Assembly (NCBI RefSeq): GCF_020150815.1
Contig: NZ_CP083723.1
Coordinates: 1,984,001-2,048,000, forward strand
Direction: 5' to 3'
Origin: Haloprofundus salilacus
GTDB taxonomy: Archaea; Halobacteriota; Halobacteria; Halobacteriales; Haloferacaceae
DNA length: 64,000 bases
Positions 1 to 64,000 of the stretch are shown here, one piece after another. Under the pieces are notes generated by a model. That model did not search any database. It had not been told where the DNA came from and saw nothing but the letters and a program-made list of their open reading frames with translations. Position numbers and translations under genes: made by a program. Positions within the stretch are counted from its first letter, which is position 1; every line of letters begins with the position of its first letter.

Positions 1-780
1 GACGGGGTCGACCTCTGCGCCCTCCTGCTCGCTTACGAGGTCGGCGTAGGAGTGCTGGTTCTCGTCGAAGTCGTGGTCGAAGCCGTCGCCGTCGCGGAGG
101 CGCTCGACGACGACCGTCGTGGTGTCGTGGTCGACGCCCGAGAGGCCCTCGTTGGCCTTGTCGAGGTGGTCGAGGGGGTCGCCGCGGCGGTAGTAGCCGT
201 CGCAGGTGACGAGATACTCCGAGTCGGCGGCGTTCATTCGCGTTGCCAGCGCGTCCGCGGAGAACCCGGCGAAGACGACCGAGTGCGGCGCGCCGATGCG
301 CGCGCACGCCAGCATCGCGATGGGCGCCTCTGGAATCATCGGCATGTAGATGGTGACCACGTCGTCCTCGCCGACGCCCTGCTCGCGTAGCGCCGCGGCG
401 AACTCGTTCACCTCTTTCTGGAGTTCCTCGTACGTGTAGCTGCGGTTCTCCTCGTCGGTCGGTTCGCCCACCCATTCGAGCGCGACCTCGTCGCCGCGGC
501 CGTCCTCGACGTGTCGGTCCACACAGTTGTAGGAGGCGTTCAGCTTCCCGTCGGTGAACCACTCGTAGAACGGGCCGTCCGAGTCGTCGAGCACCTGGTC
601 GTAGCTCTCGTACCACTCCAGCAGGTCGGCGGCGCCCTCCCAGCACTCCGGCCAGTTCTCCTCGAACTCCTCGTAGATTCCCGGGTCCGAGACGTTCGCC
701 TGCTCAACGAACGACTCCGGCGGCTCGAACTCCTCCTGCTCTGCGAGGCGCGCTTCGAGTTCTACATTGTCTTCTGTCAT
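1..780 (-). CDS. acs: Acetyl-CoA synthetase (AMP-forming), N-terminal part, cut by window edge
   Basis: The minus-strand frame is open from the ATG at 780 to the window edge, about 260 codons. The translated text has the features of the acyl-adenylate family N-terminal domain: a WYESYDQV/WFTDGKLNASYNCVDRH stretch typical of acetate-CoA ligases, followed by YTYEELQKEVNEFA and VTIYMPMIPEAP. These enzymes activate acetate to acetyl-CoA with ATP through acetyl-AMP in the cytoplasm. The ATP-binding and C-terminal domains lie outside the window. A TATA-like element near 810-820 sits at the right distance for a leaderless transcript starting at the ATG. Propionyl-CoA synthetase is a possible alternative, because the specificity residues are not visible. 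Confidence 0.9.
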   Translation of the reverse strand, partial: MTEDNVELEARLAEQEEFEPPESFVEQANVSDPGIYEEFEENWPECWEGAADLLEWYESYDQVLDDSDGPFYEWFTDGKLNASYNCVDRHVEDGRGDEVALEWVGEPTDEENRSYTYEELQKEVNEFAAALREQGVGEDDVVTIYMPMIPEAPIAMLACARIGAPHSVVFAGFSADALATRMNAADSEYLVTCDGYYRRGDPLDHLDKANEGLSGVDHDTTTVVVERLRDGDGFDHDFDENQHSYADLVSEQEGAEVDPV

Positions 781-888
781 AGTCCACTGTCACCATCCCA
801 CAGCACCGTGATAAGATTTACCACCGAATTCAGTCGCTGAAGGTGCCGACCGCTGGCGGTTTTCCTCGTTTCGGGCAGGACGTTACAG

Positions 889-900
889 CATAAAAAGAAG
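889..900 (-). terminator. Oligo-T tract downstream of methylmalonyl-CoA mutase
   Basis: On the minus strand this reads as a short T run (TTTTT) about 65 nt after the mcmA stop codon. Archaeal intrinsic termination uses such T tracts, often without a hairpin. Assigned only from position and composition. Confidence 0.35.
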
Positions 901-962
901 GGTCCGGAGCGAACTCCGAATCGAGGGGCGCTCGGGCGTCGTTCGCCGTCGTCGGAGCGTCG

Positions 963-2663
<1,701 letters not shown>

Positions 2664-2759
2664 GAAGGAGAATTTGCCGGACTGTTCATTAAGGATTCGG
2701 GTCCCGGGGAACCGAATCGAGAAGACCTATAATCGATACCCGCCCGTCGGCAGACGACG

Positions 2760-2996
2760 ATGTCACCCGTCACGATGGATATCTCGCTCGGCCTCACGCT
2801 CCTCTGTCTGGGGACTGTGGCCAGTGTCGCACCGACTCGAATCGCCTCGCTTCGCGCGCTCCTGTTTCCGGACCGTCACACCGCCCTCGAGGGACCGTCG
2901 CTCGCGTCCGACGCCGCGCTCGTGAAAGCCGTCGGCGTGACCGTCGCGAGCGTCGGCGGCGCGTTCGCGCTGATGGCGTTAACCGTCGGGCAGTGA
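2760..2996 (+). CDS. Small two-TM membrane protein, function unknown
   Basis: A 78-residue protein with two hydrophobic segments, about residues 5-24 (ISLGLTLLCLGTVASVAPTR) and 58-76 (KAVGVTVASVGGAFALMAL), joined by a short polar loop. Codon third positions are GC-rich like neighbouring genes. It is divergent from mcmA, and a TATAAT-like element at 2722-2731 lies about 30 nt before the ATG. I do not recognise a named family. The ORF is short, so expression is the main uncertainty. Confidence 0.65.
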   Translation: MSPVTMDISLGLTLLCLGTVASVAPTRIASLRALLFPDRHTALEGPSLASDAALVKAVGVTVASVGGAFALMALTVGQ

Positions 2997-3120
2997 ACGA
3001 CCGCTAGCCGTTCGAGGCCGCGTTCTCCAGTTAGCGTCTCTGGGTTCTTCCGTCTGCGTCTCTCATTTCCCTTCTGCGCCTCTCGTCGGTACTGCCACCC
3101 CGTCTTTTCGTCACTACACC

Positions 3121-3171
3121 GTCTCTTCGTCGTCGTACGGTCTCGTCGTCGTACGGTCTCGTCGTCGTGCT
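3121..3171. repeat. Three tandem copies of a 16-19 bp CGTCGTCG-rich unit
   Basis: Units at 3121-3139, 3140-3155 and 3156-3171 share the core GTCTCGTCGTCGTACG with small changes. They lie in a 278 bp non-coding stretch between two convergent genes. This is simple-sequence-like tandem duplication with no evident function. Confidence 0.7.
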
Positions 3172-3274
3172 CCACCGCTACGTCGTCGCTTCGCTTGTAC
3201 CGAGACGGCGGGCGCGCCCGATACGCGTCGCTCGTCGGTCGTGCTCCCTGTACAGAAACGGCGGTCGTATCGGC

Positions 3275-3625
3275 TCAGTCGTGGAATCCGGCGGAGACGA
3301 GTACACGGCTCGCGTCGTCGGTTTCGCGGGTCGGCGTCACTTCCTTGCGCGCGCTGTCGTACTCGAGGAATTCGCGCGTCGCGAGCTTCGGCAGATGGAG
3401 GTGGTGCAGCGAGGTAGCGATCTGCTGAGGGTGCGTCGACTCGCCCGCCTCGGACTCGCGGCGATAGATCTCCTCGGCCAGTTCCTCGACCGTGACCGGG
3501 CCCGGTTGGTCCGAGAGCGCGTGAATCAGGTGGCGGCGGCGAGGGCTCGACAGCGCCTCGAGCAACTCTTTCGTCGCGTCAGTCTGTTGAATTCCGACAT
3601 CGACTGCGACTTCTTGCGAACTCAT
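3275..3625 (-). CDS. Winged-helix transcriptional regulator (DUF7344-like)
   Basis: This 116-residue acidic protein has a winged-helix fold pattern: ATKELLEALSSPRRRHLIHAL, then EELAEEI and HHLHLPKLATREFLEYD, where the wing and recognition helix are expected. Haloarchaea carry many such short regulators with the same LHHxHLPKL signature. Upstream in-frame ATGs exist, including one at 3685 that would overlap the next gene. The start at 3625 is preferred because a TATATAAA-like box at 3644-3655 is centred about 25 nt upstream, the leaderless spacing; ATG 3631 is nearly as good. It lies just downstream of the KaiC-like/HTH_10 pair but has its own promoter. Targets are unknown. Confidence 0.8.
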   Translation of the reverse strand: MSSQEVAVDVGIQQTDATKELLEALSSPRRRHLIHALSDQPGPVTVEELAEEIYRRESEAGESTHPQQIATSLHHLHLPKLATREFLEYDSARKEVTPTRETDDASRVLVSAGFHD

Positions 3626-3643
3626 ACCCATACCGAAGGATGG

Positions 3644-3655
3644 GATATATAAATC
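3644..3655 (-). promoter_or_regulatory. TATA box of the winged-helix regulator at 3625
   Basis: The minus strand reads GATTTATATATC. Its centre is about 25 nt upstream of the ATG at 3625, the usual archaeal spacing from TATA box to transcription start, so the mRNA is probably leaderless. Confidence 0.65.
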
Positions 3656-3671
3656 ACCAGTACCTAAAGAA

Positions 3672-5345
3672 TCAGGTCCCGCCACCGAGTGTAATTTTAT
3701 CGAACAGTTTCGAGACGAGTTTCTTCTCGCCGGTTCGGATGTGTTGGTGGAACGTCGCCGAAGAGATGTCCAGCGAGGTCGCTACCTCCTTTCCCGAACT
3801 CTCGCGGGGTTGGTCGAAGTAGCCGGCGAGATACGCCGCCTGCAGTACGTTGCGCTGGCGTTCCGTCAGGTCGGAATCGACGGCGGAGACGAAGTCGCCG
3901 TCGGTCAGCGGCCGGCGTTCGACCTGTCTGCGTGACCGGAGTTTGACGTCGTCGTACGCGCTCCGCAGTCCGCGCATACACGCACCCACGTCGCCGTCCT
4001 GCGGGAGCAACGCGACGACCGATGCCCCGCCGCCGTCGACGACGAGCGTGTCGACGGTGACGCCGAGGTCTGTCAGCGTCTCGGCGAAAGACTCCTCCTC
4101 GAACACGATCTGGACGAGCGCGCCGTCGGCCGTCTCCCGGACAAGTCGCTGTCGGCGAATCGCCGGCGAGTCGGCGGCGCGTTTGAGAAGTCTCTCGGCG
4201 TCGCCGTCGGCGACGGTGAAGAACTCAATTGGCGGGTCGGTTCCCGCGACGCCTTCGAGCGCGAGTTCCGCGCCCGCGTCGGCGACCAGTTCGAGCAGCG
4301 CGTCGTCGCCGTCTTCGAGGCGGAGTTCGACCTCCGTCGCCCCCTTCGTCAACAGGAGGCGCTTGCTCTCGACGGCGTTGATAGTGTGGCCGATGGTCTG
4401 GCCGAGTTCGTCGAGCACCGACTGCTCCTCTTCGTCGAACGCGTCATCTTCGGCCGTGTACGCCTCCAGAACGCCGTACACCGTGTCGCGGTAGCGAATC
4501 GGCACACACGCGAACGCTCGGACGCCGCCGCGGTCGGCCCACCGCAGCCACGCCGAGGCCGACTCGTCGTCGAGGACGGCGAGTTCGCTGGGGTCTAACG
4601 CAGTGGTGACCGTGCTTCGGTCGCGGTACGATCGCCACGCGGCGGTCCCGTAGGTCCGCTCGCCGTTCGTCGCCGTCTCGGGTTCTGGCGGGTCGACCAC
4701 GCTCCCGACCTCCGTGCTGACGGTGAGCGTCTCGTGCGTCGCCCGCGGTTCGCAGATGCGGACGTAGCAGTACGGTCCCGCCTCCGACAACCGCGTGCAG
4801 ACGCGTTCTTCGGCCTCGTCGCGACTCTTCGCCCCGACCAGCGCCGCGTTGACCTCCCTGATGACGGAGTTGACGCGGTTGAGTCGGTCGAGTCGCTCCC
4901 GCTGTTCGCCGAGCGAGATAGACTGCCGACGTGCGCGCAAGAGCGACTGGAGGCGGCCGCGCAGTTCGGCTTTCGAGACCGGCGTCCGAATCAGGTCGTC
5001 GACGCCGGGCGGAAACTGCGCGCGGACCTGCCGCCACACGTCGCCGTCCGTCAAGTTTCGTTCGGGAACGACGAGCAGGAACGGCAAGTGTAGCGGTTCG
5101 GCGCGGTCTTTGAGCGCCTCGAACACGTCGCCGTGTTTCGCGAGCGTCGGCGGGTCGAGCACACAGAGGTCGACGTCGTCCGAATCGATAGCTTCGGGCT
5201 TGTTCTCGACGACCTGGTGGTCGACTTCGAGCGCGTCGGCGAGCAACGACCGGTTCTCATCGTGACTGACTGCGAGCAGAATCCGTCCCCCTTCGGGTCG
5301 GGACGCATCGCTTGCGGCCCGCCCCGCGAGAAGACGGTCGGTCAT
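3672..5345 (-). CDS. Bat-like regulator: receiver-like domain, GAF domain, HTH_10
   Basis: A 557-residue regulator in three parts. The first ~130 residues resemble a response-regulator receiver (RILLAVSHDENRSLL, then DLCVLDPPTL) but with RTP where KP is usual, so phosphotransfer is doubtful. A coiled linker (LDRLNRVNSVIREVNAAL) leads to a GAF-type sensory domain around residues 180-340. The C-terminal ~60 residues are the bacterio-opsin-activator HTH_10 (LTERQRNVLQAAYLAGYF). The ATG at 5345 is chosen because a GGAG lies 6 nt before it; the frame also has a GTG at 5426 that would overlap the upstream gene. It follows the KaiC-like ATPase gene by about 40 nt, so the two are probably co-transcribed and may act in one pathway. 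The sensed signal is unknown. Confidence 0.85.
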   Translation of the reverse strand: MTDRLLAGRAASDASRPEGGRILLAVSHDENRSLLADALEVDHQVVENKPEAIDSDDVDLCVLDPPTLAKHGDVFEALKDRAEPLHLPFLLVVPERNLTDGDVWRQVRAQFPPGVDDLIRTPVSKAELRGRLQSLLRARRQSISLGEQRERLDRLNRVNSVIREVNAALVGAKSRDEAEERVCTRLSEAGPYCYVRICEPRATHETLTVSTEVGSVVDPPEPETATNGERTYGTAAWRSYRDRSTVTTALDPSELAVLDDESASAWLRWADRGGVRAFACVPIRYRDTVYGVLEAYTAEDDAFDEEEQSVLDELGQTIGHTINAVESKRLLLTKGATEVELRLEDGDDALLELVADAGAELALEGVAGTDPPIEFFTVADGDAERLLKRAADSPAIRRQRLVRETADGALVQIVFEEESFAETLTDLGVTVDTLVVDGGGASVVALLPQDGDVGACMRGLRSAYDDVKLRSRRQVERRPLTDGDFVSAVDSDLTERQRNVLQAAYLAGYFDQPRESSGKEVATSLDISSATFHQHIRTGEKKLVSKLFDKITLGGGT

Positions 5346-5385
5346 AACCGACTCCGCCTCGTCCGTCCCCGTGTTGACTCTCGTT

Positions 5386-6882
5386 TCATTGTTCGAAGTC
5401 GTCGTCCGGTTGCTCCGGTCGGCCACTGAGGATGCCGCGGAGATTCGTCAGCGGTTCGCCGATCTGGACGCCGTACTCAGTGATGCGGAACTCCCGTAGC
5501 TGGCGTTCGAAATCGCTCGTGCGCTTCTTCAGTACGCCGACGGCTTTTCGCATCTCTCCATTCAATTCGAGATGCTGGAGGAATAAAATATTGTCAGCCA
5601 AGTAGCTCAAACCTCCATCGTCTGTCACCTGAAACTCGCCGGTGATGTCCTGTACCTCGTTGATGAGGATGACGGAGATCCCCATGTTCTTGAGGTACTT
5701 ACAGAGCGCGTGGAGGTTGTGCGTGAGTTCGTCGTTCTCGCCGAGCAGGGCGAACTTGTAACCGACGATACCGTCTATCATCACGATTTCGGCGCCTCTC
5801 TCCTCGACCTCCGCGCGGACCCGCTCGTTGAACTCGTCGACGCTGAGTTCGAGCGACTTCGTCTCGTTGATCGAGAGCACCTCCTGATCGAGCATCTGCT
5901 TGACGGGGATGTTGACCGAACCGCTTCGCTCCATGAGCGTCCGCTCGTTCTCCTCGAACAGGTAGACGACCGACCGCTCGCCGCGTCCAGCGGCCTCCTT
6001 CATGAACTGGATGCCTGTCGTCGTCTTCCCGACACCGGTCGGACCGGTGATGATGGTCACGGTCCCCCGCTCGATGCCGCCGTTGAGCAACTGGTCGAGT
6101 TCGGGGACGCCCGAGGAGATGGTCTCGGATTCGAACTTCCGACCGGCCGTCTGCGGAAGTTGGTTCAGGAAAACGCGGATTCCGCCGTGGTCGATGGTGA
6201 GCGTGTGCGGACCGCTGCGGAAATCCGACCCGCGGAACTTCGTCGCCGTCACCGTCCGCCGTTCGTCGGTCCGTTCGAGGTTGAGCGTCCCGTCGCAGAT
6301 GAACTGCAGGTCGTCGTCCGGGCGCGTCTCCGTCGCCTGCGCGGTGAATAGGACTGTCGACCCTTGCACGTTGAAAAACCGCATCAGCGAGAGAATCTGC
6401 TTGCGAAACTGGTAGTCGTCGGGTGCAAGATACCGCAGTTGGGTTAACGGGTCGATGAACAATCGGTCGGGGTTGAGTTCCTCGACGCGCGTCGTTATCT
6501 CCCCGGTGACGGAGTCGCCTTCGACTTCATCGGGGCTGAAGATGTCGTACGAGAGGTTCCGCGCGAAGTAGTCCGAATCGGGGCTCAGGTCGAGAAAGTC
6601 GACGCCGTCCAGATTCAAGCCGAGCGACGCCGCGTTCTCTTTGACGTTCTTGGTCGATTCTTCGAGGTTGATATAGAGTACCGACTCGCCCGCGTCGAGT
6701 CCGGCGCGCAGAAAGTGCATCCCGAGGATACTCTTGCCCGCTCCGGGTTCGCCCCTAACCATGTACGTTCGGTTCGGGACGAAGCCGCCGCAGAGTACGT
6801 CGTCGAGTCCGTCGATGCCGCTCGATACGCGCCCTCCGTTGGGCGTTTCTCGTCCGGCGGACTCGTGGTTGACCTCTTCCAT
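5386..6882 (-). CDS. KaiC-like double-domain RecA-family ATPase
   Basis: This 498-residue protein has two KaiC/RadA-type ATPase domains in tandem. Walker A motifs are GEPGAGKS near residues 44-51 and GPTGVGKT near 280-287. Paired acidic residues that follow the first strand in KaiC proteins appear as NLEES near 73 and FEENER near 310. The C terminus TNLRGILSG is typical of haloarchaeal KaiC-like proteins. Family members hydrolyse ATP and act as signalling ATPases; circadian function is not established for this type. It lies directly upstream of the HTH_10 regulator at 3672-5345. The name kaiC is avoided because many paralogues exist. Confidence 0.9.
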   Translation of the reverse strand: MEEVNHESAGRETPNGGRVSSGIDGLDDVLCGGFVPNRTYMVRGEPGAGKSILGMHFLRAGLDAGESVLYINLEESTKNVKENAASLGLNLDGVDFLDLSPDSDYFARNLSYDIFSPDEVEGDSVTGEITTRVEELNPDRLFIDPLTQLRYLAPDDYQFRKQILSLMRFFNVQGSTVLFTAQATETRPDDDLQFICDGTLNLERTDERRTVTATKFRGSDFRSGPHTLTIDHGGIRVFLNQLPQTAGRKFESETISSGVPELDQLLNGGIERGTVTIITGPTGVGKTTTGIQFMKEAAGRGERSVVYLFEENERTLMERSGSVNIPVKQMLDQEVLSINETKSLELSVDEFNERVRAEVEERGAEIVMIDGIVGYKFALLGENDELTHNLHALCKYLKNMGISVILINEVQDITGEFQVTDDGGLSYLADNILFLQHLELNGEMRKAVGVLKKRTSDFERQLREFRITEYGVQIGEPLTNLRGILSGRPEQPDDDFEQ

Positions 6883-6968
6883 CGTCCATAATACTCGCTG
6901 TGGGTATTTTTTCGTTGTGGGCGCGTCGGTCGTATCTAACCTTGGACGACCGTCAGATTCGCGCGCGC

Positions 6969-7601
6969 TCAGCCGAAGTTTTCGACCTTCGCGTCCGCCG
7001 GGTCGCCGCCCGCGCTCTCGACGGCGTCGGCAGCCTCCTGGACGAAGTCGGCGAAGCCGTAGACGAACACCTGCGCGTCGCCGTCGTGGACGTCGGCGAC
7101 GTGGTCGGCGAGGTCGCCGCCGGTGACGACGACCGTCGCGCCGCGTTCGCGGAGATCCGCGAGTCGCTCCTCGTGCGCGGGCGCGTCGTCCTTGTAGATG
7201 ACGGCGACCGACGCGCCGTCGCGGAGCGCGCGTTCACCCAGACCGACGGCCGCGCCGACGCCCGGTCCCCCGGCGAGGACGACGACGTGCGACTCGTCCT
7301 CGTAGTACTCGTTGCCGAACGGGCCGGAGATGTCGAGTTCGTCGCCCGCTTCGAGGTCGAGGAGGTGACGGCTGAACGGCCCTGCCTCCTCGGGGTCGAC
7401 GCCGACGGTTATCTCGAACGTCTCGTGGGCGTCGGGCGAGGACAGCGTGTAGAAGCGCGCGTACTCCTCGCCGTCGACGGCGGCGGAGATTTTGACGAAC
7501 TGCCCGGGACGGGCTTCGAACCCGTCGGGCGATTCGAGCACGATAGCGACCGTGTTCGGGCCGACCGAGGTGACGTCGGTGACGGCGACGGTTGCGTCCA
7601 T
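6969..7601 (-). CDS. FAD/NAD(P)-binding ferredoxin reductase-like protein
   Basis: The 210-residue product has the two-domain ferredoxin-NADP reductase layout: an N-terminal FAD-binding barrel with RPGQFVKIS and RFYTLSS (the flavin-binding RxYS/T motif), then a nucleotide-binding domain with VVLAGGPGVGAAVG near residue 100. It would move electrons between NAD(P)H and a partner via FAD. The ATG at 7601 is preferred to one nine codons upstream because the barrel begins immediately after it. It is divergent from korA, which uses ferredoxin, but a functional link is only suggested by position. No iron-sulfur domain is present. Confidence 0.85.
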   Translation of the reverse strand: MDATVAVTDVTSVGPNTVAIVLESPDGFEARPGQFVKISAAVDGEEYARFYTLSSPDAHETFEITVGVDPEEAGPFSRHLLDLEAGDELDISGPFGNEYYEDESHVVVLAGGPGVGAAVGLGERALRDGASVAVIYKDDAPAHEERLADLRERGATVVVTGGDLADHVADVHDGDAQVFVYGFADFVQEAADAVESAGGDPADAKVENFG

Positions 7602-7838
7602 GTTCGGTCGTTTCGGAGGCGACCACAAAGTCGCTTCCCACTCGCGTCAGTCGTTGCGAGATGGGAAGATAAGACGGATTGTACTTCGAGCCGAGTCGGG
7701 GTGTAAAACCGTCACGGAGTCGGGGCGAAAGTCGGTCGTTTCGATAACGGCGAGCCGAAAAAACGCCCGAACGCGAGATGATACCGGACCGCTCCTTTCA
7801 GAAGGCTTTTGATTCGGCCCAAGGTAGCACTGGTTAGC

Positions 7839-9596
7839 ATGCCTGCGGACTTCAACTGGGCCATCGGCGGAGAGGCTGGCGATGGCATCGACTCCACGGG
7901 GAAGATTTTCGCCCAGGCACTCTCACGGGCTGGCCGGCACGTGTTCACCTCGAAGGACTTCGCCTCGCGTATCCGCGGCGGATACACGGCGTATAAGGTC
8001 CGAACCTCGGTCGACCAGGTGCAGAGTGTCGTGGACCGACTCGACGTACTCATCGCGCTCACACCGCGAACCATCGACGAAAACCTCGACGAACTGCGCG
8101 AGGGCAGCGTCATCGTCTACGACGGTGAGCGCACCACGATGCAGGGCGTCGAGATCCCGGAGGGAATGGTCGGGCTGAACGTTCCCCTCCAGAGCATCGC
8201 CGAGGAGAAAGGCGGGGCCATCATGCGCAACGTCGTCGCGCTCGGTGCGGCGTGCGCCGTTGCCAACTTCCCCATCGAACACCTCGACAGTTCGCTCGAG
8301 AAGCGCTTCGGCGGCAAGGGACAGGCCATCGTCGACAACAACCGCAAGGCCGCCCGCGCCGGACGCGACTACGTCAACGAGAACTTCGACCACGAGTTCG
8401 ACTACGATCTCGAGACCACCGACAACGACTACGTGCTCCTCAACGGCGACGAGGCAATCGGTATGGGCGCCATCGCCGCCGGATGCCGCTTCTACGCCGG
8501 CTACCCCATCACGCCCGCGACGGACGTGATGGAGTATCTCACCGGTCGAATTGAGCAGTACGGCGGTCACGTCGTACAGGCGGAGGACGAACTCGCGGCT
8601 ATCAACCTCGCGCTCGGCGGCGCGCGCGCCGGTGCCCGCGCGATGACCGCGACGTCCGGCCCGGGTATCGACCTGATGACCGAGACGTTCGGTCTCATCG
8701 CCACCTCCGAGACGCCGCTGGTCATCGTCGACGTGATGCGTTCGGGTCCCTCGACGGGGATGCCGACCAAGCAGGAGCAAGGCGACCTGAACCAGATGGT
8801 GTACGGCGGTCACGGCGAGATTCCACGCTTCACGCTCGCGCCGACCACCGTCGCAGAGTGCTTCCACAAGACCGTCGAGGCGTTCAACCTCGCCGAGAAG
8901 TACCAGACGCCGGTGTACCTCGCCGCCGACCTCGCGATGGCGGTAACCGAGCAGACGTTCGCGCCCGAAGAGTTCGACATGGACGCCGTCGAGATCGACC
9001 GCGGCAAGGTCGTCGACGACGACACCATCAGCGAGTGGCAGAACGAGAAGGGACAGTTCAAACCCCACGCGCTCACCGACGACGGCGTGAGTCCGCGCTC
9101 GTTCCCCGGTACGACCGGCGGCGCGCACATGTCGACGGGTCTCGAACACGACGAACTCGGGCGCCGAACCGAGGACACCGACATGCGCGTCGAACAGGTC
9201 GACAAGCGCAACCGGAAGGTCGAGACGGCCAAGGAGCGCGAACCGTGGGCCTACCGCGAGTTCGGCGACACGGATTCGGGGAACCTCGTCATCTCGTGGG
9301 GTTCGAACGAAGGTGCGATGGTCGAAGCCATCGAGTTCCTCGAGGAGGACGGCGTCGACGTCCGCTTCATCTCGGTGCCGTACATTTTCCCACGTCCGGA
9401 CCTCTCGGAGGTCATCAACGACGCCGACGATGTCATCGTCGTCGAGTGTAACAACACCGGACAGTTCGCTGACATCCTCGAACACGACGCCCTTACCCGT
9501 GTCAAGCGCGTGAACAAGTACAACGGCGTCCGATTCAAAGCCGACGAACTGGCCGAAGAGATCAAAGAGACGCTCTCACAGGAGATTACCGCATGA
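7839..9596 (+). CDS. korA: 2-oxoacid:ferredoxin oxidoreductase, alpha subunit (fused gamma-alpha)
   Basis: This 585-residue subunit begins with the gamma-type domain (NWAIGGEAGDGIDSTG) and continues into the pyrimidine-binding alpha domain (GCRFYAGYPITPATD near residue 215, then GPGIDLMTETFGL). With the beta subunit it oxidatively decarboxylates a 2-oxoacid to acyl-CoA while reducing ferredoxin. The length, together with a 288-residue beta subunit, fits the haloarchaeal 2-oxoglutarate enzyme better than the longer pyruvate enzyme, but substrate is not proven. The ATG at 7839 lies about 28 nt after a TTTTGATT element, which suggests a leaderless start. Its stop overlaps the korB start (ATGA). 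Confidence 0.85.
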   Translation: MPADFNWAIGGEAGDGIDSTGKIFAQALSRAGRHVFTSKDFASRIRGGYTAYKVRTSVDQVQSVVDRLDVLIALTPRTIDENLDELREGSVIVYDGERTTMQGVEIPEGMVGLNVPLQSIAEEKGGAIMRNVVALGAACAVANFPIEHLDSSLEKRFGGKGQAIVDNNRKAARAGRDYVNENFDHEFDYDLETTDNDYVLLNGDEAIGMGAIAAGCRFYAGYPITPATDVMEYLTGRIEQYGGHVVQAEDELAAINLALGGARAGARAMTATSGPGIDLMTETFGLIATSETPLVIVDVMRSGPSTGMPTKQEQGDLNQMVYGGHGEIPRFTLAPTTVAECFHKTVEAFNLAEKYQTPVYLAADLAMAVTEQTFAPEEFDMDAVEIDRGKVVDDDTISEWQNEKGQFKPHALTDDGVSPRSFPGTTGGAHMSTGLEHDELGRRTEDTDMRVEQVDKRNRKVETAKEREPWAYREFGDTDSGNLVISWGSNEGAMVEAIEFLEEDGVDVRFISVPYIFPRPDLSEVINDADDVIVVECNNTGQFADILEHDALTRVKRVNKYNGVRFKADELAEEIKETLSQEITA

Positions 9597-10459
9597 GCTC
9601 AGACGTTCGATTCACCGACTTCAAGTCCGACAAACAGCCGACGTGGTGCCCCGGGTGCGGCGACTTCGGCACGATGAACGGCATGATGAAGGCGCTGGCG
9701 AACACGGGCAACGACCCCGACAACACGTTCGTCGTCGCCGGCATCGGCTGTTCCGGCAAGATCGGCACCTACATGCACAGCTACGCCATGCACGGCGTCC
9801 ACGGCCGCGCGCTCCCGGTCGGCGCGGGCGTGAAGATGGCGAACCCCGACCTCGAAGTGATGGTCGCCGGCGGCGACGGCGACGGCTACTCCATCGGCGC
9901 GGGCCACTTCGTCCACGCCGTCCGCCGGAACGTCGACATGACGTACGTCGTGATGGACAACCGCATCTACGGCCTCACCAAAGGTCAGGCCTCGCCGACC
10001 TCGCGTGAGGACTTCCAGACGTCGACGACGCCGGAAGGACCGAAACAGCCGCCGGTCAACCCGATGGCGCTGGCACTCGCGGCGGGCGCGACGTTCATCG
10101 CGCAGTCGTTCTCCTCAGACGCGATGCGACACGCCGAAATTGTCCAAGAGGCCATCGAACACGACGGCTTCGGCTTCGTTAACGTGTTCAGCCCGTGCGT
10201 CACGTTCAACGACGTCGACACGTACGACTACTTCCGCGACAACCTCGTGGATCTCGGCGACGACGACGACCACGACCGATACGACTTCGACGCGGCCAAG
10301 GACAAGATTCTCGACGCCTCCAAGGAGTACCAGGGCGTCATCTACCAGAACGAGAACTCGGTGCCGTACGAGGAGCAGCACGGTCTCGACTCGAACATGG
10401 CCGACATCCCCGAGGGCGCGCCCGACGACGCGATGGACCTCGTTCGAGAGTTCTACTAG
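9593..10459 (+). CDS. korB: 2-oxoacid:ferredoxin oxidoreductase, beta subunit
   Basis: The 288-residue beta subunit binds thiamine pyrophosphate and an iron-sulfur cluster. WCPGCGDFG near the N terminus supplies two cluster cysteines; GGDGDGYSIGAGH followed by DNRIYGLTKGQ is the TPP/Mg motif. The ATG overlaps the korA stop by four bases, so translation is probably coupled. Assignment to 2-oxoglutarate rather than pyruvate rests on subunit sizes. It is the last gene of a two-gene operon, followed by an inverted repeat at 10460-10510. Confidence 0.87.
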   Translation: MSSDVRFTDFKSDKQPTWCPGCGDFGTMNGMMKALANTGNDPDNTFVVAGIGCSGKIGTYMHSYAMHGVHGRALPVGAGVKMANPDLEVMVAGGDGDGYSIGAGHFVHAVRRNVDMTYVVMDNRIYGLTKGQASPTSREDFQTSTTPEGPKQPPVNPMALALAAGATFIAQSFSSDAMRHAEIVQEAIEHDGFGFVNVFSPCVTFNDVDTYDYFRDNLVDLGDDDDHDRYDFDAAKDKILDASKEYQGVIYQNENSVPYEEQHGLDSNMADIPEGAPDDAMDLVREFY

Positions 10460-10510
10460 AACCTTTTACGCTGCGCTCGGCCGCTCCGCGGCCTCGCTCG
10501 GTAAAAGGTT
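10460..10510. repeat. Perfect 10 bp inverted repeat with nested GC-rich hairpin after korB
   Basis: AACCTTTTAC (10460-10469) is matched by GTAAAAGGTT (10501-10510). Inside, GGCCGC and GCGGCC (about 10479-10493) form a second stem around TCC. The repeat starts at the last base of the region after the korB stop and could act as a transcript 3'-end structure. Similar CTCCGC-centred palindromes recur in this window (13387-13401), as often seen in haloarchaeal intergenic DNA. Confidence 0.6.
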
Positions 10511-10828
10511 CGTCAAAAGCACTCCTCCTTCACTTTGCTCACTTCGTTCGCTCTGTTCAGTCGTCGGCCCGCTCGCTCGGCCTGACGGCCTCGCTCGCGG
10601 TACAATTACTTGACCGCCGACCGCAGCCCCCTCAGCGACTGCACTGCGACGAACGTTTATCAGCGAAGAGGGGACCAGACCTCCCGTGCGTTGACGAATC
10701 GCGCGGGGTCGGTTGAGGCGGGTGTACGGCACGCCGCTCCGCGAGTCGCGAAATTCGCTGTGCCGTCTGTTCGCCAAAATTTGTCAGTGCGTTCTTCACC
10801 CAAGCGTCGTCTTCCGCTCTTCGCAAGT
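10460..10828. other. Intergenic stretch between korB and a membrane protein gene
   Basis: This 369 bp stretch contains the inverted repeat at 10460-10510 and then a low-complexity run of CTCACTTCGTTCGCTC-like sequence to about 10600. The remainder to 10828 shows no convincing gene: the small open frames have poor codon bias and no family resemblance. It separates two convergent genes. Confidence 0.6.
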
Positions 10829-11176
10829 TCACTGCTGAATTCGTCGTCCGGTTCGGAGGAGGAGTACGCCAGCGGCCAAGGACATGGCAGTCGCAGGAAC
10901 GTACGGCCACTGAGTGCCACAGCCGAAGCCGCCGTAGCCGAGCAGGTCGTCGAAGGCGCCGACCAGTAGTAGTCCGAAGAGGAACGCCGCAAAGCAGCAC
11001 AGCGACACGACTGTGCTCACGGCGAGTGAGAGGGACGGTTTCCCGAGCCACGGGCCATCTCGATTGCCGAGGCTCCAGACGAAAGCGAACCCGAGCAGAA
11101 AAACACCGACCGCTGTCTGAGGAAGGCCTGTACCCGGCGTACAGAGCACCGTCTCGGAGATGAAGACGGAGACCAT
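10829..11176 (-). CDS. Small integral membrane protein, function unknown
   Basis: Starting at the ATG at 11176, the 115-residue protein is mostly hydrophobic with about three membrane segments: TAVGVFLLGFAFVWSLG, a long SLAVSTVVSLCCFAAFLFGLLLVGAF segment, and a C-terminal PATAMSLAAGVLLLR. It ends with basic residues (RTGRRIQQ). The frame is open further upstream but that part is Arg/Ser/Cys-rich and looks non-coding, so the internal ATG is chosen. It lies 43 nt downstream of a lipoprotein gene on the same strand. No family is recognised. Confidence 0.55.
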   Translation of the reverse strand: MVSVFISETVLCTPGTGLPQTAVGVFLLGFAFVWSLGNRDGPWLGKPSLSLAVSTVVSLCCFAAFLFGLLLVGAFDDLLGYGGFGCGTQWPYVPATAMSLAAGVLLLRTGRRIQQ

Positions 11177-11219
11177 GCCCGCCGTGCGCAGCGGGGAGTT
11201 GTAGACTTTCCGCCGTATC

Positions 11220-11870
11220 TCACTCCTCGTGTTCGACTCGCTCGAACAGCGACAGCACCGTGTCGCGCTCGTCGACGTCGGCGGGGTGCATCGCCAGCGC
11301 AACGATGACGTCGTCGCCGTGGGTAACCGTCGCGACGTGGAACCGTACGGACATCGACTCGTTCGACTGCGACGCCGACCCCTCGACGGAGACGTTGTCG
11401 GCTCTCACGTCACCCTCGTAGGTGACGACCGTCGCCCGCTCGCCGAGAATCGTCCGCTCGGTCTCGCCGACGCGTTCGAGGTCACCGACAGAATCGCCGG
11501 TGACGCCGTTCGAGAGGTCGAGCAGCCGTTCGACGAGTTCGTCGTTCGTCTCCCCGGCGAGCGGATTGGCGGAGACACCCGCGACGCTGGGGTTCGGCGT
11601 CGAGAGTAGAACGACCGAGGCGGCGCCGTCGGTGCGCGCGTACGACGAGAGCCACCCGACGAGAGTCACGTTCGTGTCGGTTCCGCCGATGCTGAGTCGA
11701 CGTTCGACGACGATAGACCGGCTTTCGCCAGGTTCGTAGCTCGCGTCCGCCAGCGCTCCGTCGGATATCGACGCCGGATTCGATTCGAGGGTCAGTGCGT
11801 CGGAACCGACGCACCCCGAGACGACGATGAGGAGTGCGAGCGCTGGAAGGAGAAACAGTGTGCGGTCCAT
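11220..11870 (-). CDS. Secreted lipoprotein, DUF6517-like
   Basis: This 216-residue protein starts with a hydrophobic signal (LFLLPALALLIVV) ending in SGC near residue 20, a lipobox for lipid anchoring on the outer face of the membrane. The mature part (ALTLESNPASISDGALADASYEPG, then ILGERATVVTYEGD) follows the pattern of the haloarchaeal DUF6517 family. Function is unknown; such proteins are exposed on the cell surface. The downstream membrane protein gene at 10829-11176 may be in the same transcript. Confidence 0.75.
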   Translation of the reverse strand: MDRTLFLLPALALLIVVSGCVGSDALTLESNPASISDGALADASYEPGESRSIVVERRLSIGGTDTNVTLVGWLSSYARTDGAASVVLLSTPNPSVAGVSANPLAGETNDELVERLLDLSNGVTGDSVGDLERVGETERTILGERATVVTYEGDVRADNVSVEGSASQSNESMSVRFHVATVTHGDDVIVALAMHPADVDERDTVLSLFERVEHEE

Positions 11871-11987
11871 ACAGTCAGAAGAACGTGTGTGACGAAATCA
11901 CTTACTCTAGTTCGAGCGTCGACGCGCCCGAACTCGTCGGTCTACGTGACGGATGCACGCGTTTTTTATGAGCCGGCGGGTAACTAC

Positions 11988-13364
11988 ATGTCTATGCCAG
12001 CGGACATGTACGATATCGTCGTGGTCGGGGGAGGCACTGCCGGGGCCTTCGCCGCTGCAACGACGGCCTCTGCGGGTCTCGATACCGTCATCGTCGAGCG
12101 GAAGTCGTCGGAGGAGGCGGGTCACATCGCCTGCGGTGACGCTATCAAAGGAAAGAGTTCGTTTCCGGACGTTATCGACCTCGACTATCTGAAGGAGGAG
12201 TCGTTCACTAACCGGAACATCCGGCGCGCGGTGTTCGAGAGTCCGAACGGGGAGACGCTCGATATCCCGCTCTCGGAACCGGGTGCGGTCATCGACCGCA
12301 AGCGATACGGCGAGATTATCCTCGAGGAGGCCGAGCGAACCGGTGTCGACATCCACTACGACACCGTCGTCCAGGACGTGACCCAAGCCGACGACGGCAC
12401 CGTCACCGGCGTCCGCGCCAAGCGAAACGGCGAGGTCGTCGACTACGAGGCCGACGTCACTATCGACGCCGCTGGCGCGCTCTCGCTTCTTCAGGACAAG
12501 GCCGATTTCTCCGGGACGACCTTCGACACGAACGTCAACTACTCGCAGTTCTGCTCTGCCTACCGCGAAGTCATCGACGTGAAGAACCCCGTTGACTGGG
12601 ACGACGCTATCGTCTTCAAACCGACCGAGGAGTTAGGATATCTCTGGTACTTCCCGCGCACGTCGACCGAAATCAACGTCGGCCTCGGCTTCCAGATGAA
12701 CAGAGAACCGATGAAACTCGTCGAGGCGCTCAAACGCGACCTTCGCGGGCGCGCGGAGTTCGCGGGCGCGACGGTGAAAGACAAACTCGGCGCGGCGCTC
12801 CCCACTCGACGACCGTACGACTCGGCGGTCGCGAACGGCTTCGTCGCCGTCGGCGACGCCGCAGGCCACGTCAACCCGACGACGGGTGGTGGCATCCCCG
12901 GCGCGGCGAAATCCGCACACCGCGCGGCCAACCGCGCCATTGCGGCCGTCGGCGACGGCGACGTGAGCGAGGAGGCGCTGTGGATGTACAACCACGACGT
13001 GATGACGGACTTCGGCAAGCGATTCGCGGCTATCGACCTCTACAACATCTGGGGCGGCGTCCACGACGTGGACGAACTCGTCGGCATCGTCACTTCGGTC
13101 CCCGGTCAGCAGTTGGCCGACGCCGTCGGCCGCGGCGGCACCGACTCGATGCATCTCGGGTTGAAACTGAAAACCCTCGTGCGGACGTTCGGCCACTGGG
13201 ACACGCTGTTCGAGTTGGCCCGCGTACGGAGCAAAGCGAATGAGTTGAAGGAACACTACGACCGCTACCCGTCCCGACCGGGCGGCTTCGAGACGTGGCG
13301 TGACGTGCGCGACGAGATCATGGACGACGTGTACGCTATCACCGGCGCGGACCCCAAGTACTAA
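11988..13364 (+). CDS. Geranylgeranyl reductase family FAD-dependent oxidoreductase
   Basis: A 458-residue flavoprotein of the FixC/geranylgeranyl reductase family. It opens with the Rossmann FAD motif VVVGGGTAGAFAA, carries a Cys motif GHIACGDAIKG near residue 50, and has YLWYFP followed by GLG near 225, the substrate-pocket signature of geranylgeranyl reductases. FAD motif VAVGDAAGHVNP follows. Enzymes of this family saturate isoprenoid chains of archaeal lipids or quinones, or reduce other polyprenyl substrates. ATG 11988 is chosen over the longer frame because a TTTTTTATG-type TATA element lies about 25 nt upstream; ATG 11994 is also possible. Which substrate it uses cannot be told. Confidence 0.88.
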   Translation: MSMPADMYDIVVVGGGTAGAFAAATTASAGLDTVIVERKSSEEAGHIACGDAIKGKSSFPDVIDLDYLKEESFTNRNIRRAVFESPNGETLDIPLSEPGAVIDRKRYGEIILEEAERTGVDIHYDTVVQDVTQADDGTVTGVRAKRNGEVVDYEADVTIDAAGALSLLQDKADFSGTTFDTNVNYSQFCSAYREVIDVKNPVDWDDAIVFKPTEELGYLWYFPRTSTEINVGLGFQMNREPMKLVEALKRDLRGRAEFAGATVKDKLGAALPTRRPYDSAVANGFVAVGDAAGHVNPTTGGGIPGAAKSAHRAANRAIAAVGDGDVSEEALWMYNHDVMTDFGKRFAAIDLYNIWGGVHDVDELVGIVTSVPGQQLADAVGRGGTDSMHLGLKLKTLVRTFGHWDTLFELARVRSKANELKEHYDRYPSRPGGFETWRDVRDEIMDDVYAITGADPKY

Positions 13365-13386
13365 CACCGACCCTTTCACTGCGGGG

Positions 13387-13401
13387 GGTGCGCTCCGCGC
13401 A
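13387..13401. repeat. GC-rich palindrome
   Basis: GTGCGC and GCGCAC flank TCC in the non-coding gap after the reductase gene. It resembles the palindrome after korB in having a TCC-centred loop. Possibly a transcript-end hairpin. Confidence 0.4.
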
Positions 13402-13549
13402 CTCTCGCCTGTAAAACGCTCGACCAAAAAGCGGCTCGCTCGGCCTTTCGGTCTCGGTCAGGATCCGAGACTCTCGACGCTCCGTATCGCCACCGCAGAG
13501 GGCGGGTAACCACACTCCGATGGAGTCGTCTCGCGAAGCATTGAACTTC

Positions 13550-14116
13550 TTACCCCTCGTCTTCGGCCAGCCACGCGTACGCCGGGTTGGAGTCGGCGAG
13601 CCGCAGCCGAATTGCCTCAAGGTCGCCGGGCGTCACGCCGTCGAAGAACGCCCGATCCGCTCGGCGGAGTCGACGGATCTCCGCCGCCGAGAAACCGTCG
13701 TGACTCGGCTCCGGGTCGACGGCGTTGCCGGTGTCTATCTCGTACGCGTCGCCGAAACACCGCTCGAAGATGTATGCTGCTCGCTCGAGGTGGAGCCGCG
13801 AACTGACGACGGACACCGTCTCAACGTCGGGTGCGTGCTCGTCGACGAGGACTCTGCTGAAGTAGCCGTTTCCGCGGGTGTCGTGGGCCTCGTCTTCGAG
13901 CAGAATGCGTCCGGGGTCGACCCCTCGCGAGACAGCGTAGTCGGCCATCACCTCGCACTCCGCCCGCGGGACGTCCGGGTTCGTCGCCGCGCCGGTGAAC
14001 AGCAGGTACGGGGCGCCGGTTCCTTCGAAGGCGTCGACCGCGACGTCGACGCGTCGCCGGAGGTGGCGGTGAATCGAATCCGACCGGAGGCGGTCGCCGA
14101 GTGCGACGATGACCAT
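13550..14116 (-). CDS. YdcF/SanA-like (DUF218) protein
   Basis: The 188-residue product has the DUF218 layout: an initial strand VIVALGDRL, then APYLLFTGAATNPDVPRAECEVMADYAVSRGV, ILLEDEAHDTRGNGYF and VSVVSSRLHLERA, which correspond to the conserved segments (TGG-like turn, E-x3-M, E-x4-T, S/H) of YdcF and SanA. In bacteria this family is linked to envelope and vancomycin-related functions, and YdcF binds S-adenosylmethionine. No signal peptide or membrane segment is present here, so this member is probably cytoplasmic. It has a divergent-paralogue feel and no operon partner. Substrate unknown. Confidence 0.7.
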   Translation of the reverse strand: MVIVALGDRLRSDSIHRHLRRRVDVAVDAFEGTGAPYLLFTGAATNPDVPRAECEVMADYAVSRGVDPGRILLEDEAHDTRGNGYFSRVLVDEHAPDVETVSVVSSRLHLERAAYIFERCFGDAYEIDTGNAVDPEPSHDGFSAAEIRRLRRADRAFFDGVTPGDLEAIRLRLADSNPAYAWLAEDEG

Positions 14117-14161
14117 GGACGCAGTCGGTTTTCCAGCGACAAATACAGTCGTGTCACCGAG

Positions 14162-14836
14162 TTAGTCGAGGTCCGACGCTGACTGCGAGAGCAATACGCT
14201 CTGCAAAACCGTCTCCGCGCCTCGACGGACCCGCTCGGAAGCGGCCTGCTGGCTGATACCGAGTTCGTCGGCGATCTCCTGCAGCGAGACCTCTCGGGGG
14301 ACGCCGAAGTAGCCGTGTTCGACGGCGAGCGTCAGCGCGCTCCGCTGTTCGGGCGTGAGATCGAAGTTGTACTTCGCGTCCTGCTCCTCGTCGAGCGTGT
14401 AGATGCGCTCCACCCGGAAGGCGACGTCGTGGTCGAGACAGTAGTTGTGAAACTCCCGGAGTCCCCGGTGGTCGGCGAACCGAAGTCGGAACCGCCACGG
14501 GTCGTCGCCGTACGCCTCGAGAATCGTCGCCTCGCTCGCGACGAGAACCGCCGTGAGGTTCGCGGCGGTGTCGCTCCAGACGACGTGGTAGAGCACCCGA
14601 TGGTCGACCCGCGCGACAGCGGTCAGTTCCTCCACCACGTCGTCGCCTCGAACCGCTTGCTCGAAGGCGTCGAACGACTCGGTGTCAGGTCCGGTCGCCC
14701 AGAAAAACGGCATCACGCCGTCGGTCCCGATAGGGACCACGCGCTCCAGTTCGATGTGGATTCCCTCGGTGACCTGCGAGAGACGGCCGAGATCGAACGC
14801 GTTCGCAGGAATTTCGAGTTCGGCGACGACGACCAT
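14162..14836 (-). CDS. HTH_10 (bacterio-opsin activator-like) transcriptional regulator
   Basis: The 224-residue protein has an N-terminal Bat-like sensory region (VVVAELEIPANAFDLG at the very start) and a C-terminal HTH_10: LTPEQRSALTLAVEHGYFGVPRE, then LQEIADELGISQQAASERVRRG as helix-turn-helix. The ATG at 14836 is chosen because the conserved domain starts directly with it; the frame has another ATG nine codons upstream. It is divergent from the small regulator at 14934, with a shared promoter region of about 100 nt. Regulated genes are unknown. Confidence 0.88.
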   Translation of the reverse strand: MVVVAELEIPANAFDLGRLSQVTEGIHIELERVVPIGTDGVMPFFWATGPDTESFDAFEQAVRGDDVVEELTAVARVDHRVLYHVVWSDTAANLTAVLVASEATILEAYGDDPWRFRLRFADHRGLREFHNYCLDHDVAFRVERIYTLDEEQDAKYNFDLTPEQRSALTLAVEHGYFGVPREVSLQEIADELGISQQAASERVRRGAETVLQSVLLSQSASDLD

Positions 14837-14933
14837 ACGTCTGAGGGGAGTACGGGACTCCACTTAAGCGTCCGTACTGAACAAGCACATCACGAATTCC
14901 TACTTGGCATGAATAGGAACTGGGGAGAGGCAC

Positions 14934-15290
14934 TTGACGGACGACGACCCGCAAACGGCCGATCGGATTCGCCCAGCAGTCGAACTCAACAACGCGTTCG
15001 TGGCGCTGGCCAGCAGTATGCGGCGGCGAGTGCTGCTCGGCGTTCTCGAACGCAGTCCCCGCGAAGAGCGAACGCTGAGTGAGGAACTCGCGGCCGGGCG
15101 GGACGTCGAACGGAATCGAGTCCGGGCGCAACTTCGCCACGTCCATTTGCCGAAACTGGTCGTCACAGGTTACGTCGAATGGAACGAATCGACCGGCGAG
15201 ATAACGCGCGGTCCGGCGTTCGACGAACTCGTGCCGTTGCTTCGGGTTCTCGACGGCCACGCCGAGCATCTGCCCGGCGCGTGGCCCTGA
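14934..15290 (+). CDS. Winged-helix regulator (DUF7344-like), TTG start
   Basis: This 118-residue acidic protein resembles the regulator at 3275-3625: LASSMRRRVLLGVLE, then HVHLPKLVVTGYVEWNE. It is probably a DNA-binding repressor or activator. The first usable codon is TTG at 14934, preceded by GGGGAGAGG a few bases upstream. An ATG at 14909 in another frame opens an overlapping short frame covering this Shine-Dalgarno sequence. It is divergent from the HTH_10 regulator at 14162-14836. Confidence 0.75.
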   Translation: MTDDDPQTADRIRPAVELNNAFVALASSMRRRVLLGVLERSPREERTLSEELAAGRDVERNRVRAQLRHVHLPKLVVTGYVEWNESTGEITRGPAFDELVPLLRVLDGHAEHLPGAWP

Positions 15291-15366
15291 ACGCGGCGTC
15301 GAAACTGACGGCAGCACCTACGACAGCCGCAACCGCTTTTGGCGTGAGGACCTTTCGTTTCGATAC

Positions 15367-16200
15367 ATGACCCAAGGAGACGAACTCGGCAGCGACGACG
15401 TTCCGCCCGCGAACGGAATGCCGATGCTCGGTCTCGGCACGTGGGAGAACACGAACGCCGACGAGTGTCGAAACGCGGTCCAGACGGCGTTGGAGATGGG
15501 CTACCGCCACATCGACACCGCGCAGGCGTACGGCAACGAAGCCGAAGTCGGCGAGGGAATCGCCGCCGCCGACGTTCCGCGCGAGGACGTGTTTCTCGCG
15601 ACGAAGGTGTGGATAGACAACCTCGCCCGCGACGACGTCGTCGAGACGACGAAGCGGAGTCTCGATGAGCTCGGCGTCGACTACGTCGACCTCCTCTACG
15701 TCCACTGGCCAGCCCGCGAGTACGATCCCGAGGAGACGCTCTCGGCGTTCAACGAACTGTACGACGAAGGGCTGATAGAGCGCATCGGCGTCAGCAACTT
15801 CGAACCCGAGCACGTCGACGAAGCCATCGAACACTCCGACGCCCCCATCTTCGCGAACCAGGTCGAACTGCATCCGCTGCTCCCGCAGGAGGAACTGCGC
15901 GAGCACTGCGCCGACCGCGACGTGGAACTCGTCGCGTACTCGCCGCTTGCCCGCGGGGAAATTGCCGGGAACGACACCATCGCCGCCATCGCCGAAAAAC
16001 ACGACGCCAGCCCGTTCCAGGTGAGCCTCGCCTGGATTCGCGAGAAAGGTGTCACCGCCATCCCCAAGGCGACGAGCGAGGAGCACATCCGCGACAACTG
16101 GGAGTCGCTTGGGGTTGACCTTGACGACGACGACGTCACCGAAATCGACGCCATTGACCGGACCGACCGCCGCGTCGACCCGAGTTTCGCCCCCTGGTAG
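15367..16200 (+). CDS. Aldo/keto reductase
   Basis: This 277-residue NADPH-dependent oxidoreductase has the family's TIM-barrel signatures: MGYRHIDTAQAYGNE (catalytic Asp and Tyr), LATKVW (catalytic Lys), LLYVHWP (catalytic His), and the C-terminal cofactor motif VTAIPKATSEEHIRDN. It would reduce aldehydes or ketones, as in the family that includes 2,5-diketogluconate reductase. Physiological substrate unknown. The gene stands alone and is followed by strong T runs at 16262-16287. A methylglyoxal synthase is encoded 6 kb away, and aldo/keto reductases can detoxify methylglyoxal, but this link is speculative. Confidence 0.92.
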   Translation: MTQGDELGSDDVPPANGMPMLGLGTWENTNADECRNAVQTALEMGYRHIDTAQAYGNEAEVGEGIAAADVPREDVFLATKVWIDNLARDDVVETTKRSLDELGVDYVDLLYVHWPAREYDPEETLSAFNELYDEGLIERIGVSNFEPEHVDEAIEHSDAPIFANQVELHPLLPQEELREHCADRDVELVAYSPLARGEIAGNDTIAAIAEKHDASPFQVSLAWIREKGVTAIPKATSEEHIRDNWESLGVDLDDDDVTEIDAIDRTDRRVDPSFAPW

Positions 16201-16260
16201 ACGCCGCCGAAACCCGACGCGTCGGCGACTTCGTTTCCGTCTCCAGCGCGTTTCGTTCCG

Positions 16261-16288
16261 CGGTTTTTTGTCCTCCGTTTTTTTTTAT
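16261..16288 (+). terminator. T-rich terminator after the aldo/keto reductase
   Basis: Two T runs (TTTTTT and TTTTTTTTT) lie 60-90 nt after the stop codon in otherwise GC-rich DNA. This is the typical form of archaeal intrinsic terminators, and aCPSF1-type termination also uses U-rich 3' ends. Confidence 0.65.
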
Positions 16289-16416
16289 CCTCCATTTTCG
16301 CCCCCAAGTTTTCGCTCCATACTCCTCGTCCGTCCGAATTGGGAGGGTGACGCCGCCGGTTCGCCCCGGTGTCGAACCCACAAAATTCACATCACCTGCT
16401 ACGACACTGTGTTCCA

Positions 16417-17157
16417 ATGGAATCAGCCACGCAACCGGGGTTGGTCGGCGCGATACGCATCGACCTCGTCCGCTTACACGAGACGTGGATGGAGCTCGTC
16501 TTCCCGCGCCAGCTAGACGCCGGACGCTCGGTCATCGGGAAGTGGAAACCGCAGACCGGACCGCAGCGCGCAGCCTACTCCGTCTGGAGCGCGCTCGGCG
16601 TTCCGCTCGTCGCGCTCGCGTATCCGCTTCTGCTACTCGGCTTCGCGACGCGGTTCTACGCGAAGCGACTCGACAGCGCCGGGGCGCGTCTCGGTCTCGT
16701 CGGCGTCGTGCTCCTCTCGGTGGTCGTCTGGGGAGCGCTTACCGCGTTCGCGCGGTACCAGTTCTCGACGAACGGCTTTCTGGCGGTGCTCGCCGCCAGC
16801 CTCGTCGCGACGCTCTCGGCGGCGCTCGCCGTGGTCTTCTCGCGCGTCGGCGGGCGCGGGACGAGCGTCCTCTTCGCGTACCCTTCGGTGATGACCGCGC
16901 TGTTCCTCCCGCCGGTCGTCGCGGCGCTTTACTCGCCGACGCTCTCGGAGATCGTCTTCCCCGGCAGCCAGACGGTCGCCATCTGGCTCCTCGACAACGT
17001 TCTCGCCATCGGCGGTCTCGATCAGTTCCTCCGCGAGCGGTTCACCCTCGAAGGGTTCGCGTACGTGCTGATGTGGTTCGGCGTCGCGGTTCCGCTCGGC
17101 TGGCTACTCGGTATCGTCGTCGCCCTCGCGGATATCGTGCGCCCGCGGCGGCGGTGA
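16417..17157 (+). CDS. Polytopic membrane protein, function unknown
   Basis: A 246-residue protein with a polar N-terminal ~55 residues (LVRLHETWMELVFPRQLDAG) followed by about five hydrophobic segments, including ALGVPLVALAYPLLLLGF, LVGVVLLSVVVWGAL, FLAVLAASLVATLSAAL and a final FAYVLMWFGVAVPLGWLLG. It ends in basic RPRRR. ATG 16417 is preferred to 16369 because upstream codons lack normal bias. No family recognised. The small two-TM protein gene at 17220 follows on the same strand. Confidence 0.75.
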   Translation: MESATQPGLVGAIRIDLVRLHETWMELVFPRQLDAGRSVIGKWKPQTGPQRAAYSVWSALGVPLVALAYPLLLLGFATRFYAKRLDSAGARLGLVGVVLLSVVVWGALTAFARYQFSTNGFLAVLAASLVATLSAALAVVFSRVGGRGTSVLFAYPSVMTALFLPPVVAALYSPTLSEIVFPGSQTVAIWLLDNVLAIGGLDQFLRERFTLEGFAYVLMWFGVAVPLGWLLGIVVALADIVRPRRR

Positions 17158-17219
17158 CAGTCAGATTCCGGGGACTGTCTCGGAGAAACTCTTAATCGCG
17201 CTCCGTCCAACGCTCTCAC

Positions 17220-17405
17220 ATGCAGTTCGATCTCACGACGACCGTTGCACTGTTCGTCGTCCCGTTGCTGGTAATTATCGGCGGAACGGTGACGAGTCCG
17301 ATGCCGACGACAATCAGCGTCGGCGTCAGCGTCGGTATCGCGCTGTTCGGTGTCCTCGCGCTCGTCGTCGGCATCAAACACGGCGAGTACCGCGCGGCGC
17401 GCTGA
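17220..17405 (+). CDS. Small two-TM membrane protein
   Basis: The 61-residue protein has two hydrophobic helices, about residues 7-26 (TTVALFVVPLLVIIGGTV) and 32-50 (ISVGVSVGIALFGVLALVVG), then a short basic tail. A CTTAAT element near 17187-17195 is about 27 nt before the ATG, the leaderless spacing, which supports it as a real gene. Function unknown. Confidence 0.65.
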   Translation: MQFDLTTTVALFVVPLLVIIGGTVTSPMPTTISVGVSVGIALFGVLALVVGIKHGEYRAAR

Positions 17406-17421
17406 AACTGCCGTTTCTCAC

Positions 17422-18531
17422 CTATCGCACGTCGAGCGACTCGTCGGTCACGTTCGAGGCCACGGCGACGCCGACGATGCTGACGACGAGTCCCGCGACG
17501 ATGAACGCCGCGAGTCGGTACGTCGGCGGAAGTTCGCTGCCTATCCCCGGCACGAAGGCGTGTGGAAGGATGCCTTCGCGCTCGAGATACCACCCGGTGA
17601 ACCCCCGAACCACGAGGCCGAGCGCGACGACGCCGAAGGGGAGGTTCCAGTACGGCGAGCGCACCTCGTCGGTCTGGATGAGTTCGTCGACGAGGCGGCC
17701 GGTACTCGCCGTCAGCGCCGCCAGCGCGAGCCACGGGACGCTGCTGTAGAGGAACTGAATCGCGGGGACGACAACGGCGTCGCCTCTCGCCAACGCCGAG
17801 GCCTCCAACCCGCCCAGAAAGACGCCAACGAGCGTCAGTCCCGCGGCGACGACGTAGGTGACGACGGACACCTGCCCGGAGTAGAGCGCGTCGCGCACCC
17901 GCTCGGGAACGTTCGCGAGGCGTTCGTCGATGGCGAGTCCCTTGTACAGCAACACTGCACCGAGAAGCGACGCGAGAAACGCCACCGCCAGCGCGGGCGA
18001 CTCGAATCGGAACAGCAGAAGCGGCAGCAGCAGCAAACCGATACCCATCGGAACGAGCACCGTCTGGCGGAGTTCCTCGTCGGCGAGAAACTGCTTGAGG
18101 AGGTAGTACGTCGACTCGATGTCGCGGGCCTGCCGGACGACGATTCGGTCGACGGCGTCGACGCGGAGACGGCTCTCGACGACGGGGACGAGTCGCTCGT
18201 CCTCGGCGCTGTCGACGACGACGACGACGCTCTCGGGGTCGTACTCCGCCACGAGTTCGTCGAGTTGCGCGGCGACCGACCGGTCGGCCCCGACTATCGA
18301 CTCGCTCGCCCCCGAGACGACGGCGACGACCGCCTCCTCGCGTTCGTCGCGCAGGTCGCGGGCGACGCGGAGCGCTTCGAGGAGGCAGTTCACGCTCGTG
18401 TCCTCGGGGTCGGCGAGCCCGACGTCGACGACGAGCGACTGCACTGCTTCCCACCCGGAGACGGGGGTCTGCAAGCCGGTCTTGCGCCCGATGTCGTTCG
18501 CCCGGTCGACACAGAGGACCAGCGTTGTCAC
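17422..18531 (-). CDS. DUF373 family membrane protein
   Basis: This 369-residue protein has a soluble N-terminal ~150 residues with Rossmann-like strands (LVLCVDRANDIGRKTGLQTP, AVVAVVSGAS, VVVVVDSAEDE) and a C-terminal half with about six membrane helices beginning LVPMGIGLLLLPLLLF. That arrangement and the CVDRANDIG start identify the archaeal DUF373 family, whose function is unknown. The start is GTG at 18531; GATTTTTAG at about 18560 is 27 nt upstream, so the mRNA may be leaderless with GTG. It lies 67 nt downstream of the SppA-type protease gene on the same strand. Confidence 0.85.
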   Translation of the reverse strand: MTTLVLCVDRANDIGRKTGLQTPVSGWEAVQSLVVDVGLADPEDTSVNCLLEALRVARDLRDEREEAVVAVVSGASESIVGADRSVAAQLDELVAEYDPESVVVVVDSAEDERLVPVVESRLRVDAVDRIVVRQARDIESTYYLLKQFLADEELRQTVLVPMGIGLLLLPLLLFRFESPALAVAFLASLLGAVLLYKGLAIDERLANVPERVRDALYSGQVSVVTYVVAAGLTLVGVFLGGLEASALARGDAVVVPAIQFLYSSVPWLALAALTASTGRLVDELIQTDEVRSPYWNLPFGVVALGLVVRGFTGWYLEREGILPHAFVPGIGSELPPTYRLAAFIVAGLVVSIVGVAVASNVTDESLDVR

Positions 18532-18598
18532 ACGTCAGCGGAGCACCCGGTGGGCTAAAAATCCTCCCAGTCGTCGGAGTTCCGTCGCCGTTCCCGGG

Positions 18599-19594
18599 TC
18601 AGAACTTGAACTCGACGCCCTCGGCGTCGAATCGACTCGACAGTCCCGCTCCGAGCGCGTACGCGACGCCTTCGGCACCCCGACGGAGTCGGACGGTGAG
18701 CCCTTGCTGCGGCTCGAACTTCTGGACCACCGCGTCGGCGCCAAGCAGTTCCGAGAGTCTCGCTTCCACGTCGTCGCGTGCGCCGAGTTCGTCGACGAGT
18801 CCCAGTTCGTGGGCGTCGGTGCCGATGTAGACGCGGGCTTCCGTCTCGCGAATCGTCTCGGGGTCCATGCCGCGCCCGTCGGCGACGCGCTCGACGAAGT
18901 GGTCGTAGAGTCGGTCGACGATCCCTTGCAGATACGCCCTGTCGTCGTCGGAGGGTTCCTTCAGCGCCAACCCCGCGTCCTTGTACTTCCCGGCGGCGAA
19001 GCGCTCGTAGGAGATGCCCAACTGCTCGGCGAGTTCGTGGACGTTCACCGACGAGCCGATGACGCCGATGCTCCCGACGATGCTCGCCTCGCGCGCCCAG
19101 AGTTCGTCGCAGCCGCTGGCTATCCAGTAGCCGCCGCTGGCACAGGTGTCAGTGGCGTAGGCGACGGTGGGGCCGTCGAACTCGACGGCGGCGTTTCGGA
19201 TGTCGTCGCTCGGGACGACTTCGCCGCCCGGCGTGTTCAGCCTGAGGAGGAGCGCCTCGGCGTCGCCGTCGTCGTCCGCCCGCTCTATTTGCTCGACGAC
19301 GTCGTCGGCGGGGGTTCCCACGCTCCCGGTCGGGAGCGGACCACGGCCACGATCCCGAGAGATGGGTCCCTGGACGGCGACTTCGGCGACGTTGTACGCC
19401 GAGACGCGGGAGGCGGCGATTCGCGACGCGAACCGCGCGCCGAGGGCAACGGTGACGAGCACGAGCACCACCCCGAGGAGGTCTTCGAGCGACTCCGGTA
19501 CGGACAGAAACAGTATCCAACCGACGACGGCAGCGACGAGGACCCCGAGGAGGACGATGACGACGCGTTCAGCCGTTACTTTCCGCGACTTCAC
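18599..19594 (-). CDS. sppA: Signal peptide peptidase SppA-type serine protease
   Basis: The 331-residue membrane protease has two N-terminal hydrophobic helices (VIVLLGVLVAAVVGWILF and LLGVVLVLVTVALGA) and an S49 protease domain. The catalytic Ser is in CASGGYWIASG and the general-base Lys in FAAGKYKDAG; LNTPGGEV is the oxyanion-side motif. Such enzymes cleave remnant signal peptides in the membrane. The start is GTG 19594; an in-frame TGA lies three codons upstream, so no longer protein is possible. A GGTGA sits 6 nt before the GTG. A short ATG ORF at the expected transcription start overlaps it (see findings). Confidence 0.9.
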   Translation of the reverse strand: MKSRKVTAERVVIVLLGVLVAAVVGWILFLSVPESLEDLLGVVLVLVTVALGARFASRIAASRVSAYNVAEVAVQGPISRDRGRGPLPTGSVGTPADDVVEQIERADDDGDAEALLLRLNTPGGEVVPSDDIRNAAVEFDGPTVAYATDTCASGGYWIASGCDELWAREASIVGSIGVIGSSVNVHELAEQLGISYERFAAGKYKDAGLALKEPSDDDRAYLQGIVDRLYDHFVERVADGRGMDPETIRETEARVYIGTDAHELGLVDELGARDDVEARLSELLGADAVVQKFEPQQGLTVRLRRGAEGVAYALGAGLSSRFDAEGVEFKF

Positions 19595-19611
19595 AGAGAT
19601 TCACCAGCCAT
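19591..19611 (-). CDS. Possible six-codon leaderless upstream ORF of sppA (MAGESL)
   Basis: ATG at 19611 opens a six-codon frame whose TGA overlaps the sppA GTG in the sequence GTGA. A TTTTAAG element centred near 19639 is 28 nt upstream of this ATG, so the transcript probably begins at or next to it. Translation of this mini-ORF is inferred from position only. Confidence 0.35.
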   Translation of the reverse strand: MAGESL

Positions 19612-19636
19612 ACCAGTAGCTGAGGGTCGCGTCGGC

Positions 19637-19643
19637 TTAAAAC
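19637..19643 (-). promoter_or_regulatory. TATA-like element upstream of sppA
   Basis: The minus strand reads TTTTAAG, centred 28 nt before the ATG at 19611 and about 45 nt before the sppA GTG at 19594. The spacing predicts a transcript starting near 19611. Confidence 0.55.
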
Positions 19644-19664
19644 TGAGAAAAGAACGAAACGCGC

Positions 19665-20573
19665 TTAGAGAAGACCAGCGCGCTGGAGCTTCATCAGGTC
19701 CTCGGTGTCGAGGGTCTCGCCCTCCTGGAACGCCTGGTAGATCTCCTCGGCTTCCTCCTTGGCAGCCTCGCGTTCCTCGGCGCGGGAGTCCTTGCGCTGG
19801 CGCTCCTCCTTCTTGTCGAGTTCGCGTAGGCGCTTCTGGACGCGGACGAAGTCCTCGTGGTGGCGGTCCGCGGCTTCCTGGGCCTCGACGAACAGTTCGT
19901 GCATCTCGTCTGCACGGTCACGGATGTCGTCGGCCTCGCGGTAGGCCTCGATCATCTGGTTGTGGTGTTCCTGGGCCTCGTCGGCGAGCTCCGTCACCTT
20001 CTGGTGGTGTTTCGACGCCTCCGAGCGGACCTCCTCGGCTTCCTCGATTAGTTCTTCGAGTTCACCGCTGTCTTCGACCTTCTCCTTGCGGTTCTGGTAC
20101 TCCTCGCGCTTCTTCTCGATCTTCTCGATGAGTTCGCGCTCGTCCTCCGTCGAGAGCACCTCGGTCTGCTGGCGGAATTCGAGCTGTTTGATCTCGTCTT
20201 CGAGCTCCTCGAGGTCCTTGCCGTCGTCGAGTTCGAGGTCGCTCTTCATCTCCTCGACCTTGTCGAACAGCTCGTTGGCCTCTGCGTTCAGCTCATTGCG
20301 CGACTTCTTGTGCTCCTGTACTTGCTCGTTGAGCGAGTCGCGCTTTTCGCGGTGTTCCTGAGCCTCGTCGACCTTCTCGCGCGTCTTCGCGTTGAGGTCG
20401 TCGCGCTTGGATGCGCGCTCGGAGGCCATCTGGTTGAGTTCGTTCCGTCGGTCACGAAGCTGACCGGCGAGCTTGATGAGTTGGCCTTTCGAGCCGCTCT
20501 CCAGTTTCTCGTCGGTCAGTTCTACGTTGTTCGATTCGTCCAATGCTTTGATTCCGAATTGTTCCGCTGCCAT
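19665..20573 (-). CDS. Long coiled-coil protein, haloarchaeal
   Basis: This 302-residue protein is almost wholly heptad-patterned, charged and helical, with repeats such as DKLESGSKGQLIKLAGQLRD at the start and EELEDEIKQLEFRQQTEV in the middle. It resembles the archaeal coiled-coil family grouped under COG1340. No membrane segment or enzymatic motif is present. Similar proteins are abundant in haloarchaea but their role is unproven. It lies 70 nt upstream of sppA on the same strand. A TATTTATATG element at 20727-20740 would give a 5' leader of about 130 nt, if it serves this gene. Confidence 0.85.
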   Translation of the reverse strand: MAAEQFGIKALDESNNVELTDEKLESGSKGQLIKLAGQLRDRRNELNQMASERASKRDDLNAKTREKVDEAQEHREKRDSLNEQVQEHKKSRNELNAEANELFDKVEEMKSDLELDDGKDLEELEDEIKQLEFRQQTEVLSTEDERELIEKIEKKREEYQNRKEKVEDSGELEELIEEAEEVRSEASKHHQKVTELADEAQEHHNQMIEAYREADDIRDRADEMHELFVEAQEAADRHHEDFVRVQKRLRELDKKEERQRKDSRAEEREAAKEEAEEIYQAFQEGETLDTEDLMKLQRAGLL

Positions 20574-20990
20574 ACTTGATCAATCCTCGATACCATCACC
20601 GCTCCGGGCGGAGTGGCGGTCGCTCGATGATGTGCGTCCGACCGTGGATAAGAAATTCCTGATCATTCCCCGTGCGATTCCGCCAGATGCCGGAGGCGTT
20701 CTGGTACTCTCACTTACTGGCGTCGAACATATAAATACTTCGGTGAGTTCGCGAGTGAAAACGGCTACCATGCGTGGCACTGTGGCACGATTCGGCACCA
20801 AATCGACCGTACGTTGACAACCGTTGACGCACTTAAACGACCGACCGAAATTCGTGTAGAACATATTACGAAGAAAGTAGTTTCGAGGCAACGAAACCCC
20901 CGTCGTGTCGCTCGCTTCGCTCGGGTGGTACGCCTTCGCTTCGTTCGGCCAAAACGCCACGGATTTCCGTCGCCCCTTCGCATCTCCAGT
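20574..20990. other. 417 bp intergenic region between divergent genes
   Basis: It separates the coiled-coil gene (minus) from the DUF371 gene (plus). A strong ACATATAAATACT element lies at 20728-20740, readable on both strands. Downstream of it on the plus strand is a 13-codon ATG frame at 20771-20812. A block with GCTTCGCTC-type low complexity runs from about 20905 to 20950. I see no convincing conventional gene or known structural RNA. Confidence 0.55.
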
Positions 20991-21422
20991 ATGAAGGAGG
21001 AAGTCGTTCGCGCGCGCGGACACGAGAACGTCTCGGCGCGCCACGCGAGCACGTTCGAGGTGACGAGCGACGACTGGCTGACCCCGGCCGGGGACTGCAT
21101 TCTCGCCGTCGATGCCGACCGGACGCCCGCCGATTTCGACCCGGCGTTCGTCGACGCCTGCCGGAACGAGAACGCGCGCATCGTCGCCACGTTCGAGGTC
21201 GACGGCGTCACCGAACGCGTCGAGGGCCACGGTCACCCGGACTTGACGTTCGAGGGCGACCGGAGCATGGTCGGCCGGACGAGCGACCACACCGACGACC
21301 GAACCATCATGCTCGGCGCGGCGTTCGCCGCCGAGGGCTTCGACCGCGAGTTGGTCGACGCACTCGCCGACGGCGCCGAGTTGACCCTTACGCTCCGCGT
21401 CGGCGGCGGCGCCGACGACTGA
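20991..21422 (+). CDS. DUF371 family protein
   Basis: The 143-residue protein has the archaeal DUF371 layout: an N-terminal RARGHENVSARHASTFEVTSD motif with GHENV, then LTPAGDCILAVDADRTPADF, EGHGHPDLTF and RSMVGRTSD. The family is conserved in archaea with unknown function; the structure resembles a small barrel. ATG 20991 is used; the open frame extends upstream but that part is Arg-rich and non-coding in character. It is followed 67 nt later by endonuclease III, possibly co-transcribed. Confidence 0.85.
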   Translation: MKEEVVRARGHENVSARHASTFEVTSDDWLTPAGDCILAVDADRTPADFDPAFVDACRNENARIVATFEVDGVTERVEGHGHPDLTFEGDRSMVGRTSDHTDDRTIMLGAAFAAEGFDRELVDALADGAELTLTLRVGGGADD

Positions 21423-21489
21423 GCGCCGGCGGGCCGTCGGACCGACCCTCCGCCCCACCGCTTTTGCCGGACCGACTCCACGTTCCGGT

Positions 21490-22296
21490 ATGGCAGACGA
21501 ACCCGCGGAGAACATCAGCGGCGGAGTCGGTGGCGGGGGCGTCGAGGCGACGTTCGCGCCCGGCGAGGCCGACACCCGCGCCGAGGCCGTCGTCGATGAA
21601 CTCGGCGAGCTGTACTGGCGGAAAGCCTACGGCGGGCAGGACGCCTTCGAGTGTCTCGTCCGAACTATCCTGAGCCAGAATACGAGCGACGTGGCGAGTC
21701 AACCGGCGCACGACGAGTTGATGGCCAGATACGGAGGCGGCGACCTCGCGAAGGCGCTCGCCGACGCCGAACGGTCAGAACTCGCCGAAACTATCCACGC
21801 CGCGGGTCTGTACAACCAGAAGTCGGAGATGATGATAGACGCCGCCGCCGAGATCGTCGACGAGTTCAGCGGAGAGACGGCGTTCGACGCGTGCGTCCGC
21901 GAGGAGGAGCCCGAAACCGTGAGAGACCGACTGCTGGAGATTCGCGGCGTCGGACCGAAGACCGCCGACTGCGTGCTGCTGTTCTCGGGCGGGCGCGGCG
22001 GCGTCTTCCCGGTGGACACGCACGTCCACCGGATCGCTCGCCGTATGGGACTCGCGCCGCCGGACGCCGACCACGAGGTGGTGCGCGAACACCTCGAACG
22101 CGACGTCCCGGCCGAGAAGTGCGGCTTCGGCCACACCGCGATGATTCAGTTCGGCCGCGAGTACTGCAAGGCGTTGAAACCGGCGTGCCTCGACGGCCCG
22201 GAGGCGTGTCCGCTGTACGACTACTGTGACAAGGTCGGGGTCGACGAGGTCGATGAGTCGGTTGTCGACCCCGCCGAAGTCGTCGCCGACGACTGA
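21490..22296 (+). CDS. nth: Endonuclease III (HhH-GPD DNA glycosylase/AP lyase)
   Basis: This 268-residue base-excision-repair enzyme removes oxidised pyrimidines and cleaves the abasic site. Conserved elements include FECLVRTILSQNTSD, the helix-hairpin-helix IRGVGPKTADCVL with catalytic Lys, and VDTHVHRIARR with catalytic Asp. The C-terminal 4Fe-4S cluster region near residues 225-246 has four Cys spaced C-x6-C-x6-C-x5-C; the classic E. coli spacing is x6-x2-x5. An acidic, Gly-rich N-terminal extension of about 40 residues precedes the core, and an acidic tail follows it. Confidence 0.93.
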   Translation: MADEPAENISGGVGGGGVEATFAPGEADTRAEAVVDELGELYWRKAYGGQDAFECLVRTILSQNTSDVASQPAHDELMARYGGGDLAKALADAERSELAETIHAAGLYNQKSEMMIDAAAEIVDEFSGETAFDACVREEEPETVRDRLLEIRGVGPKTADCVLLFSGGRGGVFPVDTHVHRIARRMGLAPPDADHEVVREHLERDVPAEKCGFGHTAMIQFGREYCKALKPACLDGPEACPLYDYCDKVGVDEVDESVVDPAEVVADD

Positions 22297-22316
22297 AGAC
22301 CGCGCAGAAATCGAGA

Positions 22317-22715
22317 CTACTCGTAGTCCTCGAACCCGTCGCCTTCCTTCTCGCGGACGAGTTCGTCGACCACTGCGTCGGCGGTTGCGAGGTTCGTCGC
22401 CACCGGCGTCTCGTGGACGTCGCAGAGGCGGAGCAGCGCGGTGATGTCGGGTTCGTGCGGTTGGGCGGTCAGCGGGTCGCGTAGGAAGATGACCCCGTCG
22501 CAGGTCTCGTTGGCGATTTCGGCGCCGATCTGCATGTCGCCGCCGAGCGGTCCCGACTGCTTTCGCTCGATCTCGAGCCCCGCCTCGTCGATGAGGCGTT
22601 GGCCCGTCGTCCCCGTGGCGATGAGATCGATTTTCGAGAGGATATCGCTTCGGTTCTTCGCGAACTCGATGAGTGCCGGCTTCTTCTCGTCGTGGGCGAT
22701 GAGCGCGAGACGCAT
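22317..22715 (-). CDS. mgsA: Methylglyoxal synthase
   Basis: The 132-residue enzyme converts dihydroxyacetone phosphate to methylglyoxal and phosphate. [15 protein letters not shown] at the N terminus, [33 protein letters not shown] (read in two parts) with the catalytic Asp in GGDMQ, and [14 protein letters not shown] are characteristic. In haloarchaea the gene is linked to glycerol or DHA metabolism and, in some, to amino-acid precursors (6-deoxy-5-ketofructose phosphate). It is convergent with nth, and the promoter side faces the small protein at 22832. ATG 22715 has a TATA-like ATTCAA about 25 nt upstream. Confidence 0.93.
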
Positions 22716-22831
22716 ACTCTCTCTGCCGTGCCGTAGCCAGTTGAATCCACCTGCGACGGTCTACTCTGTGACATGTGTCGTCGCTGACAGCGACCCCGAG
22801 ACTCAAGGCCGTCGGCGTGCCACGTCCGTGT

Positions 22832-23149
22832 ATGTCGATGGAGACTTACACGCTGCGAGTCGAGGAGACCGAAACGCACGGCGGCATCTCCGCCGACGTG
22901 TACGACGGAGACGACGTCATCGCGACGTCGACGCACGTCGCCTACGACGACTACGGTCTCGCGGTGACCGGAGACGACCGAAACCCGGAGGCTGCGACAG
23001 AGAAGGTCACCGCCGACGCCCTCTCGCTCGACGTACAGGTCGAGCGAATCGACGGCCGGTTCGAGTTCCGTCTGCTCGGCGACGGCGAGGAGCTGGCGCG
23101 CGAGTCGGTGACCGACGACGACTGGGAACTCGAACGCGACGAGAAGTAG
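22832..23149 (+). CDS. Conserved-looking small acidic protein, unknown
   Basis: This 105-residue acidic protein begins METYTLRVEETETHGGISADVYDG after the first two residues and is predicted mostly beta, with strands separated by acidic turns and a C-terminal DWELERDEK. ATG 22832 is chosen over the frame's earlier ATG (22775), whose codons lack the local bias. It lies between divergent mgsA and convergent aCPSF1 genes. No family recognised. Confidence 0.65.
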   Translation: MSMETYTLRVEETETHGGISADVYDGDDVIATSTHVAYDDYGLAVTGDDRNPEAATEKVTADALSLDVQVERIDGRFEFRLLGDGEELARESVTDDDWELERDEK

Positions 23150-23183
23150 AACGCGAGTGTGGAGCGACGACGCTGTCGATTCG

Positions 23184-25115
23184 CTATTTGAACCGGAACG
23201 TTTCGAGATTCTTCGGCGCGAACGTCCGCATGTTGAACTCGTGGTACAGCGCTGACGAGAGGTCCTGCACGGAGCGCTCGTCGCCGTGGACGCAGAGCAC
23301 TTTCTCCGGCCGGGGGTTCATCGTGCGGACGAAGTTCATCAGACCGTTGCGGTCGGCGTGGCCGGAGAACCCGTCGACGGTTTCGACGCCCATCTTCAGC
23401 GAGAGCGTGCCTGACCGCCCAGAGTTGCGGCTGTCGCGGTTGTTGATCGGTATCTCGTCCCAGCCGTTCTGGATGCGGCGACCGAGAGTCCCCTGCGCCT
23501 GGTAGCCGACGAAGACGAGGTTCGAGTCCGGGTCCGGCCCAATGTGGCGGAGCCACGACATGATTGGGCCGCCGGTGACCATCCCGGAGGTCGAGAGGAT
23601 GATGCAGGGGTCGTCGTCGGCGACCTCCTGTCTCTCTTCTTCGCCGCCGTCGATGTGGTTGAACTGCGGCGCGAGGAACGGGTTCTCGTCCTCGTGGAAG
23701 ATGCGGTCGCGGAGTTCGTCGCGGAGATACTCGGGGTAGGTCGTATGGATGGCCGTCGCCTCCCAGATCATCCCGTCAAGGTGGACGGGCATCTCCGGAA
23801 TCTTGCCGCTTCGCATCGCCTCTTCGAGGACGAGCATGATTTCCTGTGACCGACCGACGGCGAACGCCGGGATGAGAACTTTTCCACCCTGGTCGGCCGT
23901 CTCGTTGATGACGTCGACGAGTTTCTGCTCGGAGTCCTCCTGATCGGTCTGGTAGTCGTTTCGCCCACCGTACGTCGACTCCAGTACGAGCGTCTCCACG
24001 CGCGGGAAGTCGTTGACGGCGCCGTTGAACAGGCGGGTGTCCTTGTAGTGGATGTCGCCGGAGAACGCGACGTTGTAGAGACCGTCGCCGATGTGGAAGT
24101 GCGTCACCGCCGACCCGAGGATGTGGCCCGCGTTGTGGAAGGTGAGCTTCACGTCGGGGGCGATGTCGGTGACGTCGCCGTATTCGAGGGGGATGCAGTG
24201 CTTGATGGCTTCGCGGACCATCTCGGACTCGTACGGCGGCGTCCGGCCCTCCTTGACCGCCACGTCGAGGTAGTCGAGTGTGAGCAGGCCCATCAGGTCG
24301 CGCGTCGGTTCGGTGCAGTAAATCGGGCCGTCGTAGCCGTATTTGAACAGGAGGGGGAGCAGCGCCGAGTGGTCGAGGTGAGCGTGCGTGAGAACCACCG
24401 CGTCGATGGAGTTCGCCCCGGAGCCGAGCGCTTCGGGCACCTGGAGGTACGGCACTTCGCCCTCGGCGCCGGGTTTGTCGCCGCAGTCGATGAGGATGCG
24501 GGTGTCGGCTGTGGAGAGGATGAATGACGCGCGACCGACCTCGCGGCAGCAGCCGAGCGTCGAGATACGAACCCACTGCTCACGGCTGAGCTGTTCGCGG
24601 TGTATCTGTCGGCCGACCCTCTCCAAGATGTCGCGTCGCTCCTCTCGCTCCTGCTTCAGGAAGTTTCGGACGTTCGAGACGGTAGAAGATTCGATGGGTG
24701 GCGTCCGGACGACCTCGGGTGTCCAGCCGACCTGTTGGGTTATCTCGCGCAGCGTCGACCCGTGTCGGCCGATGACCATCCCGGGTTTGGCAGCTTCGAT
24801 GACGACTTCGCCGGTGTCGGCGTGGAAGTCGAGGTCGGTCACGCTCGCCTCCTCCGGAATCACGTCGAGGACCTGCTCGCGCGCTTTCTCCGGGTCGGTG
24901 AGCACGTCGGGGTCCGGTCGGACCGTGATCCGTTTCCGGAGTTTGCTGGCGAGCTTTCGGATGAGGTCGCCGTTCTGCGCGAACTCCTTGGGATTGCGCG
25001 TGTAGACGACGAGTTCGGGTCCCTCGTACTTCACGTCGGAGACGACGATGTCGCCCGGAAGTTCGCTGTCGATCTCTGCTTTCAGTTCCTCAAGTTGCTT
25101 ATCTACTGAGCTCAT
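23184..25115 (-). CDS. aCPSF1/FttA: KH-domain beta-CASP ribonuclease, transcription termination factor
   Basis: This 643-residue protein has two N-terminal KH-like RNA-binding domains (GMVIGRHGSTLREI near residue 115), a metallo-beta-lactamase domain with THAHLDHS near 245, and a beta-CASP domain, with conserved metal-binding His/Asp such as FSGDIHYKDT and FSGHADRNG. This is the archaeal homologue of CPSF73. Experiments in other archaea show it cleaves U-rich RNA 3' ends and promotes transcription termination. Length and domain order are full. It is expected to be essential. The gene is transcribed from a 138 nt promoter region shared with the divergent gene at 25362. Confidence 0.96.
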   Translation of the reverse strand: MSSVDKQLEELKAEIDSELPGDIVVSDVKYEGPELVVYTRNPKEFAQNGDLIRKLASKLRKRITVRPDPDVLTDPEKAREQVLDVIPEEASVTDLDFHADTGEVVIEAAKPGMVIGRHGSTLREITQQVGWTPEVVRTPPIESSTVSNVRNFLKQEREERRDILERVGRQIHREQLSREQWVRISTLGCCREVGRASFILSTADTRILIDCGDKPGAEGEVPYLQVPEALGSGANSIDAVVLTHAHLDHSALLPLLFKYGYDGPIYCTEPTRDLMGLLTLDYLDVAVKEGRTPPYESEMVREAIKHCIPLEYGDVTDIAPDVKLTFHNAGHILGSAVTHFHIGDGLYNVAFSGDIHYKDTRLFNGAVNDFPRVETLVLESTYGGRNDYQTDQEDSEQKLVDVINETADQGGKVLIPAFAVGRSQEIMLVLEEAMRSGKIPEMPVHLDGMIWEATAIHTTYPEYLRDELRDRIFHEDENPFLAPQFNHIDGGEEERQEVADDDPCIILSTSGMVTGGPIMSWLRHIGPDPDSNLVFVGYQAQGTLGRRIQNGWDEIPINNRDSRNSGRSGTLSLKMGVETVDGFSGHADRNGLMNFVRTMNPRPEKVLCVHGDERSVQDLSSALYHEFNMRTFAPKNLETFRFK

Positions 25116-25361
25116 GTGTGTGTTGCCCGTCGGTCCACTCCGGTCGGGCCTCGTACTGCCGCCTCGGTGCCGCCGAGTCGCCGCGAACGCGGATAGTCGA
25201 ACGCTCGTCGTGACCGGTGGTCCCGAGAGACATACTCAACGGAGTAACTCTGTATGCTACGTGCGGGAAGAGGCAGTGAAAACCCGCTTGTCCGGCAGTA
25301 TTACCTTCGTGTTATAAAAGCCTTCGCAAAAGGAAAGACGGTACGGGCTCTCGGTGACGCT

Positions 25362-25844
25362 ATGGAACTCACGCCCGACGCCGTCGCCGCCGAACGCGAG
25401 GCGCTGAAAACGCGCGCCTCGACCACTGTCTCGCTCATCAACGAGGTTCGAGAGGCGCTCGGCGATCGGTTCGGTGTCGACGTCGCGCCGGTGACCGAAG
25501 CCCAGTACCGCGCGGAGGTGGACGCCGTCTTCGCCGACGGCGACGTGGCGGTAAACGTCGCGGCGTACGCCGGGATTCTCAGGGAACTGGACGTGCAGGG
25601 CGACTATCCGGGCTTCGTCGTCGACGAGATACTCGGCCGAGAACTGGCGTCGACCATCGCGGGCGGGCAACCGCTCGCGCTGCTCGCGCAGGCGACGTTC
25701 CACGTCGCGGATACGATGACCCACACCGACGGCGTCGCCGGAGTGGACGACTTGGACGCCGCGCTGGCGGCGGGTTTTCAGACCCGCCTTCCAGGGTGGG
25801 AGTGGACCGAGACGGAGAGTCCGTTCGCGGTCCGCTCCGAGTGA
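25362..25844 (+). CDS. Uncharacterised haloarchaeal protein
   Basis: From ATG 25362 the product is 160 residues and mostly helical: ELTPDAVAAEREALKTR, then AYAGILRELDVQGDYPGFVV and PLALLAQATFHVADTM. The open frame continues upstream to 25254, adding 36 residues (NPLVRQYYLRVIKAFAKG), but those codons use AT-rich third positions unlike the rest, and a TTATAAAAG element at 25311-25319 sits where a promoter would be; a GGTGAC precedes 25362. I therefore favour the shorter protein; the longer start remains possible. No family recognised. Confidence 0.6.
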   Translation: MELTPDAVAAEREALKTRASTTVSLINEVREALGDRFGVDVAPVTEAQYRAEVDAVFADGDVAVNVAAYAGILRELDVQGDYPGFVVDEILGRELASTIAGGQPLALLAQATFHVADTMTHTDGVAGVDDLDAALAAGFQTRLPGWEWTETESPFAVRSE

Positions 25845-26010
25845 GGCCGGCGATGTCATCCCCGTCACCGACCGATCCGTCGTCTCGGCTCCCGAACGGG
25901 GCGAGGTGACGCTCCGACTCGTCGTGTGAGTGGTCGACTCCCCGTTACCCACTGTCACACCGTCTCACAGCTTCGCACGTTTTAAGCCGCGGTGCCGCCA
26001 CCTCCCGACA

Positions 26011-27486
26011 ATGACCGACACACAGGACCTCGGTATCACCGAGTCCAAGGAGTACAACACCGGCGAGTGGTACGCCGAAGTCGTCCAGAAGGCCGGACTG
26101 GCCAACTACGCCCCCGAGGGGATGAGCGGGTTCATCATCACTCGACCCCGCGGGTACGCGCTCTGGGAGGCCGCCCAGAGCTATCTCGACGAGAAGTTCA
26201 AAGCGACCGAGGTTCAGAACGCCTACTTCCCGCTTTTCATCCCCGAGAGCTACCTCGAACGGGAGAAGGAAATCGTCGAAGGGTTCGACCCCGAGGTGGC
26301 GTGGGTGACCCACGGCGGCCACGAGGAACTGGAGGAACGCCTTGCCGTCCGCCCCACCAGCGAGAGCATCATCGCTCCCTACATGAGCCAATGGGTGCGC
26401 AGCCACCGCGACCTCCCCCTGCGCGTCAACCAGTGGGCCTCCGTCGTCCGCTGGGAGGCGACCGACACGAAACCGTTCTTCCGCACGAAGGAGTTCCTCT
26501 GGCAGGAGGGCCACACGGCCCACGCCAGCGAGGACGACGCGTGGGAGGAGACGCTGCTCCGCCTCGACCAGTACGAGTCGGCGTACGAGGACCTGTTGGC
26601 AATCCCCGTGCTCCGTGGCCAGAAACCCGACCATGACAAGTTCCCCGGCGCCGACACGACGACGACCGTCGAGGCGCTGATGCCCGACGGTAAGTCGGTG
26701 CAGGGCGCGACGAGCCACTACCTCGGCACGAGTTTCGCCGAGGCGTTCGACATCACCTACTCCGACGAAGACGAGGCGGACCGAAACGCCCACACCACCT
26801 CGTGGGGCTTCTCGTGGCGCTCCATCGGCGCGCTCATCATGACCCACTCCGACGACCAGGGACTCGTGCTCCCCCCGACAGTCGCGCCCACACAGGTCGT
26901 CGTCGTCCCAATCTGGCAGGAGGAGAACCAGGAGGCGGTGCTCGACTACGCCGGAAGCGTCGCCGACGACCTCGAAGCCGCCGGAGTCCGCGTCGAACTC
27001 GACGACCGCGACGAGCGCAATCCCGGCTTCAAGTTCAACGAACACGAACTGAACGGCGTCCCCGTACGACTCGAAATCGGCCCCAACGAGGTCGACGACG
27101 ACGAAATTACGGTCGTCCACCGTCCCGACGGCGAGTCGACGGTCGAAGCGCGCAAGGGAATCGTCGAAACCGTCGAAGACCACTTCGACGAGGTGTACGC
27201 GAAACTGTACGCCACCGCCGAGGAGAACCTCGACGAGAACGTCCGCGACGCGTTCGCCCGGAACGAGATTCTCGGCACTATCGGCCAGCACGGCGGCTAC
27301 GTCCGCGCGCCGTGGTGCGGCGAGGAGGCCTGCGAGGAGGAGATAAAGGAGCAGATCTCGGCCGAAATCGTGATGGTCCCCTTCCCCGACGACGAGGAGA
27401 AGCAGTTGGACCTCGACAAACACGGCGACTGCGCGGTCTGCGGCGAGTCGTCCGAGGAGACGGCGTACTTCGCGAAGTCGTACTGA
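26011..27486 (+). CDS. proS: Prolyl-tRNA synthetase (archaeal/eukaryotic type)
   Basis: This 491-residue class II synthetase charges tRNA-Pro. It begins ITESKEYNTGEWYAEVVQKAGLA, and contains the class II motifs in NAYFPLFIPESYLEREKE, AVRPTSESIIAPYMSQW (motif 2 approach), FFRTKEFLWQEGHTAH and, late, the anticodon-binding segment QVVVVPIWQEENQEA. The C terminus has the extended domain typical of archaea and eukaryotes with Cys pairs (CGEEAC, CAVCGE) and ends with the terminal Tyr of that group. A TTTTAAG element near 25979-25985 gives leaderless spacing for ATG 26011. Confidence 0.96.
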   Translation: MTDTQDLGITESKEYNTGEWYAEVVQKAGLANYAPEGMSGFIITRPRGYALWEAAQSYLDEKFKATEVQNAYFPLFIPESYLEREKEIVEGFDPEVAWVTHGGHEELEERLAVRPTSESIIAPYMSQWVRSHRDLPLRVNQWASVVRWEATDTKPFFRTKEFLWQEGHTAHASEDDAWEETLLRLDQYESAYEDLLAIPVLRGQKPDHDKFPGADTTTTVEALMPDGKSVQGATSHYLGTSFAEAFDITYSDEDEADRNAHTTSWGFSWRSIGALIMTHSDDQGLVLPPTVAPTQVVVVPIWQEENQEAVLDYAGSVADDLEAAGVRVELDDRDERNPGFKFNEHELNGVPVRLEIGPNEVDDDEITVVHRPDGESTVEARKGIVETVEDHFDEVYAKLYATAEENLDENVRDAFARNEILGTIGQHGGYVRAPWCGEEACEEEIKEQISAEIVMVPFPDDEEKQLDLDKHGDCAVCGESSEETAYFAKSY

Positions 27487-27578
27487 ACGAGACGGCTCCT
27501 CGAACCCGGTGGCGTCGGCGAGATACGAACCCCGCGCCGTTACGAGACCGACGCGATCCTCGTCGACACCGTCGGTGG

Positions 27579-27776
27579 TTACGGCGAACTGTAGCTTACT
27601 TTCCCTTCCTCCTCGCTCATCCGTATTCGGTAGACGCGAGCGTACGGGATGTGCAGGTAGCTTCCGTCTTCGACCTTGACCCGGACGCCAGCGACCTTCC
27701 CGGAGTCCGAGATGTTGTCGGCGTCTACCTCTTCTTCGGCCACGCCGTCCGGCGTCTCGTACGAGATGTATGCCAT
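27579..27776 (-). CDS. Small acidic protein, haloarchaeal, unknown
   Basis: The 65-residue product (MAYISYETPDGVAEEEVDAD start, HIPYARVYRIRMSEEE later) is predicted as a small beta protein with good halophile codon bias. A CTTATTGG-like TATA about 30 nt before ATG 27776 supports expression. It is divergent from gltB. Function unknown. Confidence 0.65.
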   Translation of the reverse strand: MAYISYETPDGVAEEEVDADNISDSGKVAGVRVKVEDGSYLHIPYARVYRIRMSEEEGKVSYSSP

Positions 27777-27913
27777 CCGGCGCTAGTGCCGGGTCCATCC
27801 CAATAAGCGTAGGACCGAATCACTCCATCCGACACCCCGTCCAAGATGTCTCTCCGTCGCGAGGAGGTCCAGTATCTGTCATAGTAGTTCGGACAATAAA
27901 TCAGAATAAATTA

Positions 27914-27966
27914 CCTTATATGGGATTAATACACCCTTATTCTTTCAGGAGTACGTTCATAAGTGG
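27914..27966 (+). promoter_or_regulatory. AT-rich gltB promoter region
   Basis: Two TATA-like elements lie in an AT-rich patch: CTTATATG at 27915-27922 and TTCATAAG at 27956-27963. The second is centred 25 nt before the gltB ATG, giving a leaderless mRNA; the first would give a leader of about 40 nt. Two promoters could allow nitrogen-dependent control, which is inference. Confidence 0.5.
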
Positions 27967-27984
27967 TTGGCGCCAGATTCGGGT

Positions 27985-30900
27985 ATGACCAAGCCACACA
28001 CAGACACCCGCAGGGTTGGCCTCGCGGACCCGGCCGACGAGCGCTCGAACTGCGGCGTCGGCGCCGTCATGGATCTCGACGGCGGTGCGTCGCACGACGT
28101 ACTCGCCGACGGGCTAGAACTACTCGTAAACCTCGAACACCGCGGCACCACCGGTGCTGAGGAGAACACCGGCGACGGCGCGGGCGTCATGATTCAGCGC
28201 CCCGACGAGTTCTTCGAGGAAGAACTCGACTACGACCTCCCCGACCTGTGGGCGGTCGGCTCGATCTTCTTCCCGCAGGACGACGACCAGCGCGAACGCG
28301 TCGTCGACGTCGTTGAGGAGGCGCTCGCCGAACACGGGCTCGATGCGTTCCACTGGCGCGACGTACCGACCGACAACGCGGACCTCGGCGCGACGGCGCT
28401 GGAGTCGGAACCGGACGTCTGGCAACTGTTTGTCCGGCCGTCCGACGATTCGACGGACACCGAGGCGTTCGACCGCTCGCTGTACGTCGGCCGCCGCGCC
28501 GCCGAGAACGCCGTCGACGACTCGGGTATCGAGGGCAGCGGGCGCTTCTACGTCTGCTCGCTCTCGCGGAAGACGCTCGTCTACAAGGGACTGCTGAAAG
28601 CCGAACAGCTTCCGACGTACTACCCGGACCTCCGCGACGGGCGGATGAAGTCGGCGCTGGCGATGGTTCACGCCCGATTCTCGACGAACACCCTCGGCGC
28701 GTGGCATCTCGCGCACCCATACCGCAACGTCGTCCACAACGGCGAGATAAACACCATCCGCGGCAACGTCAACTGGATGCGCGCCCGCGAGACGGAACTC
28801 GAACACCCCGAGTTCGGAAGCGACATCGAGACCATCAAACCCGTCACGCACGCCGACCAGAGCGACACCGCCAGCGTCGACAACGTCGTCGAACTCCTCT
28901 TGCAGGGCGGTCGCGACCTGCCGCACGTCCTCCGTATGTTGATTCCGGAGGCGTACCGCAACGACCCAGCGATGGACGAGGGCCGCCGCGACTGGTACGA
29001 CTTCCACGCCAGCCTCGTCGAACCGTGGGACGGCCCGGCGCTCGTCGCCGCCACCGACGGCGAGCGAATCGCGGCGGTGCTCGACCGCAACGGCCTGCGC
29101 CCGTGTCGCTACGACGTGACGACCGACAACCGCCTCGTGATGGCGAGCGAAGTCGGCGCGCTCGACCACGACCCGAGCGAAATCGAATCTCGGGGTCGGC
29201 TCCAACCCGGCCAACTGTTCATGGCCGACCCCGAGGAGGGCCGCGTCATCCCCGACGAGGAGGTGTTCGACTCGCTCGTCGACGAGAAGTACGGCGAGTG
29301 GGTTCGCGACGAGCAGCGTCACCTCTCGGCGTTCGCCGACCCCGAGGCGTTCGGCACCCACGACCCGGTCGACTCGCTGCGCGCCCAACAGGTGGCGTTC
29401 GGCTACACGCAGGACCAGCTGAACCACCTCATCGAGCCGATGGCCAGACAGGGGAAAGACCCCGTCGGGTCGATGGGCGACGACACGCCGCTGTCGGTGC
29501 TCTCCGACTTCAACCGGCCGCTTTTCACCTACTTCAAACAGCTGTTCGCGCAGGTGTCGAACCCGCCCATCGACTACATCCGCGAGAAGCTGGTGACGAG
29601 TCTCGAATCGCGCCTCGGCAACCAGCAGAACATGCTCGCGGAGTCGCCGGAGCACGCCCGCCAACTCGTGCTCGACTCGCCCATCGTCACCGACGAGCAG
29701 ACGGCAGGCATCAAGAACCTCGACGGCAGCGACGGCCTGCGAAGCGAGACGCTCGATATGACGTACGAGCGCGGCGAAGCGGAACTGGAGGCGGCCGTCG
29801 AACGACTCCGTGACGACGCCCGCGAGGCTATTGAGGGCGGCGCGGACATCGTAGTCCTCTCGGACCGCGCGGCCGGACCCGACAGAGTACCGATTCCGAG
29901 TCTGCTTGCGACGGGCGCAGTCCACCACAGCCTCGTCCGCAACGGCCTGCGCAACCGCGCCGGGTTGGTCATCGAGTCGGGCGACCCACGCGAAGTGCAC
30001 CACGTCGCGACGCTCGTCGGCTACGGCGCGGGCGCGGTGAACCCGTACCTCGCCTACCAGACCATCGAGGACATCGTCGCCGGTCCCGACGGGGCCGAAC
30101 CGGAGGCGGCCATCGCGGCGTACACGAAAGCGCTCGAAGACGGTCTGCTGAAGACGATGGCGAAGATGGGCATCTCGACGGTCGAAAGCTACCGCGGCGC
30201 CCAGATTTTCGAGGCCGTCGGTCTCTCCTCGTCGTTCGTCCGCGAGTACTTCGAGGGCACCGAGATTCGCACGGAGGGTATCGGACTGCCGCAGATAGAG
30301 GCCGACCTGCTCACGCGTCACGCCGTCGCCTACGGCGAGGACCCGAAGCTCGAAGTCCAAGGCGAGTACGAGAACCGCTCGGCAGGCATCCACCACCAGT
30401 GGAACCCGAAGTCGGTCGGCGCGCTCCAGCGCGCGGTTCGCTCCGGTAGCTACGAGACGTACCAGGAGTTCGCCGAGTTGGTTAACGACCAGAGCGAGGA
30501 ACTGCAAACCCTCCGCGGGCTGCTGGAGTTCGACTCCGACCGCGACTCCGTCCCCATCGAAGACGTCGAACCCGTCGAGGAGATCGTGAAACGCTTCTCG
30601 ACGGCGGCGATGAGCCTCGGGTCGCTCTCGCCGGAAGCCCACGAGAACAACTCCATCGCGATGAACCGCATCGGCGGCAAATCCAACTCCGGCGAGGGCG
30701 GTGAACCGCCCGAACGCTTCGGCACGGAGAAAGAGTGCAACGTCAAGCAGGTCGCGTCGGGTCGCTTCGGCGTCACCAGCCACTACCTCTCGTCGGCCGA
30801 CGAGCTACAGATCAAGATGGCTCAGGGGTCGAAACCCGGCGAAGGCGGCCACCTCCCCGGCAAGAAGGTCAACGAGATGATCGCGCACGTCCGCTACTCA

Positions 30901-32520
30901 ACGCCGGGGGTCGGCCTCATCTCGCCGCCGCCGCTGCACGACATCTACTCCATCGAAGACCTCAAACAGCTCATCCACGACCTGAAGGTCGCCAACGAGG
31001 ACGCCGACATCAACGTGAAACTCGTCTCGGAGGCGGGCATCGGCACCATCGCGGCGGGTGTGGCGAAGGCCAATGCTGATGTAGTACACATCTCCGGCGA
31101 CTCCGGTGGCACCGGCGCGTCGCCGAAGACGAGCATCAAAAATGCGGGGTTGCCGTGGGAGCTTGGCCTCGCGGAGGCGAACCAGATGCTCTGCGCAACA
31201 GGGCTGCGCGACCGCATCCACGTCTCCACCGACGGCGGGATGAAGACGGGCCGCGACGTGGCCATCGCCGCGTTGTTGGGCGCCGAGGAGTACATCTTCG
31301 GGACGGCGTCGCTCGTTACCGCAGGCTGCGTGATGGCGCGGCAGTGCCACGAGAACACCTGTCCGGTCGGCGTCGCCACCCAGAACGAGAACCTCCGCAA
31401 CCGCTTCCCCGGCCAACCCGACCACGTCATCAACTACATGACGTTCATCGCGCAGGAGTTGCGCGAACTGATGGCCGAACTCGGCTTCGAGACGGTCGAC
31501 GAGATGATTGGCCGCCCCGAGTACCTCCGCCAGCGCGAGACCGACCACGAGAAGGCCAAACATCTCGACCTCTCGGCGGTCCTCGCGCAACCGGCGGGCG
31601 ACCAGCGCCGGAAGACGCAGGAGCAGTCGCATTCGGACCTCGAGACGCAACTCGACCGCCAGCTCATCGAGGAGGCCGCACCCGTGCTCGAAGACGGCGA
31701 CCCAGTCCAACTGCGCCACGAGATATCGAACGTCGACCGCGCGGTCGGCGCGATGCTCTCGGACCGCATCTCACAGCGATACGGCGGTGAAGGCCTATCG
31801 GACGACACCGTCACCTGCGAGTTCGACGGCGTCGCCGGACAGAGCTTCGGCGCGTTCCTCGCCCCGGGCGTGACGATGCGCCTCACCGGCGCAGCCAACG
31901 ACTACGTCGGCAAGGGGCTCTCGGGCGGAAAAGTGGTCGTCGAGACGCCCGCGGAGGCCAACTACGCTCCCGACGAGAACGTCCTCATCGGCAACGTCGC
32001 GCTGTACGGCGCGACGCAGGGCGAGCTGTACGTCAACGGCGTCGCGGGCGAACGCTTCGCCGTCCGCAACTCGGGCGTGAAAGCCGTCGTCGAAGGCGTC
32101 GGCGACCACGGCTGCGAGTACATGACCGGCGGCGTCGTCGCTGTGCTCGGCGGGACAGGGCGGAACTTCGCCGCGGGGATGTCCGGAGGCGTCGCCTACG
32201 TCTACGATCCCGACGAGACGCTCGAAGCGCGGGCCAACACCGAGATGGTATCGCTCTCGCGGGAACTCGAAACGGGCGACGAGGCGATGTTGCGCCGCCT
32301 CGTCGAGAACCACGCCGACTACGCCGACAGCGAACGTGCGGCCTCGCTTTTGGCGGAGTGGGCGAACGAGGTGGGCAACTTCACGAAGGTGATGCCGGAC
32401 GCGTACGCGAAGGTCATCGCCGAGGAGGGCCGCGCCGACGTGCGCGACGAACTGCCCGCCCCGGCGGGGTCCGTCGAAGACGCCCGCGCCGACCAGGAGA
32501 TAGCGCGGAGCGACGACTGA
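27985..32520 (+). CDS. gltB: Glutamate synthase, large (ferredoxin-type) chain
   Basis: This 1511-residue enzyme converts glutamine and 2-oxoglutarate to two glutamates. The N-terminal class II glutaminase domain has its nucleophile Cys at residue 23 (SNCGVGAV), so a 22-residue propeptide must be removed. The FMN/synthase domain contains GKSNSGEGGEPPERF and ISGDSGGTGASP; the 3Fe-4S cluster Cys lie in CVMARQCHENTCPVG. The C-terminal glutamate-synthase helix domain (GVTMRLTGAANDYVGKGLSGG) is present. There is no gltD small subunit nearby, so the electron donor is probably ferredoxin. Supplies glutamate, also a compatible solute. Confidence 0.96.
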   Translation: MTKPHTDTRRVGLADPADERSNCGVGAVMDLDGGASHDVLADGLELLVNLEHRGTTGAEENTGDGAGVMIQRPDEFFEEELDYDLPDLWAVGSIFFPQDDDQRERVVDVVEEALAEHGLDAFHWRDVPTDNADLGATALESEPDVWQLFVRPSDDSTDTEAFDRSLYVGRRAAENAVDDSGIEGSGRFYVCSLSRKTLVYKGLLKAEQLPTYYPDLRDGRMKSALAMVHARFSTNTLGAWHLAHPYRNVVHNGEINTIRGNVNWMRARETELEHPEFGSDIETIKPVTHADQSDTASVDNVVELLLQGGRDLPHVLRMLIPEAYRNDPAMDEGRRDWYDFHASLVEPWDGPALVAATDGERIAAVLDRNGLRPCRYDVTTDNRLVMASEVGALDHDPSEIESRGRLQPGQLFMADPEEGRVIPDEEVFDSLVDEKYGEWVRDEQRHLSAFADPEAFGTHDPVDSLRAQQVAFGYTQDQLNHLIEPMARQGKDPVGSMGDDTPLSVLSDFNRPLFTYFKQLFAQVSNPPIDYIREKLVTSLESRLGNQQNMLAESPEHARQLVLDSPIVTDEQTAGIKNLDGSDGLRSETLDMTYERGEAELEAAVERLRDDAREAIEGGADIVVLSDRAAGPDRVPIPSLLATGAVHHSLVRNGLRNRAGLVIESGDPREVHHVATLVGYGAGAVNPYLAYQTIEDIVAGPDGAEPEAAIAAYTKALEDGLLKTMAKMGISTVESYRGAQIFEAVGLSSSFVREYFEGTEIRTEGIGLPQIEADLLTRHAVAYGEDPKLEVQGEYENRSAGIHHQWNPKSVGALQRAVRSGSYETYQEFAELVNDQSEELQTLRGLLEFDSDRDSVPIEDVEPVEEIVKRFSTAAMSLGSLSPEAHENNSIAMNRIGGKSNSGEGGEPPERFGTEKECNVKQVASGRFGVTSHYLSSADELQIKMAQGSKPGEGGHLPGKKVNEMIAHVRYSTPGVGLISPPPLHDIYSIEDLKQLIHDLKVANEDADINVKLVSEAGIGTIAAGVAKANADVVHISGDSGGTGASPKTSIKNAGLPWELGLAEANQMLCATGLRDRIHVSTDGGMKTGRDVAIAALLGAEEYIFGTASLVTAGCVMARQCHENTCPVGVATQNENLRNRFPGQPDHVINYMTFIAQELRELMAELGFETVDEMIGRPEYLRQRETDHEKAKHLDLSAVLAQPAGDQRRKTQEQSHSDLETQLDRQLIEEAAPVLEDGDPVQLRHEISNVDRAVGAMLSDRISQRYGGEGLSDDTVTCEFDGVAGQSFGAFLAPGVTMRLTGAANDYVGKGLSGGKVVVETPAEANYAPDENVLIGNVALYGATQGELYVNGVAGERFAVRNSGVKAVVEGVGDHGCEYMTGGVVAVLGGTGRNFAAGMSGGVAYVYDPDETLEARANTEMVSLSRELETGDEAMLRRLVENHADYADSERAASLLAEWANEVGNFTKVMPDAYAKVIAEEGRADVRDELPAPAGSVEDARADQEIARSDD

Positions 32521-32799
32521 GCGTCGGCGCCGAGCGTCACCTCGTCGCTCACCTCCGAGCGTACTCCGGCGCCGAATGCGAGATGAACGCACCGTTCCGT
32601 TCGACGCTGTCGAGTACCGTCGCTTCTTTCGACGCGGTGGATTACCGTTGTTCCCTCGTGATAGATTATCAGTTGCGTAAGTCTCACTTTTTCGGATGTA
32701 TTTGTTGAACTTCGCAAAATACGTAGCGACATCTATACACGAATGTACGCTCACTCTGAATTGGATTTATACTATGTCGTACTGTCGGAACCCATAGAG

Positions 32800-33585
32800 A
32801 TGGAAAAAAACGACTTCTCGGCCGATTCGACCGGACGCACAGTTGGACGCCGCACCGCGCTCAAGACGCTCGGAGCGGCCGCCGGACTCTCCGTCGGACT
32901 CCCCTTCGTCGGCAGTTCCGACGCCTCCGCGCAGCAGGAGCGCGTGGTGGTCGAAGAGTTCGAGTACGGAACGCAGCAACTCGGGAACCGATACCAGTTC
33001 CTGGACGGGCAGCAAGGCGTTTCGACGGCACAGAGCGTCTCGAAATCGGGGTCGCAGTCTCTGCGGATAAACGGCGTGGACTCCGGCGTGTACGCGTCGT
33101 CGCTGCCGGAGGCGCCGACGCGGGGCGACACGTTCTCGTACTGGGTTCGCGCGACGGGCGGTGCGGACACCCTCAACTTCGGGTACGCCGTCGACGACCC
33201 GAACAACCAGTACTACGTCAAACTGCAACTCCCCCAGAACAGCGCCTTCCTCTACAAGGAAGTCAACGGAGCGAAGTCGGTAGTCGCGCAGTCGAATATG
33301 GGGTTCACGCTCGGCCAGAACAACTGGTATCGGGTGCTGGTCCAGTGGCAGGAGTCGGGGAGGCACACCGTCATCGTTGTCGACGGCGCCGGAACGCCGA
33401 TCACCCGATTCTCGGGGATGGACTCGCAGTACGACAGCGGCGGCGTCGGCTTCTACGCCTACCTCGCCTCCGGCGGGAGCGCGTTCTACGACTCGCTCGC
33501 GAAAGCCTCGTCGAGCGGATCGGGTGGTTCGAACGGGTCGAGCGGGTCGAACGGGTCGAACAACTCCACCGCGGGGAGTCGATAG
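32800..33585 (+). CDS. Tat-exported protein with lectin-like jelly-roll domain
   Basis: This 261-residue secreted protein begins with a twin-arginine signal (GRRTALKTLGAAAG, then SDASAQ for cleavage near residue 47). The mature part looks like a concanavalin/LamG-like beta sandwich: TFSYWVRATGG, NQYYVKLQLPQN, NNWYRVLVQW, and SGGVGFYAYLASGGSAFYDSL, a pattern of sugar-binding or glycosidase accessory domains. The tail is a Gly/Ser/Asn-rich linker of about 30 residues. A TTTATAC element about 27 nt upstream supports ATG 32800. Binding target unknown. Confidence 0.75.
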   Translation: MEKNDFSADSTGRTVGRRTALKTLGAAAGLSVGLPFVGSSDASAQQERVVVEEFEYGTQQLGNRYQFLDGQQGVSTAQSVSKSGSQSLRINGVDSGVYASSLPEAPTRGDTFSYWVRATGGADTLNFGYAVDDPNNQYYVKLQLPQNSAFLYKEVNGAKSVVAQSNMGFTLGQNNWYRVLVQWQESGRHTVIVVDGAGTPITRFSGMDSQYDSGGVGFYAYLASGGSAFYDSLAKASSSGSGGSNGSSGSNGSNNSTAGSR

Positions 33586-33643
33586 CGAGTCAACAACCGC
33601 TCGGGCGGGAAACAACTGATACGACGCCGACCCTACCGTACCT

Positions 33644-34069
33644 ATGGCACCGCGACCCAACGACGACCTCACAGACAGCATCGTGTATATCGCGCGGACC
33701 GCGCTCGGCGACGCGCTCCGGAGCGTCATCTACTTCACGCCCGACGAGTTCGAGGTGCTGTATCTGCGCCCGGAGCTCTATGCCGGCGACAAGTCGCGCG
33801 CTCGTACAGTGAAGGAACCGCTGGTCGAGAACGAACGCCTCGGATTCACCTTGCACGAGACGTATAACAGACTGGCCGAGGAAGCCGCCCCTCAGCCGAA
33901 TATCGGCGAGTACGAGTACACGATACGCGTCTTCTCGGAGGGAATTCTCTGCCGCGTGCTCGGCGGCGGCCACGGCGTCATCATCACCACCGACGAGTTG
34001 GACATCACCGAGTTCGAAGCGCAAGCGGTGAGCCTTCGCTCATTGCTCGCGGAGACGGAAGAGGAGTAA
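33644..34069 (+). CDS. DUF7522-like haloarchaeal protein
   Basis: The 141-residue acidic protein begins with a helical region (DDLTDSIVYIARTALGDALRSVIYF) and has DEFEVLYLRPELY, ENERLGFTLHETYNRLAEE and GEYEYTIRVFSEGILCRVLGG. This matches a family common in haloarchaea with no assigned function, provisionally DUF7522. No signal peptide or membrane segment. Not in an obvious operon. Confidence 0.65.
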   Translation: MAPRPNDDLTDSIVYIARTALGDALRSVIYFTPDEFEVLYLRPELYAGDKSRARTVKEPLVENERLGFTLHETYNRLAEEAAPQPNIGEYEYTIRVFSEGILCRVLGGGHGVIITTDELDITEFEAQAVSLRSLLAETEEE

Positions 34070-34142
34070 AAGCTACCGGAGGCGTGTACGCAGTGCGCCC
34101 GCCCGACTCACGGTTTTAACGGTGGCGTCCATTCGACCAACC

Positions 34143-34625
34143 ATGCCAGAGCTAGGTGACGACGCGCCCGATTTCGAGCTGCAGAGCACCGCCGGCGAAT
34201 CGATTTCGCTCTCGGAGACGCTCGACTCCGGCCCGACGGTCGTGCTCGTCAACCGCGGTCACTGGTGTAGCTTCTGCGCCGAACAGCTCCAGACGTTCAG
34301 CGAGGTTTCCTACGACCTCTAGTTCAACGAGGATGTCGACATCCTCCCAATAGTCGTCGACTCCATCGGACCGGTCACCGAGATGCGCGACCGCTACGAC
34401 CTCGACGTGCAACTGCTGGCCGACCCCGACGGCGAGGCAGCCGAGAAGTACAGCGGCACCGAGCAGACGAGTCACGGACTGACCGGTATCGCGGCGGCGT
34501 ACGTCGTCGACGAGGACGGTGTCGTCCAGTACGGACAGGTCGCAGACCACCCCGCCGACCGGACGTACGGCAACTGGATCCGCTACTTCATCCGCAACGA
34601 CTACGAGGACCCGTTCGAGGGCTGA
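34143..34625 (+). pseudogene. Peroxiredoxin (AhpC/TSA-like) interrupted by in-frame TAG
   Basis: The frame from ATG 34143 encodes 59 residues of a peroxiredoxin with the peroxidatic region NRGHWCSFCAEQL (Cys 42 and 45), then meets TAG at 34320-34322. The same frame then continues without further stops for 100 codons with the rest of the fold (VDILPIVVDSIGPV, SHGLTGIAAAYVVDEDG, NWIRYFIRN) to the stop at 34623-34625. The frame is not shifted, so one base change explains it. A TTTTAAC element 27 nt before the ATG suggests it is still transcribed. Possible readthrough, a true nonsense mutation or a base-call error cannot be told apart here. Confidence 0.8.
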
Positions 34626-34836
34626 CGACGAGAAACACTGACGCTCGCGGGCGGCGGGCGTTCACGAGTCGGTAGCACCCGCCCACCGAGACGGCCTGAT
34701 GGGGGCCACGTCTTCTCCATTTTCCTCCGCGCCACGATACTACCAGCCGAAGCGCTCCGTCTCTCTGCGCCGAGTCCGACGCCGCGCCGTGTTCCGCTTG
34801 ACGTACGCTTTTCGCGTTCGCCGTCCAGCGGAACAT

Positions 34837-35829
34837 ATGAAAACCGCTCTCTGTATCGGCGGAACGCGCTTCGTCGGCCGCCACACCGTCGAGGAGCTGC
34901 TCGCACACGACTACGACGTGACGACGTTCACCCGCGGCATCCACGACGACCCCTTCGCCGACCGCGCGGGCGTCTCGCACATCCCCGGCGACCGGACCGA
35001 TCGCGACGCGTTGGAGTCGGCGGCGGCCGAAGTCGCTCCCAGCGTGGTCATCGACTTCTGCGCGTACCACCCCCGAGAGGTGAAGACCGCGACCGAGGTT
35101 TTCGTCGATGCTCGCTACGTGTACGTCTCCAGCGGCAGCGCCTACGCTCGTCCCGACGTGCCGATGCGCGAGAACGGGACGCCGATACACGACTGTACGC
35201 CCGAGCAGGCCACCGACGACTCCGCCGAGAGCTACGGCCCCAGAAAAGCCGAGGGAGACAGGGCGGTCGCCGTCGCCGCGGTCGAGGGCGTCGAGGCGAT
35301 GGCGGTCCGCCCGATGCTCGTCTACGGCCCACACGACTACACCGAACGCTTCGCATACTGGGTCGGCCGCGTCGCCGAGTACGACCGCGTCCTCGTTCCC
35401 GGAGACGGGGGCAGTCTCCTCCACCGTTCGTACGTCGAGGACGTGGCGCGCGCCCTCAGAATTGTCGCCGAGGAGGGCGAACCCGGCGAGGCGTACAACG
35501 TCGCCGACAGAAACGCGTTCTCGCTTTCCGAGTCGCTTGAGTTGGTCGCCGACGCGCTCGACACAGAGGTCGATGTCGTCGGCGCGAGCGAGCGCGAGTT
35601 GGCCGCTGTGGGCCTCGAACCGGCGGATTTCCCGCTGTACACGCCGCGACCGATGCTCGTGTCGACCGAGAAACTCGCTTCACTGGGCTGGGAGTCGACG
35701 CCGAAAGCCGACGCCGTCGCCGCGACGGCGACTGCGCACGTCGAAAACGGCCGCGACGGGGCGGAGAATGGTCCAGCGAGGAAAGACGAGGAGAAGGTGT
35801 TGGAGGCTATGGAGGAAACGTCTGCGTAG
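34837..35829 (+). CDS. NAD-dependent epimerase/dehydratase (SDR family), copy 1
   Basis: The 330-residue extended-SDR protein has the NAD motif CIGGTRFVGRH at the start, SSGSAY mid-protein, and the catalytic SYGPRK (Tyr-x3-Lys) near residue 133, with YGPHDYTERF and YVEDVARALRIVAEEGEPG typical of nucleotide-sugar-like epimerases. A substrate cannot be named. It is closely related along its length to the protein at 36555-37547, which has the same length. Its stop directly abuts the stop of the convergent acetyltransferase gene. ATG 34837 has a TATA-like CTTTTCG about 27 nt upstream. Confidence 0.85.
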   Translation: MKTALCIGGTRFVGRHTVEELLAHDYDVTTFTRGIHDDPFADRAGVSHIPGDRTDRDALESAAAEVAPSVVIDFCAYHPREVKTATEVFVDARYVYVSSGSAYARPDVPMRENGTPIHDCTPEQATDDSAESYGPRKAEGDRAVAVAAVEGVEAMAVRPMLVYGPHDYTERFAYWVGRVAEYDRVLVPGDGGSLLHRSYVEDVARALRIVAEEGEPGEAYNVADRNAFSLSESLELVADALDTEVDVVGASERELAAVGLEPADFPLYTPRPMLVSTEKLASLGWESTPKADAVAATATAHVENGRDGAENGPARKDEEKVLEAMEETSA

Positions 35830-36423
35830 TCAGGTCGATCGGCACGACTCCAGATACTGTTTGCGAGAGACGGTGTACCGGTGGAGGTCACGCACCTCGT
35901 CGCCCTTCGGAATCCAGTTGCGGAGGATGCCGTCGTACTGGCCGCCGTGTTCCTCGACGTAGCGTTCGATGGCTCGCTTCGACTTCTCGTTGCCATCTTG
36001 GTGTGCCGCACCGACGAGTTCGAGGTCCAGTCGCTCGAAAGCCAACTCGAACAGCGCCGCCGCGCGCTCGCCGGAGTAACCGCGGCCCCAGAACGGTTTC
36101 CGCAGCCAGATACCGAGTTCTGCCGAGCGGCGTTTCCAGCCGAGGTGGAGGTTCGTGACGCCTGCGAAGTCGTCGACGTCGGCTTCTCTCGAATAGACGA
36201 CGTAGGTCGCTTGCTCTCTCTCGTCCCACTGGTATTCGACGTCGACCAGATAGTCGTGCGTCTCCTTGAACGTTCGGTGGGGGTCCCACATCGTATACCG
36301 ACTTAGTTCGTCTACGTTTGAGGCGTTGCGGCCCACGTGTCGATAGAGTTCTCTCGCGGAGAGATTATCGCGGCAGAGTTGAACGAGTCGGAGGTGGTCG
36401 GTCTCGATTTCGCTCGGGAACAT
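35830..36423 (-). CDS. GNAT family N-acetyltransferase (RimJ/RimL-like)
   Basis: The 197-residue protein starts IETDHLRLVQLCRDNLSAREL and contains the GNAT acetyl-CoA-binding segment LRKPFWGRGYSGERAAALFELAFERLDL followed by GNEKSKRAIER. The RimJ/RimL-type transferases acetylate protein N termini or small molecules. It lies between two paralogous epimerase genes, with its stop codon adjoining that of the first; it is divergent from the second. Substrate unknown. Confidence 0.85.
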   Translation of the reverse strand: MFPSEIETDHLRLVQLCRDNLSARELYRHVGRNASNVDELSRYTMWDPHRTFKETHDYLVDVEYQWDEREQATYVVYSREADVDDFAGVTNLHLGWKRRSAELGIWLRKPFWGRGYSGERAAALFELAFERLDLELVGAAHQDGNEKSKRAIERYVEEHGGQYDGILRNWIPKGDEVRDLHRYTVSRKQYLESCRST

Positions 36424-36554
36424 ACGGTTCGGTTAGCAGCTTGATAGATGAGCGTTGTCGTGGCGTGTGAACGGCTCACGTTCCGAATCGAATGACGGCC
36501 AATCGAACCGACACTCGTACACTTTTCATCCCGCCGCACCGAGCGAGAAGCGAC

Positions 36555-37547
36555 ATGAGCGACTCAGCACTCGTCGTCGGCGGGACGCGCTTCATCGGCC
36601 GCCACGTCGTCGACGACCTCCTCGAAAACGGCTACGAGGTCACCATCTTCAACCGCGGCAACCACGAGAACCCCTTCGCCGACGACGACCGGGTCAGTCG
36701 AGTCGAGGGCGACCGGACGAACCGAGCGGACCTCGAACGCGCCCGCGACGAAGCGGAGCCGAACATCGTCGTCGACTGCGTCGCGTACAAACCCGCCGAG
36801 GTCGAGGAGGCGGTCGACGTGTTCGCCGACGTCGACGGCTACGTCTACATCTCCAGCGGTGGCGCCTACGGATCGGAGGAGATACCGAAGCGCGAGGGCG
36901 TCACCGAACTCTGCGACTGCACGCCCGAGCAAGCCACCGACGACTCCGCCGAGAGCTACGGTCCGCGAAAGGCCGAGGGGGACCGCGTCATCTTCGAGGC
37001 CGCCGAGCGCGGAGTCAACGCAACCTCCGTCCGCCCGTGTATCGTCTACGGGCCGCACGACTACACCGAGCGACTCGACTACTGGCTGGACCGCGTCGAC
37101 AACTACGACCGCGTGCTGGTGCCGGGCGACGGCACCAACATCTGGCACCGCGCCTACGTCGAGGACGTGGCCAGTGCCCTCAGAATCGTCGCCGAATCGG
37201 GCGAACCGGGCGAGGCGTACAACGTCGGCGACCAGCGGCTCGTCACGCTCGCAGAGATGGTGGAGGTCATCGCCGACACCGCGGACACGGAGATAGAAGT
37301 CGTCCACGCGGGCGAGCGCGAACTCGCCGCCGCGGAGCTCGAACCGACGGATTTCGTCCTCTACCGACCATACCCGCACGTCCTCGACACGAACAAGCTG
37401 AGCGGGTTGGGCTGGGAGTCGACGTCCGTCGACGAGGCGATGCGCCGCACGGTCGAGGAACACCGCGAGAGCGACCGCGACGGCTCCGAACACGACCCCG
37501 GCCGCGAGGCCGAAGAGCGGGTGCTGGGCGTATTGGATACGATATAA
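36555..37547 (+). CDS. NAD-dependent epimerase/dehydratase (SDR family), copy 2
   Basis: A 330-residue paralogue of the protein at 34837-35829. It has VVGGTRFIGRH, ISSGGAY, the same CTPEQATDDSAESYGPRK segment with the catalytic Tyr and Lys, and YGPHDYTERL with YVEDVASALRIVAESGEPG. The N-terminal frame extends to 36492 but ATG 36555 starts the Rossmann fold directly. The pair probably arose by duplication, and divergence between copies suggests separate substrates. No sugar-nucleotide partner genes are adjacent. Confidence 0.85.
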   Translation: MSDSALVVGGTRFIGRHVVDDLLENGYEVTIFNRGNHENPFADDDRVSRVEGDRTNRADLERARDEAEPNIVVDCVAYKPAEVEEAVDVFADVDGYVYISSGGAYGSEEIPKREGVTELCDCTPEQATDDSAESYGPRKAEGDRVIFEAAERGVNATSVRPCIVYGPHDYTERLDYWLDRVDNYDRVLVPGDGTNIWHRAYVEDVASALRIVAESGEPGEAYNVGDQRLVTLAEMVEVIADTADTEIEVVHAGERELAAAELEPTDFVLYRPYPHVLDTNKLSGLGWESTSVDEAMRRTVEEHRESDRDGSEHDPGREAEERVLGVLDTI

Positions 37548-37588
37548 AAACGAACCGTTCGACCGCTCCGTTTCGTTTTCTGCCCGAC

Positions 37589-38278
37589 TCAGAACCCGAA
37601 CCGCTCGTGGTTCATCTCGGGTACTTCCTCTTCGAGCCACTCGCGGAACCACTTGACGCGCTTCAGGCGGCGGTGGGCGACGCTCTCTGCAGTGTCGCTC
37701 TCGATGCGACGGGAGGCGTCGACGCCGCGCTGGAGCACGCGTTCGACCATCTCGGCGGCGTCCATGTGTGTGCGGGCCTCGTAGCCCATCCGGAGCAGCA
37801 TGAGCGCCGTGCCGTTCGCGCCGACTTTGTCGAGGATGTCGGCCTCGATGAGACACTGCGTCTCCAGCGACACGTCCGAGAGCGGACCCTGATACGAGTG
37901 GTCTTCGATGGCGTGGCTGACTTCGTCGACGAACGACTGCGGGAAGTCGCCGTGCGAGGTGAGATACTCGCGGGCGACGCGCGCGCCTTCTTCGGCGTGG
38001 ACGTCCTGGTCGGCGTCGAGTTTCGCGATGTCGTGAAACAGCGCCGCGACGGCGACGACGTCGACGTCGGCGTTCTCGCGCTCGGCGATGTGGGTCGCGA
38101 GCGCGACCACGTTGATGATGTGGTTGAACCGGTAGTCGGCGCTGTGCCACGGGTACCACCGCATCCGTCCGCCGTCGTCCTCGTTCTCCACGCTGGCGGC
38201 GAGATAGTCGTAGACGAACCGCTTCATCTCCTCGAACTGTTCCTCCGTGACTTCCGTCTCTTTTATCTCGACCCCCAC
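37589..38278 (-). CDS. HD-domain phosphohydrolase
   Basis: This 229-residue metal-dependent hydrolase has HD motifs: NHIINVVALATHIAERE (first His), VAALFHDIAKLDADQD (His-Asp), and HAIEDHSY. The family cleaves phosphate esters or cyclic nucleotides; the substrate is unknown. GTG 38278 is preferred to GTG 38287 because a GGAGG lies 8 nt before it at 38287-38291. An ATG at 38313, placed about 28-30 nt after a CCTAAG element, opens a 16-codon frame overlapping this start (see findings). It ends just after the second epimerase gene. Confidence 0.8.
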   Translation of the reverse strand: MGVEIKETEVTEEQFEEMKRFVYDYLAASVENEDDGGRMRWYPWHSADYRFNHIINVVALATHIAERENADVDVVAVAALFHDIAKLDADQDVHAEEGARVAREYLTSHGDFPQSFVDEVSHAIEDHSYQGPLSDVSLETQCLIEADILDKVGANGTALMLLRMGYEARTHMDAAEMVERVLQRGVDASRRIESDTAESVAHRRLKRVKWFREWLEEEVPEMNHERFGF

Positions 38279-38313
38279 GGAGTCCACCTCCGATGGGAAG
38301 GGCTTTCAGTCAT
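38263..38313 (-). CDS. Possible 16-codon leaderless upstream ORF of the HD hydrolase
   Basis: ATG 38313 opens a frame (MTESPSHRRWTPWGSR) ending at TAA 38263-38265. It covers the GGAGG Shine-Dalgarno and the GTG start of the HD gene, in a different frame. The CCTAAG element at 38341-38346 lies about 30 nt before this ATG. Translation is inferred from layout only. Confidence 0.3.
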   Translation of the reverse strand: MTESPSHRRWTPWGSR

Positions 38314-38487
38314 TGTTGCCCAAAGAGAGGGTCGTTTCGCTCTTAGGCGTTACGACAGGGCCGACGGCTCCGAAACTCCGGCGTCGACGACCGCCGTCGC
38401 GGCCGACGGGTCGCTCTCGACCGGAGCCCCGCGTGCGAATCCGCCGCAAAGCGAACCCGTAAGTGGACTCGACGGTTCCGAACGCGT

Positions 38488-39249
38488 ATGACCGAGTTGC
38501 TCTACCTCGACGACACCGACGTCCGCGAGTTCGAGGCGACGGTCGAACGCGTCCTCGACGACAGAGCCGTCCTCGACCGCACCGCGTTCTATCCGACCGG
38601 CGGCGGGCAGCCGAACGACACCGGAACGCTCCGTCTCGCCGGCGTCGATGCGGGTAACGACGCGCAGGACGACGCGGGCGCGGCGTCCGAAACGTGGACC
38701 GTCACCGACGTCTCGAAGAAGGATACGGTGTACCACACGCTATCGGGGACGCCGCCCGAAGAAGGCGCGACGGTCACCGGCCGACTCGACTGGGAGCGTC
38801 GGTACTCGCACATGCGATACCACACCGCCCAACATCTCCTCTCGGCGCTGCTCCTCTCGGAGTACGACGCCGAGACGACGGGGAACCAACTGTACGCCAA
38901 CCGCGCGTATCTCGACTGCGCGTACGAACGATTCGACGAGACGGATCTCGCCGACATCGAAACGAGGATGAACGACCTCGTCGACGACGCGATGGACGTT
39001 CGGTGGTACGTGATGGACCGCGAGGAGGCCGAAGCGTCGCTCGACCCCGAGCGGACCCGTCTCAGTTTACTCCCGGACTCCATCACCGAGATTCGGTTGG
39101 TCGAAATCGGTCCCGAGGACGACCCGTACGACCGGACCGCCTGCGCGGGCACCCACGTCGATAACACGGACGAACTCGGCACCGTCGAGATGACGGGCCG
39201 AGAGACGAAAGGCGGCGAGAAAGAGCGCGTGAAGTTCCGACTCGTCTAG
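38488..39249 (+). CDS. alaX: Alanyl-tRNA editing protein AlaX
   Basis: The 253-residue protein is a stand-alone alanyl-tRNA editing domain that hydrolyses mischarged Ser- or Gly-tRNA-Ala. It begins with the AlaRS-like beta barrel (VLDRTAFYPTGGGQPNDTG) and has the zinc motif HTAQHLLSA (HxxxH) near residue 117 and CAGTHV (CxxxH) near 216. The final REKGGEKERVKFRL-like segment closes the domain. Its last codon overlaps the end of the convergent FkbM gene by four bases. Confidence 0.92.
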   Translation: MTELLYLDDTDVREFEATVERVLDDRAVLDRTAFYPTGGGQPNDTGTLRLAGVDAGNDAQDDAGAASETWTVTDVSKKDTVYHTLSGTPPEEGATVTGRLDWERRYSHMRYHTAQHLLSALLLSEYDAETTGNQLYANRAYLDCAYERFDETDLADIETRMNDLVDDAMDVRWYVMDREEAEASLDPERTRLSLLPDSITEIRLVEIGPEDDPYDRTACAGTHVDNTDELGTVEMTGRETKGGEKERVKFRLV

Positions 39250-40070
39250 CGCTCCCTTCGGGAGGTATCCGAGGTCGACTCCGGAACGCAGATCCACGCG
39301 CCGGGTCGTACCCGGATTCGGTAGTCGAGCGACCGCAGTAGCGACGCGATCTCGTCGGTTCGATCCTCGCCGCCCTCGACGTGCGGTTCGAAATAGACCG
39401 TCGGACGCGCCGAGACGAACGTCTCTCGCGCGCCCCGAAGCACCTCCAACCCGTAGCCCTCCACGTCGATTTTGACGTGGTCGGGCGGCGGGAGTTCGCC
39501 CCCGCCGTTTTCGCTGTCGTCGCCGACGCCTTCGACGACGTCGTCGAGGGCGACCACCGACACGTCGATCCCGTCGCGGACGCTCGCCTCCCACGCCCCG
39601 GCGTTTCGAGGGTCGAACGACCCGAGTTCGTCGTACGAGGAGCGGTGGAACCGGCGGGTCTCGGTCGCTGCCCCGACGCCCTCCTCGCGGACAGCGATTC
39701 TGTCTCCGAACTCGTTTCGCTCGACGTTCGTCCGGAGTTGCGCGGCCACGTCGGGGTTCGGTTCGAAAGCGACGACCCGCGCAGCGGGTTCGGCGGCGGC
39801 GACCGCCAGCGAGTAGACGCCGGTGTTCGCGCCCACGTCGTAGAGGACATCTCCGGGTTCGCAGGCGCGGAGGAGCCGTCCGAGCAACACGTCGCCGACG
39901 TGTTTGTCGGTGAGTTCGTAGCTGCGAAAGCTCGCCGGCCCGGCGTGCTTCCGGGACGCGTACAGTTCGTGGCGGTGATTGAACCGGGAGACAAAGTAGT
40001 ACGCTGAGAAGAGCGCGTATCGGAGGGCGTAGAACGGATGGCGGAGAAAGTACCGAACGTCGCTTCTCAT
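39246..40070 (-). CDS. FkbM family methyltransferase
   Basis: This 274-residue SAM-dependent methyltransferase has the glycine-rich SAM motif GDVLYDVGANTGVYSLAVAA near residue 76, ARVVAFEPNPDVAAQL as motif II, and PPDHVKIDVEGYGLEVLRGA, the FkbM-type motif. Such enzymes often O-methylate sugars or small-molecule hydroxyls on surface glycans or secondary metabolites. The basic N terminus (DVRYFLRHPFYALRYALFSAYYF) may associate with the membrane. Acceptor unknown. Confidence 0.87.
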   Translation of the reverse strand: MRSDVRYFLRHPFYALRYALFSAYYFVSRFNHRHELYASRKHAGPASFRSYELTDKHVGDVLLGRLLRACEPGDVLYDVGANTGVYSLAVAAAEPAARVVAFEPNPDVAAQLRTNVERNEFGDRIAVREEGVGAATETRRFHRSSYDELGSFDPRNAGAWEASVRDGIDVSVVALDDVVEGVGDDSENGGGELPPPDHVKIDVEGYGLEVLRGARETFVSARPTVYFEPHVEGGEDRTDEIASLLRSLDYRIRVRPGAWICVPESTSDTSRRER

Positions 40071-40330
40071 ACTGTCTCTGTCTTGCGGTCGACACTTTGG
40101 CTTTCCGGCGTGACGCGCATCCGTACTTCCGCACGGACGAGACGGTCGCTGTCTGCGTATTTTTCATTAAATAGTGCGGTTCGGATATCAAGGCCAACGC
40201 TTTAGCACATACTCCCAGTTACTTGACATGCCGACGGTGTAGTGTGCCGACCCGCCGCCGCGGACCGACGATCGGTGGTCGAGACCGAACGCGACGACGA
40301 CCGACCAAGCGGATCGCAGACTCCGACACT

Positions 40331-40816
40331 ATGACAAACAACCAGAACACTTCCGACACGGAGCAGAGTGACTCGACGCGTCGAACCGTCCTCAAAGCCA
40401 GCGCGCTCTCGGCGGGCGGACTCGCGCTGGGTCTCGGGGGGACCAATACCGCCGCCGCCCAGCAGGGCGGCGGTCAGCAACAGCAGTACGACGCGCGGAT
40501 GTTCGTTCAGAACTATCGCCCGGGGGCGCGGCTGCAGATAGTCTCCAATCCGATCAATTACACCCCACAGAATCTCGGCTTCACCCCTTTCAACAACTTC
40601 AACACCCGGATAGGGATGTACCATAATACGAACGAGCGTGTGCTCGTCTTCACGCCGCAGGATGCGCAGATTCAGTCGGGACAGAGCTTCACGCTTCAGC
40701 CGGACTTTTCACTCTTTCAGGACAACGACCAGGGTGTCATCTCGGTTACGCTCGCATCGACCGGCGGTGGCGGTCAGGGCGGCAACCAGAGCGGTGGCGG
40801 TCAAGGCGGTGGCTAA
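40331..40816 (+). CDS. Tat-exported Gly/Gln-rich protein, unknown
   Basis: A 161-residue protein with a twin-arginine signal (DSTRRTVLKASALSAGGLALGLGG) and likely cleavage after TAAAQ near residue 43. The mature part has beta-strand-like segments (RMFVQNYRPGARLQIVSN, HNTNERVLVFTPQDAQIQSG) and a Gly/Gln-rich tail (GGGGQGGNQSGGG). The low-complexity tail is characteristic of haloarchaeal secreted proteins. No family recognised. It is divergent from the FkbM gene. Confidence 0.7.
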   Translation: MTNNQNTSDTEQSDSTRRTVLKASALSAGGLALGLGGTNTAAAQQGGGQQQQYDARMFVQNYRPGARLQIVSNPINYTPQNLGFTPFNNFNTRIGMYHNTNERVLVFTPQDAQIQSGQSFTLQPDFSLFQDNDQGVISVTLASTGGGGQGGNQSGGGQGGG

Positions 40817-40917
40817 AACGACGATAGCAGTAACATCGGGGACTGAAGGGTCTACACCGACCACTCACCAATAGCGTTCTTAGCAAGCGTTATTGTCGCA
40901 TATTTTCAATCGGTGGT

Positions 40918-41340
40918 ATGAGCCAAAACGGCGTGACGTTCGGGTTCGTCTGTGTCCAGAACGCCGGACGAAGTCAGATGTCCGCTGCCTTCGCGGAGCG
41001 AGAACGCGAGCGACGCGGCCTCGAAGACCGCGTCGAGATTCTCACGGGCGGGACGATGCCCGCCGACGAGGTTCACCCCGAAGTCGTCGAAGCGATGCGT
41101 GAACTGGATATCGACCTGTCGGACCGCGCGCCGCGGGAGGTCAGCGACGAACAACTCAACGCGTGCGACGTCGTCGCGACGATGGGCTGTTCGGCGCTCG
41201 AACTCGACGCCGACATCGAAGTTCGAGACTGGGACCTAGACGACCCCCATGGGCAGGAAATCGAACGCGTCCGCGATATTCGCGACGAAATCGAGCGGCG
41301 AGTTGTCTCTCTTTTCGACGAACGCTTCACCGATCAGTAG
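40918..41340 (+). CDS. Low-molecular-weight phosphatase-like arsenate reductase
   Basis: The 140-residue protein has the LMW-PTPase fold: phosphate-binding loop CVQNAGRS (Cys 12, Arg 18; CX5R) near the N terminus, then DRVEILTGGTMPADEVHPEVV and the acid DDPHG region with Asp-Pro near residue 105. In haloarchaea this family serves as arsenate reductase or protein tyrosine phosphatase. It lies convergent to an ACR3-like transporter, which favours arsenate detoxification. No second pair of resolving Cys at the C terminus is visible, so the mechanism may need an external thiol. TATA-like TATTTTCAA lies ahead of the ATG. Confidence 0.8.
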   Translation: MSQNGVTFGFVCVQNAGRSQMSAAFAERERERRGLEDRVEILTGGTMPADEVHPEVVEAMRELDIDLSDRAPREVSDEQLNACDVVATMGCSALELDADIEVRDWDLDDPHGQEIERVRDIRDEIERRVVSLFDERFTDQ

Positions 41341-41392
41341 CTGGTGAGTCGCCGCTCTATGCATCCACCGACCGGGTGAAGAGCGCGAACGT

Positions 41393-42382
41393 CTACGACT
41401 CACCGAGGACCGATATCGACGGAGCGGTCGGAAGGAGCCACCCGGGAACCACTCTCGTCAGAACGACCATCCCCGTGAGTTCGACGAGCGTCTGGGTCAC
41501 GACGACAGCCGGTGCGAGCGCGTATCCCGAGGGTAACGCAAGCGCCAACGGAAGGATGACGAGCGAGTTCCGTGTTACCGACGTGAACACGAGCGCTCGA
41601 CTCTCGCCGATGTCCATCTCGAAGAGACCCGCCGCGAGCCGACCGAGTAGTGGCATCACGATCAGGAACGCAACGTACACCGGAACGACGGCCGCAATCT
41701 GTCCGATCGAGTCCTGCACGCGAGGAAGCTGGGATACGATTACAACGAACAGTGTCGCACCCATCATCGGAACCGGTAACCACCCCATAGCCCCCTCCCA
41801 GCGGTCGCCCGTTTCGGAGCGGTCGGCCCAGAACTCCGTGAGCCACGCGAGCGCCAGTGGAACCGCAATAATCGAGACGAACGCCTCGATGAACGGTCCA
41901 GCCTCGACGAACTCCGCCACTTGCTGTCCCACGAACAGCCACAGGTACGCCGGGAGCAACAGCAGTTGGACGAGCATCAGTACCGGCGTCGCGGCGGTGA
42001 TCTGCTCGGAGTCTCCCCCTGCGAGCGCCGTGAACGTGATGACGTAGTCGATACACGGCGTCAGCAGTACCATGAACGCGCCGACGAGAATCACCGGCTC
42101 CTGCGGCAGGAACCGCGTGAGACCGAAGGCGACGGCGGGGACGACGAGGAAGTTCATCCCGAGGGCGGCCGCCATGAACCGTCTATTGGTGAACGCGTGG
42201 CGAAGTCTGGTGAACGGAATTTCGAGAAACGTCACGTACAACAGCACCGCCAAAACGGGGTTGATGAGCGGTTCGAGAAGCGAGCTCACGCTCGATTTTC
42301 CGAGACCAGCGACGATTGCAAGTGTGACCGCGACTCCGTAGAGGGCGATTTGATTCTGCTGGAGTCGGTCCTTCGTAACCAT
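41393..42382 (-). CDS. ACR3/bile-acid-symporter-type transporter, probable arsenite exporter
   Basis: The 329-residue protein has about ten hydrophobic helices. LLTPCIDYVITFTALAGGD near residue 108 matches the conserved TPC segment, whose Cys is essential in ACR3-type arsenite transporters. The end of the protein also resembles the bile-acid:sodium symporter superfamily. Convergent with the LMW-phosphatase-type arsenate reductase at 40918-41340. GTTTATTC at 42405-42414 is 27 nt before ATG 42382, indicating leaderless transcription. No ArsR regulator is adjacent. A sodium-coupled organic anion role is the alternative. Confidence 0.8.
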   Translation of the reverse strand: MVTKDRLQQNQIALYGVAVTLAIVAGLGKSSVSSLLEPLINPVLAVLLYVTFLEIPFTRLRHAFTNRRFMAAALGMNFLVVPAVAFGLTRFLPQEPVILVGAFMVLLTPCIDYVITFTALAGGDSEQITAATPVLMLVQLLLLPAYLWLFVGQQVAEFVEAGPFIEAFVSIIAVPLALAWLTEFWADRSETGDRWEGAMGWLPVPMMGATLFVVIVSQLPRVQDSIGQIAAVVPVYVAFLIVMPLLGRLAAGLFEMDIGESRALVFTSVTRNSLVILPLALALPSGYALAPAVVVTQTLVELTGMVVLTRVVPGWLLPTAPSISVLGES

Positions 42383-42523
42383 CTGTAAGTTGTTTCGAGA
42401 GTGAGGAATAAACCGCCATTGCTGTTGCCTGACGCGATCACCCCGCGTTTAGAACTCCGTCGACACTGTCGAGGTCGACACACACCGAAATCTCGCCATA
42501 GACGATAGCGCTCTCTCTGCCGA

Positions 42524-44857
42524 TCAGTCCGTTGGTTGTTTCGAAAGCGTAAAGAAGAACGTCGAACCCTCCCCGGGGGTAGAATCAACCCAGATCTTAC
42601 CGCCGTGATTCTCGACGATCTCCTGGCACAGCGAGAGACCAATCCCGGTTCCGGGATACTCGTCGTCGCGGTGAAGTCGCTTGAAGACCTCGAAAATCCG
42701 CTCGGTGCTATCCGGGTCGATACCAATGCCATTGTCGGCGACCGAGAACACCCAGTGATCGGTCCCTTCTTCGGCGGTGATTTCGATATACGGGGGATCG
42801 GAGTCGTTGTACTTGATGGCGTTCGAGATGAGATTGTTGAACAACTGATCGAGTTGCTTCCGATCCCCCATCACCGTCGGGAGTGAGTGGCTCACGATCT
42901 CTGCGCCGTTTTCTTCGATCCGCATCTGAAGATCGGTCGTGACTCGTTCGATAACCGCGTCTCCCTCGACTGACTCGAACGCCCCGTCGGCCTGTTCGAT
43001 CCGTGAAAACGCGAGGAGATCGTCGACCATCAACCGCATGCGATCGGCCCCGCCAACCGCGAAGTCGATGTAGTCTTTCGCATCCTCATCGAGTTCGTCT
43101 CCGTATCTGTTATCGAGCAGCTGCAGGTAGCTGGAGATCATCCGCAACGGCTCCTGAAGGTCGTGGGAGGCAGCGTACGCGAACTGTTGGAGCCGGTTGT
43201 TCGACTGTTGAAGCTGGCAGATCGTCCTCTCGAGTTCCGCTTCGCGCTCGACTTGATCGGTGATATCGCGCGTGAGCGCAACGTGAGCGTTCGTACCGTC
43301 GGTACGACGAAGCGGCGCCGCGTGCGTTTCCATGTGGCGACGTGTACCATCCAGCCCGATGATGTCGAACTCCAAGGTCCCGTGCTCGCCCCGACAGATT
43401 TCCTCGTTGAACTCGCGGAACTTCTCACGGTGTTCGGGGGCAATCAGATTGTAGACGCACTTTCCGGTTACGTCCGATTCCGAGTCGGCTTCTACCATCT
43501 CCAGTCCGGCAGGATTCATCTGGAGAAGGGTACCATCGGGAGCGACGGTCTTGATGCATTCGGGCGTGGTTTCGACGAGCGCACTCAGATGCTCAGTGCG
43601 CTCGCGTAACTCCTGCTCTCGCAGTCGGCGTTCGAGTTCGTACTTCACCCACTGACCCATCGACTCGATGAACGCGTGTTCGTCGTCCGAGAATCCGTGC
43701 TCTCTCGGTTCGGAAGTGACGAAGAAGAACGTTCGATCGGCATCGCCGGAAACCTCGACGTAGGTCCCGAGATACGCCCGAATACCGAACTCCTGATAGA
43801 CGGTGATATCGTCGTACCCTTCCTCGTGAGGATCCGAAACGCTCCCGGCGGCCTTGATTTCGGTGGCAGCGGTACAGTAGGTTTGCGACAACGGAAGTTC
43901 AACGCCGGGCTCAAAGTGTTCGTGTTTGCCGCTGAGGTATTCGACTTCGAACCAGTCGTCGTCCGTATCGACCCGAGCCAGGGCGCCGAGTTCGAGATCG
44001 AATCGATCACAGCCCAACTCAAACAAGGCCTGAAGTTTCTCCCCGAACGTCTGGTCCGAACTGGCGATAACCTCGTTTAGCTCGTGTGCGAGCCGCTGGC
44101 GCCCCTCTAGTTCCGCTTTCGCGTCGGTCTGTTCACGGAGCGTTCCCAACATTCGCTCGACCTCGCGAGCGGGCCGATCCGGACCGAGGAACTCTGACGG
44201 TGGCGAGTAGTAGGAGTTGTGGCTCACCCTGTTGCCGTGAATCAGGTGAGGGTGGGTGTTGATGACGTCGCGGATGACTTCCGGCGGGAACCGGTTCCGG
44301 TTGTACTGGCAAAGCGCCATCCCGTCCACGTCCCGAAATAGATGATTGGCTTTGCTCTCGCATCTCACGAGGTCGCCGACGGGAGCGTCGTCGTCGAGGA
44401 TAAATGTCATCTCGCCGGTCACTCGGAGCGCTTCGTACTCTTCAGCGGCTTCGGTGATGGCGTCGTCGAGGAAGGCGAGCGTATCTTCCGGGTCGAAGGA
44501 TCCGTTTCGGAGATAGGCCTCCTGCTCGTCGTGAATCGACAACGCTCCTGATTCGAGGGCGCCGTCCACGTCGATACCCCGGGACTGCATCGCCTCTATG
44601 ACAGTTTCTCGGGAGTTTTCGTTCGTGATGTACACGCATCGCTCGCCTCGCTCGAGCCCCTGGCGGATGTAGGGGACGACCGCCGTGAACTGTTCGTCTC
44701 GGCTCTCGTAGATGAGAGCGAGATGGTCGTTCGTCTGTTCGTGGTCGCCGAGGGTTTCGACCGGCCCGGTGAACGCGAGGCTCTGACGCAACGCTTCGAG
44801 GCCGTGCTTAGCACCCGACGCGTCGCTTTGAGTACCCTCTTTGACCGGTTGACTCAT
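42524..44857 (-). CDS. MEDS-GAF-PAS sensor histidine kinase
   Basis: A 777-residue soluble kinase. An N-terminal MEDS domain (residues ~45-210, LIYESRDEQFTAVVPYIRQG) is followed by a GAF domain (~270-400), a PAS domain (~415-535) and HisKA with the phosphorylated His in AASHDLQEPLR near 563. The HATPase_c domain carries LFNNLISNAIKYN, DNGIGID and GTGIGLSL. MEDS domains occur in methanogen/methylotroph DcmR-like sensors. The H-box is of the cyanobacterial phytochrome (Cph1) type, matching the Rcp1-like receivers encoded nearby at 45071 and 47000. CTTTTAAC about 27 nt upstream gives a leaderless mRNA. Signal unknown; no membrane segment. Confidence 0.92.
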   Translation of the reverse strand: MSQPVKEGTQSDASGAKHGLEALRQSLAFTGPVETLGDHEQTNDHLALIYESRDEQFTAVVPYIRQGLERGERCVYITNENSRETVIEAMQSRGIDVDGALESGALSIHDEQEAYLRNGSFDPEDTLAFLDDAITEAAEEYEALRVTGEMTFILDDDAPVGDLVRCESKANHLFRDVDGMALCQYNRNRFPPEVIRDVINTHPHLIHGNRVSHNSYYSPPSEFLGPDRPAREVERMLGTLREQTDAKAELEGRQRLAHELNEVIASSDQTFGEKLQALFELGCDRFDLELGALARVDTDDDWFEVEYLSGKHEHFEPGVELPLSQTYCTAATEIKAAGSVSDPHEEGYDDITVYQEFGIRAYLGTYVEVSGDADRTFFFVTSEPREHGFSDDEHAFIESMGQWVKYELERRLREQELRERTEHLSALVETTPECIKTVAPDGTLLQMNPAGLEMVEADSESDVTGKCVYNLIAPEHREKFREFNEEICRGEHGTLEFDIIGLDGTRRHMETHAAPLRRTDGTNAHVALTRDITDQVEREAELERTICQLQQSNNRLQQFAYAASHDLQEPLRMISSYLQLLDNRYGDELDEDAKDYIDFAVGGADRMRLMVDDLLAFSRIEQADGAFESVEGDAVIERVTTDLQMRIEENGAEIVSHSLPTVMGDRKQLDQLFNNLISNAIKYNDSDPPYIEITAEEGTDHWVFSVADNGIGIDPDSTERIFEVFKRLHRDDEYPGTGIGLSLCQEIVENHGGKIWVDSTPGEGSTFFFTLSKQPTD

Positions 44858-45041
44858 TGAGCGAATTATTTGCGCAGTACGGTTAAAAGTGGTGCTACTA
44901 ACGTTACTCGGAGGGAGAAGTTACCATATCCTCCCTCGCTGGTCCGTCGAACACGTAGTGAGGGAGGATGAGCGTATTTCAGCACTCTCCCCACAGTAAC
45001 GGTAGTACGCAAATACATCTACCAATACGAGTGAGAACATC

Positions 45042-45052
45042 GTTATATTTCG
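45042..45052 (+). promoter_or_regulatory. TATA box of the receiver gene at 45071
   Basis: GTTATATTTCG is centred about 25 nt before ATG 45071, the archaeal spacing for a leaderless transcript. It lies within a low-GC stretch. Confidence 0.6.
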
Positions 45053-45070
45053 TCATCGATAGTTGCTACT

Positions 45071-45517
45071 ATGGCTACAGACTCGAAACTAGAAACTCTC
45101 GATATACTACTTGTCGAGCCCAATCCGGGCGATACTCGGCTTTTCACCGAGAAATTAAAAGAAGGCAAACTCGCGAACACTCTCCACAGCGTCGAAGATG
45201 GTGACGCAGCCCTCGATTTTGTCTATCAACGGGGTGAGTACACTGATGTACCACGCCCAGATCTAATCCTACTCGAACTCCAACTCCCCGGAAAACCCGG
45301 TATGGAAGTGCTATCGGAGTTGAATAACGATCCGAAAGTCAGCGAGATTGCAGTCGCTGCCTTGACGAGTTCGGAACTCGGTGAGGATCTTGTAAGATCG
45401 CACGGTCTTGAAGCAGATCACTATCTGCAGAAACCGGTCGAACCCGACGAGTTCGTCGAGTTCGTTCGTTCGATAGAGGACTTCTGGCTCGCTTTCGTCC
45501 AGAATCCACACGAATAG
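45071..45517 (+). CDS. Response-regulator receiver lacking its phosphorylation Asp
   Basis: This 148-residue receiver-only protein aligns residue for residue with the one at 47000-47449. At position 69, where the phosphoacceptor Asp should be (LLDL in the partner), it has Glu (LLEL); the partner acidic pair EDN at 16-18 is EPN here. The Lys of the KP motif is retained (LQKPVEPDEF). Asp to Glu often mimics constant phosphorylation or blocks transfer. It is divergent from the 777-residue kinase. The layout otherwise matches Rcp1-type single-domain receivers of cyanobacterial phytochrome systems. The gene is in low-GC DNA with less halophile-biased codons. Confidence 0.85.
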   Translation: MATDSKLETLDILLVEPNPGDTRLFTEKLKEGKLANTLHSVEDGDAALDFVYQRGEYTDVPRPDLILLELQLPGKPGMEVLSELNNDPKVSEIAVAALTSSELGEDLVRSHGLEADHYLQKPVEPDEFVEFVRSIEDFWLAFVQNPHE

Positions 45518-45781
45518 AGATTCGCTATCTTGCTAAATGCAGGCTTTCTATCTTTTACGGCTGTTTTCAACCAAACCAGTCGTTATCGGAATAGAGATTG
45601 CAGCAAGGAGTAGCAACTTACACGCATCTCCGTGGAGTTCTGATGAGTTTTGAGGCGGGAAAAGATATTTTCAGTATCCGATTTGAATGCGAACCCGTGT
45701 TTTCTATCCTATCGGAACGCTTACAGTGTGCCACGGGAGCAATGCGAACGATAATTACCTGCCGTTGTAGTGGAGTATGTA

Positions 45782-46966
45782 ATGGGATCTCTCTCCCGGG
45801 TTTCCCCGATTAATGCCGGGCATCGCGTAATCGTCGTTCTTGGAGGGATGTACATCGCAGTTGCTTTTGGCTGGACACTCACTCAGATGGTGGGAAGCAC
45901 GTCAGTGGGTGAATTGATCGTGTTCAGCTTGATCGCCGGTCCAGGAGCGGTCCTCTTCTTTGTCGGGTATCGGTTACCGCAGTCGGAGATTCGCGAGGAG
46001 TTTTATCCGACTGTCGTACGGTGGTGTCTCGGTGGAATCGTGATGATGGTCGCTATTCTCACGTTTTACAGTCTTCAGCCTGGTGAGGTCGTCGACGATC
46101 CATCAGTCATCTTCATCCTGACGGGGCTTGCGAGCGTTGCCGGTCTCGTCGCGGGAACTCACAACGCTCAGGCGAAAACGCGAGCGCGTGAACTCGAGGA
46201 ACTGGTCGAACAACTGCAGACGGTAAACGAACGCCTCGAAACGTCTAACGAGCGTCTCGAACAGTTCGCCTATGCGGCATCGCACGACCTTCAAGAACCC
46301 TTGCGAATGGTTTCGTCATACCTGCAACTCATCGAGTCGCGATACGGTGACGAGCTCGATAGCGATGGTCGAGAGTTTATCGAGTTCGCTCTCGATGGGG
46401 CGAATCGAATGCGTGAGATGGTGAAAGGGCTCCTCCAGTATTCGCGAGTCGAGACCCAAGCCGATCCGTTCGAACAGGTCGATCTCGATACAGTGCTCGA
46501 GGATGTGCTCGAAGATATCCGCGTCCAAATCGAGGAAAGCAACGCTGAAATCACGAAAGAGTCGCTTCCAACGGTGACTGGCGACGACAACCAGTTGCGC
46601 CAGGTCTTCCAGAACCTCTTGCAAAACGCGATCGAATACAGCGGCGACGGACCGCCTCGTGTGTCTATCACAGCTGATCGAGCCGATTCGAAGTGGGTCG
46701 TTACAGTCCGTGACGAGGGTATCGGGATCGAGCCAAAGTATAGCGAAAATATATTCGAGGTGTTTCAGCGCCTGCACAACTCCGGAGAGTATCCAGGGAC
46801 CGGTATCGGTCTTGCGCTCTGTAAACGGATCGTTGAGCGCCACGACGGTGAAATCTGGGTCGAGTCTGCACGTGGTGAAGGTGCAACCTTCTCCTTTTCT
46901 CTTCCCGTAGCCAAGGAGACCCATGGAAGCCCGGCAGCCAGTGTATCACACCGGCAAAATACGTAA
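45782..46966 (+). CDS. Membrane sensor histidine kinase with four-TM N-terminal domain
   Basis: The 394-residue kinase has four N-terminal hydrophobic segments (VIVVLGGMYIAVAFGW; LIVFSLIAGPGAVLFFVGY; CLGGIVMMVAILTFYSL; VIFILTGLASVAGLVAG), a short coiled linker with repeated NERLETSNERLE, HisKA with phosphorylated His in AASHDLQEPLR near 167, and HATPase_c (LLQNAIEYS, DEGIGIE, GTGIGLAL). The H-box matches the 777-residue kinase almost exactly. ATG 45782 is preferred over GTG 45770. It is 33 nt upstream of the intact receiver gene. No periplasmic sensor loop is evident, so the membrane domain may sense voltage, ions or lipid state. Confidence 0.9.
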   Translation: MGSLSRVSPINAGHRVIVVLGGMYIAVAFGWTLTQMVGSTSVGELIVFSLIAGPGAVLFFVGYRLPQSEIREEFYPTVVRWCLGGIVMMVAILTFYSLQPGEVVDDPSVIFILTGLASVAGLVAGTHNAQAKTRARELEELVEQLQTVNERLETSNERLEQFAYAASHDLQEPLRMVSSYLQLIESRYGDELDSDGREFIEFALDGANRMREMVKGLLQYSRVETQADPFEQVDLDTVLEDVLEDIRVQIEESNAEITKESLPTVTGDDNQLRQVFQNLLQNAIEYSGDGPPRVSITADRADSKWVVTVRDEGIGIEPKYSENIFEVFQRLHNSGEYPGTGIGLALCKRIVERHDGEIWVESARGEGATFSFSLPVAKETHGSPAASVSHRQNT

Positions 46967-46999
46967 CGAAAGTCACACTGGTACACGAGAGGAGGCTTC

Positions 47000-47449
47000 G
47001 TGATCGATCACCGAGCAGGAGCGCCACTCGAGATTCTACTCGTCGAAGATAACCCCGGAGACATTCGACTCACGCAAGAGGCTTTCAAACAGGGGAAAAT
47101 CAACAACACCCTTCACGTCGTCATGGATGGTGAAGAAGCGCTTGATTTCGTTTATCAGCGAAAGCAGCACGAATCGGCGCCGCGCCCGGATATCGTTCTC
47201 TTGGATCTAAACTTACCCAAACTGAACGGTCAAGAGGTGCTCGCGACGATGAAAGAGGATTCGGATCTGAAAACGATTCCAGTAGTTGTCCTCACGAGTT
47301 CAGAAGCCGACGAGGACATTCTGAAGAGCTACGAACTCGGCACGAATTCGTATCTCACTAAACCGGTGAACCCGGACGAGTTCCTCTCACTGTCAGCTAC
47401 GTTCGACGAGTATTGGTGTACTCTTGTACGTCTTCCCCAAAAGAAGTGA
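47000..47449 (+). CDS. Response regulator receiver, Rcp1-like
   Basis: A 149-residue receiver-only protein with a complete acidic pocket: EDN at 16-18, phosphoacceptor Asp 69 (VLLDLNLP), TSS and Lys in YLTKPV. It has no DNA-binding domain, as in Rcp1. The start is GTG at 47000 with GGAGG four bases upstream, an unusually clear Shine-Dalgarno that settles the start. It follows the four-TM kinase by 33 nt and is probably its partner. It differs from the receiver at 45071 chiefly by keeping its acidic residues. Confidence 0.9.
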   Translation: MIDHRAGAPLEILLVEDNPGDIRLTQEAFKQGKINNTLHVVMDGEEALDFVYQRKQHESAPRPDIVLLDLNLPKLNGQEVLATMKEDSDLKTIPVVVLTSSEADEDILKSYELGTNSYLTKPVNPDEFLSLSATFDEYWCTLVRLPQKK

Positions 47450-47638
47450 AACGCAGGTTGTCACGTTAAGCAGGTTTGGAAGTGGCACGAACAACCAGTT
47501 GTTTATCCGGTGTTTCCGCATATAGGTAGTGTCACGACAGCCTATTCGTAGTCAACGTGAGAAGATCAAGACAAGGCACAAATTCGCGATGGAGACGAAA
47601 CTCGACTCTGACCGTAGTGAGAAGGGAACTAGAGGGCG

Positions 47639-47953
47639 GTGGCCGTGACCAGTGCCTCACGAACGGATTTTCAAGGAGAGAGCCCGTTCCGGGCCGCCAT
47701 AGGTCGCGTCATCAAGTACGTACGTGGTACCGAGCGCCGCCGCGTAATCGTGGACGTCAGCATCCCGTTCCTGGTCTGGCTAGTAGTTGAGTTAATTGCG
47801 AATTTAGGATATCTGCCACTCGTCGTCGCCGCAGGGCTAGGCACGTACCTCTACACACGGAAACAGCCAAGGGAACGTTGGCAGCCAGCACCTACGGTAC
47901 CGGACTGCTCGGGATTGGCGTCGGAGCGACCGCGGTTCGAATCCGCGTCGTGA
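47639..47953 (+). CDS. Small membrane protein, uncertain gene
   Basis: The frame encodes 104 residues with a hydrophobic central region (VDVSIPFLVWLVVELIANLGYLPLVVAAGLGTYLY) of two short helices, flanked by basic residues. It has two possible GTG starts (47639, 47645). Its last ~25 residues are encoded by DNA resembling a tRNA T-arm (see the T-arm-like hairpin at 47931-47950), which is odd for a natural C terminus and may mean the original gene was truncated. No family recognised. Confidence 0.4.
   Translation: MAVTSASRTDFQGESPFRAAIGRVIKYVRGTERRRVIVDVSIPFLVWLVVELIANLGYLPLVVAAGLGTYLYTRKQPRERWQPAPTVPDCSGLASERPRFESAS
47926..47950 (+). repeat. T-arm-like hairpin at the end of a small ORF
   Basis: CGCGG (47931-47935) and CCGCG (47943-47947) form a 5 bp stem around TTCGAAT, the canonical tRNA T-loop. 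The core GCGGTTCGAATCCGC matches the T-arm of the tRNA-Gln at 50771, but in opposite orientation. No matching acceptor or anticodon arm lies upstream, so it is not a complete tRNA. It could be a tRNA 3' remnant left by an integrated element. Confidence 0.45.
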
Positions 47954-48016
47954 ATGTCAGTGCTCACTTCGTTCGTACAGAAAGTAGTTCCAGGCGGATT
48001 TTCGATTCGAAACAAG

Positions 48017-48976
48017 CTATCGCTCGGCGAACGAATCGAGCGCGTCGCGAACATGCGTCCTCATCGTCTCACCGCCAGTGTGTCCTGAGCTGTCAACGAT
48101 AATCAATTCTGCATCGGACCACGCACGACCGAGTTCCCATGCAGTTTCGAGTGGCCCAGCGAGATCGAGCCGACCATGGACCATGACGCCTGGGATACCA
48201 GTCAAGCGGTCGGCGTCGCGTAACAGTTGCTCCTCATCGAGCCATGCTGCATGCGAAAAATAGTGCGAAACGATACGAACGAAAGACAATCTCCAATCCA
48301 GTGAGCTGCTGCTGAAGGGTCGTACATCTTCTTCCGTCTCGTGAGCGACGACCGCGTCTTCCCATGCACACCAATTATTCGCAGCTTGAATCCGCACCTC
48401 CGACTCAGGATGGTCCATGAGGCGCGCATAGGCGGCGACGATATCGTCATCGCTGTCAGCATCGGGAACGCCTGCTCGGAACTGCTCCCATGCTTCCGGC
48501 AGGAAGCGAGACAGTCCCTGATAAAGCCAGTTAATCTCGGACTGCCGGGTGGTCGTTACTGGCGAGATGACAATTTCGGAAACACGATCCGGATGTCGTT
48601 CAGCGTACGCTAAGAGCAACGTAGAACCCCACGATCCCCCGAAGAGCAACCAACTATCAATATCCAGATGCTGACGAATTTGTTCCATGTCGGCAAGCAA
48701 ATGTTCGGTCGTATTGTACCTCATATCCGTAGCTGGATCGCTCGCAGGTGGTGTACTTCGTCCGCATCCTCGCTGATCAAAGAGAACTATCTTGTAACGG
48801 CCTGGATCGAAGTACTGACACGATTGAGGTCTCGATCCCGCTCCTGGGCCTCCATGAACGACGAGGGCAGGTTTTCCATCTGGATTACCGTGAACTTCCC
48901 AGTATACACGATTTTCGTCTCCCACATCTACCGCCCCTTGATCATACGGATCTTTCTGCGGATAGAACTCGGCCAT
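48017..48976 (-). CDS. Proline-iminopeptidase-like alpha/beta hydrolase
   Basis: The 319-residue protein has the alpha/beta-hydrolase signatures of proline iminopeptidases: oxyanion loop VVHGGPGAGS, DQRGCGRSTP, nucleophile elbow FGGSWGSTLL with catalytic Ser, and a final SSGHTGGE with the catalytic His. Such enzymes release N-terminal proline from peptides. ATG 48976 is chosen because a GTATATCT element near 48998-49010 is about 28 nt upstream; ATGs at 48988 and 49000 are in frame. It lies between the low-GC kinase genes and the IS element. Its precise substrate is not known. Confidence 0.85.
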   Translation of the reverse strand: MAEFYPQKDPYDQGAVDVGDENRVYWEVHGNPDGKPALVVHGGPGAGSRPQSCQYFDPGRYKIVLFDQRGCGRSTPPASDPATDMRYNTTEHLLADMEQIRQHLDIDSWLLFGGSWGSTLLLAYAERHPDRVSEIVISPVTTTRQSEINWLYQGLSRFLPEAWEQFRAGVPDADSDDDIVAAYARLMDHPESEVRIQAANNWCAWEDAVVAHETEEDVRPFSSSSLDWRLSFVRIVSHYFSHAAWLDEEQLLRDADRLTGIPGVMVHGRLDLAGPLETAWELGRAWSDAELIIVDSSGHTGGETMRTHVRDALDSFAER

Positions 48977-49040
48977 TCTAACAGTCATCAGAGGAGCCAA
49001 GATATACTTGTCTCGTATCTACCCTCGTTGGTGCAATTGT

Positions 49041-49200
49041 GAACTACCCCACCCTACCGCTCGCCTTTTGGCTCACGCTTGAGGGTGGGGCTTCCTGTTT
49101 CCACGGAATCTGGCGAACGCGCTTTGCAGACACCGAGGTGTCCACAGCGAGCGCAGTCTCCACAGGCGTTAACGAGAGCAAAGCTCTCGTTCGCACATCA
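49041..49200 (-). ncRNA. Candidate omega-RNA (TnpB guide RNA scaffold)
   Basis: In IS605-type elements the 3' end of tnpB and the right end encode the guide-RNA scaffold, with the guide read from DNA flanking the element. Here the right-end hairpin 49047-49090 sits at the tnpB stop, so a scaffold would run from about 49200 to 49041 on the minus strand and the guide would begin near 49040. Boundaries are inferred from this family's organisation. Confidence 0.35.
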
Positions 49201-50345
49201 GAATCGCAAGGCGATTCTGAGGACGTTGATTCGGAGCGTCCCGCTCCTAACCGCTTTTTGATACCGCGAGAAAGAATGTTCCACGCCGCGTTCGCATCTC
49301 TATCCGCCTCAAACCCACACGCCGGATACGAGTGTTCGCGCACCCACAGCGGCTTGTCCGTCGAAACGCCGCAGGACGCACACTCTTTCGTCGTTCCGTG
49401 CGGATTCACGGCGACGAAGTGCGTTCCTTCACGTTCGCACTTGTATTCGAGCAACGAGAGGAACGTTCCCCACGCTGCACCTGCTCGGTTCCGCGAGTTG
49501 CCCGGTAGTTCGACCAAGCCCTTCGCATCCAAGTCCTCGACCGCCACGAAGTCGTATTCTCGGGCGTAGTAGTTCGAGAGCTTGTGGAGGAAGTCACGAC
49601 GCTTGTTCTTCAGGTCGCCGTGGCGTTCAGCCACGACACGGCGCTGTTTCTCCCAGTTGGTCGACCCGTGTTGTTTCCGCGAGAGGTCGCGCTGTGCGCG
49701 TTCCAACCGCTCGCGCTCGTCGGACAGGTCGAGCGATTCGACCGCAGTTCCGTCGGTGTCGTGGGCGTACTTGAGTATGCCAACGTCGATTCCAACGCAC
49801 TTCTCGGGATTCTCGGGTTTCGCGGGCGGGTCGTCCGGGGTTTCGACGCCGAGGATGGCGTACCACTTGCCGGTGGGTTCGCGTTTAACCGTGATGGTCT
49901 TGATTTCGGCGTCGTCGGGAATGTCGCGGTGGAAGGTGATGGGGATTTCTCCGAGTTTTGAGAACCATAGTCGCGTTCGACCGCTCGTGTTTTTGAGCTT
50001 GAAGCCGGATTGACTATAGGTGAAACTGCGGTACTCGTCCGGTGCCTTCCACTTGAGCGTCCCCACGCGGTAGCCGTTCTCTTTGCGCCCGCGAAGCGTC
50101 GAGAGGTTGTCGTACAGCCGTTGTATGACTTTCTGAAGAACCTTCGAGTGAACGCTTTTCAGGTCGTTCCACCACTTCTTGAGGCTTGGCAAGCGTTTCT
50201 GTTCGCTGTATGCCGATGTGTCGTCGGTGCGGTTGAGTCGGTGGAGGAAGTGGTTGTAGACCTGTCTACAGGTATCGACGGTCCACGCTAACTGTTCTTC
50301 GAGAGCGTCGGACGGTCGGAGTCGATACCTGTAGTTGTAGTTCAT
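49044..50345 (-). CDS. tnpB: TnpB RNA-guided nuclease (IS605 OrfB), zinc-ribbon Cys altered
   Basis: This 433-residue protein has the TnpB layout: an N-terminal helix-turn region (RPSDALEEQLAWTVDTCRQVY), RuvC-like catalytic residues in GIDVGILKYA (Asp), VAVEDLDAKGL (Glu) and ADRDANAAWNIL (Asp), and a zinc ribbon. The zinc ribbon has CASCG first but the second half reads SYPACGF, with Tyr where CPxC needs the first Cys; the codon is TAT where TGT is expected. One Zn ligand is therefore missing. TnpB is an RNA-guided DNA endonuclease that homes to empty sites. The catalytic acidic residues are retained, so activity with reduced stability is possible. It ends with a low-complexity tail overlapping the right end. 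Confidence 0.93.
   Translation of the reverse strand: MNYNYRYRLRPSDALEEQLAWTVDTCRQVYNHFLHRLNRTDDTSAYSEQKRLPSLKKWWNDLKSVHSKVLQKVIQRLYDNLSTLRGRKENGYRVGTLKWKAPDEYRSFTYSQSGFKLKNTSGRTRLWFSKLGEIPITFHRDIPDDAEIKTITVKREPTGKWYAILGVETPDDPPAKPENPEKCVGIDVGILKYAHDTDGTAVESLDLSDERERLERAQRDLSRKQHGSTNWEKQRRVVAERHGDLKNKRRDFLHKLSNYYAREYDFVAVEDLDAKGLVELPGNSRNRAGAAWGTFLSLLEYKCEREGTHFVAVNPHGTTKECASCGVSTDKPLWVREHSYPACGFEADRDANAAWNILSRGIKKRLGAGRSESTSSESPCDSDVRTRALLSLTPVETALAVDTSVSAKRVRQIPWKQEAPPSSVSQKASGRVG
49047..49090. repeat. Right-end hairpin of the IS element
   Basis: CCCCACCCT (49047-49055) and AGGGTGGGG (49082-49090) are perfect 9 bp inverted arms around a 26 nt loop. They lie at the tnpB stop codon, as expected for the right-end structure of IS605-type elements. 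Confidence 0.75.
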
Positions 50346-50354
50346 GGATTGGTG

Positions 50355-50495
50355 CTACTCGTCGGGTTCGGTGGTTCGGACGACTTTCACGTCCGCGCCA
50401 CGCCAATCCTTCGGGACGAGAACATGAGCGCCGTTGCCGGTGGCTTTGACCGTCCCGTTGATGACTTCGTGGCCTTCGATTTCGTGTCTATCCAT
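50355..50495 (-). CDS. DUF2080 transposase-associated microprotein
   Basis: A 46-residue protein (EGHEVINGTVKATGNGAHVL, then PKDWRGADVKVVR) of the DUF2080 family found beside tnpB in haloarchaeal IS elements. It starts at ATG 50495 (or 50498, which adds a Met) and stops at 50355, nine bases before tnpB starts. The pattern suggests a small DNA-binding or regulatory protein of the element; role unproven. Confidence 0.85.
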   Translation of the reverse strand: MDRHEIEGHEVINGTVKATGNGAHVLVPKDWRGADVKVVRTTEPDE

Positions 50496-50585
50496 CATCT
50501 ATGTTTACACTGTGTTTCAACATGAAGGTGGCGGTGGGCCTGTGGGCCGAGCGTCGAACGTGTTGAGAACCGTGCGGCGCTGTAT

Positions 50586-50628
50586 CCCCTCCCTACTCGC
50601 TCGCTTCGGTCGCTCGGTGAGGAAGGGG
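50586..50628. repeat. Left-end imperfect hairpin of the IS element
   Basis: CCCCTCCCTACTCGC (50586-50600) pairs imperfectly with GTGAGGAAGGGG (50617-50628). Located upstream of the DUF2080 gene, as expected for the left-end structure of this element family. Confidence 0.55.
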
Positions 50629-50770
50629 CCTTAGCGCCTCAATTCAGGTAATTCAAACGGCACGCTCTCCCGACGCAACACGCGCCACATCTTGTACAGA
50701 CTCCCTCGCTCGGCGCGGCAATCATCAGTGACTCTCGTCTCGAAAAAGAGGACTCATACCAAAATGGACA

Positions 50771-50843
50771 TAGTCCCGGGCGGATTCGAACCGCCGTCAA
50801 TGGCTCCAAAGGCCATTATGATTGGCCGCTACACCACGGGACT
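50771..50843 (-). tRNA. tRNA-Gln (anticodon UUG)
   Basis: The minus strand folds as a complete tRNA: acceptor AGTCCCG/CGGGACT with discriminator A, D-arm region, anticodon stem ATGGC/GCCAT around CTTTGGA giving anticodon UUG, and T-arm GGCGG-TTCGAAT-CCGCC. The 3' CCA is not encoded. UUG reads CAA, so the amino acid is Gln. The AGTCCCG/GGGACTA ends match haloarchaeal tRNA-Gln. Its 3' end faces the accessory region, a common integration side. Confidence 0.92.
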
Positions 50844-50925
50844 GGGCCGAGTCGGTCGATTCCGACTACGTGAAATCGGTCGTCCTCCGGCTATTAGTGA
50901 TTTCCGCTCTCGGCCCGTCGGTCGC

Positions 50926-51090
50926 TCACTCGCGTCGCCTCTCCACCGCGTAACTGCCGCAGTTGGGGCACACGTGATACTGCACGTTGTACCCCGTCTC
51001 GCAGGACAAGCAGACGTACGGAAGTCTCTCCTCTGAGGTGAGGCCAGCCAACTGCTTGAGTCTACTTAGTGTGCTGTCGGTCCCACTCAT
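50926..51090 (-). CDS. Zinc-ribbon microprotein (54 residues)
   Basis: ATG 51090 opens a 54-codon frame: MSGTDSTLSRLKQLAGL, then YVCLSCETGYN and HVCPNCGSYAV. The two CxxC pairs (Cys 27/30 and 41/44) form a classic zinc ribbon, the second as CPNCG. Such proteins are frequent in haloarchaea and often regulatory or RNA/DNA-binding. Halophile codon use and position between tRNA-Gln and a DtxR gene support it, though expression is unproven. Confidence 0.8.
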   Translation of the reverse strand: MSGTDSTLSRLKQLAGLTSEERLPYVCLSCETGYNVQYHVCPNCGSYAVERRRE

Positions 51091-51152
51091 GAGTCGGCCT
51101 TTCACTGAACGTTCTTAGTTCTATGCTCGTTCACGCTTGACGACAGAACCGT

Positions 51153-51587
51153 TCAATCGGCCAGATTCTCCGACTCGACTTCGAGATACCGACACGCGTC
51201 GGTCTCAGGGTCGAAACAGTCGGGGCACTCCGAGCTCCGGTCGATGATAGTGTCGAGTCGCTCGGCGACGGTGTCGTCGATGACGCTCTCGAGTTCGCGG
51301 GCCTCGCCCCGGAAATCCTCGACTTCGAGGACGTTCGTGAGGAAGCGTTCGATGATGCAGTACGTCTGCAGCGCGTCGCGGGCGCGGACGATTCCCTCGT
51401 CGGAGAGGCGGACGCCTTTGTACTTCTCGTGCTCGGCGAGTCCGCGGTCTTCGAGTTTCCCGATCATCTCGTTGGCGCTCGCGGGACTCACGTCGAGCAT
51501 CTTCGCGAGAGCGCCCGTCGCCGCCGGCCCGTCCTCCATCTCCTGGATGAGGTAGATGGCTTTCAGATACTGGTCTGCCGTGTTCAT
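51153..51587 (-). CDS. DtxR/MntR-type metal-dependent transcriptional repressor
   Basis: The 144-residue protein begins with a winged helix (ADQYLKAIYLIQEMEDG, then MLDVSPASANEMIGKLEDRGLAE) and continues with the metal-binding/dimerisation domain (RARDALQTYCIIERFLTNVLEVE). C-terminal CPDCFDPETDAC adds Cys possibly binding metal. The family (DtxR, MntR, IdeR, SirR) represses iron or manganese uptake genes when metal is bound. It lies downstream of a ferritin-like gene on the same strand, 14 nt apart, consistent with a metal-handling operon. No SH3-like domain is present, so it is the short (MntR-like) form. Confidence 0.9.
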   Translation of the reverse strand: MNTADQYLKAIYLIQEMEDGPAATGALAKMLDVSPASANEMIGKLEDRGLAEHEKYKGVRLSDEGIVRARDALQTYCIIERFLTNVLEVEDFRGEARELESVIDDTVAERLDTIIDRSSECPDCFDPETDACRYLEVESENLAD

Positions 51588-51600
51588 CGGTTGACTCCGC

Positions 51601-52098
51601 TCATTCTCGTGTCTCCATGATCTTCGTCACCTCTTCGACGCCCTGGGCCTCCTCGGCGCGGATGTCGCGGAGGACCGAGAGCAAGCGGTCGCGCTTGACG
51701 GAGAACAACGCGTCGCTCGCCTCGATGCCCTCGATGAGGTCGTCGTAGAACTTGTACGCAGTCTCCTCGTTGCAGAGCTGGTCGTAGAGGACGCCGTCGA
51801 AGTCGTCGGGTTTCGTCTTCCCGTAGCGCGCTTCGACGAGTGTCTCGATGTCCTCGAACGGGATGCTCTCGGCGTCGAGTTCGTCGATAATCGCTTCCAG
51901 TCGCTGGCGGTGGTCGGCGGACTCGTCGGCGGCGTGTTCGAGCAGTTGCTCTATCTCCGCGTCGAGTTCGCGCTCGTCGGCGGACAGGGACTGGTAGTGG
52001 TGGTACGCTCGGGCCTCGACTACCTCTTCGAGCACGATTCCGATCTGCAGGAGGCGTGCGAGTTGGTGGTCCGAGCCCACGCGGTGGCCGACGCTCAC
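51601..52098 (-). CDS. Ferritin-like/rubrerythrin-type di-iron protein, GTG start
   Basis: A 165-residue four-helix protein with ferritin-like di-iron ligands: GIVLEEVVEARAYHHY (E and ExxH-like), EHAADESADHRQ, NEETAYKFYDDL and RDIRAEEAQGVEEV. It probably stores or detoxifies iron or peroxide. The start is GTG 52098, with GGAGGG at 52107-52112. An ATG ORF (MTDRVSNSNGGSTP) begins at 52139, exactly 27 nt after the centre of a CTTAAG element, and its TGA overlaps the GTG. It may be a small upstream ORF, or the true N terminus displaced by a one-base indel. Immediately precedes the DtxR regulator. Confidence 0.85.
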   Translation of the reverse strand: MSVGHRVGSDHQLARLLQIGIVLEEVVEARAYHHYQSLSADERELDAEIEQLLEHAADESADHRQRLEAIIDELDAESIPFEDIETLVEARYGKTKPDDFDGVLYDQLCNEETAYKFYDDLIEGIEASDALFSVKRDRLLSVLRDIRAEEAQGVEEVTKIMETRE

Positions 52099-52139
52099 GG
52101 GGTCGACCCTCCGTTGCTGTTCGATACCCTGTCGGTCAT
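52095..52139 (-). CDS. Possible 14-codon leaderless upstream ORF of the ferritin-like gene
   Basis: ATG 52139 opens MTDRVSNSNGGSTP and stops at TGA 52095-52097, overlapping the GTG of the ferritin-like gene (GTGA). The GGAGGG Shine-Dalgarno of the downstream gene lies inside it. The CTTAAG element at 52164-52169 is centred about 27 nt upstream. Translation is inferred from layout only; an indel that split one N terminus is the alternative. Confidence 0.35.
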   Translation of the reverse strand: MTDRVSNSNGGSTP

Positions 52140-52163
52140 ACCTCTTCGTCTGCGTGTGACGGA

Positions 52164-52169
52164 CTTAAG
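52164..52169 (-). promoter_or_regulatory. TATA-like element of the ferritin-like gene
   Basis: CTTAAG centred about 27 nt upstream of ATG 52139, so transcription should start at or next to that ATG rather than at the GTG. Confidence 0.45.
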
Positions 52170-52275
52170 CGGTTCCCTCTCACCGACGGACAGTTGGGGT
52201 CCGATTCCGACTCCGGTGGCGACGACGAGAGCAGCGACGACGACGCTGTATCCGGCCGAGACCGTCTGTCAGACT

Positions 52276-53175
52276 TCAGACGAACTCGCCATCGCTCTCG
52301 TACACGGTAGGGTCTTCGTTGTACTTCTCGGCGACCGTCGAGAGCGTCGTAAACTCGACGCCGTCTTGCGTTCCGACGTAATCTATGAACTCCTCCAACA
52401 GGGGAATCAACTGGGGCCGGCCGTGGACGTCGGGGTGGATCGTGAGCGTGTAAACGCCCGCCCCGCGCCGGTCGTAGAGGTAGTCGAAGTGTGACAGATA
52501 CAACTCCTCGTACACCATCTCAGGGCTGGTGTAGCCGTAGTTGTAGTTCGGCTGCTTGATGAACATCATCGGTGGCACGTCGTCGCGGTACCAGCTGATG
52601 GGTATCTCTACGATGTCGGTTTCCTCGCCGCGCTCGTACGGTTTCATCCACGTGTCGGCGCTCTCGTCGTAGTCGATGCGGTGCCACGCGTCTCCCGTCC
52701 GCATCGGCAGCGGCTCGAAGTCCCGGAGCATCAGGCTGCTGTCGTAGAGAAAGCCGTGTTTTTCCACGAGTTCGGGCGTGTTCTCGCTGAACTCCCACCA
52801 GCTCGCGCGGTGGCCGACCGGCGGCGATCCGGTCAGGTCCTCGATGAGATCCATCGACTTCGTCAGAATCGTTTCCTCCTGCTCGCGGGAGAGGTCCGTT
52901 GGGTTCTCGTGGCTGTAGCCGTGCGTGCCGATCTCGTGGCCGGCGTCGGCGACTGCGCCGCACTCCTCGGGGAACGTCTCGATGGTGTGGCCCGGGATGA
53001 ACCACGTCGTGTCGATGCCCTCGTCCTCGAACACCTGGAGGAGGCGCGGGATACCCTCCTCCCCCGCGAGGAGGCCCCGGGAGAGGTCCGCGGGGGAGTC
53101 TTCGCCGCCGTAGGAACCGAGCCATCCTGCCACGCAGTCCGCGTCGACGCCGATTGCGATGTCGATGTCGCCCAT
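52276..53175 (-). CDS. Polysaccharide deacetylase family protein
   Basis: The 299-residue protein has the NodB-fold motifs: AIGVDADCVAG near the start (catalytic Asp pair), WFIPGHTIETFPE, HEIGTHGYSHENP (metal His pair), and GHRASWWEFSENTPELVEKHGF. It would remove acetyl groups from sugars, or act in N-glycan or exopolysaccharide processing. No signal peptide is evident, so it may be cytoplasmic. It lies 155 nt downstream of the suf genes on the same strand. The longer open frame upstream has no coding bias; ATG 53175 is used. Confidence 0.85.
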   Translation of the reverse strand: MGDIDIAIGVDADCVAGWLGSYGGEDSPADLSRGLLAGEEGIPRLLQVFEDEGIDTTWFIPGHTIETFPEECGAVADAGHEIGTHGYSHENPTDLSREQEETILTKSMDLIEDLTGSPPVGHRASWWEFSENTPELVEKHGFLYDSSLMLRDFEPLPMRTGDAWHRIDYDESADTWMKPYERGEETDIVEIPISWYRDDVPPMMFIKQPNYNYGYTSPEMVYEELYLSHFDYLYDRRGAGVYTLTIHPDVHGRPQLIPLLEEFIDYVGTQDGVEFTTLSTVAEKYNEDPTVYESDGEFV

Positions 53176-53330
53176 GTTTCGGTCGTGCGATACGTGTTGG
53201 CATGGCTCTTCGCAGCCGTCGGCTGGGCGACGGGTCTCCGCGTGAGACGGTCGCTGCGGCTGTCTTCGAGATAGAATTCGCCGTGTCTCCGACGAGCAAA
53301 TAAAAAGCGAATCGAGTTGTCGTCTGCGGC

Positions 53331-54548
53331 TTACCGCAGCCGCTGGACGATGAGGTCGTCGAGGTCCTCGCGGAACTCGTCGACCGCAATCTCCTCGAGG
53401 ACGGGCACGAAGAAGCCCTCCACGAGCATGTTTCGCGCGGTCCTCGGGTCGATGGAGCGCGACATCATGTAGAAGAGATCCTCCCGGTCGACCTGGCCGA
53501 CTGTCGCCGAGTGACTTGCTTCGGTGTCGTGGTTGTGGATGATGAGCTTCGGCGAGGCGTCGGCCTCGGACTCGTCGGAGAGCATCAGCGTGTTCTCGCG
53601 CTGGTAGGAACTCGTGTCCCACGCGTCCTCGCCGACGTCCTGGACGCCCTCGTACACCGAGCGCGCCTCGTCGTCGAGCACGCCGCGGGTGACGAGGTCG
53701 GCCGTCGTGTGCTCGGCCTCGTGCCAGACGCGGGCGTTCACGTCGAAGTGCTGGTCGTTGTGGCCGAAGAACGCGCCGACGATCTTCGTTTCGGAGGAGT
53801 CGCCGACGAGGTTCGTCTCCACGTCCGAGCGCGTCAGTCGGGAGCCGAGGTTCCCCTCGATCCAGTTGATCGTCGCGTACGTGTCGGCGTGACCGCGCTT
53901 CAGCGTGAAGTGGTACGTCTCCTCGTCGAGGTTCTGCAGCGAGCCGTACTGGACGTAGCTGTTCTCGCCGGCGGCGACTTCGACGAGGTTGCTGAAGTAG
54001 CGCTCGCCCTCGATCTCGTCGCTTCCGGTTCCCGTCTCGGTTCCCTCCAGAATCGTCGTCGACGCCGACTCCTCGGTGACGACAAGCGTCTGGCTGAACA
54101 GCGAGCGGGAGTTCATCTCGGCGCGGATCTTCACGTCACCCGCGTCGACGTCCTCGGGGACGTAGACGAACGTGCCGGTCGTGAAGAGCGCTGCGGAGAG
54201 CGCCGTGAGGTAGTTCTTCTGCGGGTCGAGTACCGTACCGAAGTGCTCGCGAACGAGTTCCTCGTGCTCGTCGAGGGCCTCCGTAAAGGAGAGAACGACC
54301 GCGTCACCCTCGGCGACGCGCTCGGTCTCGTCGGACTGGTTCAGCGGGTCGACGAGCGTCTCGAAGTCGAGCGCTTCGAGGTTCGTCCACCGGCGGCCGG
54401 GCGTCTGGATGACGTCCGGCAGCGGCAGCTCGTCGAGCGCCTCGAACGCGTCGAGGCGGCGCTGGAGCAGCCAGTCGGGTTCGTCTCGCTCCTCGGAGAT
54501 CTCGCGGACGGTCTCCTTCGAGAGGCTGGATGGCAGCTGCACGCTCAT
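53331..54548 (-). CDS. sufD: Fe-S cluster assembly protein SufD
   Basis: The 405-residue protein is the SufB-paralogous partner of SufB in the SufBCD scaffold. It has the conserved beta-helix core (GGFVYVPEDV-like TGTFVYVPEDVDAG, EHTTADLVTRGVL) and a C-terminal helical region with RSIDPRTARNMLVEGFF. Its ATG directly follows the sufB stop with no gap, so translation is coupled. Forms part of the SUF machinery that builds Fe-S clusters with SufC. Confidence 0.94.
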   Translation of the reverse strand: MSVQLPSSLSKETVREISEERDEPDWLLQRRLDAFEALDELPLPDVIQTPGRRWTNLEALDFETLVDPLNQSDETERVAEGDAVVLSFTEALDEHEELVREHFGTVLDPQKNYLTALSAALFTTGTFVYVPEDVDAGDVKIRAEMNSRSLFSQTLVVTEESASTTILEGTETGTGSDEIEGERYFSNLVEVAAGENSYVQYGSLQNLDEETYHFTLKRGHADTYATINWIEGNLGSRLTRSDVETNLVGDSSETKIVGAFFGHNDQHFDVNARVWHEAEHTTADLVTRGVLDDEARSVYEGVQDVGEDAWDTSSYQRENTLMLSDESEADASPKLIIHNHDTEASHSATVGQVDREDLFYMMSRSIDPRTARNMLVEGFFVPVLEEIAVDEFREDLDDLIVQRLR

Positions 54549-55979
54549 CTATCCGAGGCTCCCCTCCATCTCGAGTTCGACGAGGCGGTTGAGTTCGACC
54601 GCGTACTCGATGGGCAGTTCCTCCGTGATCGGCTCGATGAAGCCCGAGACGATCATCTGTTTTGCGTCGTCGTCGTCGAGACCGCGCGACTGGAGGTAGA
54701 AGATGTCCTCGTCGCCGATCTTGCCGACGGTCGCCTCGTGGGCGACGTCGACGCGCGACTCGTTGATCTCCATGTACGGCATTGTGTCCGAGGTGGACTC
54801 GTTGTCGAACATCAGCGCGTCACACTCGACGGCCGTCGAGGAGTCGTACGCGCCGTCGGCGATGTGGACGAGACCGCGGTAGTTCGTCCGACCGCCGTCC
54901 TTCGAGATACTCTTGGACTCAATGGTCGACTTCGTCTCGGGAGCGTTGTGGTACACCTTCGCGCCGGTGTCGATGTTCTGCCCTTCGCCCGCGAACGCGA
55001 TGGTGATGTGGTTGTCCGACGCGCCGCGGCCCTTCAGGATGGACGCCGGGTAGAGCATCGTCGCCTTCGAGCCCATGGAGCCGGAAATCCACTCCATGCG
55101 GCCGCCCTTCTCGACGATGGCGCGCTTGGTGTTGAGGTTGTACGTGTTCTTCGACCAGTTCTGCACCGTCGAGTACTGGACGTGAGCGTCCTCGCCGACG
55201 AACACTTCGACGCCGCCGGAGTGGAGGTTGAACGCCGAGTACTTCGGCGCGGAACAGCCTTCGATGTAGTGGACCTCCGAGCCCTTCTCGGCGATGATGA
55301 GCGTGTGCTCGAACTGGCCCATCCCCTCGGAGTTCATGCGGAAGTACGCCTGCACGGGCATGTCGACCGTCGTGTCCTCGGGGACGTAGACGAACGACCC
55401 GCCGGACCAGATGGCGCCGTGGAGCGCCGCGAACTTGTTGTCGCTCGGGGGGACGCACTTCGTCATGAAGTACTCCTTGACGAGGTCCTCGTGCTCCTGG
55501 ACCGCCTGGTCCATGTTCATGAAGACGACGCCCTTCTCCTCCCACTGCTCCTGCATGTTCTGGTAGACGACCTCGGACTCGTACTGTGCGCCGACGCCCG
55601 AGAGGGCGTTCTTCTCGGCTTCCGGGATGCCGAGTTTGTCGAACGTGTCCTTTATCTCGTCCGGGAGATCGGTCCAGTCGTCGACGCTCCCGCGCGTCTC
55701 CACGTCGGGGCGGATGTACGGGATGATCTGGTTGACGTCGACCTCCGAGAGGTCCGGCTGGCCAGGCCAGTCGGTCGGCATCGGCATCTTCTGGAAATGC
55801 TTCAACGCGCGGAGACGGCGCTGCAGCATCCACTCGGGTTCGTCTTTGTCTTCGGAGATGACCCGGATGGTCTCCTCCGTGAGACCCTTGTCAGCTTGGA
55901 AGGAGGACTTCTGCTCCTTCTTGAACTCGAAGCGGGCCTCGGTGTCTGTCTCTTTTAGATGGTCTTGTTCTGAACTCAT
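54549..55979 (-). CDS. sufB: Fe-S cluster assembly protein SufB
   Basis: The 476-residue scaffold protein contains SGGSFVYVPEDTTVDMPVQ, EHTLIIAEKGSEVHYIEGCSAP, MGSKATMLYPAS and a C-terminal DEDIFYLQSRGLDDDDAKQMIVSGF. These are the SufB signatures. It binds the nascent Fe-S cluster and cooperates with SufC and SufD. An acidic N-terminal ~35 residues is extra. It follows sufC by 34 nt and abuts sufD. No sufS or sufU is adjacent. Confidence 0.95.
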   Translation of the reverse strand: MSSEQDHLKETDTEARFEFKKEQKSSFQADKGLTEETIRVISEDKDEPEWMLQRRLRALKHFQKMPMPTDWPGQPDLSEVDVNQIIPYIRPDVETRGSVDDWTDLPDEIKDTFDKLGIPEAEKNALSGVGAQYESEVVYQNMQEQWEEKGVVFMNMDQAVQEHEDLVKEYFMTKCVPPSDNKFAALHGAIWSGGSFVYVPEDTTVDMPVQAYFRMNSEGMGQFEHTLIIAEKGSEVHYIEGCSAPKYSAFNLHSGGVEVFVGEDAHVQYSTVQNWSKNTYNLNTKRAIVEKGGRMEWISGSMGSKATMLYPASILKGRGASDNHITIAFAGEGQNIDTGAKVYHNAPETKSTIESKSISKDGGRTNYRGLVHIADGAYDSSTAVECDALMFDNESTSDTMPYMEINESRVDVAHEATVGKIGDEDIFYLQSRGLDDDDAKQMIVSGFIEPITEELPIEYAVELNRLVELEMEGSLG

Positions 55980-56013
55980 GGTTAGTTAGGTTGGTGTAGC
56001 TGGCGCAGCCTTA

Positions 56014-56928
56014 TCAGGCTGTCTCGTACGTCTGCTCGCGGACCCAGTCGTACCCCTTCTCCTCGAGTTTGACGGCGAGCTCCGGGCCGCCTTCCATGAC
56101 GACCTGGCCGTCGAGCATGATGTGGACGACGTCGGGTTCGACGTAGTCGAGGATGCGCTGGTAGTGCGTAATCTGCAGGATGCCAGTTCCCTGCTCGTCG
56201 CGGAGCGCGTTGATGCCCTCGGAGACGTCCTGCAGGCGGTCGATGTCGAGACCGGAGTCGATCTCGTCGAGTACGGCGAGAGAGGGCTCGAGAATCGCCG
56301 CTTGCAGCACCTCGTTCTGCTTCTTCTCGCCGCCGGAGAAACCGGCGTTGAGGTAGCGCTGGGCGAACTTCTCGTCCATGTCGAGCAGTTCCATCTTCTC
56401 CTTCAGGAGCTGTTGGAACTCAGCGACCCCGACTTCGCCCTCGTCTGCGGGGCCCTCCATCGGCGAGGTGTCGTAACCCGACTCCTCCTCCTCGGCCTCG
56501 TCGTCGCCCTCGTCTTCTTCGAACAGCTCCTCGCGCTCTTCGAGCTTCGCGTTGAGCGCCTGTCGGAGGAAGTTCGTCATCGTGACGCCTTCGATTTCGG
56601 CGGGATACTGGAAGCCGAGGAAGATACCGAGCGCCGCGCGTTCGTTTGGTTCCAGTTCGAGCAGATTCCACGTGCGCTTGTCGTCGGGAATCTCGAAGTC
56701 GTCGCCGAACTCGTTCTCGTCGAGGTGGAGCAGAATCTCACCGTCGGTGACCTCGTAGGCGGGGTGGCCGGCGATGATCTTCGCCGTCGTCGACTTCCCG
56801 GACCCGTTCGGTCCCATGAGAGCGTGAATCTCGCCCGATTTGACTTCCAAATCGACGCCCCGAAGAATTTTCTCTCCGTCCTCGACTGCGACCTCTGCGT
56901 GGAGGTTCTTGATTTCGAGTGTTGCCAT
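56014..56928 (-). CDS. sufC: Fe-S assembly ATPase SufC with acidic insertion
   Basis: The 304-residue ABC ATPase has Walker [10 protein letters not shown] near residue 38, signature [12 protein letters not shown] and Walker [13 protein letters not shown], with the SufC-like switch His in QITHYQRIL. It is longer than the usual ~250 residues because of an acidic insertion of about 45 residues ([20 protein letters not shown] and onward) near 135-180. It powers SufBCD cluster assembly. First gene of the sufCBD operon, with promoter in the gap before 56928. Confidence 0.94.
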
Positions 56929-57121
56929 TGCTGTGTGTTCCTCGTGTTCGGGAGTGGGGGCTTCCGCCCATTAATGCTTACGCATTCACCCCCTACGGCT
57001 TCCGCTCTGAGAAAAATTTGTTTTCGGTATCGGAAAACTCGGCCGCAGTAATCCGCCGACGGCGGGCCGTTCCGGTGGCGCTCGGTGGACGGAGACGCGC
57101 CGAAACGCCGTCGAAACCGTC

Positions 57122-59830
57122 TCAGCCGAACTGTCCGAGACCGGTCTGCTGTTGGCCGCTCTTGACCTCGTCCCACGAGAGACCGAGCGCTTCGATGATG
57201 CGCGCGATTGGTCCTTCGAGCGTCTTCTCCAGCATCGTGTCCCAGTCCACCTCGAACTCGTCGGGCACCTGGTCGGCGTACTCGAAGCAGATGACGTCCG
57301 GGTTGCGCTTGAACTCACCGTACAGCGGGTCCGTCCGAGCGTCGAAGCCGCGCTCCTCCTCCATCCGCCGGAAGAACGACGGGTGGACTTTCTTCAGGTA
57401 CAGGCGCTTGGGCTTCGACCCGCGCTGGAAGTTCGTTCCCAAGAGGAGGTTCGCGTACTTCGCGCCGCGGACCTGCGCGGTGTCGGTGTCGTAGCTCTCC
57501 AGTCGCTTGCCGATGCCACCCGGGATGCCGATCTGTTCGAGGTTCGCGTCCTCGTCCTGGAAGTCGCGAATCACGCCGCGAACGTACTCCTTGATGTCGT
57601 CGGTGTCGCTCCCGGTGACGATCATCTCGATGACCTGCTTCTGGACCCGCTTCGTGATGGGCGCGATGTCGGAGCGCTTGTACTCGAAGCCGGTGATGTC
57701 GATGTCGTCGACGTCTTTGCCCTCCTTCCAGACAATGTGCCCGGCGTAGCGCTTCTTTCGACCCGCCTGGAAGAACCGCCGGTAGAGTTTCTCGAACTCG
57801 ATCTGGAACCGGTGCTCGTCCGCGTCGAGTTCCTCGCGCGCGAAGTCGTCGTAGCGCCCGTTGATGTGCTCTTCAATCTCGAACGACTGCTCGATGGCCT
57901 CCTCCTTCGTCACCTCGGGGCCGAGTTCGAGCATGACGGAGTCAGTGTCGCCGTAGGCGACTTCGTAGTCGATCTCGTTCGCCGCCGTCTGCGTGAAGTC
58001 GATGACCTCTCGACCCGTCGCGGTGATGGCCGCCGCGTTCTCCTTGTCGTAGAGGCGGAAGCGGTCCCACCCCGACACGCCGTACAGCGAGTTCATGATG
58101 ACTTTGACGGCCGCTTGCTGGCGGTCGTACTGCTCGTACGCCGGAGAGCCGGGTTTGTGCTCGTTTCGGAGCGCCTTCTTCTCCTCGCGCTCGGTCAGCA
58201 GGTCGTCGATCATCTCGCGCATCATCCCGTCGGGTTCGCGGCGGAAGCGCGTCCCGTTGGGCGCGCGGTACGTCTCGCCGTCGTAGTCGGGATCGACCTT
58301 CGTCTCCGGCGAAGCGTTGATGGTCACCATGCACATCGGGTACAGCGACTTCAGGTCGAGCACAGTGACGTTCTCTCTGACACCCGTGATCGGGTCGAAC
58401 ACCGCGCCGCCCTCGAAGTCTTCGGACTCCTGTTGACCCTTCGTCGGGAGGACGAAATCGCCGTGAGCTTTGTGGAGCACGTACACGTCCACCGCGTCGC
58501 CCGCCGTCGGTGCGTCTTCGAGCAGACAGCCGACGAACGTCCGCACCTCGTCCCAGAAGGGGATGACCTCCTGTTTGCGGTCGATTTCGACGCAGAGTTC
58601 GACGTCGCGAACGTTGTACTCGAGCAGTCGCGTCGGGTTGGTCTCCCAGAGGTCGCCAATGCTGCCCGCGTAGCGCTCTTTACCCACGTCGAGTTCGAGT
58701 TCGCCGACGGCGTCAAGTCGGTACGACTCCAACTCGCTGAACTGCGTCTTCTTGTAGGCGTACAGCAGGTCGAAAACGACGCGGCCCTTGACGTTGGGAC
58801 CGCCCCATCCGCTCCGCCACACCTCGTCGACGCGCGAGAGGCGCTCGATTCGGAGGTCGTAGTCGGTGAAGGCGTCGAGTTTCTCCAACCGGTCGAGGAA
58901 GTACGGTGCGTCGAAGTCCTCGAAGTTCCAGCCGGTGAGCACGTCGGGGTCTGTCTCCTCGACGTAGGAAATGAACGCCTCGAGCATCGCTTCCTCCTCG
59001 TCGAACGTGCGCACGTCAACCTCGGTGTCGTCGCGGTACGGCGTGTACTCCCCGAGGGCGTCCGGAGCCTCGCCGTCGCCCACGGGCGCGTCGTACAGCC
59101 ACGCGACGTACTCGTCGCGGTAGTTGTCGTGGCTCGTCAGGCAGATGATGGGCTCCTCGCCCTCCTCGGGGAAGCCGTTTCTGTCGTCGACCTCGATGTC
59201 GAACGTGTTGACGCGGAGGTCGGCGTCGACGTCGGCGGGGACGACTTCGTCGTGGGCGACCTGAACGACGTTGTCGTCGAGGCGGCGGTCGGGGACGCGA
59301 ATCCCGCCGTTGATGTCCTTGTCGATGAGAAACCGATTCGGAAAGAGGATGTCCGCCTCGAAATGGTCGAACTCGTCACGCATCTGCCCCACGTCTCGGG
59401 GCGTGCGTCCGACGATTTTCGTCAGTTCCTCCCCGCGGATACTCTCGTAGCCATCTTCGGTCCGGAGGATAGTGTCACGGTCGAGCAGTTCGTCGGTGAG
59501 CGTCTCCGTCGGCGCGTAGAAGTACGGCTCGAAGCCGAGCACGCGGACGTGCATCGGCTCGTTGTCGGTCGTACGCCCGAACACGTGGACGACTGGGTAC
59601 TCGTCGCGGCCCCGTCCCTCGACGGTGTAGTTCACCTGCGACACCATCAGTTCGAGCGTCCCGTCGGCGTCCGGGTAGCGCAGTTCGTGTCGGTCGACGA
59701 TCTCGTTCACCCGCTGGCTCACGTCGCCCGCGACGGCGGCCGCCTCTGTCGTCGGTCGGCCGTCGCCGTCGTCGGTCGCGTCGCCGTCGCCACCCCCGCC
59801 ACCGTAGTCGGAGAGCCCAGCCTGAGTCAT
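57122..59830 (-). CDS. polB: DNA polymerase B (family B replicative polymerase)
   Basis: This 902-residue polymerase has a 3'-5' exonuclease domain with DIEVDD near residue 210 (catalytic Asp/Glu), motif A DLKSLYPMCM near 493, motif B KVIMNSLYGVSG near 575 and motif C YGDTDSVM near 627. All three motifs are intact and there is no intein, although many haloarchaeal polB genes carry one. The Gly/Asp-rich N-terminal extension (about 40 residues) is halophile-specific. ATG 59830 starts the conserved text; the frame is open further upstream but lacks coding character. Essential replication enzyme. Confidence 0.95.
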   Translation of the reverse strand: MTQAGLSDYGGGGGDGDATDDGDGRPTTEAAAVAGDVSQRVNEIVDRHELRYPDADGTLELMVSQVNYTVEGRGRDEYPVVHVFGRTTDNEPMHVRVLGFEPYFYAPTETLTDELLDRDTILRTEDGYESIRGEELTKIVGRTPRDVGQMRDEFDHFEADILFPNRFLIDKDINGGIRVPDRRLDDNVVQVAHDEVVPADVDADLRVNTFDIEVDDRNGFPEEGEEPIICLTSHDNYRDEYVAWLYDAPVGDGEAPDALGEYTPYRDDTEVDVRTFDEEEAMLEAFISYVEETDPDVLTGWNFEDFDAPYFLDRLEKLDAFTDYDLRIERLSRVDEVWRSGWGGPNVKGRVVFDLLYAYKKTQFSELESYRLDAVGELELDVGKERYAGSIGDLWETNPTRLLEYNVRDVELCVEIDRKQEVIPFWDEVRTFVGCLLEDAPTAGDAVDVYVLHKAHGDFVLPTKGQQESEDFEGGAVFDPITGVRENVTVLDLKSLYPMCMVTINASPETKVDPDYDGETYRAPNGTRFRREPDGMMREMIDDLLTEREEKKALRNEHKPGSPAYEQYDRQQAAVKVIMNSLYGVSGWDRFRLYDKENAAAITATGREVIDFTQTAANEIDYEVAYGDTDSVMLELGPEVTKEEAIEQSFEIEEHINGRYDDFAREELDADEHRFQIEFEKLYRRFFQAGRKKRYAGHIVWKEGKDVDDIDITGFEYKRSDIAPITKRVQKQVIEMIVTGSDTDDIKEYVRGVIRDFQDEDANLEQIGIPGGIGKRLESYDTDTAQVRGAKYANLLLGTNFQRGSKPKRLYLKKVHPSFFRRMEEERGFDARTDPLYGEFKRNPDVICFEYADQVPDEFEVDWDTMLEKTLEGPIARIIEALGLSWDEVKSGQQQTGLGQFG

Positions 59831-60016
59831 GCCGACTGCTTGGTCACACCCGGCTAAAAAGTTCGGCTTTTCCCCGGGAGCCGCGTTCGCGGGCGAGCCG
59901 GAGCGCTCTCGTGGGCACGCTATCTCCACGTCAGTCACACGAACGTCGCCCGCGCTCCGACAAATTCGGTCACGACGGAAAGACCTATACCATGTTATGT
60001 CATACCAAGGGTTGGC

Positions 60017-60205
60017 ATGTCCGACCGGATAGAAGACGAGTGGTGGGACAGCGCAGATACTACGCAGCAGTCGCTGCAAGCCCCCGACGGCGTCGAGAAC
60101 GTCGAGGCGTACGAGGTAGACGACGGTGTCGTCTTCTACGACGCGCAGAACCCCCTCGCGTGGATGGAGACGACGATGGCCGTCACGCTGCGAGAGCAGG
60201 CATAG
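60017..60205 (+). CDS. Small acidic haloarchaeal protein (DUF7331-like)
   Basis: The 62-residue protein (IEDEWWDSADTTQQSLQAPDG, then FYDAQNPLAWMETT) matches the haloarchaeal DUF7331 pattern of a short acidic start followed by YDAxNPLAWI. Function unknown. A CTATACCATG element about 30 nt upstream supports expression from ATG 60017. Divergent from polB. Confidence 0.7.
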   Translation: MSDRIEDEWWDSADTTQQSLQAPDGVENVEAYEVDDGVVFYDAQNPLAWMETTMAVTLREQA

Positions 60206-60261
60206 CCCTACGGAACTTCAAACCCCGAACCCTTATTCTCGACCCCCGCTTCGGCTGTTCT

Positions 60262-60729
60262 GTGCCCTTCGATGTGTGGCCCGAGGAACCGGACGAGCCC
60301 GACCCCGAGGACGAGTGGGACCGGTGGGGAAACCCCGAGAATGAGTTGCCGACCGTCCCGGAGGTTCCCGAACCGTCGGTTCCCGAGACCGAGGCCGATC
60401 CCGAAGTCGCCACGGCGTTTTGGGTCAGCGTCCTGTTCGTCAACGTCGCCGTCGGTGCGCTCGCACTCGGGCCGATGCTCATCTACTTCCGCGGGCAGTG
60501 GTTGCTCGGCGGCGGACTCGTCGTCGTCGGTCTCTTCGTGTCGCTCCGCACGTACCAGCGCTATCGACGGTTCCGCGACGAGCGAGACGACGGCGACGAG
60601 GAGTCGAGCGAGTCGGACGAACTCGACGACGAGGTGAGCGAATCAGAGAAACCTGTTGACGTCGACGAATCCGAACGCGGCCCCGACCGCTCCGAGACGT
60701 CCGAAGGAAGCGAGGCGGACGCGCGGTAG
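60262..60729 (+). CDS. Acidic membrane protein, GTG start
   Basis: This 155-residue protein has an acidic, proline-rich N terminus (VWPEEPDEPDPEDEWDRWG), two membrane helices (AFWVSVLFVNVAVGALALGPMLIYF and LLGGGLVVVGLFVSL) and a long acidic C-terminal tail (SESDELDDEVSESEKPVDVD). GTG 60262 is chosen because TTATTC near 60231-60237 is 27 nt upstream, the leaderless position; the frame's earlier part lacks coding bias. No function assigned; provisionally a DUF7322-like family. Confidence 0.65.
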   Translation: MPFDVWPEEPDEPDPEDEWDRWGNPENELPTVPEVPEPSVPETEADPEVATAFWVSVLFVNVAVGALALGPMLIYFRGQWLLGGGLVVVGLFVSLRTYQRYRRFRDERDDGDEESSESDELDDEVSESEKPVDVDESERGPDRSETSEGSEADAR

Positions 60730-60774
60730 CGTCTGACCGGAACGGCTAACCGATTCTACAACCACGGTCCACAC

Positions 60775-61200
60775 ATGCAGATCGTCCGCGACGACGAAGG
60801 ACGACAGTATCTCTTACTGAAACGTTCAAGCGAGTCGAGTCGCGTACGCGACCCCGAAACCGGCAACGAGCGGTATCTCCCAAACGACGCGTTCGAAGTC
60901 GTCGACGGCGAATCACCGCTCGTCGCCGCCGCCTCGGGCGTGCCCGAGTCGGTTCGTCGAGTGCTCTCGGCAACACACGGCGACCGGTCGCTCGGGTTAC
61001 TCGTCGAACTCGCCGACGGCGGCCCGCTGTCGATTATCGAACTACTGGATTCGTACGACCTCTGCGAGAGCGATCTCCACGGGCAGATAACGGAGTTCCG
61101 CACGGCCGGTCTCGTCGAAGAAGCCCAAAGTTACGGCGAACGCGGCTACGACGCCACGGAGTTGGCTCGGGACGGCGTCGCGAAACTTCGAGGCGAGTAG
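60775..61200 (+). CDS. Winged-helix-like protein beside rad50 (DUF7346-like)
   Basis: The 141-residue protein begins with a beta-rich part (IVRDDEGRQYLLLKRSSESSRVRD, then ERYLPNDAFEVVDG) followed by a helical winged-helix-like region (LVAAASGVPESVRRVLSATHGDRSLGLLVELADGGPLSIIELL, ITEFRTAGLVEEAQSYGERGYD). It ends convergent with rad50, and such a gene is commonly found in this position in haloarchaea. It probably binds DNA, but no target is known. Confidence 0.75.
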   Translation: MQIVRDDEGRQYLLLKRSSESSRVRDPETGNERYLPNDAFEVVDGESPLVAAASGVPESVRRVLSATHGDRSLGLLVELADGGPLSIIELLDSYDLCESDLHGQITEFRTAGLVEEAQSYGERGYDATELARDGVAKLRGE

Positions 61201-61211
61201 CGTAAAACGAC

Positions 61212-63950
61212 TCAGTCGTCGGCCACCGACTCGACGGCCGACAGCCCGGCGACCTCCTCGTGACGGACCGTCGAGCGGTTGCTTGTCGGGTCTTTCTCCA
61301 CCGTCACGAGGTCGTCGGCCGCGCCGACCAATTCGTCGTCGTGGCTAACGATTATTATCTGGCGGACGCCGAAGCCGCGCATCTCCTCGACCAGGTCGAC
61401 GAGGCGACCGACGTGCCCCGAATCGAGGAAGACGGTCGGTTCGTCGAGGATGAGCGGCGGCGTCGGGGCCGCGCCCTCGATACCCTCTGCGAGAAGACGA
61501 TAGATGGCGCAGCGCAGCGAGAGGTTGAACAGCGCGCGCTCGCCGCCGGATAGCTGTTCGGGGTCGAGCGCCTGTCCGTCCTTCTGATAGACGGTGAGTT
61601 CGTAGTCGCCGTCGAGGCGGATGCGCGCGTACGCGTCGTTGGCGTAGACGAGGTCGAACGTCTCGTTGAGCATCCGTTCGAGCGTCTCGACGTTGCGCTG
61701 GCGGAGTTCCGCGCGCAGGTCGCCGTACATCGCCTCCAACTCCTCGGTCTCCTCGTGGAGCGATTCGAGCGCGTCGACCCGTTCGGCGACGTGGTCGCGT
61801 TTCTCTTTCAACGATTCGAGGCGTTCGATGTCGCTTTTCGCGCCGCCGATGTCGTTGTCGAGTTTCGTCCGTTGCTCTCGCAGCGATTCGAGGGCGGGGT
61901 CGACCTTCTCCAGATACGCCTCGGCATTGGACTTCTTCTCTTCGGCCTGCTGAATCTGGGACTCGTCGACCTCCTCGCGGAGCGCCTGCTGTCGGCTTCG
62001 CTTCTCGGCTAACCACTCCCGGCGCTCGTCGTTTCGGTCCGCGAGGTCCGACCGTTTCTCGGAGATACGGTCGAGTCGCTCCTCGGCGTCCGTGATCTCC
62101 TCGCGGAGCGACTGGACGCGTTCGAGACGTCCTCTGCTTGTGTCGACCTGTTCGCGTTCGGCTCTCAGCTCCGCGATGCGCTCGCGGGTCTCCTCGGCTC
62201 TCGTCGCCGTCTGCTCGACGGCGTCTCGGAGTTGTTCGGCCTCTTCGGCGTGTTCCGCCGCGTCCTCCCGCGCCGCTTTCGCCTGGTCGGCTTTCTCGGC
62301 GAGCGTCTCCTCGCGTTGCTCGACGAGCGTCGTTACGCTGTCGCGCCGCTCCCGCAACTGGGAGAGTTTGTTCCCCGTCTCGACGAGCGACTCGGCGCGG
62401 TCGATGTCGTCGTCGAGCGCCGCGATCTCCGCTTCGAGTTCCTCGCGCTCGGCGTCCAGTTCCTCGACCCGCTTTCTGTCCTCGTCGACGGTGTCGACGT
62501 GCGGCGACTCGTCGACCGGTTGGCCGCACTCGGGGCATTTCCCCTCCTCCAATAGTCGCTCGGCGTCCTCGACGCGCTGACGCGTCGACCGGAGGTTCGT
62601 GCGGACGGTTTCGAGTTCGTCGCGCAACTCGGATCTCCGCTCGCGGAGGTCGGCGAGGTGGGCGGACGCCTCGCCCCGGTCAACCGGCGCAGCGTCGAAC
62701 GTCGCTTCGAGTTCCTCGATTTGGTCGTCGAGTTCGGTCAGTTTCTCGCGTCGGTCGTCGAGTTCCGACTCGCCGTTCTCGCGATCATTCTCCAGTTCGT
62801 CGGCGCGCGTGCGCTTCTGTTCGGCCCGGGATTCGAGGTCTGCCGCTTTGTCGGCGAGGTTCGACGACTGGTTCTCGAACCCCTCGGATTTCACGCTCAG
62901 CTCCTGTATCGACTCGGAGAGTTCCTCGCGCCGGTCGGCGAGTTCCTCCAGTCGGGCGGAGATGGCGTCGTCGACGGCTTTGCCGTCCGCTTGTCGCGTC
63001 GGAGACGTGGCGCTGTCGTCGACGGTTTCGACATCGCTCTCGGCCACCGCGTCCTCGACGGTCGCTTCGAGTTCGTCGACGCGCTCGTGGGTCTCCCGAG
63101 CCTTCTCGCGCAGCGTCTCGCGCTCGTTCTCCGTCGTCTCGATGTCGGCCTTCAGCGACTCGACGTCTTCGGCGAGTTCGGCGAGCTCCTCCTGCTTTTC
63201 CTCGTAGTTTTCGAGCGTCTCGACCGCCGCTTTCCGGCTCTCCTCGGCTTTTTCGCGCTGGGCCTCGTAGTTCTCTATCTTCGAGGTCACTTCGTTGAGT
63301 TCCGTCCGCAGCGCGTTCAGCCGCTCGTAGGGGTTCGCCGCCTGCTTCTCTTCGACCTGCGAGTCGAGTTCGCGGAGGCCGCCTCGCTTGTCACCGAGCA
63401 CGTCCTCGACGCCGAGGCGGGCGTTTCGCGCCCGCTCGCGGTACTGCTCCAGTTTGCCCAACTGGAGCAAGTCGTCTATCATGTCCTGTCGCTCCGTCGG
63501 CGTCGCGTTGATGAGTTTGTTCACCTCGCCCTGCCGGACGTACGCGCAGTTGACGAACGCGTCGGCGTCCATCCGCAGCAGGTCGACGACGAACCGCCGA
63601 ACGTCGCGAGCGCCGTCGACGCTGCCGTCGGGCACCGCGGACCCTTCGAGGACGCACTTGGCCGTCGTCGCCCGGTCACCCGAGAGTCGAATCCGGCGCT
63701 CGACGCGGTACTCCTCGCCCGCGTGGGTGAACCAGAGTTCGATTTCGGACTCCTCCTCGCCGTTGGTCACCACGTCTTCGAGCGTGCCGTCGAGCGCCGT
63801 CGCCCCGTAGAGTGCGAAGAAACACGCCTCCAGCAGCGAGGACTTCCCGCTGCCGTTGAGACCGTGGATGACGGTCACGCCGTCGCCGAGTTCGAGGTCG
63901 GTGTCGGCGTACGGTTTGAAATTCTTGAGGCGGATACGGTCGAATCTCAC
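61212..63950 (-). CDS. rad50: DNA double-strand break repair ATPase Rad50
   Basis: The 912-residue SMC-like ATPase has Walker A GLNGSGKSSLLEA near residue 30, two long coiled coils, a zinc hook CPECGQPVD near 470 (CxxC), and a C-terminal ATPase lobe with signature QLSGGERALFNLSL and ILDEPTVFLDSG. With Mre11 it processes DNA ends. GTG 63950 overlaps the mre11 stop (GTGA), so the two are co-translated. Lengths and hook are normal for archaeal Rad50. Confidence 0.96.
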   Translation of the reverse strand: MRFDRIRLKNFKPYADTDLELGDGVTVIHGLNGSGKSSLLEACFFALYGATALDGTLEDVVTNGEEESEIELWFTHAGEEYRVERRIRLSGDRATTAKCVLEGSAVPDGSVDGARDVRRFVVDLLRMDADAFVNCAYVRQGEVNKLINATPTERQDMIDDLLQLGKLEQYRERARNARLGVEDVLGDKRGGLRELDSQVEEKQAANPYERLNALRTELNEVTSKIENYEAQREKAEESRKAAVETLENYEEKQEELAELAEDVESLKADIETTENERETLREKARETHERVDELEATVEDAVAESDVETVDDSATSPTRQADGKAVDDAISARLEELADRREELSESIQELSVKSEGFENQSSNLADKAADLESRAEQKRTRADELENDRENGESELDDRREKLTELDDQIEELEATFDAAPVDRGEASAHLADLRERRSELRDELETVRTNLRSTRQRVEDAERLLEEGKCPECGQPVDESPHVDTVDEDRKRVEELDAEREELEAEIAALDDDIDRAESLVETGNKLSQLRERRDSVTTLVEQREETLAEKADQAKAAREDAAEHAEEAEQLRDAVEQTATRAEETRERIAELRAEREQVDTSRGRLERVQSLREEITDAEERLDRISEKRSDLADRNDERREWLAEKRSRQQALREEVDESQIQQAEEKKSNAEAYLEKVDPALESLREQRTKLDNDIGGAKSDIERLESLKEKRDHVAERVDALESLHEETEELEAMYGDLRAELRQRNVETLERMLNETFDLVYANDAYARIRLDGDYELTVYQKDGQALDPEQLSGGERALFNLSLRCAIYRLLAEGIEGAAPTPPLILDEPTVFLDSGHVGRLVDLVEEMRGFGVRQIIIVSHDDELVGAADDLVTVEKDPTSNRSTVRHEEVAGLSAVESVADD

Positions 63951-64000
63951 GAGTAATCCTCCATGGAGAGCTGTCCGTCGGTCGTCGACGTTGACTCCTC
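63947..64000 (-). CDS. mre11: Mre11 nuclease, last 17 codons (cut by window edge)
   Basis: The minus-strand frame entering the window from its right edge encodes EESTSTTDGQLSMEDYS and stops at TGA 63947-63949, overlapping the rad50 GTG. Position directly upstream of rad50, in the same orientation and with coupled overlap, identifies it as the end of mre11. The catalytic part is outside the window. Confidence 0.75.
   Translation of the reverse strand, partial: EESTSTTDGQLSMEDYS

Follow-up and report, generated by a model that had tools for sequence, protein, structure and literature searches.

The ferritin-dtxR locus and its leader reading frame

The 64,000-nt stretch of Haloprofundus salilacus DNA analysed here (the window) contains, on the minus strand, a gene for a ferritin-like protein of 165 amino acids (51601..52098), which begins with GTG and is followed, 13 nt downstream and in the same operon direction, by a gene for a DtxR-family metal regulator (51153..51587). 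Upstream of the ferritin gene lie a polysaccharide deacetylase gene (52276-53262, minus strand), then sufD, from which the deacetylase gene separates it, and sufB. A gap of about 1.2 kb between sufD and the ferritin gene was also seen in the orthologous locus L003, whereas the gap is no longer than 141-173 nt in L004 and L005.

Directly before the ferritin gene, and on the same strand, a mini-ORF of 14 codons is present (52095..52139; MTDRVSNSNGGSTP). It starts with an ATG at 52139, and its TGA (52097-52095) overlaps the ferritin GTG (52098-52096), the two codons sharing the sequence GTGA (52095..52098; a -4 overlap). Inside the mini-ORF there is a GTATCG element (52122..52127) and, 8 nt before the GTG, a GGAGGG (52107..52112), which is the putative Shine-Dalgarno (SD) sequence of the ferritin gene; the anti-SD sequence GGATCACCTCCT occurs twice in the genome. 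The candidate leader promoter consists of a TATA-like box, CTTAAG (52169-52164), and an AGGGAAC (52172..52178) which is conserved in 47 genera immediately before TTAAG and probably serves as a BRE-like element. Between the box and the leader ATG there are 24 nt; the distance of 27 nt given in the original prediction holds for the centre of the box and not for its edges, which lie 30 nt (start) and 25 nt (end) before the A.

The ferritin-like protein matched no Pfam or NCBIfam family above cut-off. Its AlphaFold model (51 orthologues, pLDDT 78) gave Dps and bacterioferritin as the best PDB matches (probability 1.00, TM about 0.7, E 0.003-0.05), and residues E25, E28, H63, E112 and E150 are invariant, which makes 'ferritin-like' a reasonable, though not proven, label. 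The neighbouring regulator gene is genuine, as had been proposed (PF01325, 4e-18; PF02742, 3e-9), and a dtxR-like gene follows the ferritin gene in 169 of 170 loci. Judging by gene context, it presumably corresponds to Haloferax TroR (HVO_0863), which was named as a regulator of iron homeostasis (PMC11349517). For HVO_0862, the presumed Haloferax orthologue of the ferritin gene by gene order, no match was found in the literature searched.

Conservation of the leader phase and of the start signals

Orthologous loci were collected from 80 contigs and about 100 further genomes, representing Haloferacaceae and other haloarchaeal families of the order. We retained 170 distinct upstream regions, 36 of which have a ferritin ATG that is itself at a leaderless position (self-leaderless) and 134 of which do not. 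All five Haloprofundus genomes keep the leader ATG, the 14 codons, GTGA and GGAGGG without any indel, while the peptide differs at several positions. Among the 134 distinct starts that are not self-leaderless, 125 are preceded by an open leader ORF of 6-20 codons ending in an RTGA overlap, and in five further orthologues an ATG or GTG in the same phase is located farther out. The orthologue set was partly picked for having a leader ORF; however, unselected counts of upstream ATG codons within 95 nt of the 134 starts agree with this result, being 143, 14 and 4 in phases 2, 1 and 0, respectively. When collapsed by genus, the nearest ATG was in the leader phase in 43 of 46 and 14 of 15 genera, and the leader stop occupied the overlap position in 103 of the 110 orthologues with a scored leaderless-position ATG.

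Parsimony on a ferritin protein tree (one quick single-gene tree made with FastTree, on which both counts depend) gave about 40 changes of leader length versus one change of phase, an outcome with P of about 7e-18 if the phase were free to vary. Retention of the phase through some 40 changes of length indicates that it is under selection, and thus that the leader ORF is, in all likelihood, read by ribosomes. The 4-nt overlap is not universal, as in Halocatena (L067, L092) and in L146 a phase-1 leader reaches 28 nt into the ferritin gene before it stops. A separate observation concerns Haloferax larsenii and H. elongans (L056, L057), whose leader (MNEVSRSNQ.CLA) resembles that of Halogranum, most other Haloferax leaders being of the type MYVAGPCLRT..., suggesting that upstream regions may have been exchanged in these two species.

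Comparison with the self-leaderless relatives, mainly Natrialbaceae, is instructive with respect to the start signals. These 36 orthologues lack a leader ORF, and their TATA box is 29-30 nt away from the ATG of the ferritin gene itself (36/36). The same spacing, counted from the start of the TATA-like box, separates the box from the leader ATG in most of the remaining orthologues, which would place the transcript 5' end at or next to that codon. The ferritin gene starts with GTG in 98 of 125 leader-bearing loci versus none of the 36 self-leaderless ones, all of which use ATG (P 5e-19), and an SD core is found in 116 of 125 leaders (49 in shuffled sequences) versus 4 of 36 self-leaderless upstream regions (4.1 expected; P 3e-21), although both Fisher P values are inflated by kinship of the sequences. 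Halorubrum leaders have weak SDs (GGTG). Where sufD is the immediate upstream neighbour, the arrangement shifts in the way predicted: L151 lacks the leader, and only 2 nt separate the sufD stop from the ferritin start, whereas L062, L066 and L114 (Halalkalicoccus-like) have a leader that begins 5-6 nt beyond the stop of sufD and has no TATA box. These sufD-coupled exceptions fit the pattern, in that a ribosome would be delivered by some route in each of them. The promoter core AGGGAACnGCTTAAGTC (52164-52178, minus strand) is strongly conserved in 47 genera, including a C located 16 nt downstream of the T that opens TTAAG, and may be a site for a regulator besides its BRE/TATA function.

Thus, the leader layout is real and far from what chance would produce. 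A mini-ORF at the leaderless position, the TGA/GTG overlap and an internal GGAGGG serving the ferritin GTG had all been predicted from the single locus, and comparison of orthologues backs each of them. The same prediction counted three such layouts in the window. The ferritin leader is one and sppA (S49 peptidase; 18599-19611, minus strand) is another, its GTG at 19594 being preceded by a 6-codon mini-ORF, MAGESL, which starts at 19611 in leaderless position and ends in GTGA; this arrangement was also found in three other Haloprofundus species checked, and relatives' peptides read MTGVQP, MAGIPP and MAGVLP. For the HD gene, the third of the proposed cases, no layout meeting the same definition was found in the window. 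In a 464-kb sample of the genome, window included, four of 586 genes have the layout, versus 0-1 when the TATA box was displaced, and two of these four fall within the 64,000 nt. Two further leaderless-position mini-ORFs with a 4-nt overlap were read in this sample, at L223:12949-12992 (plus strand; MPLVENQRRGSETT) and in L225 (minus strand; MTRRQRRGWR). Such layouts are probably a minor, yet real, class.

Proposed ribosome delivery and alternative explanations

The explanation that we favour, with a probability of about 0.82, is that a leaderless mini-cistron loads ribosomes and hands them to the ferritin gene by termination-reinitiation, the peptide itself being irrelevant. According to this proposal, the promoter would set the 5' end of the transcript at, or immediately beside, the start codon of the 14-codon mini-ORF, ribosomes would begin there by leaderless initiation and read on to the TGA, and the internal GGAGGG would help them to reinitiate at the overlapping ferritin GTG. 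Start, frame and stop overlap of the mini-ORF would then matter, and its product would not. In this way ferritin and dtxR could be translated despite a ferritin start codon, GTG in most cases, that is some 40 nt away from the 5' end. It was shown previously that 72% of protein-coding transcripts in Haloferax are leaderless and that leaderless GUG starts were inefficient in haloarchaeal tests (PMC4983044), that SD sequences in Haloferax are inactive in 5'-UTRs while contributing to reinitiation at gene overlaps (PMC6728339), and that no other gene-pair arrangement is nearly as common as the -4 overlap (PMC10666635). To bring a ribosome to a start codon 40 nt from the 5' end, this machinery would need a leaderless mini-ORF combined with RTGA and an internal SD. 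The conserved phase and overlap, the SD enrichment, the association with GTG and the neutral drift of the peptide were established by comparison of orthologues; translation of the mini-ORF, its position at the 5' end and the reinitiation step are what we infer from them.

Could the leader instead encode a functional small protein? Its frame is open in every species and V-S is frequent in the middle of the peptide; on the other hand, pN/pS is close to 1 (1.06, 0.90 and 1.09 in three groups; a Haloferax group of four sequences gave 2.24), lengths range from 6 to 20 codons, and the peptides are unrelated between genera. The V-S pair reflects the GTATCG element, which is also found in another codon phase. 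By comparison, then, the peptide appears to evolve neutrally, with no particular sequence required, and a functional product is highly improbable. Even less credit, close to none, can be given to the idea, part of the original prediction, that the peptide once formed the N terminus of the ferritin and was detached from it by an indel, or to its variant, according to which the CCCC run contains a sequencing error. A one-base insertion would indeed join both frames; however, the two frames and RTGA are preserved in all five Haloprofundus genomes and in 125 orthologues, none of the orthologues carries the peptide joined to the ferritin, and dozens of genera have the leader in a phase of its own. 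Moreover, the ferritin begins at one and the same residue, with the same M/V-S start, in relatives with and without a leader. A fusion or programmed frameshift was rejected as well, as none of the orthologues is fused, variation just ahead of the overlap is unrestricted and, by eye, no conserved slippery site is present.

A different set of alternatives involves regulation. GYATCG occurs in 70 of the 125 leaders, in 31 genera, 6-19 nt after the leader ATG, and its flanks are unconserved. One could therefore regard the leader DNA mainly as a binding site for a regulator downstream of the transcription start, with the open frame as a by-product. This seems quite improbable, because retention of the phase over 40 changes of length, RTGA, SD enrichment and the association with GTG would be left unexplained, and 55 leaders do without the element. 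A binding site may nevertheless exist alongside ribosome delivery, which in turn leaves GYATCG unexplained. The element is not palindromic and stands in another codon phase in seven loci; as a DtxR operator it was discarded, since no dyad is seen in the sequences flanking the conserved motif. One other site of the TTAAG-ATG-GTATCG type was found in the organism's own genome. Alternatively, the leader might act as a valve, with iron, Fe-S, amino-acid or ribosome state changing how often ribosomes finish it or reinitiate, and so tuning translation of ferritin and dtxR. Its conservation beside a DtxR/TroR-type gene and the suf genes, the iron-related role of TroR in Haloferax (PMC11349517) and the nucleotide-level conservation of GYATCG within it are in favour of such a function. 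However, no regulatory codon run was found in the leaders, whose composition resembles that of alternative frames, and no peptide is conserved; the RNA fold of 63 leaders did not exceed that of shuffled sequences (mean z 0.08), Rfam yielded no riboswitch at gathering level (one chance-level match only), and the leader was lost in lineages that keep ferritin-dtxR. We consider a valve unlikely. Iron-linked control by the leader, as originally suggested on account of the DtxR neighbour, thus has gene context in its favour and neither conserved peptide, codon signature nor RNA fold; any iron response is more likely to take place at the promoter. A leaderless ferritin gene, as in Natrialbaceae, would seem the simpler solution, so the ribosome-delivery account may overlook some additional benefit for regulation. 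A composite model, in which haloarchaea possess a class of delivery-only mini-cistrons and this particular one is additionally a valve (responding to iron or ribosome state, perhaps through GYATCG) that sets ferritin and DtxR/TroR levels post-transcriptionally, is speculative and, in our opinion, rather doubtful.

Relation to known systems and significance

The closest counterpart of the proposed ribosome delivery is provided by the leaderless small ORFs of mycobacteria coupled by RTGA (Shell et al. 2015, PMC4633059), in which TGA likewise overlaps the RTG of the next gene and for which peptide-independent ribosome delivery was also proposed; a review names this role of leaderless small ORFs (PMC12548453). 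The mycobacterial ORFs are bacterial and supported by RNA-seq and ribosome profiling, whereas the ferritin leader is archaeal and known by comparison only. Here, in turn, one locus could be tracked across dozens of genera, in which the peptides evolve neutrally and some 40 changes of length have mostly preserved the phase. Within haloarchaea, termination-reinitiation in Haloferax volcanii (Huber et al. 2019, PMC6728339; PMC10666635) shares with the ferritin leader the -4 overlap and the SD before the restart, but it joins full genes, while the upstream cistron described here is a mini-ORF that can be dispensed with and is predicted to open the message. The Haloferax uORFs (PMC4983044) are also short ORFs, of 15-31 amino acids, upstream of normal genes; they were sought only in 5'-UTRs of 150-250 nt and judged by isoelectric point, in contrast to a leader of about 40 nt whose stop overlaps the start of the gene. 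Mycobacterial poly-cysteine attenuators (Canestrari et al. 2020, cited in PMC9094748) similarly place a leaderless short ORF before a gene, but the ferritin leader has no conserved codon run. No earlier report of the ferritin leader was found in the literature searched, which did not extend to key Haloferax ribosome-profiling papers. On the basis of these sequence comparisons, which are unusually strong for a single locus of this kind, we regard it as probably a new and well conserved archaeal example of an RTGA-coupled leaderless small ORF.

A real question raised by this locus is how a GTG gene with a short leader is translated where leaderless initiation dominates and SD sequences are reportedly inactive in 5'-UTRs. 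The locus constitutes a natural comparative test, as lineages switch between a leaderless ferritin gene, a mini-ORF that would hand ribosomes over and coupling to sufD, and both SD and GTG follow these switches. Annotation easily overlooks mini-ORFs of this kind; the locus argues that archaea, too, may employ disposable mini-ORFs to deliver ribosomes, as has been proposed for mycobacteria.
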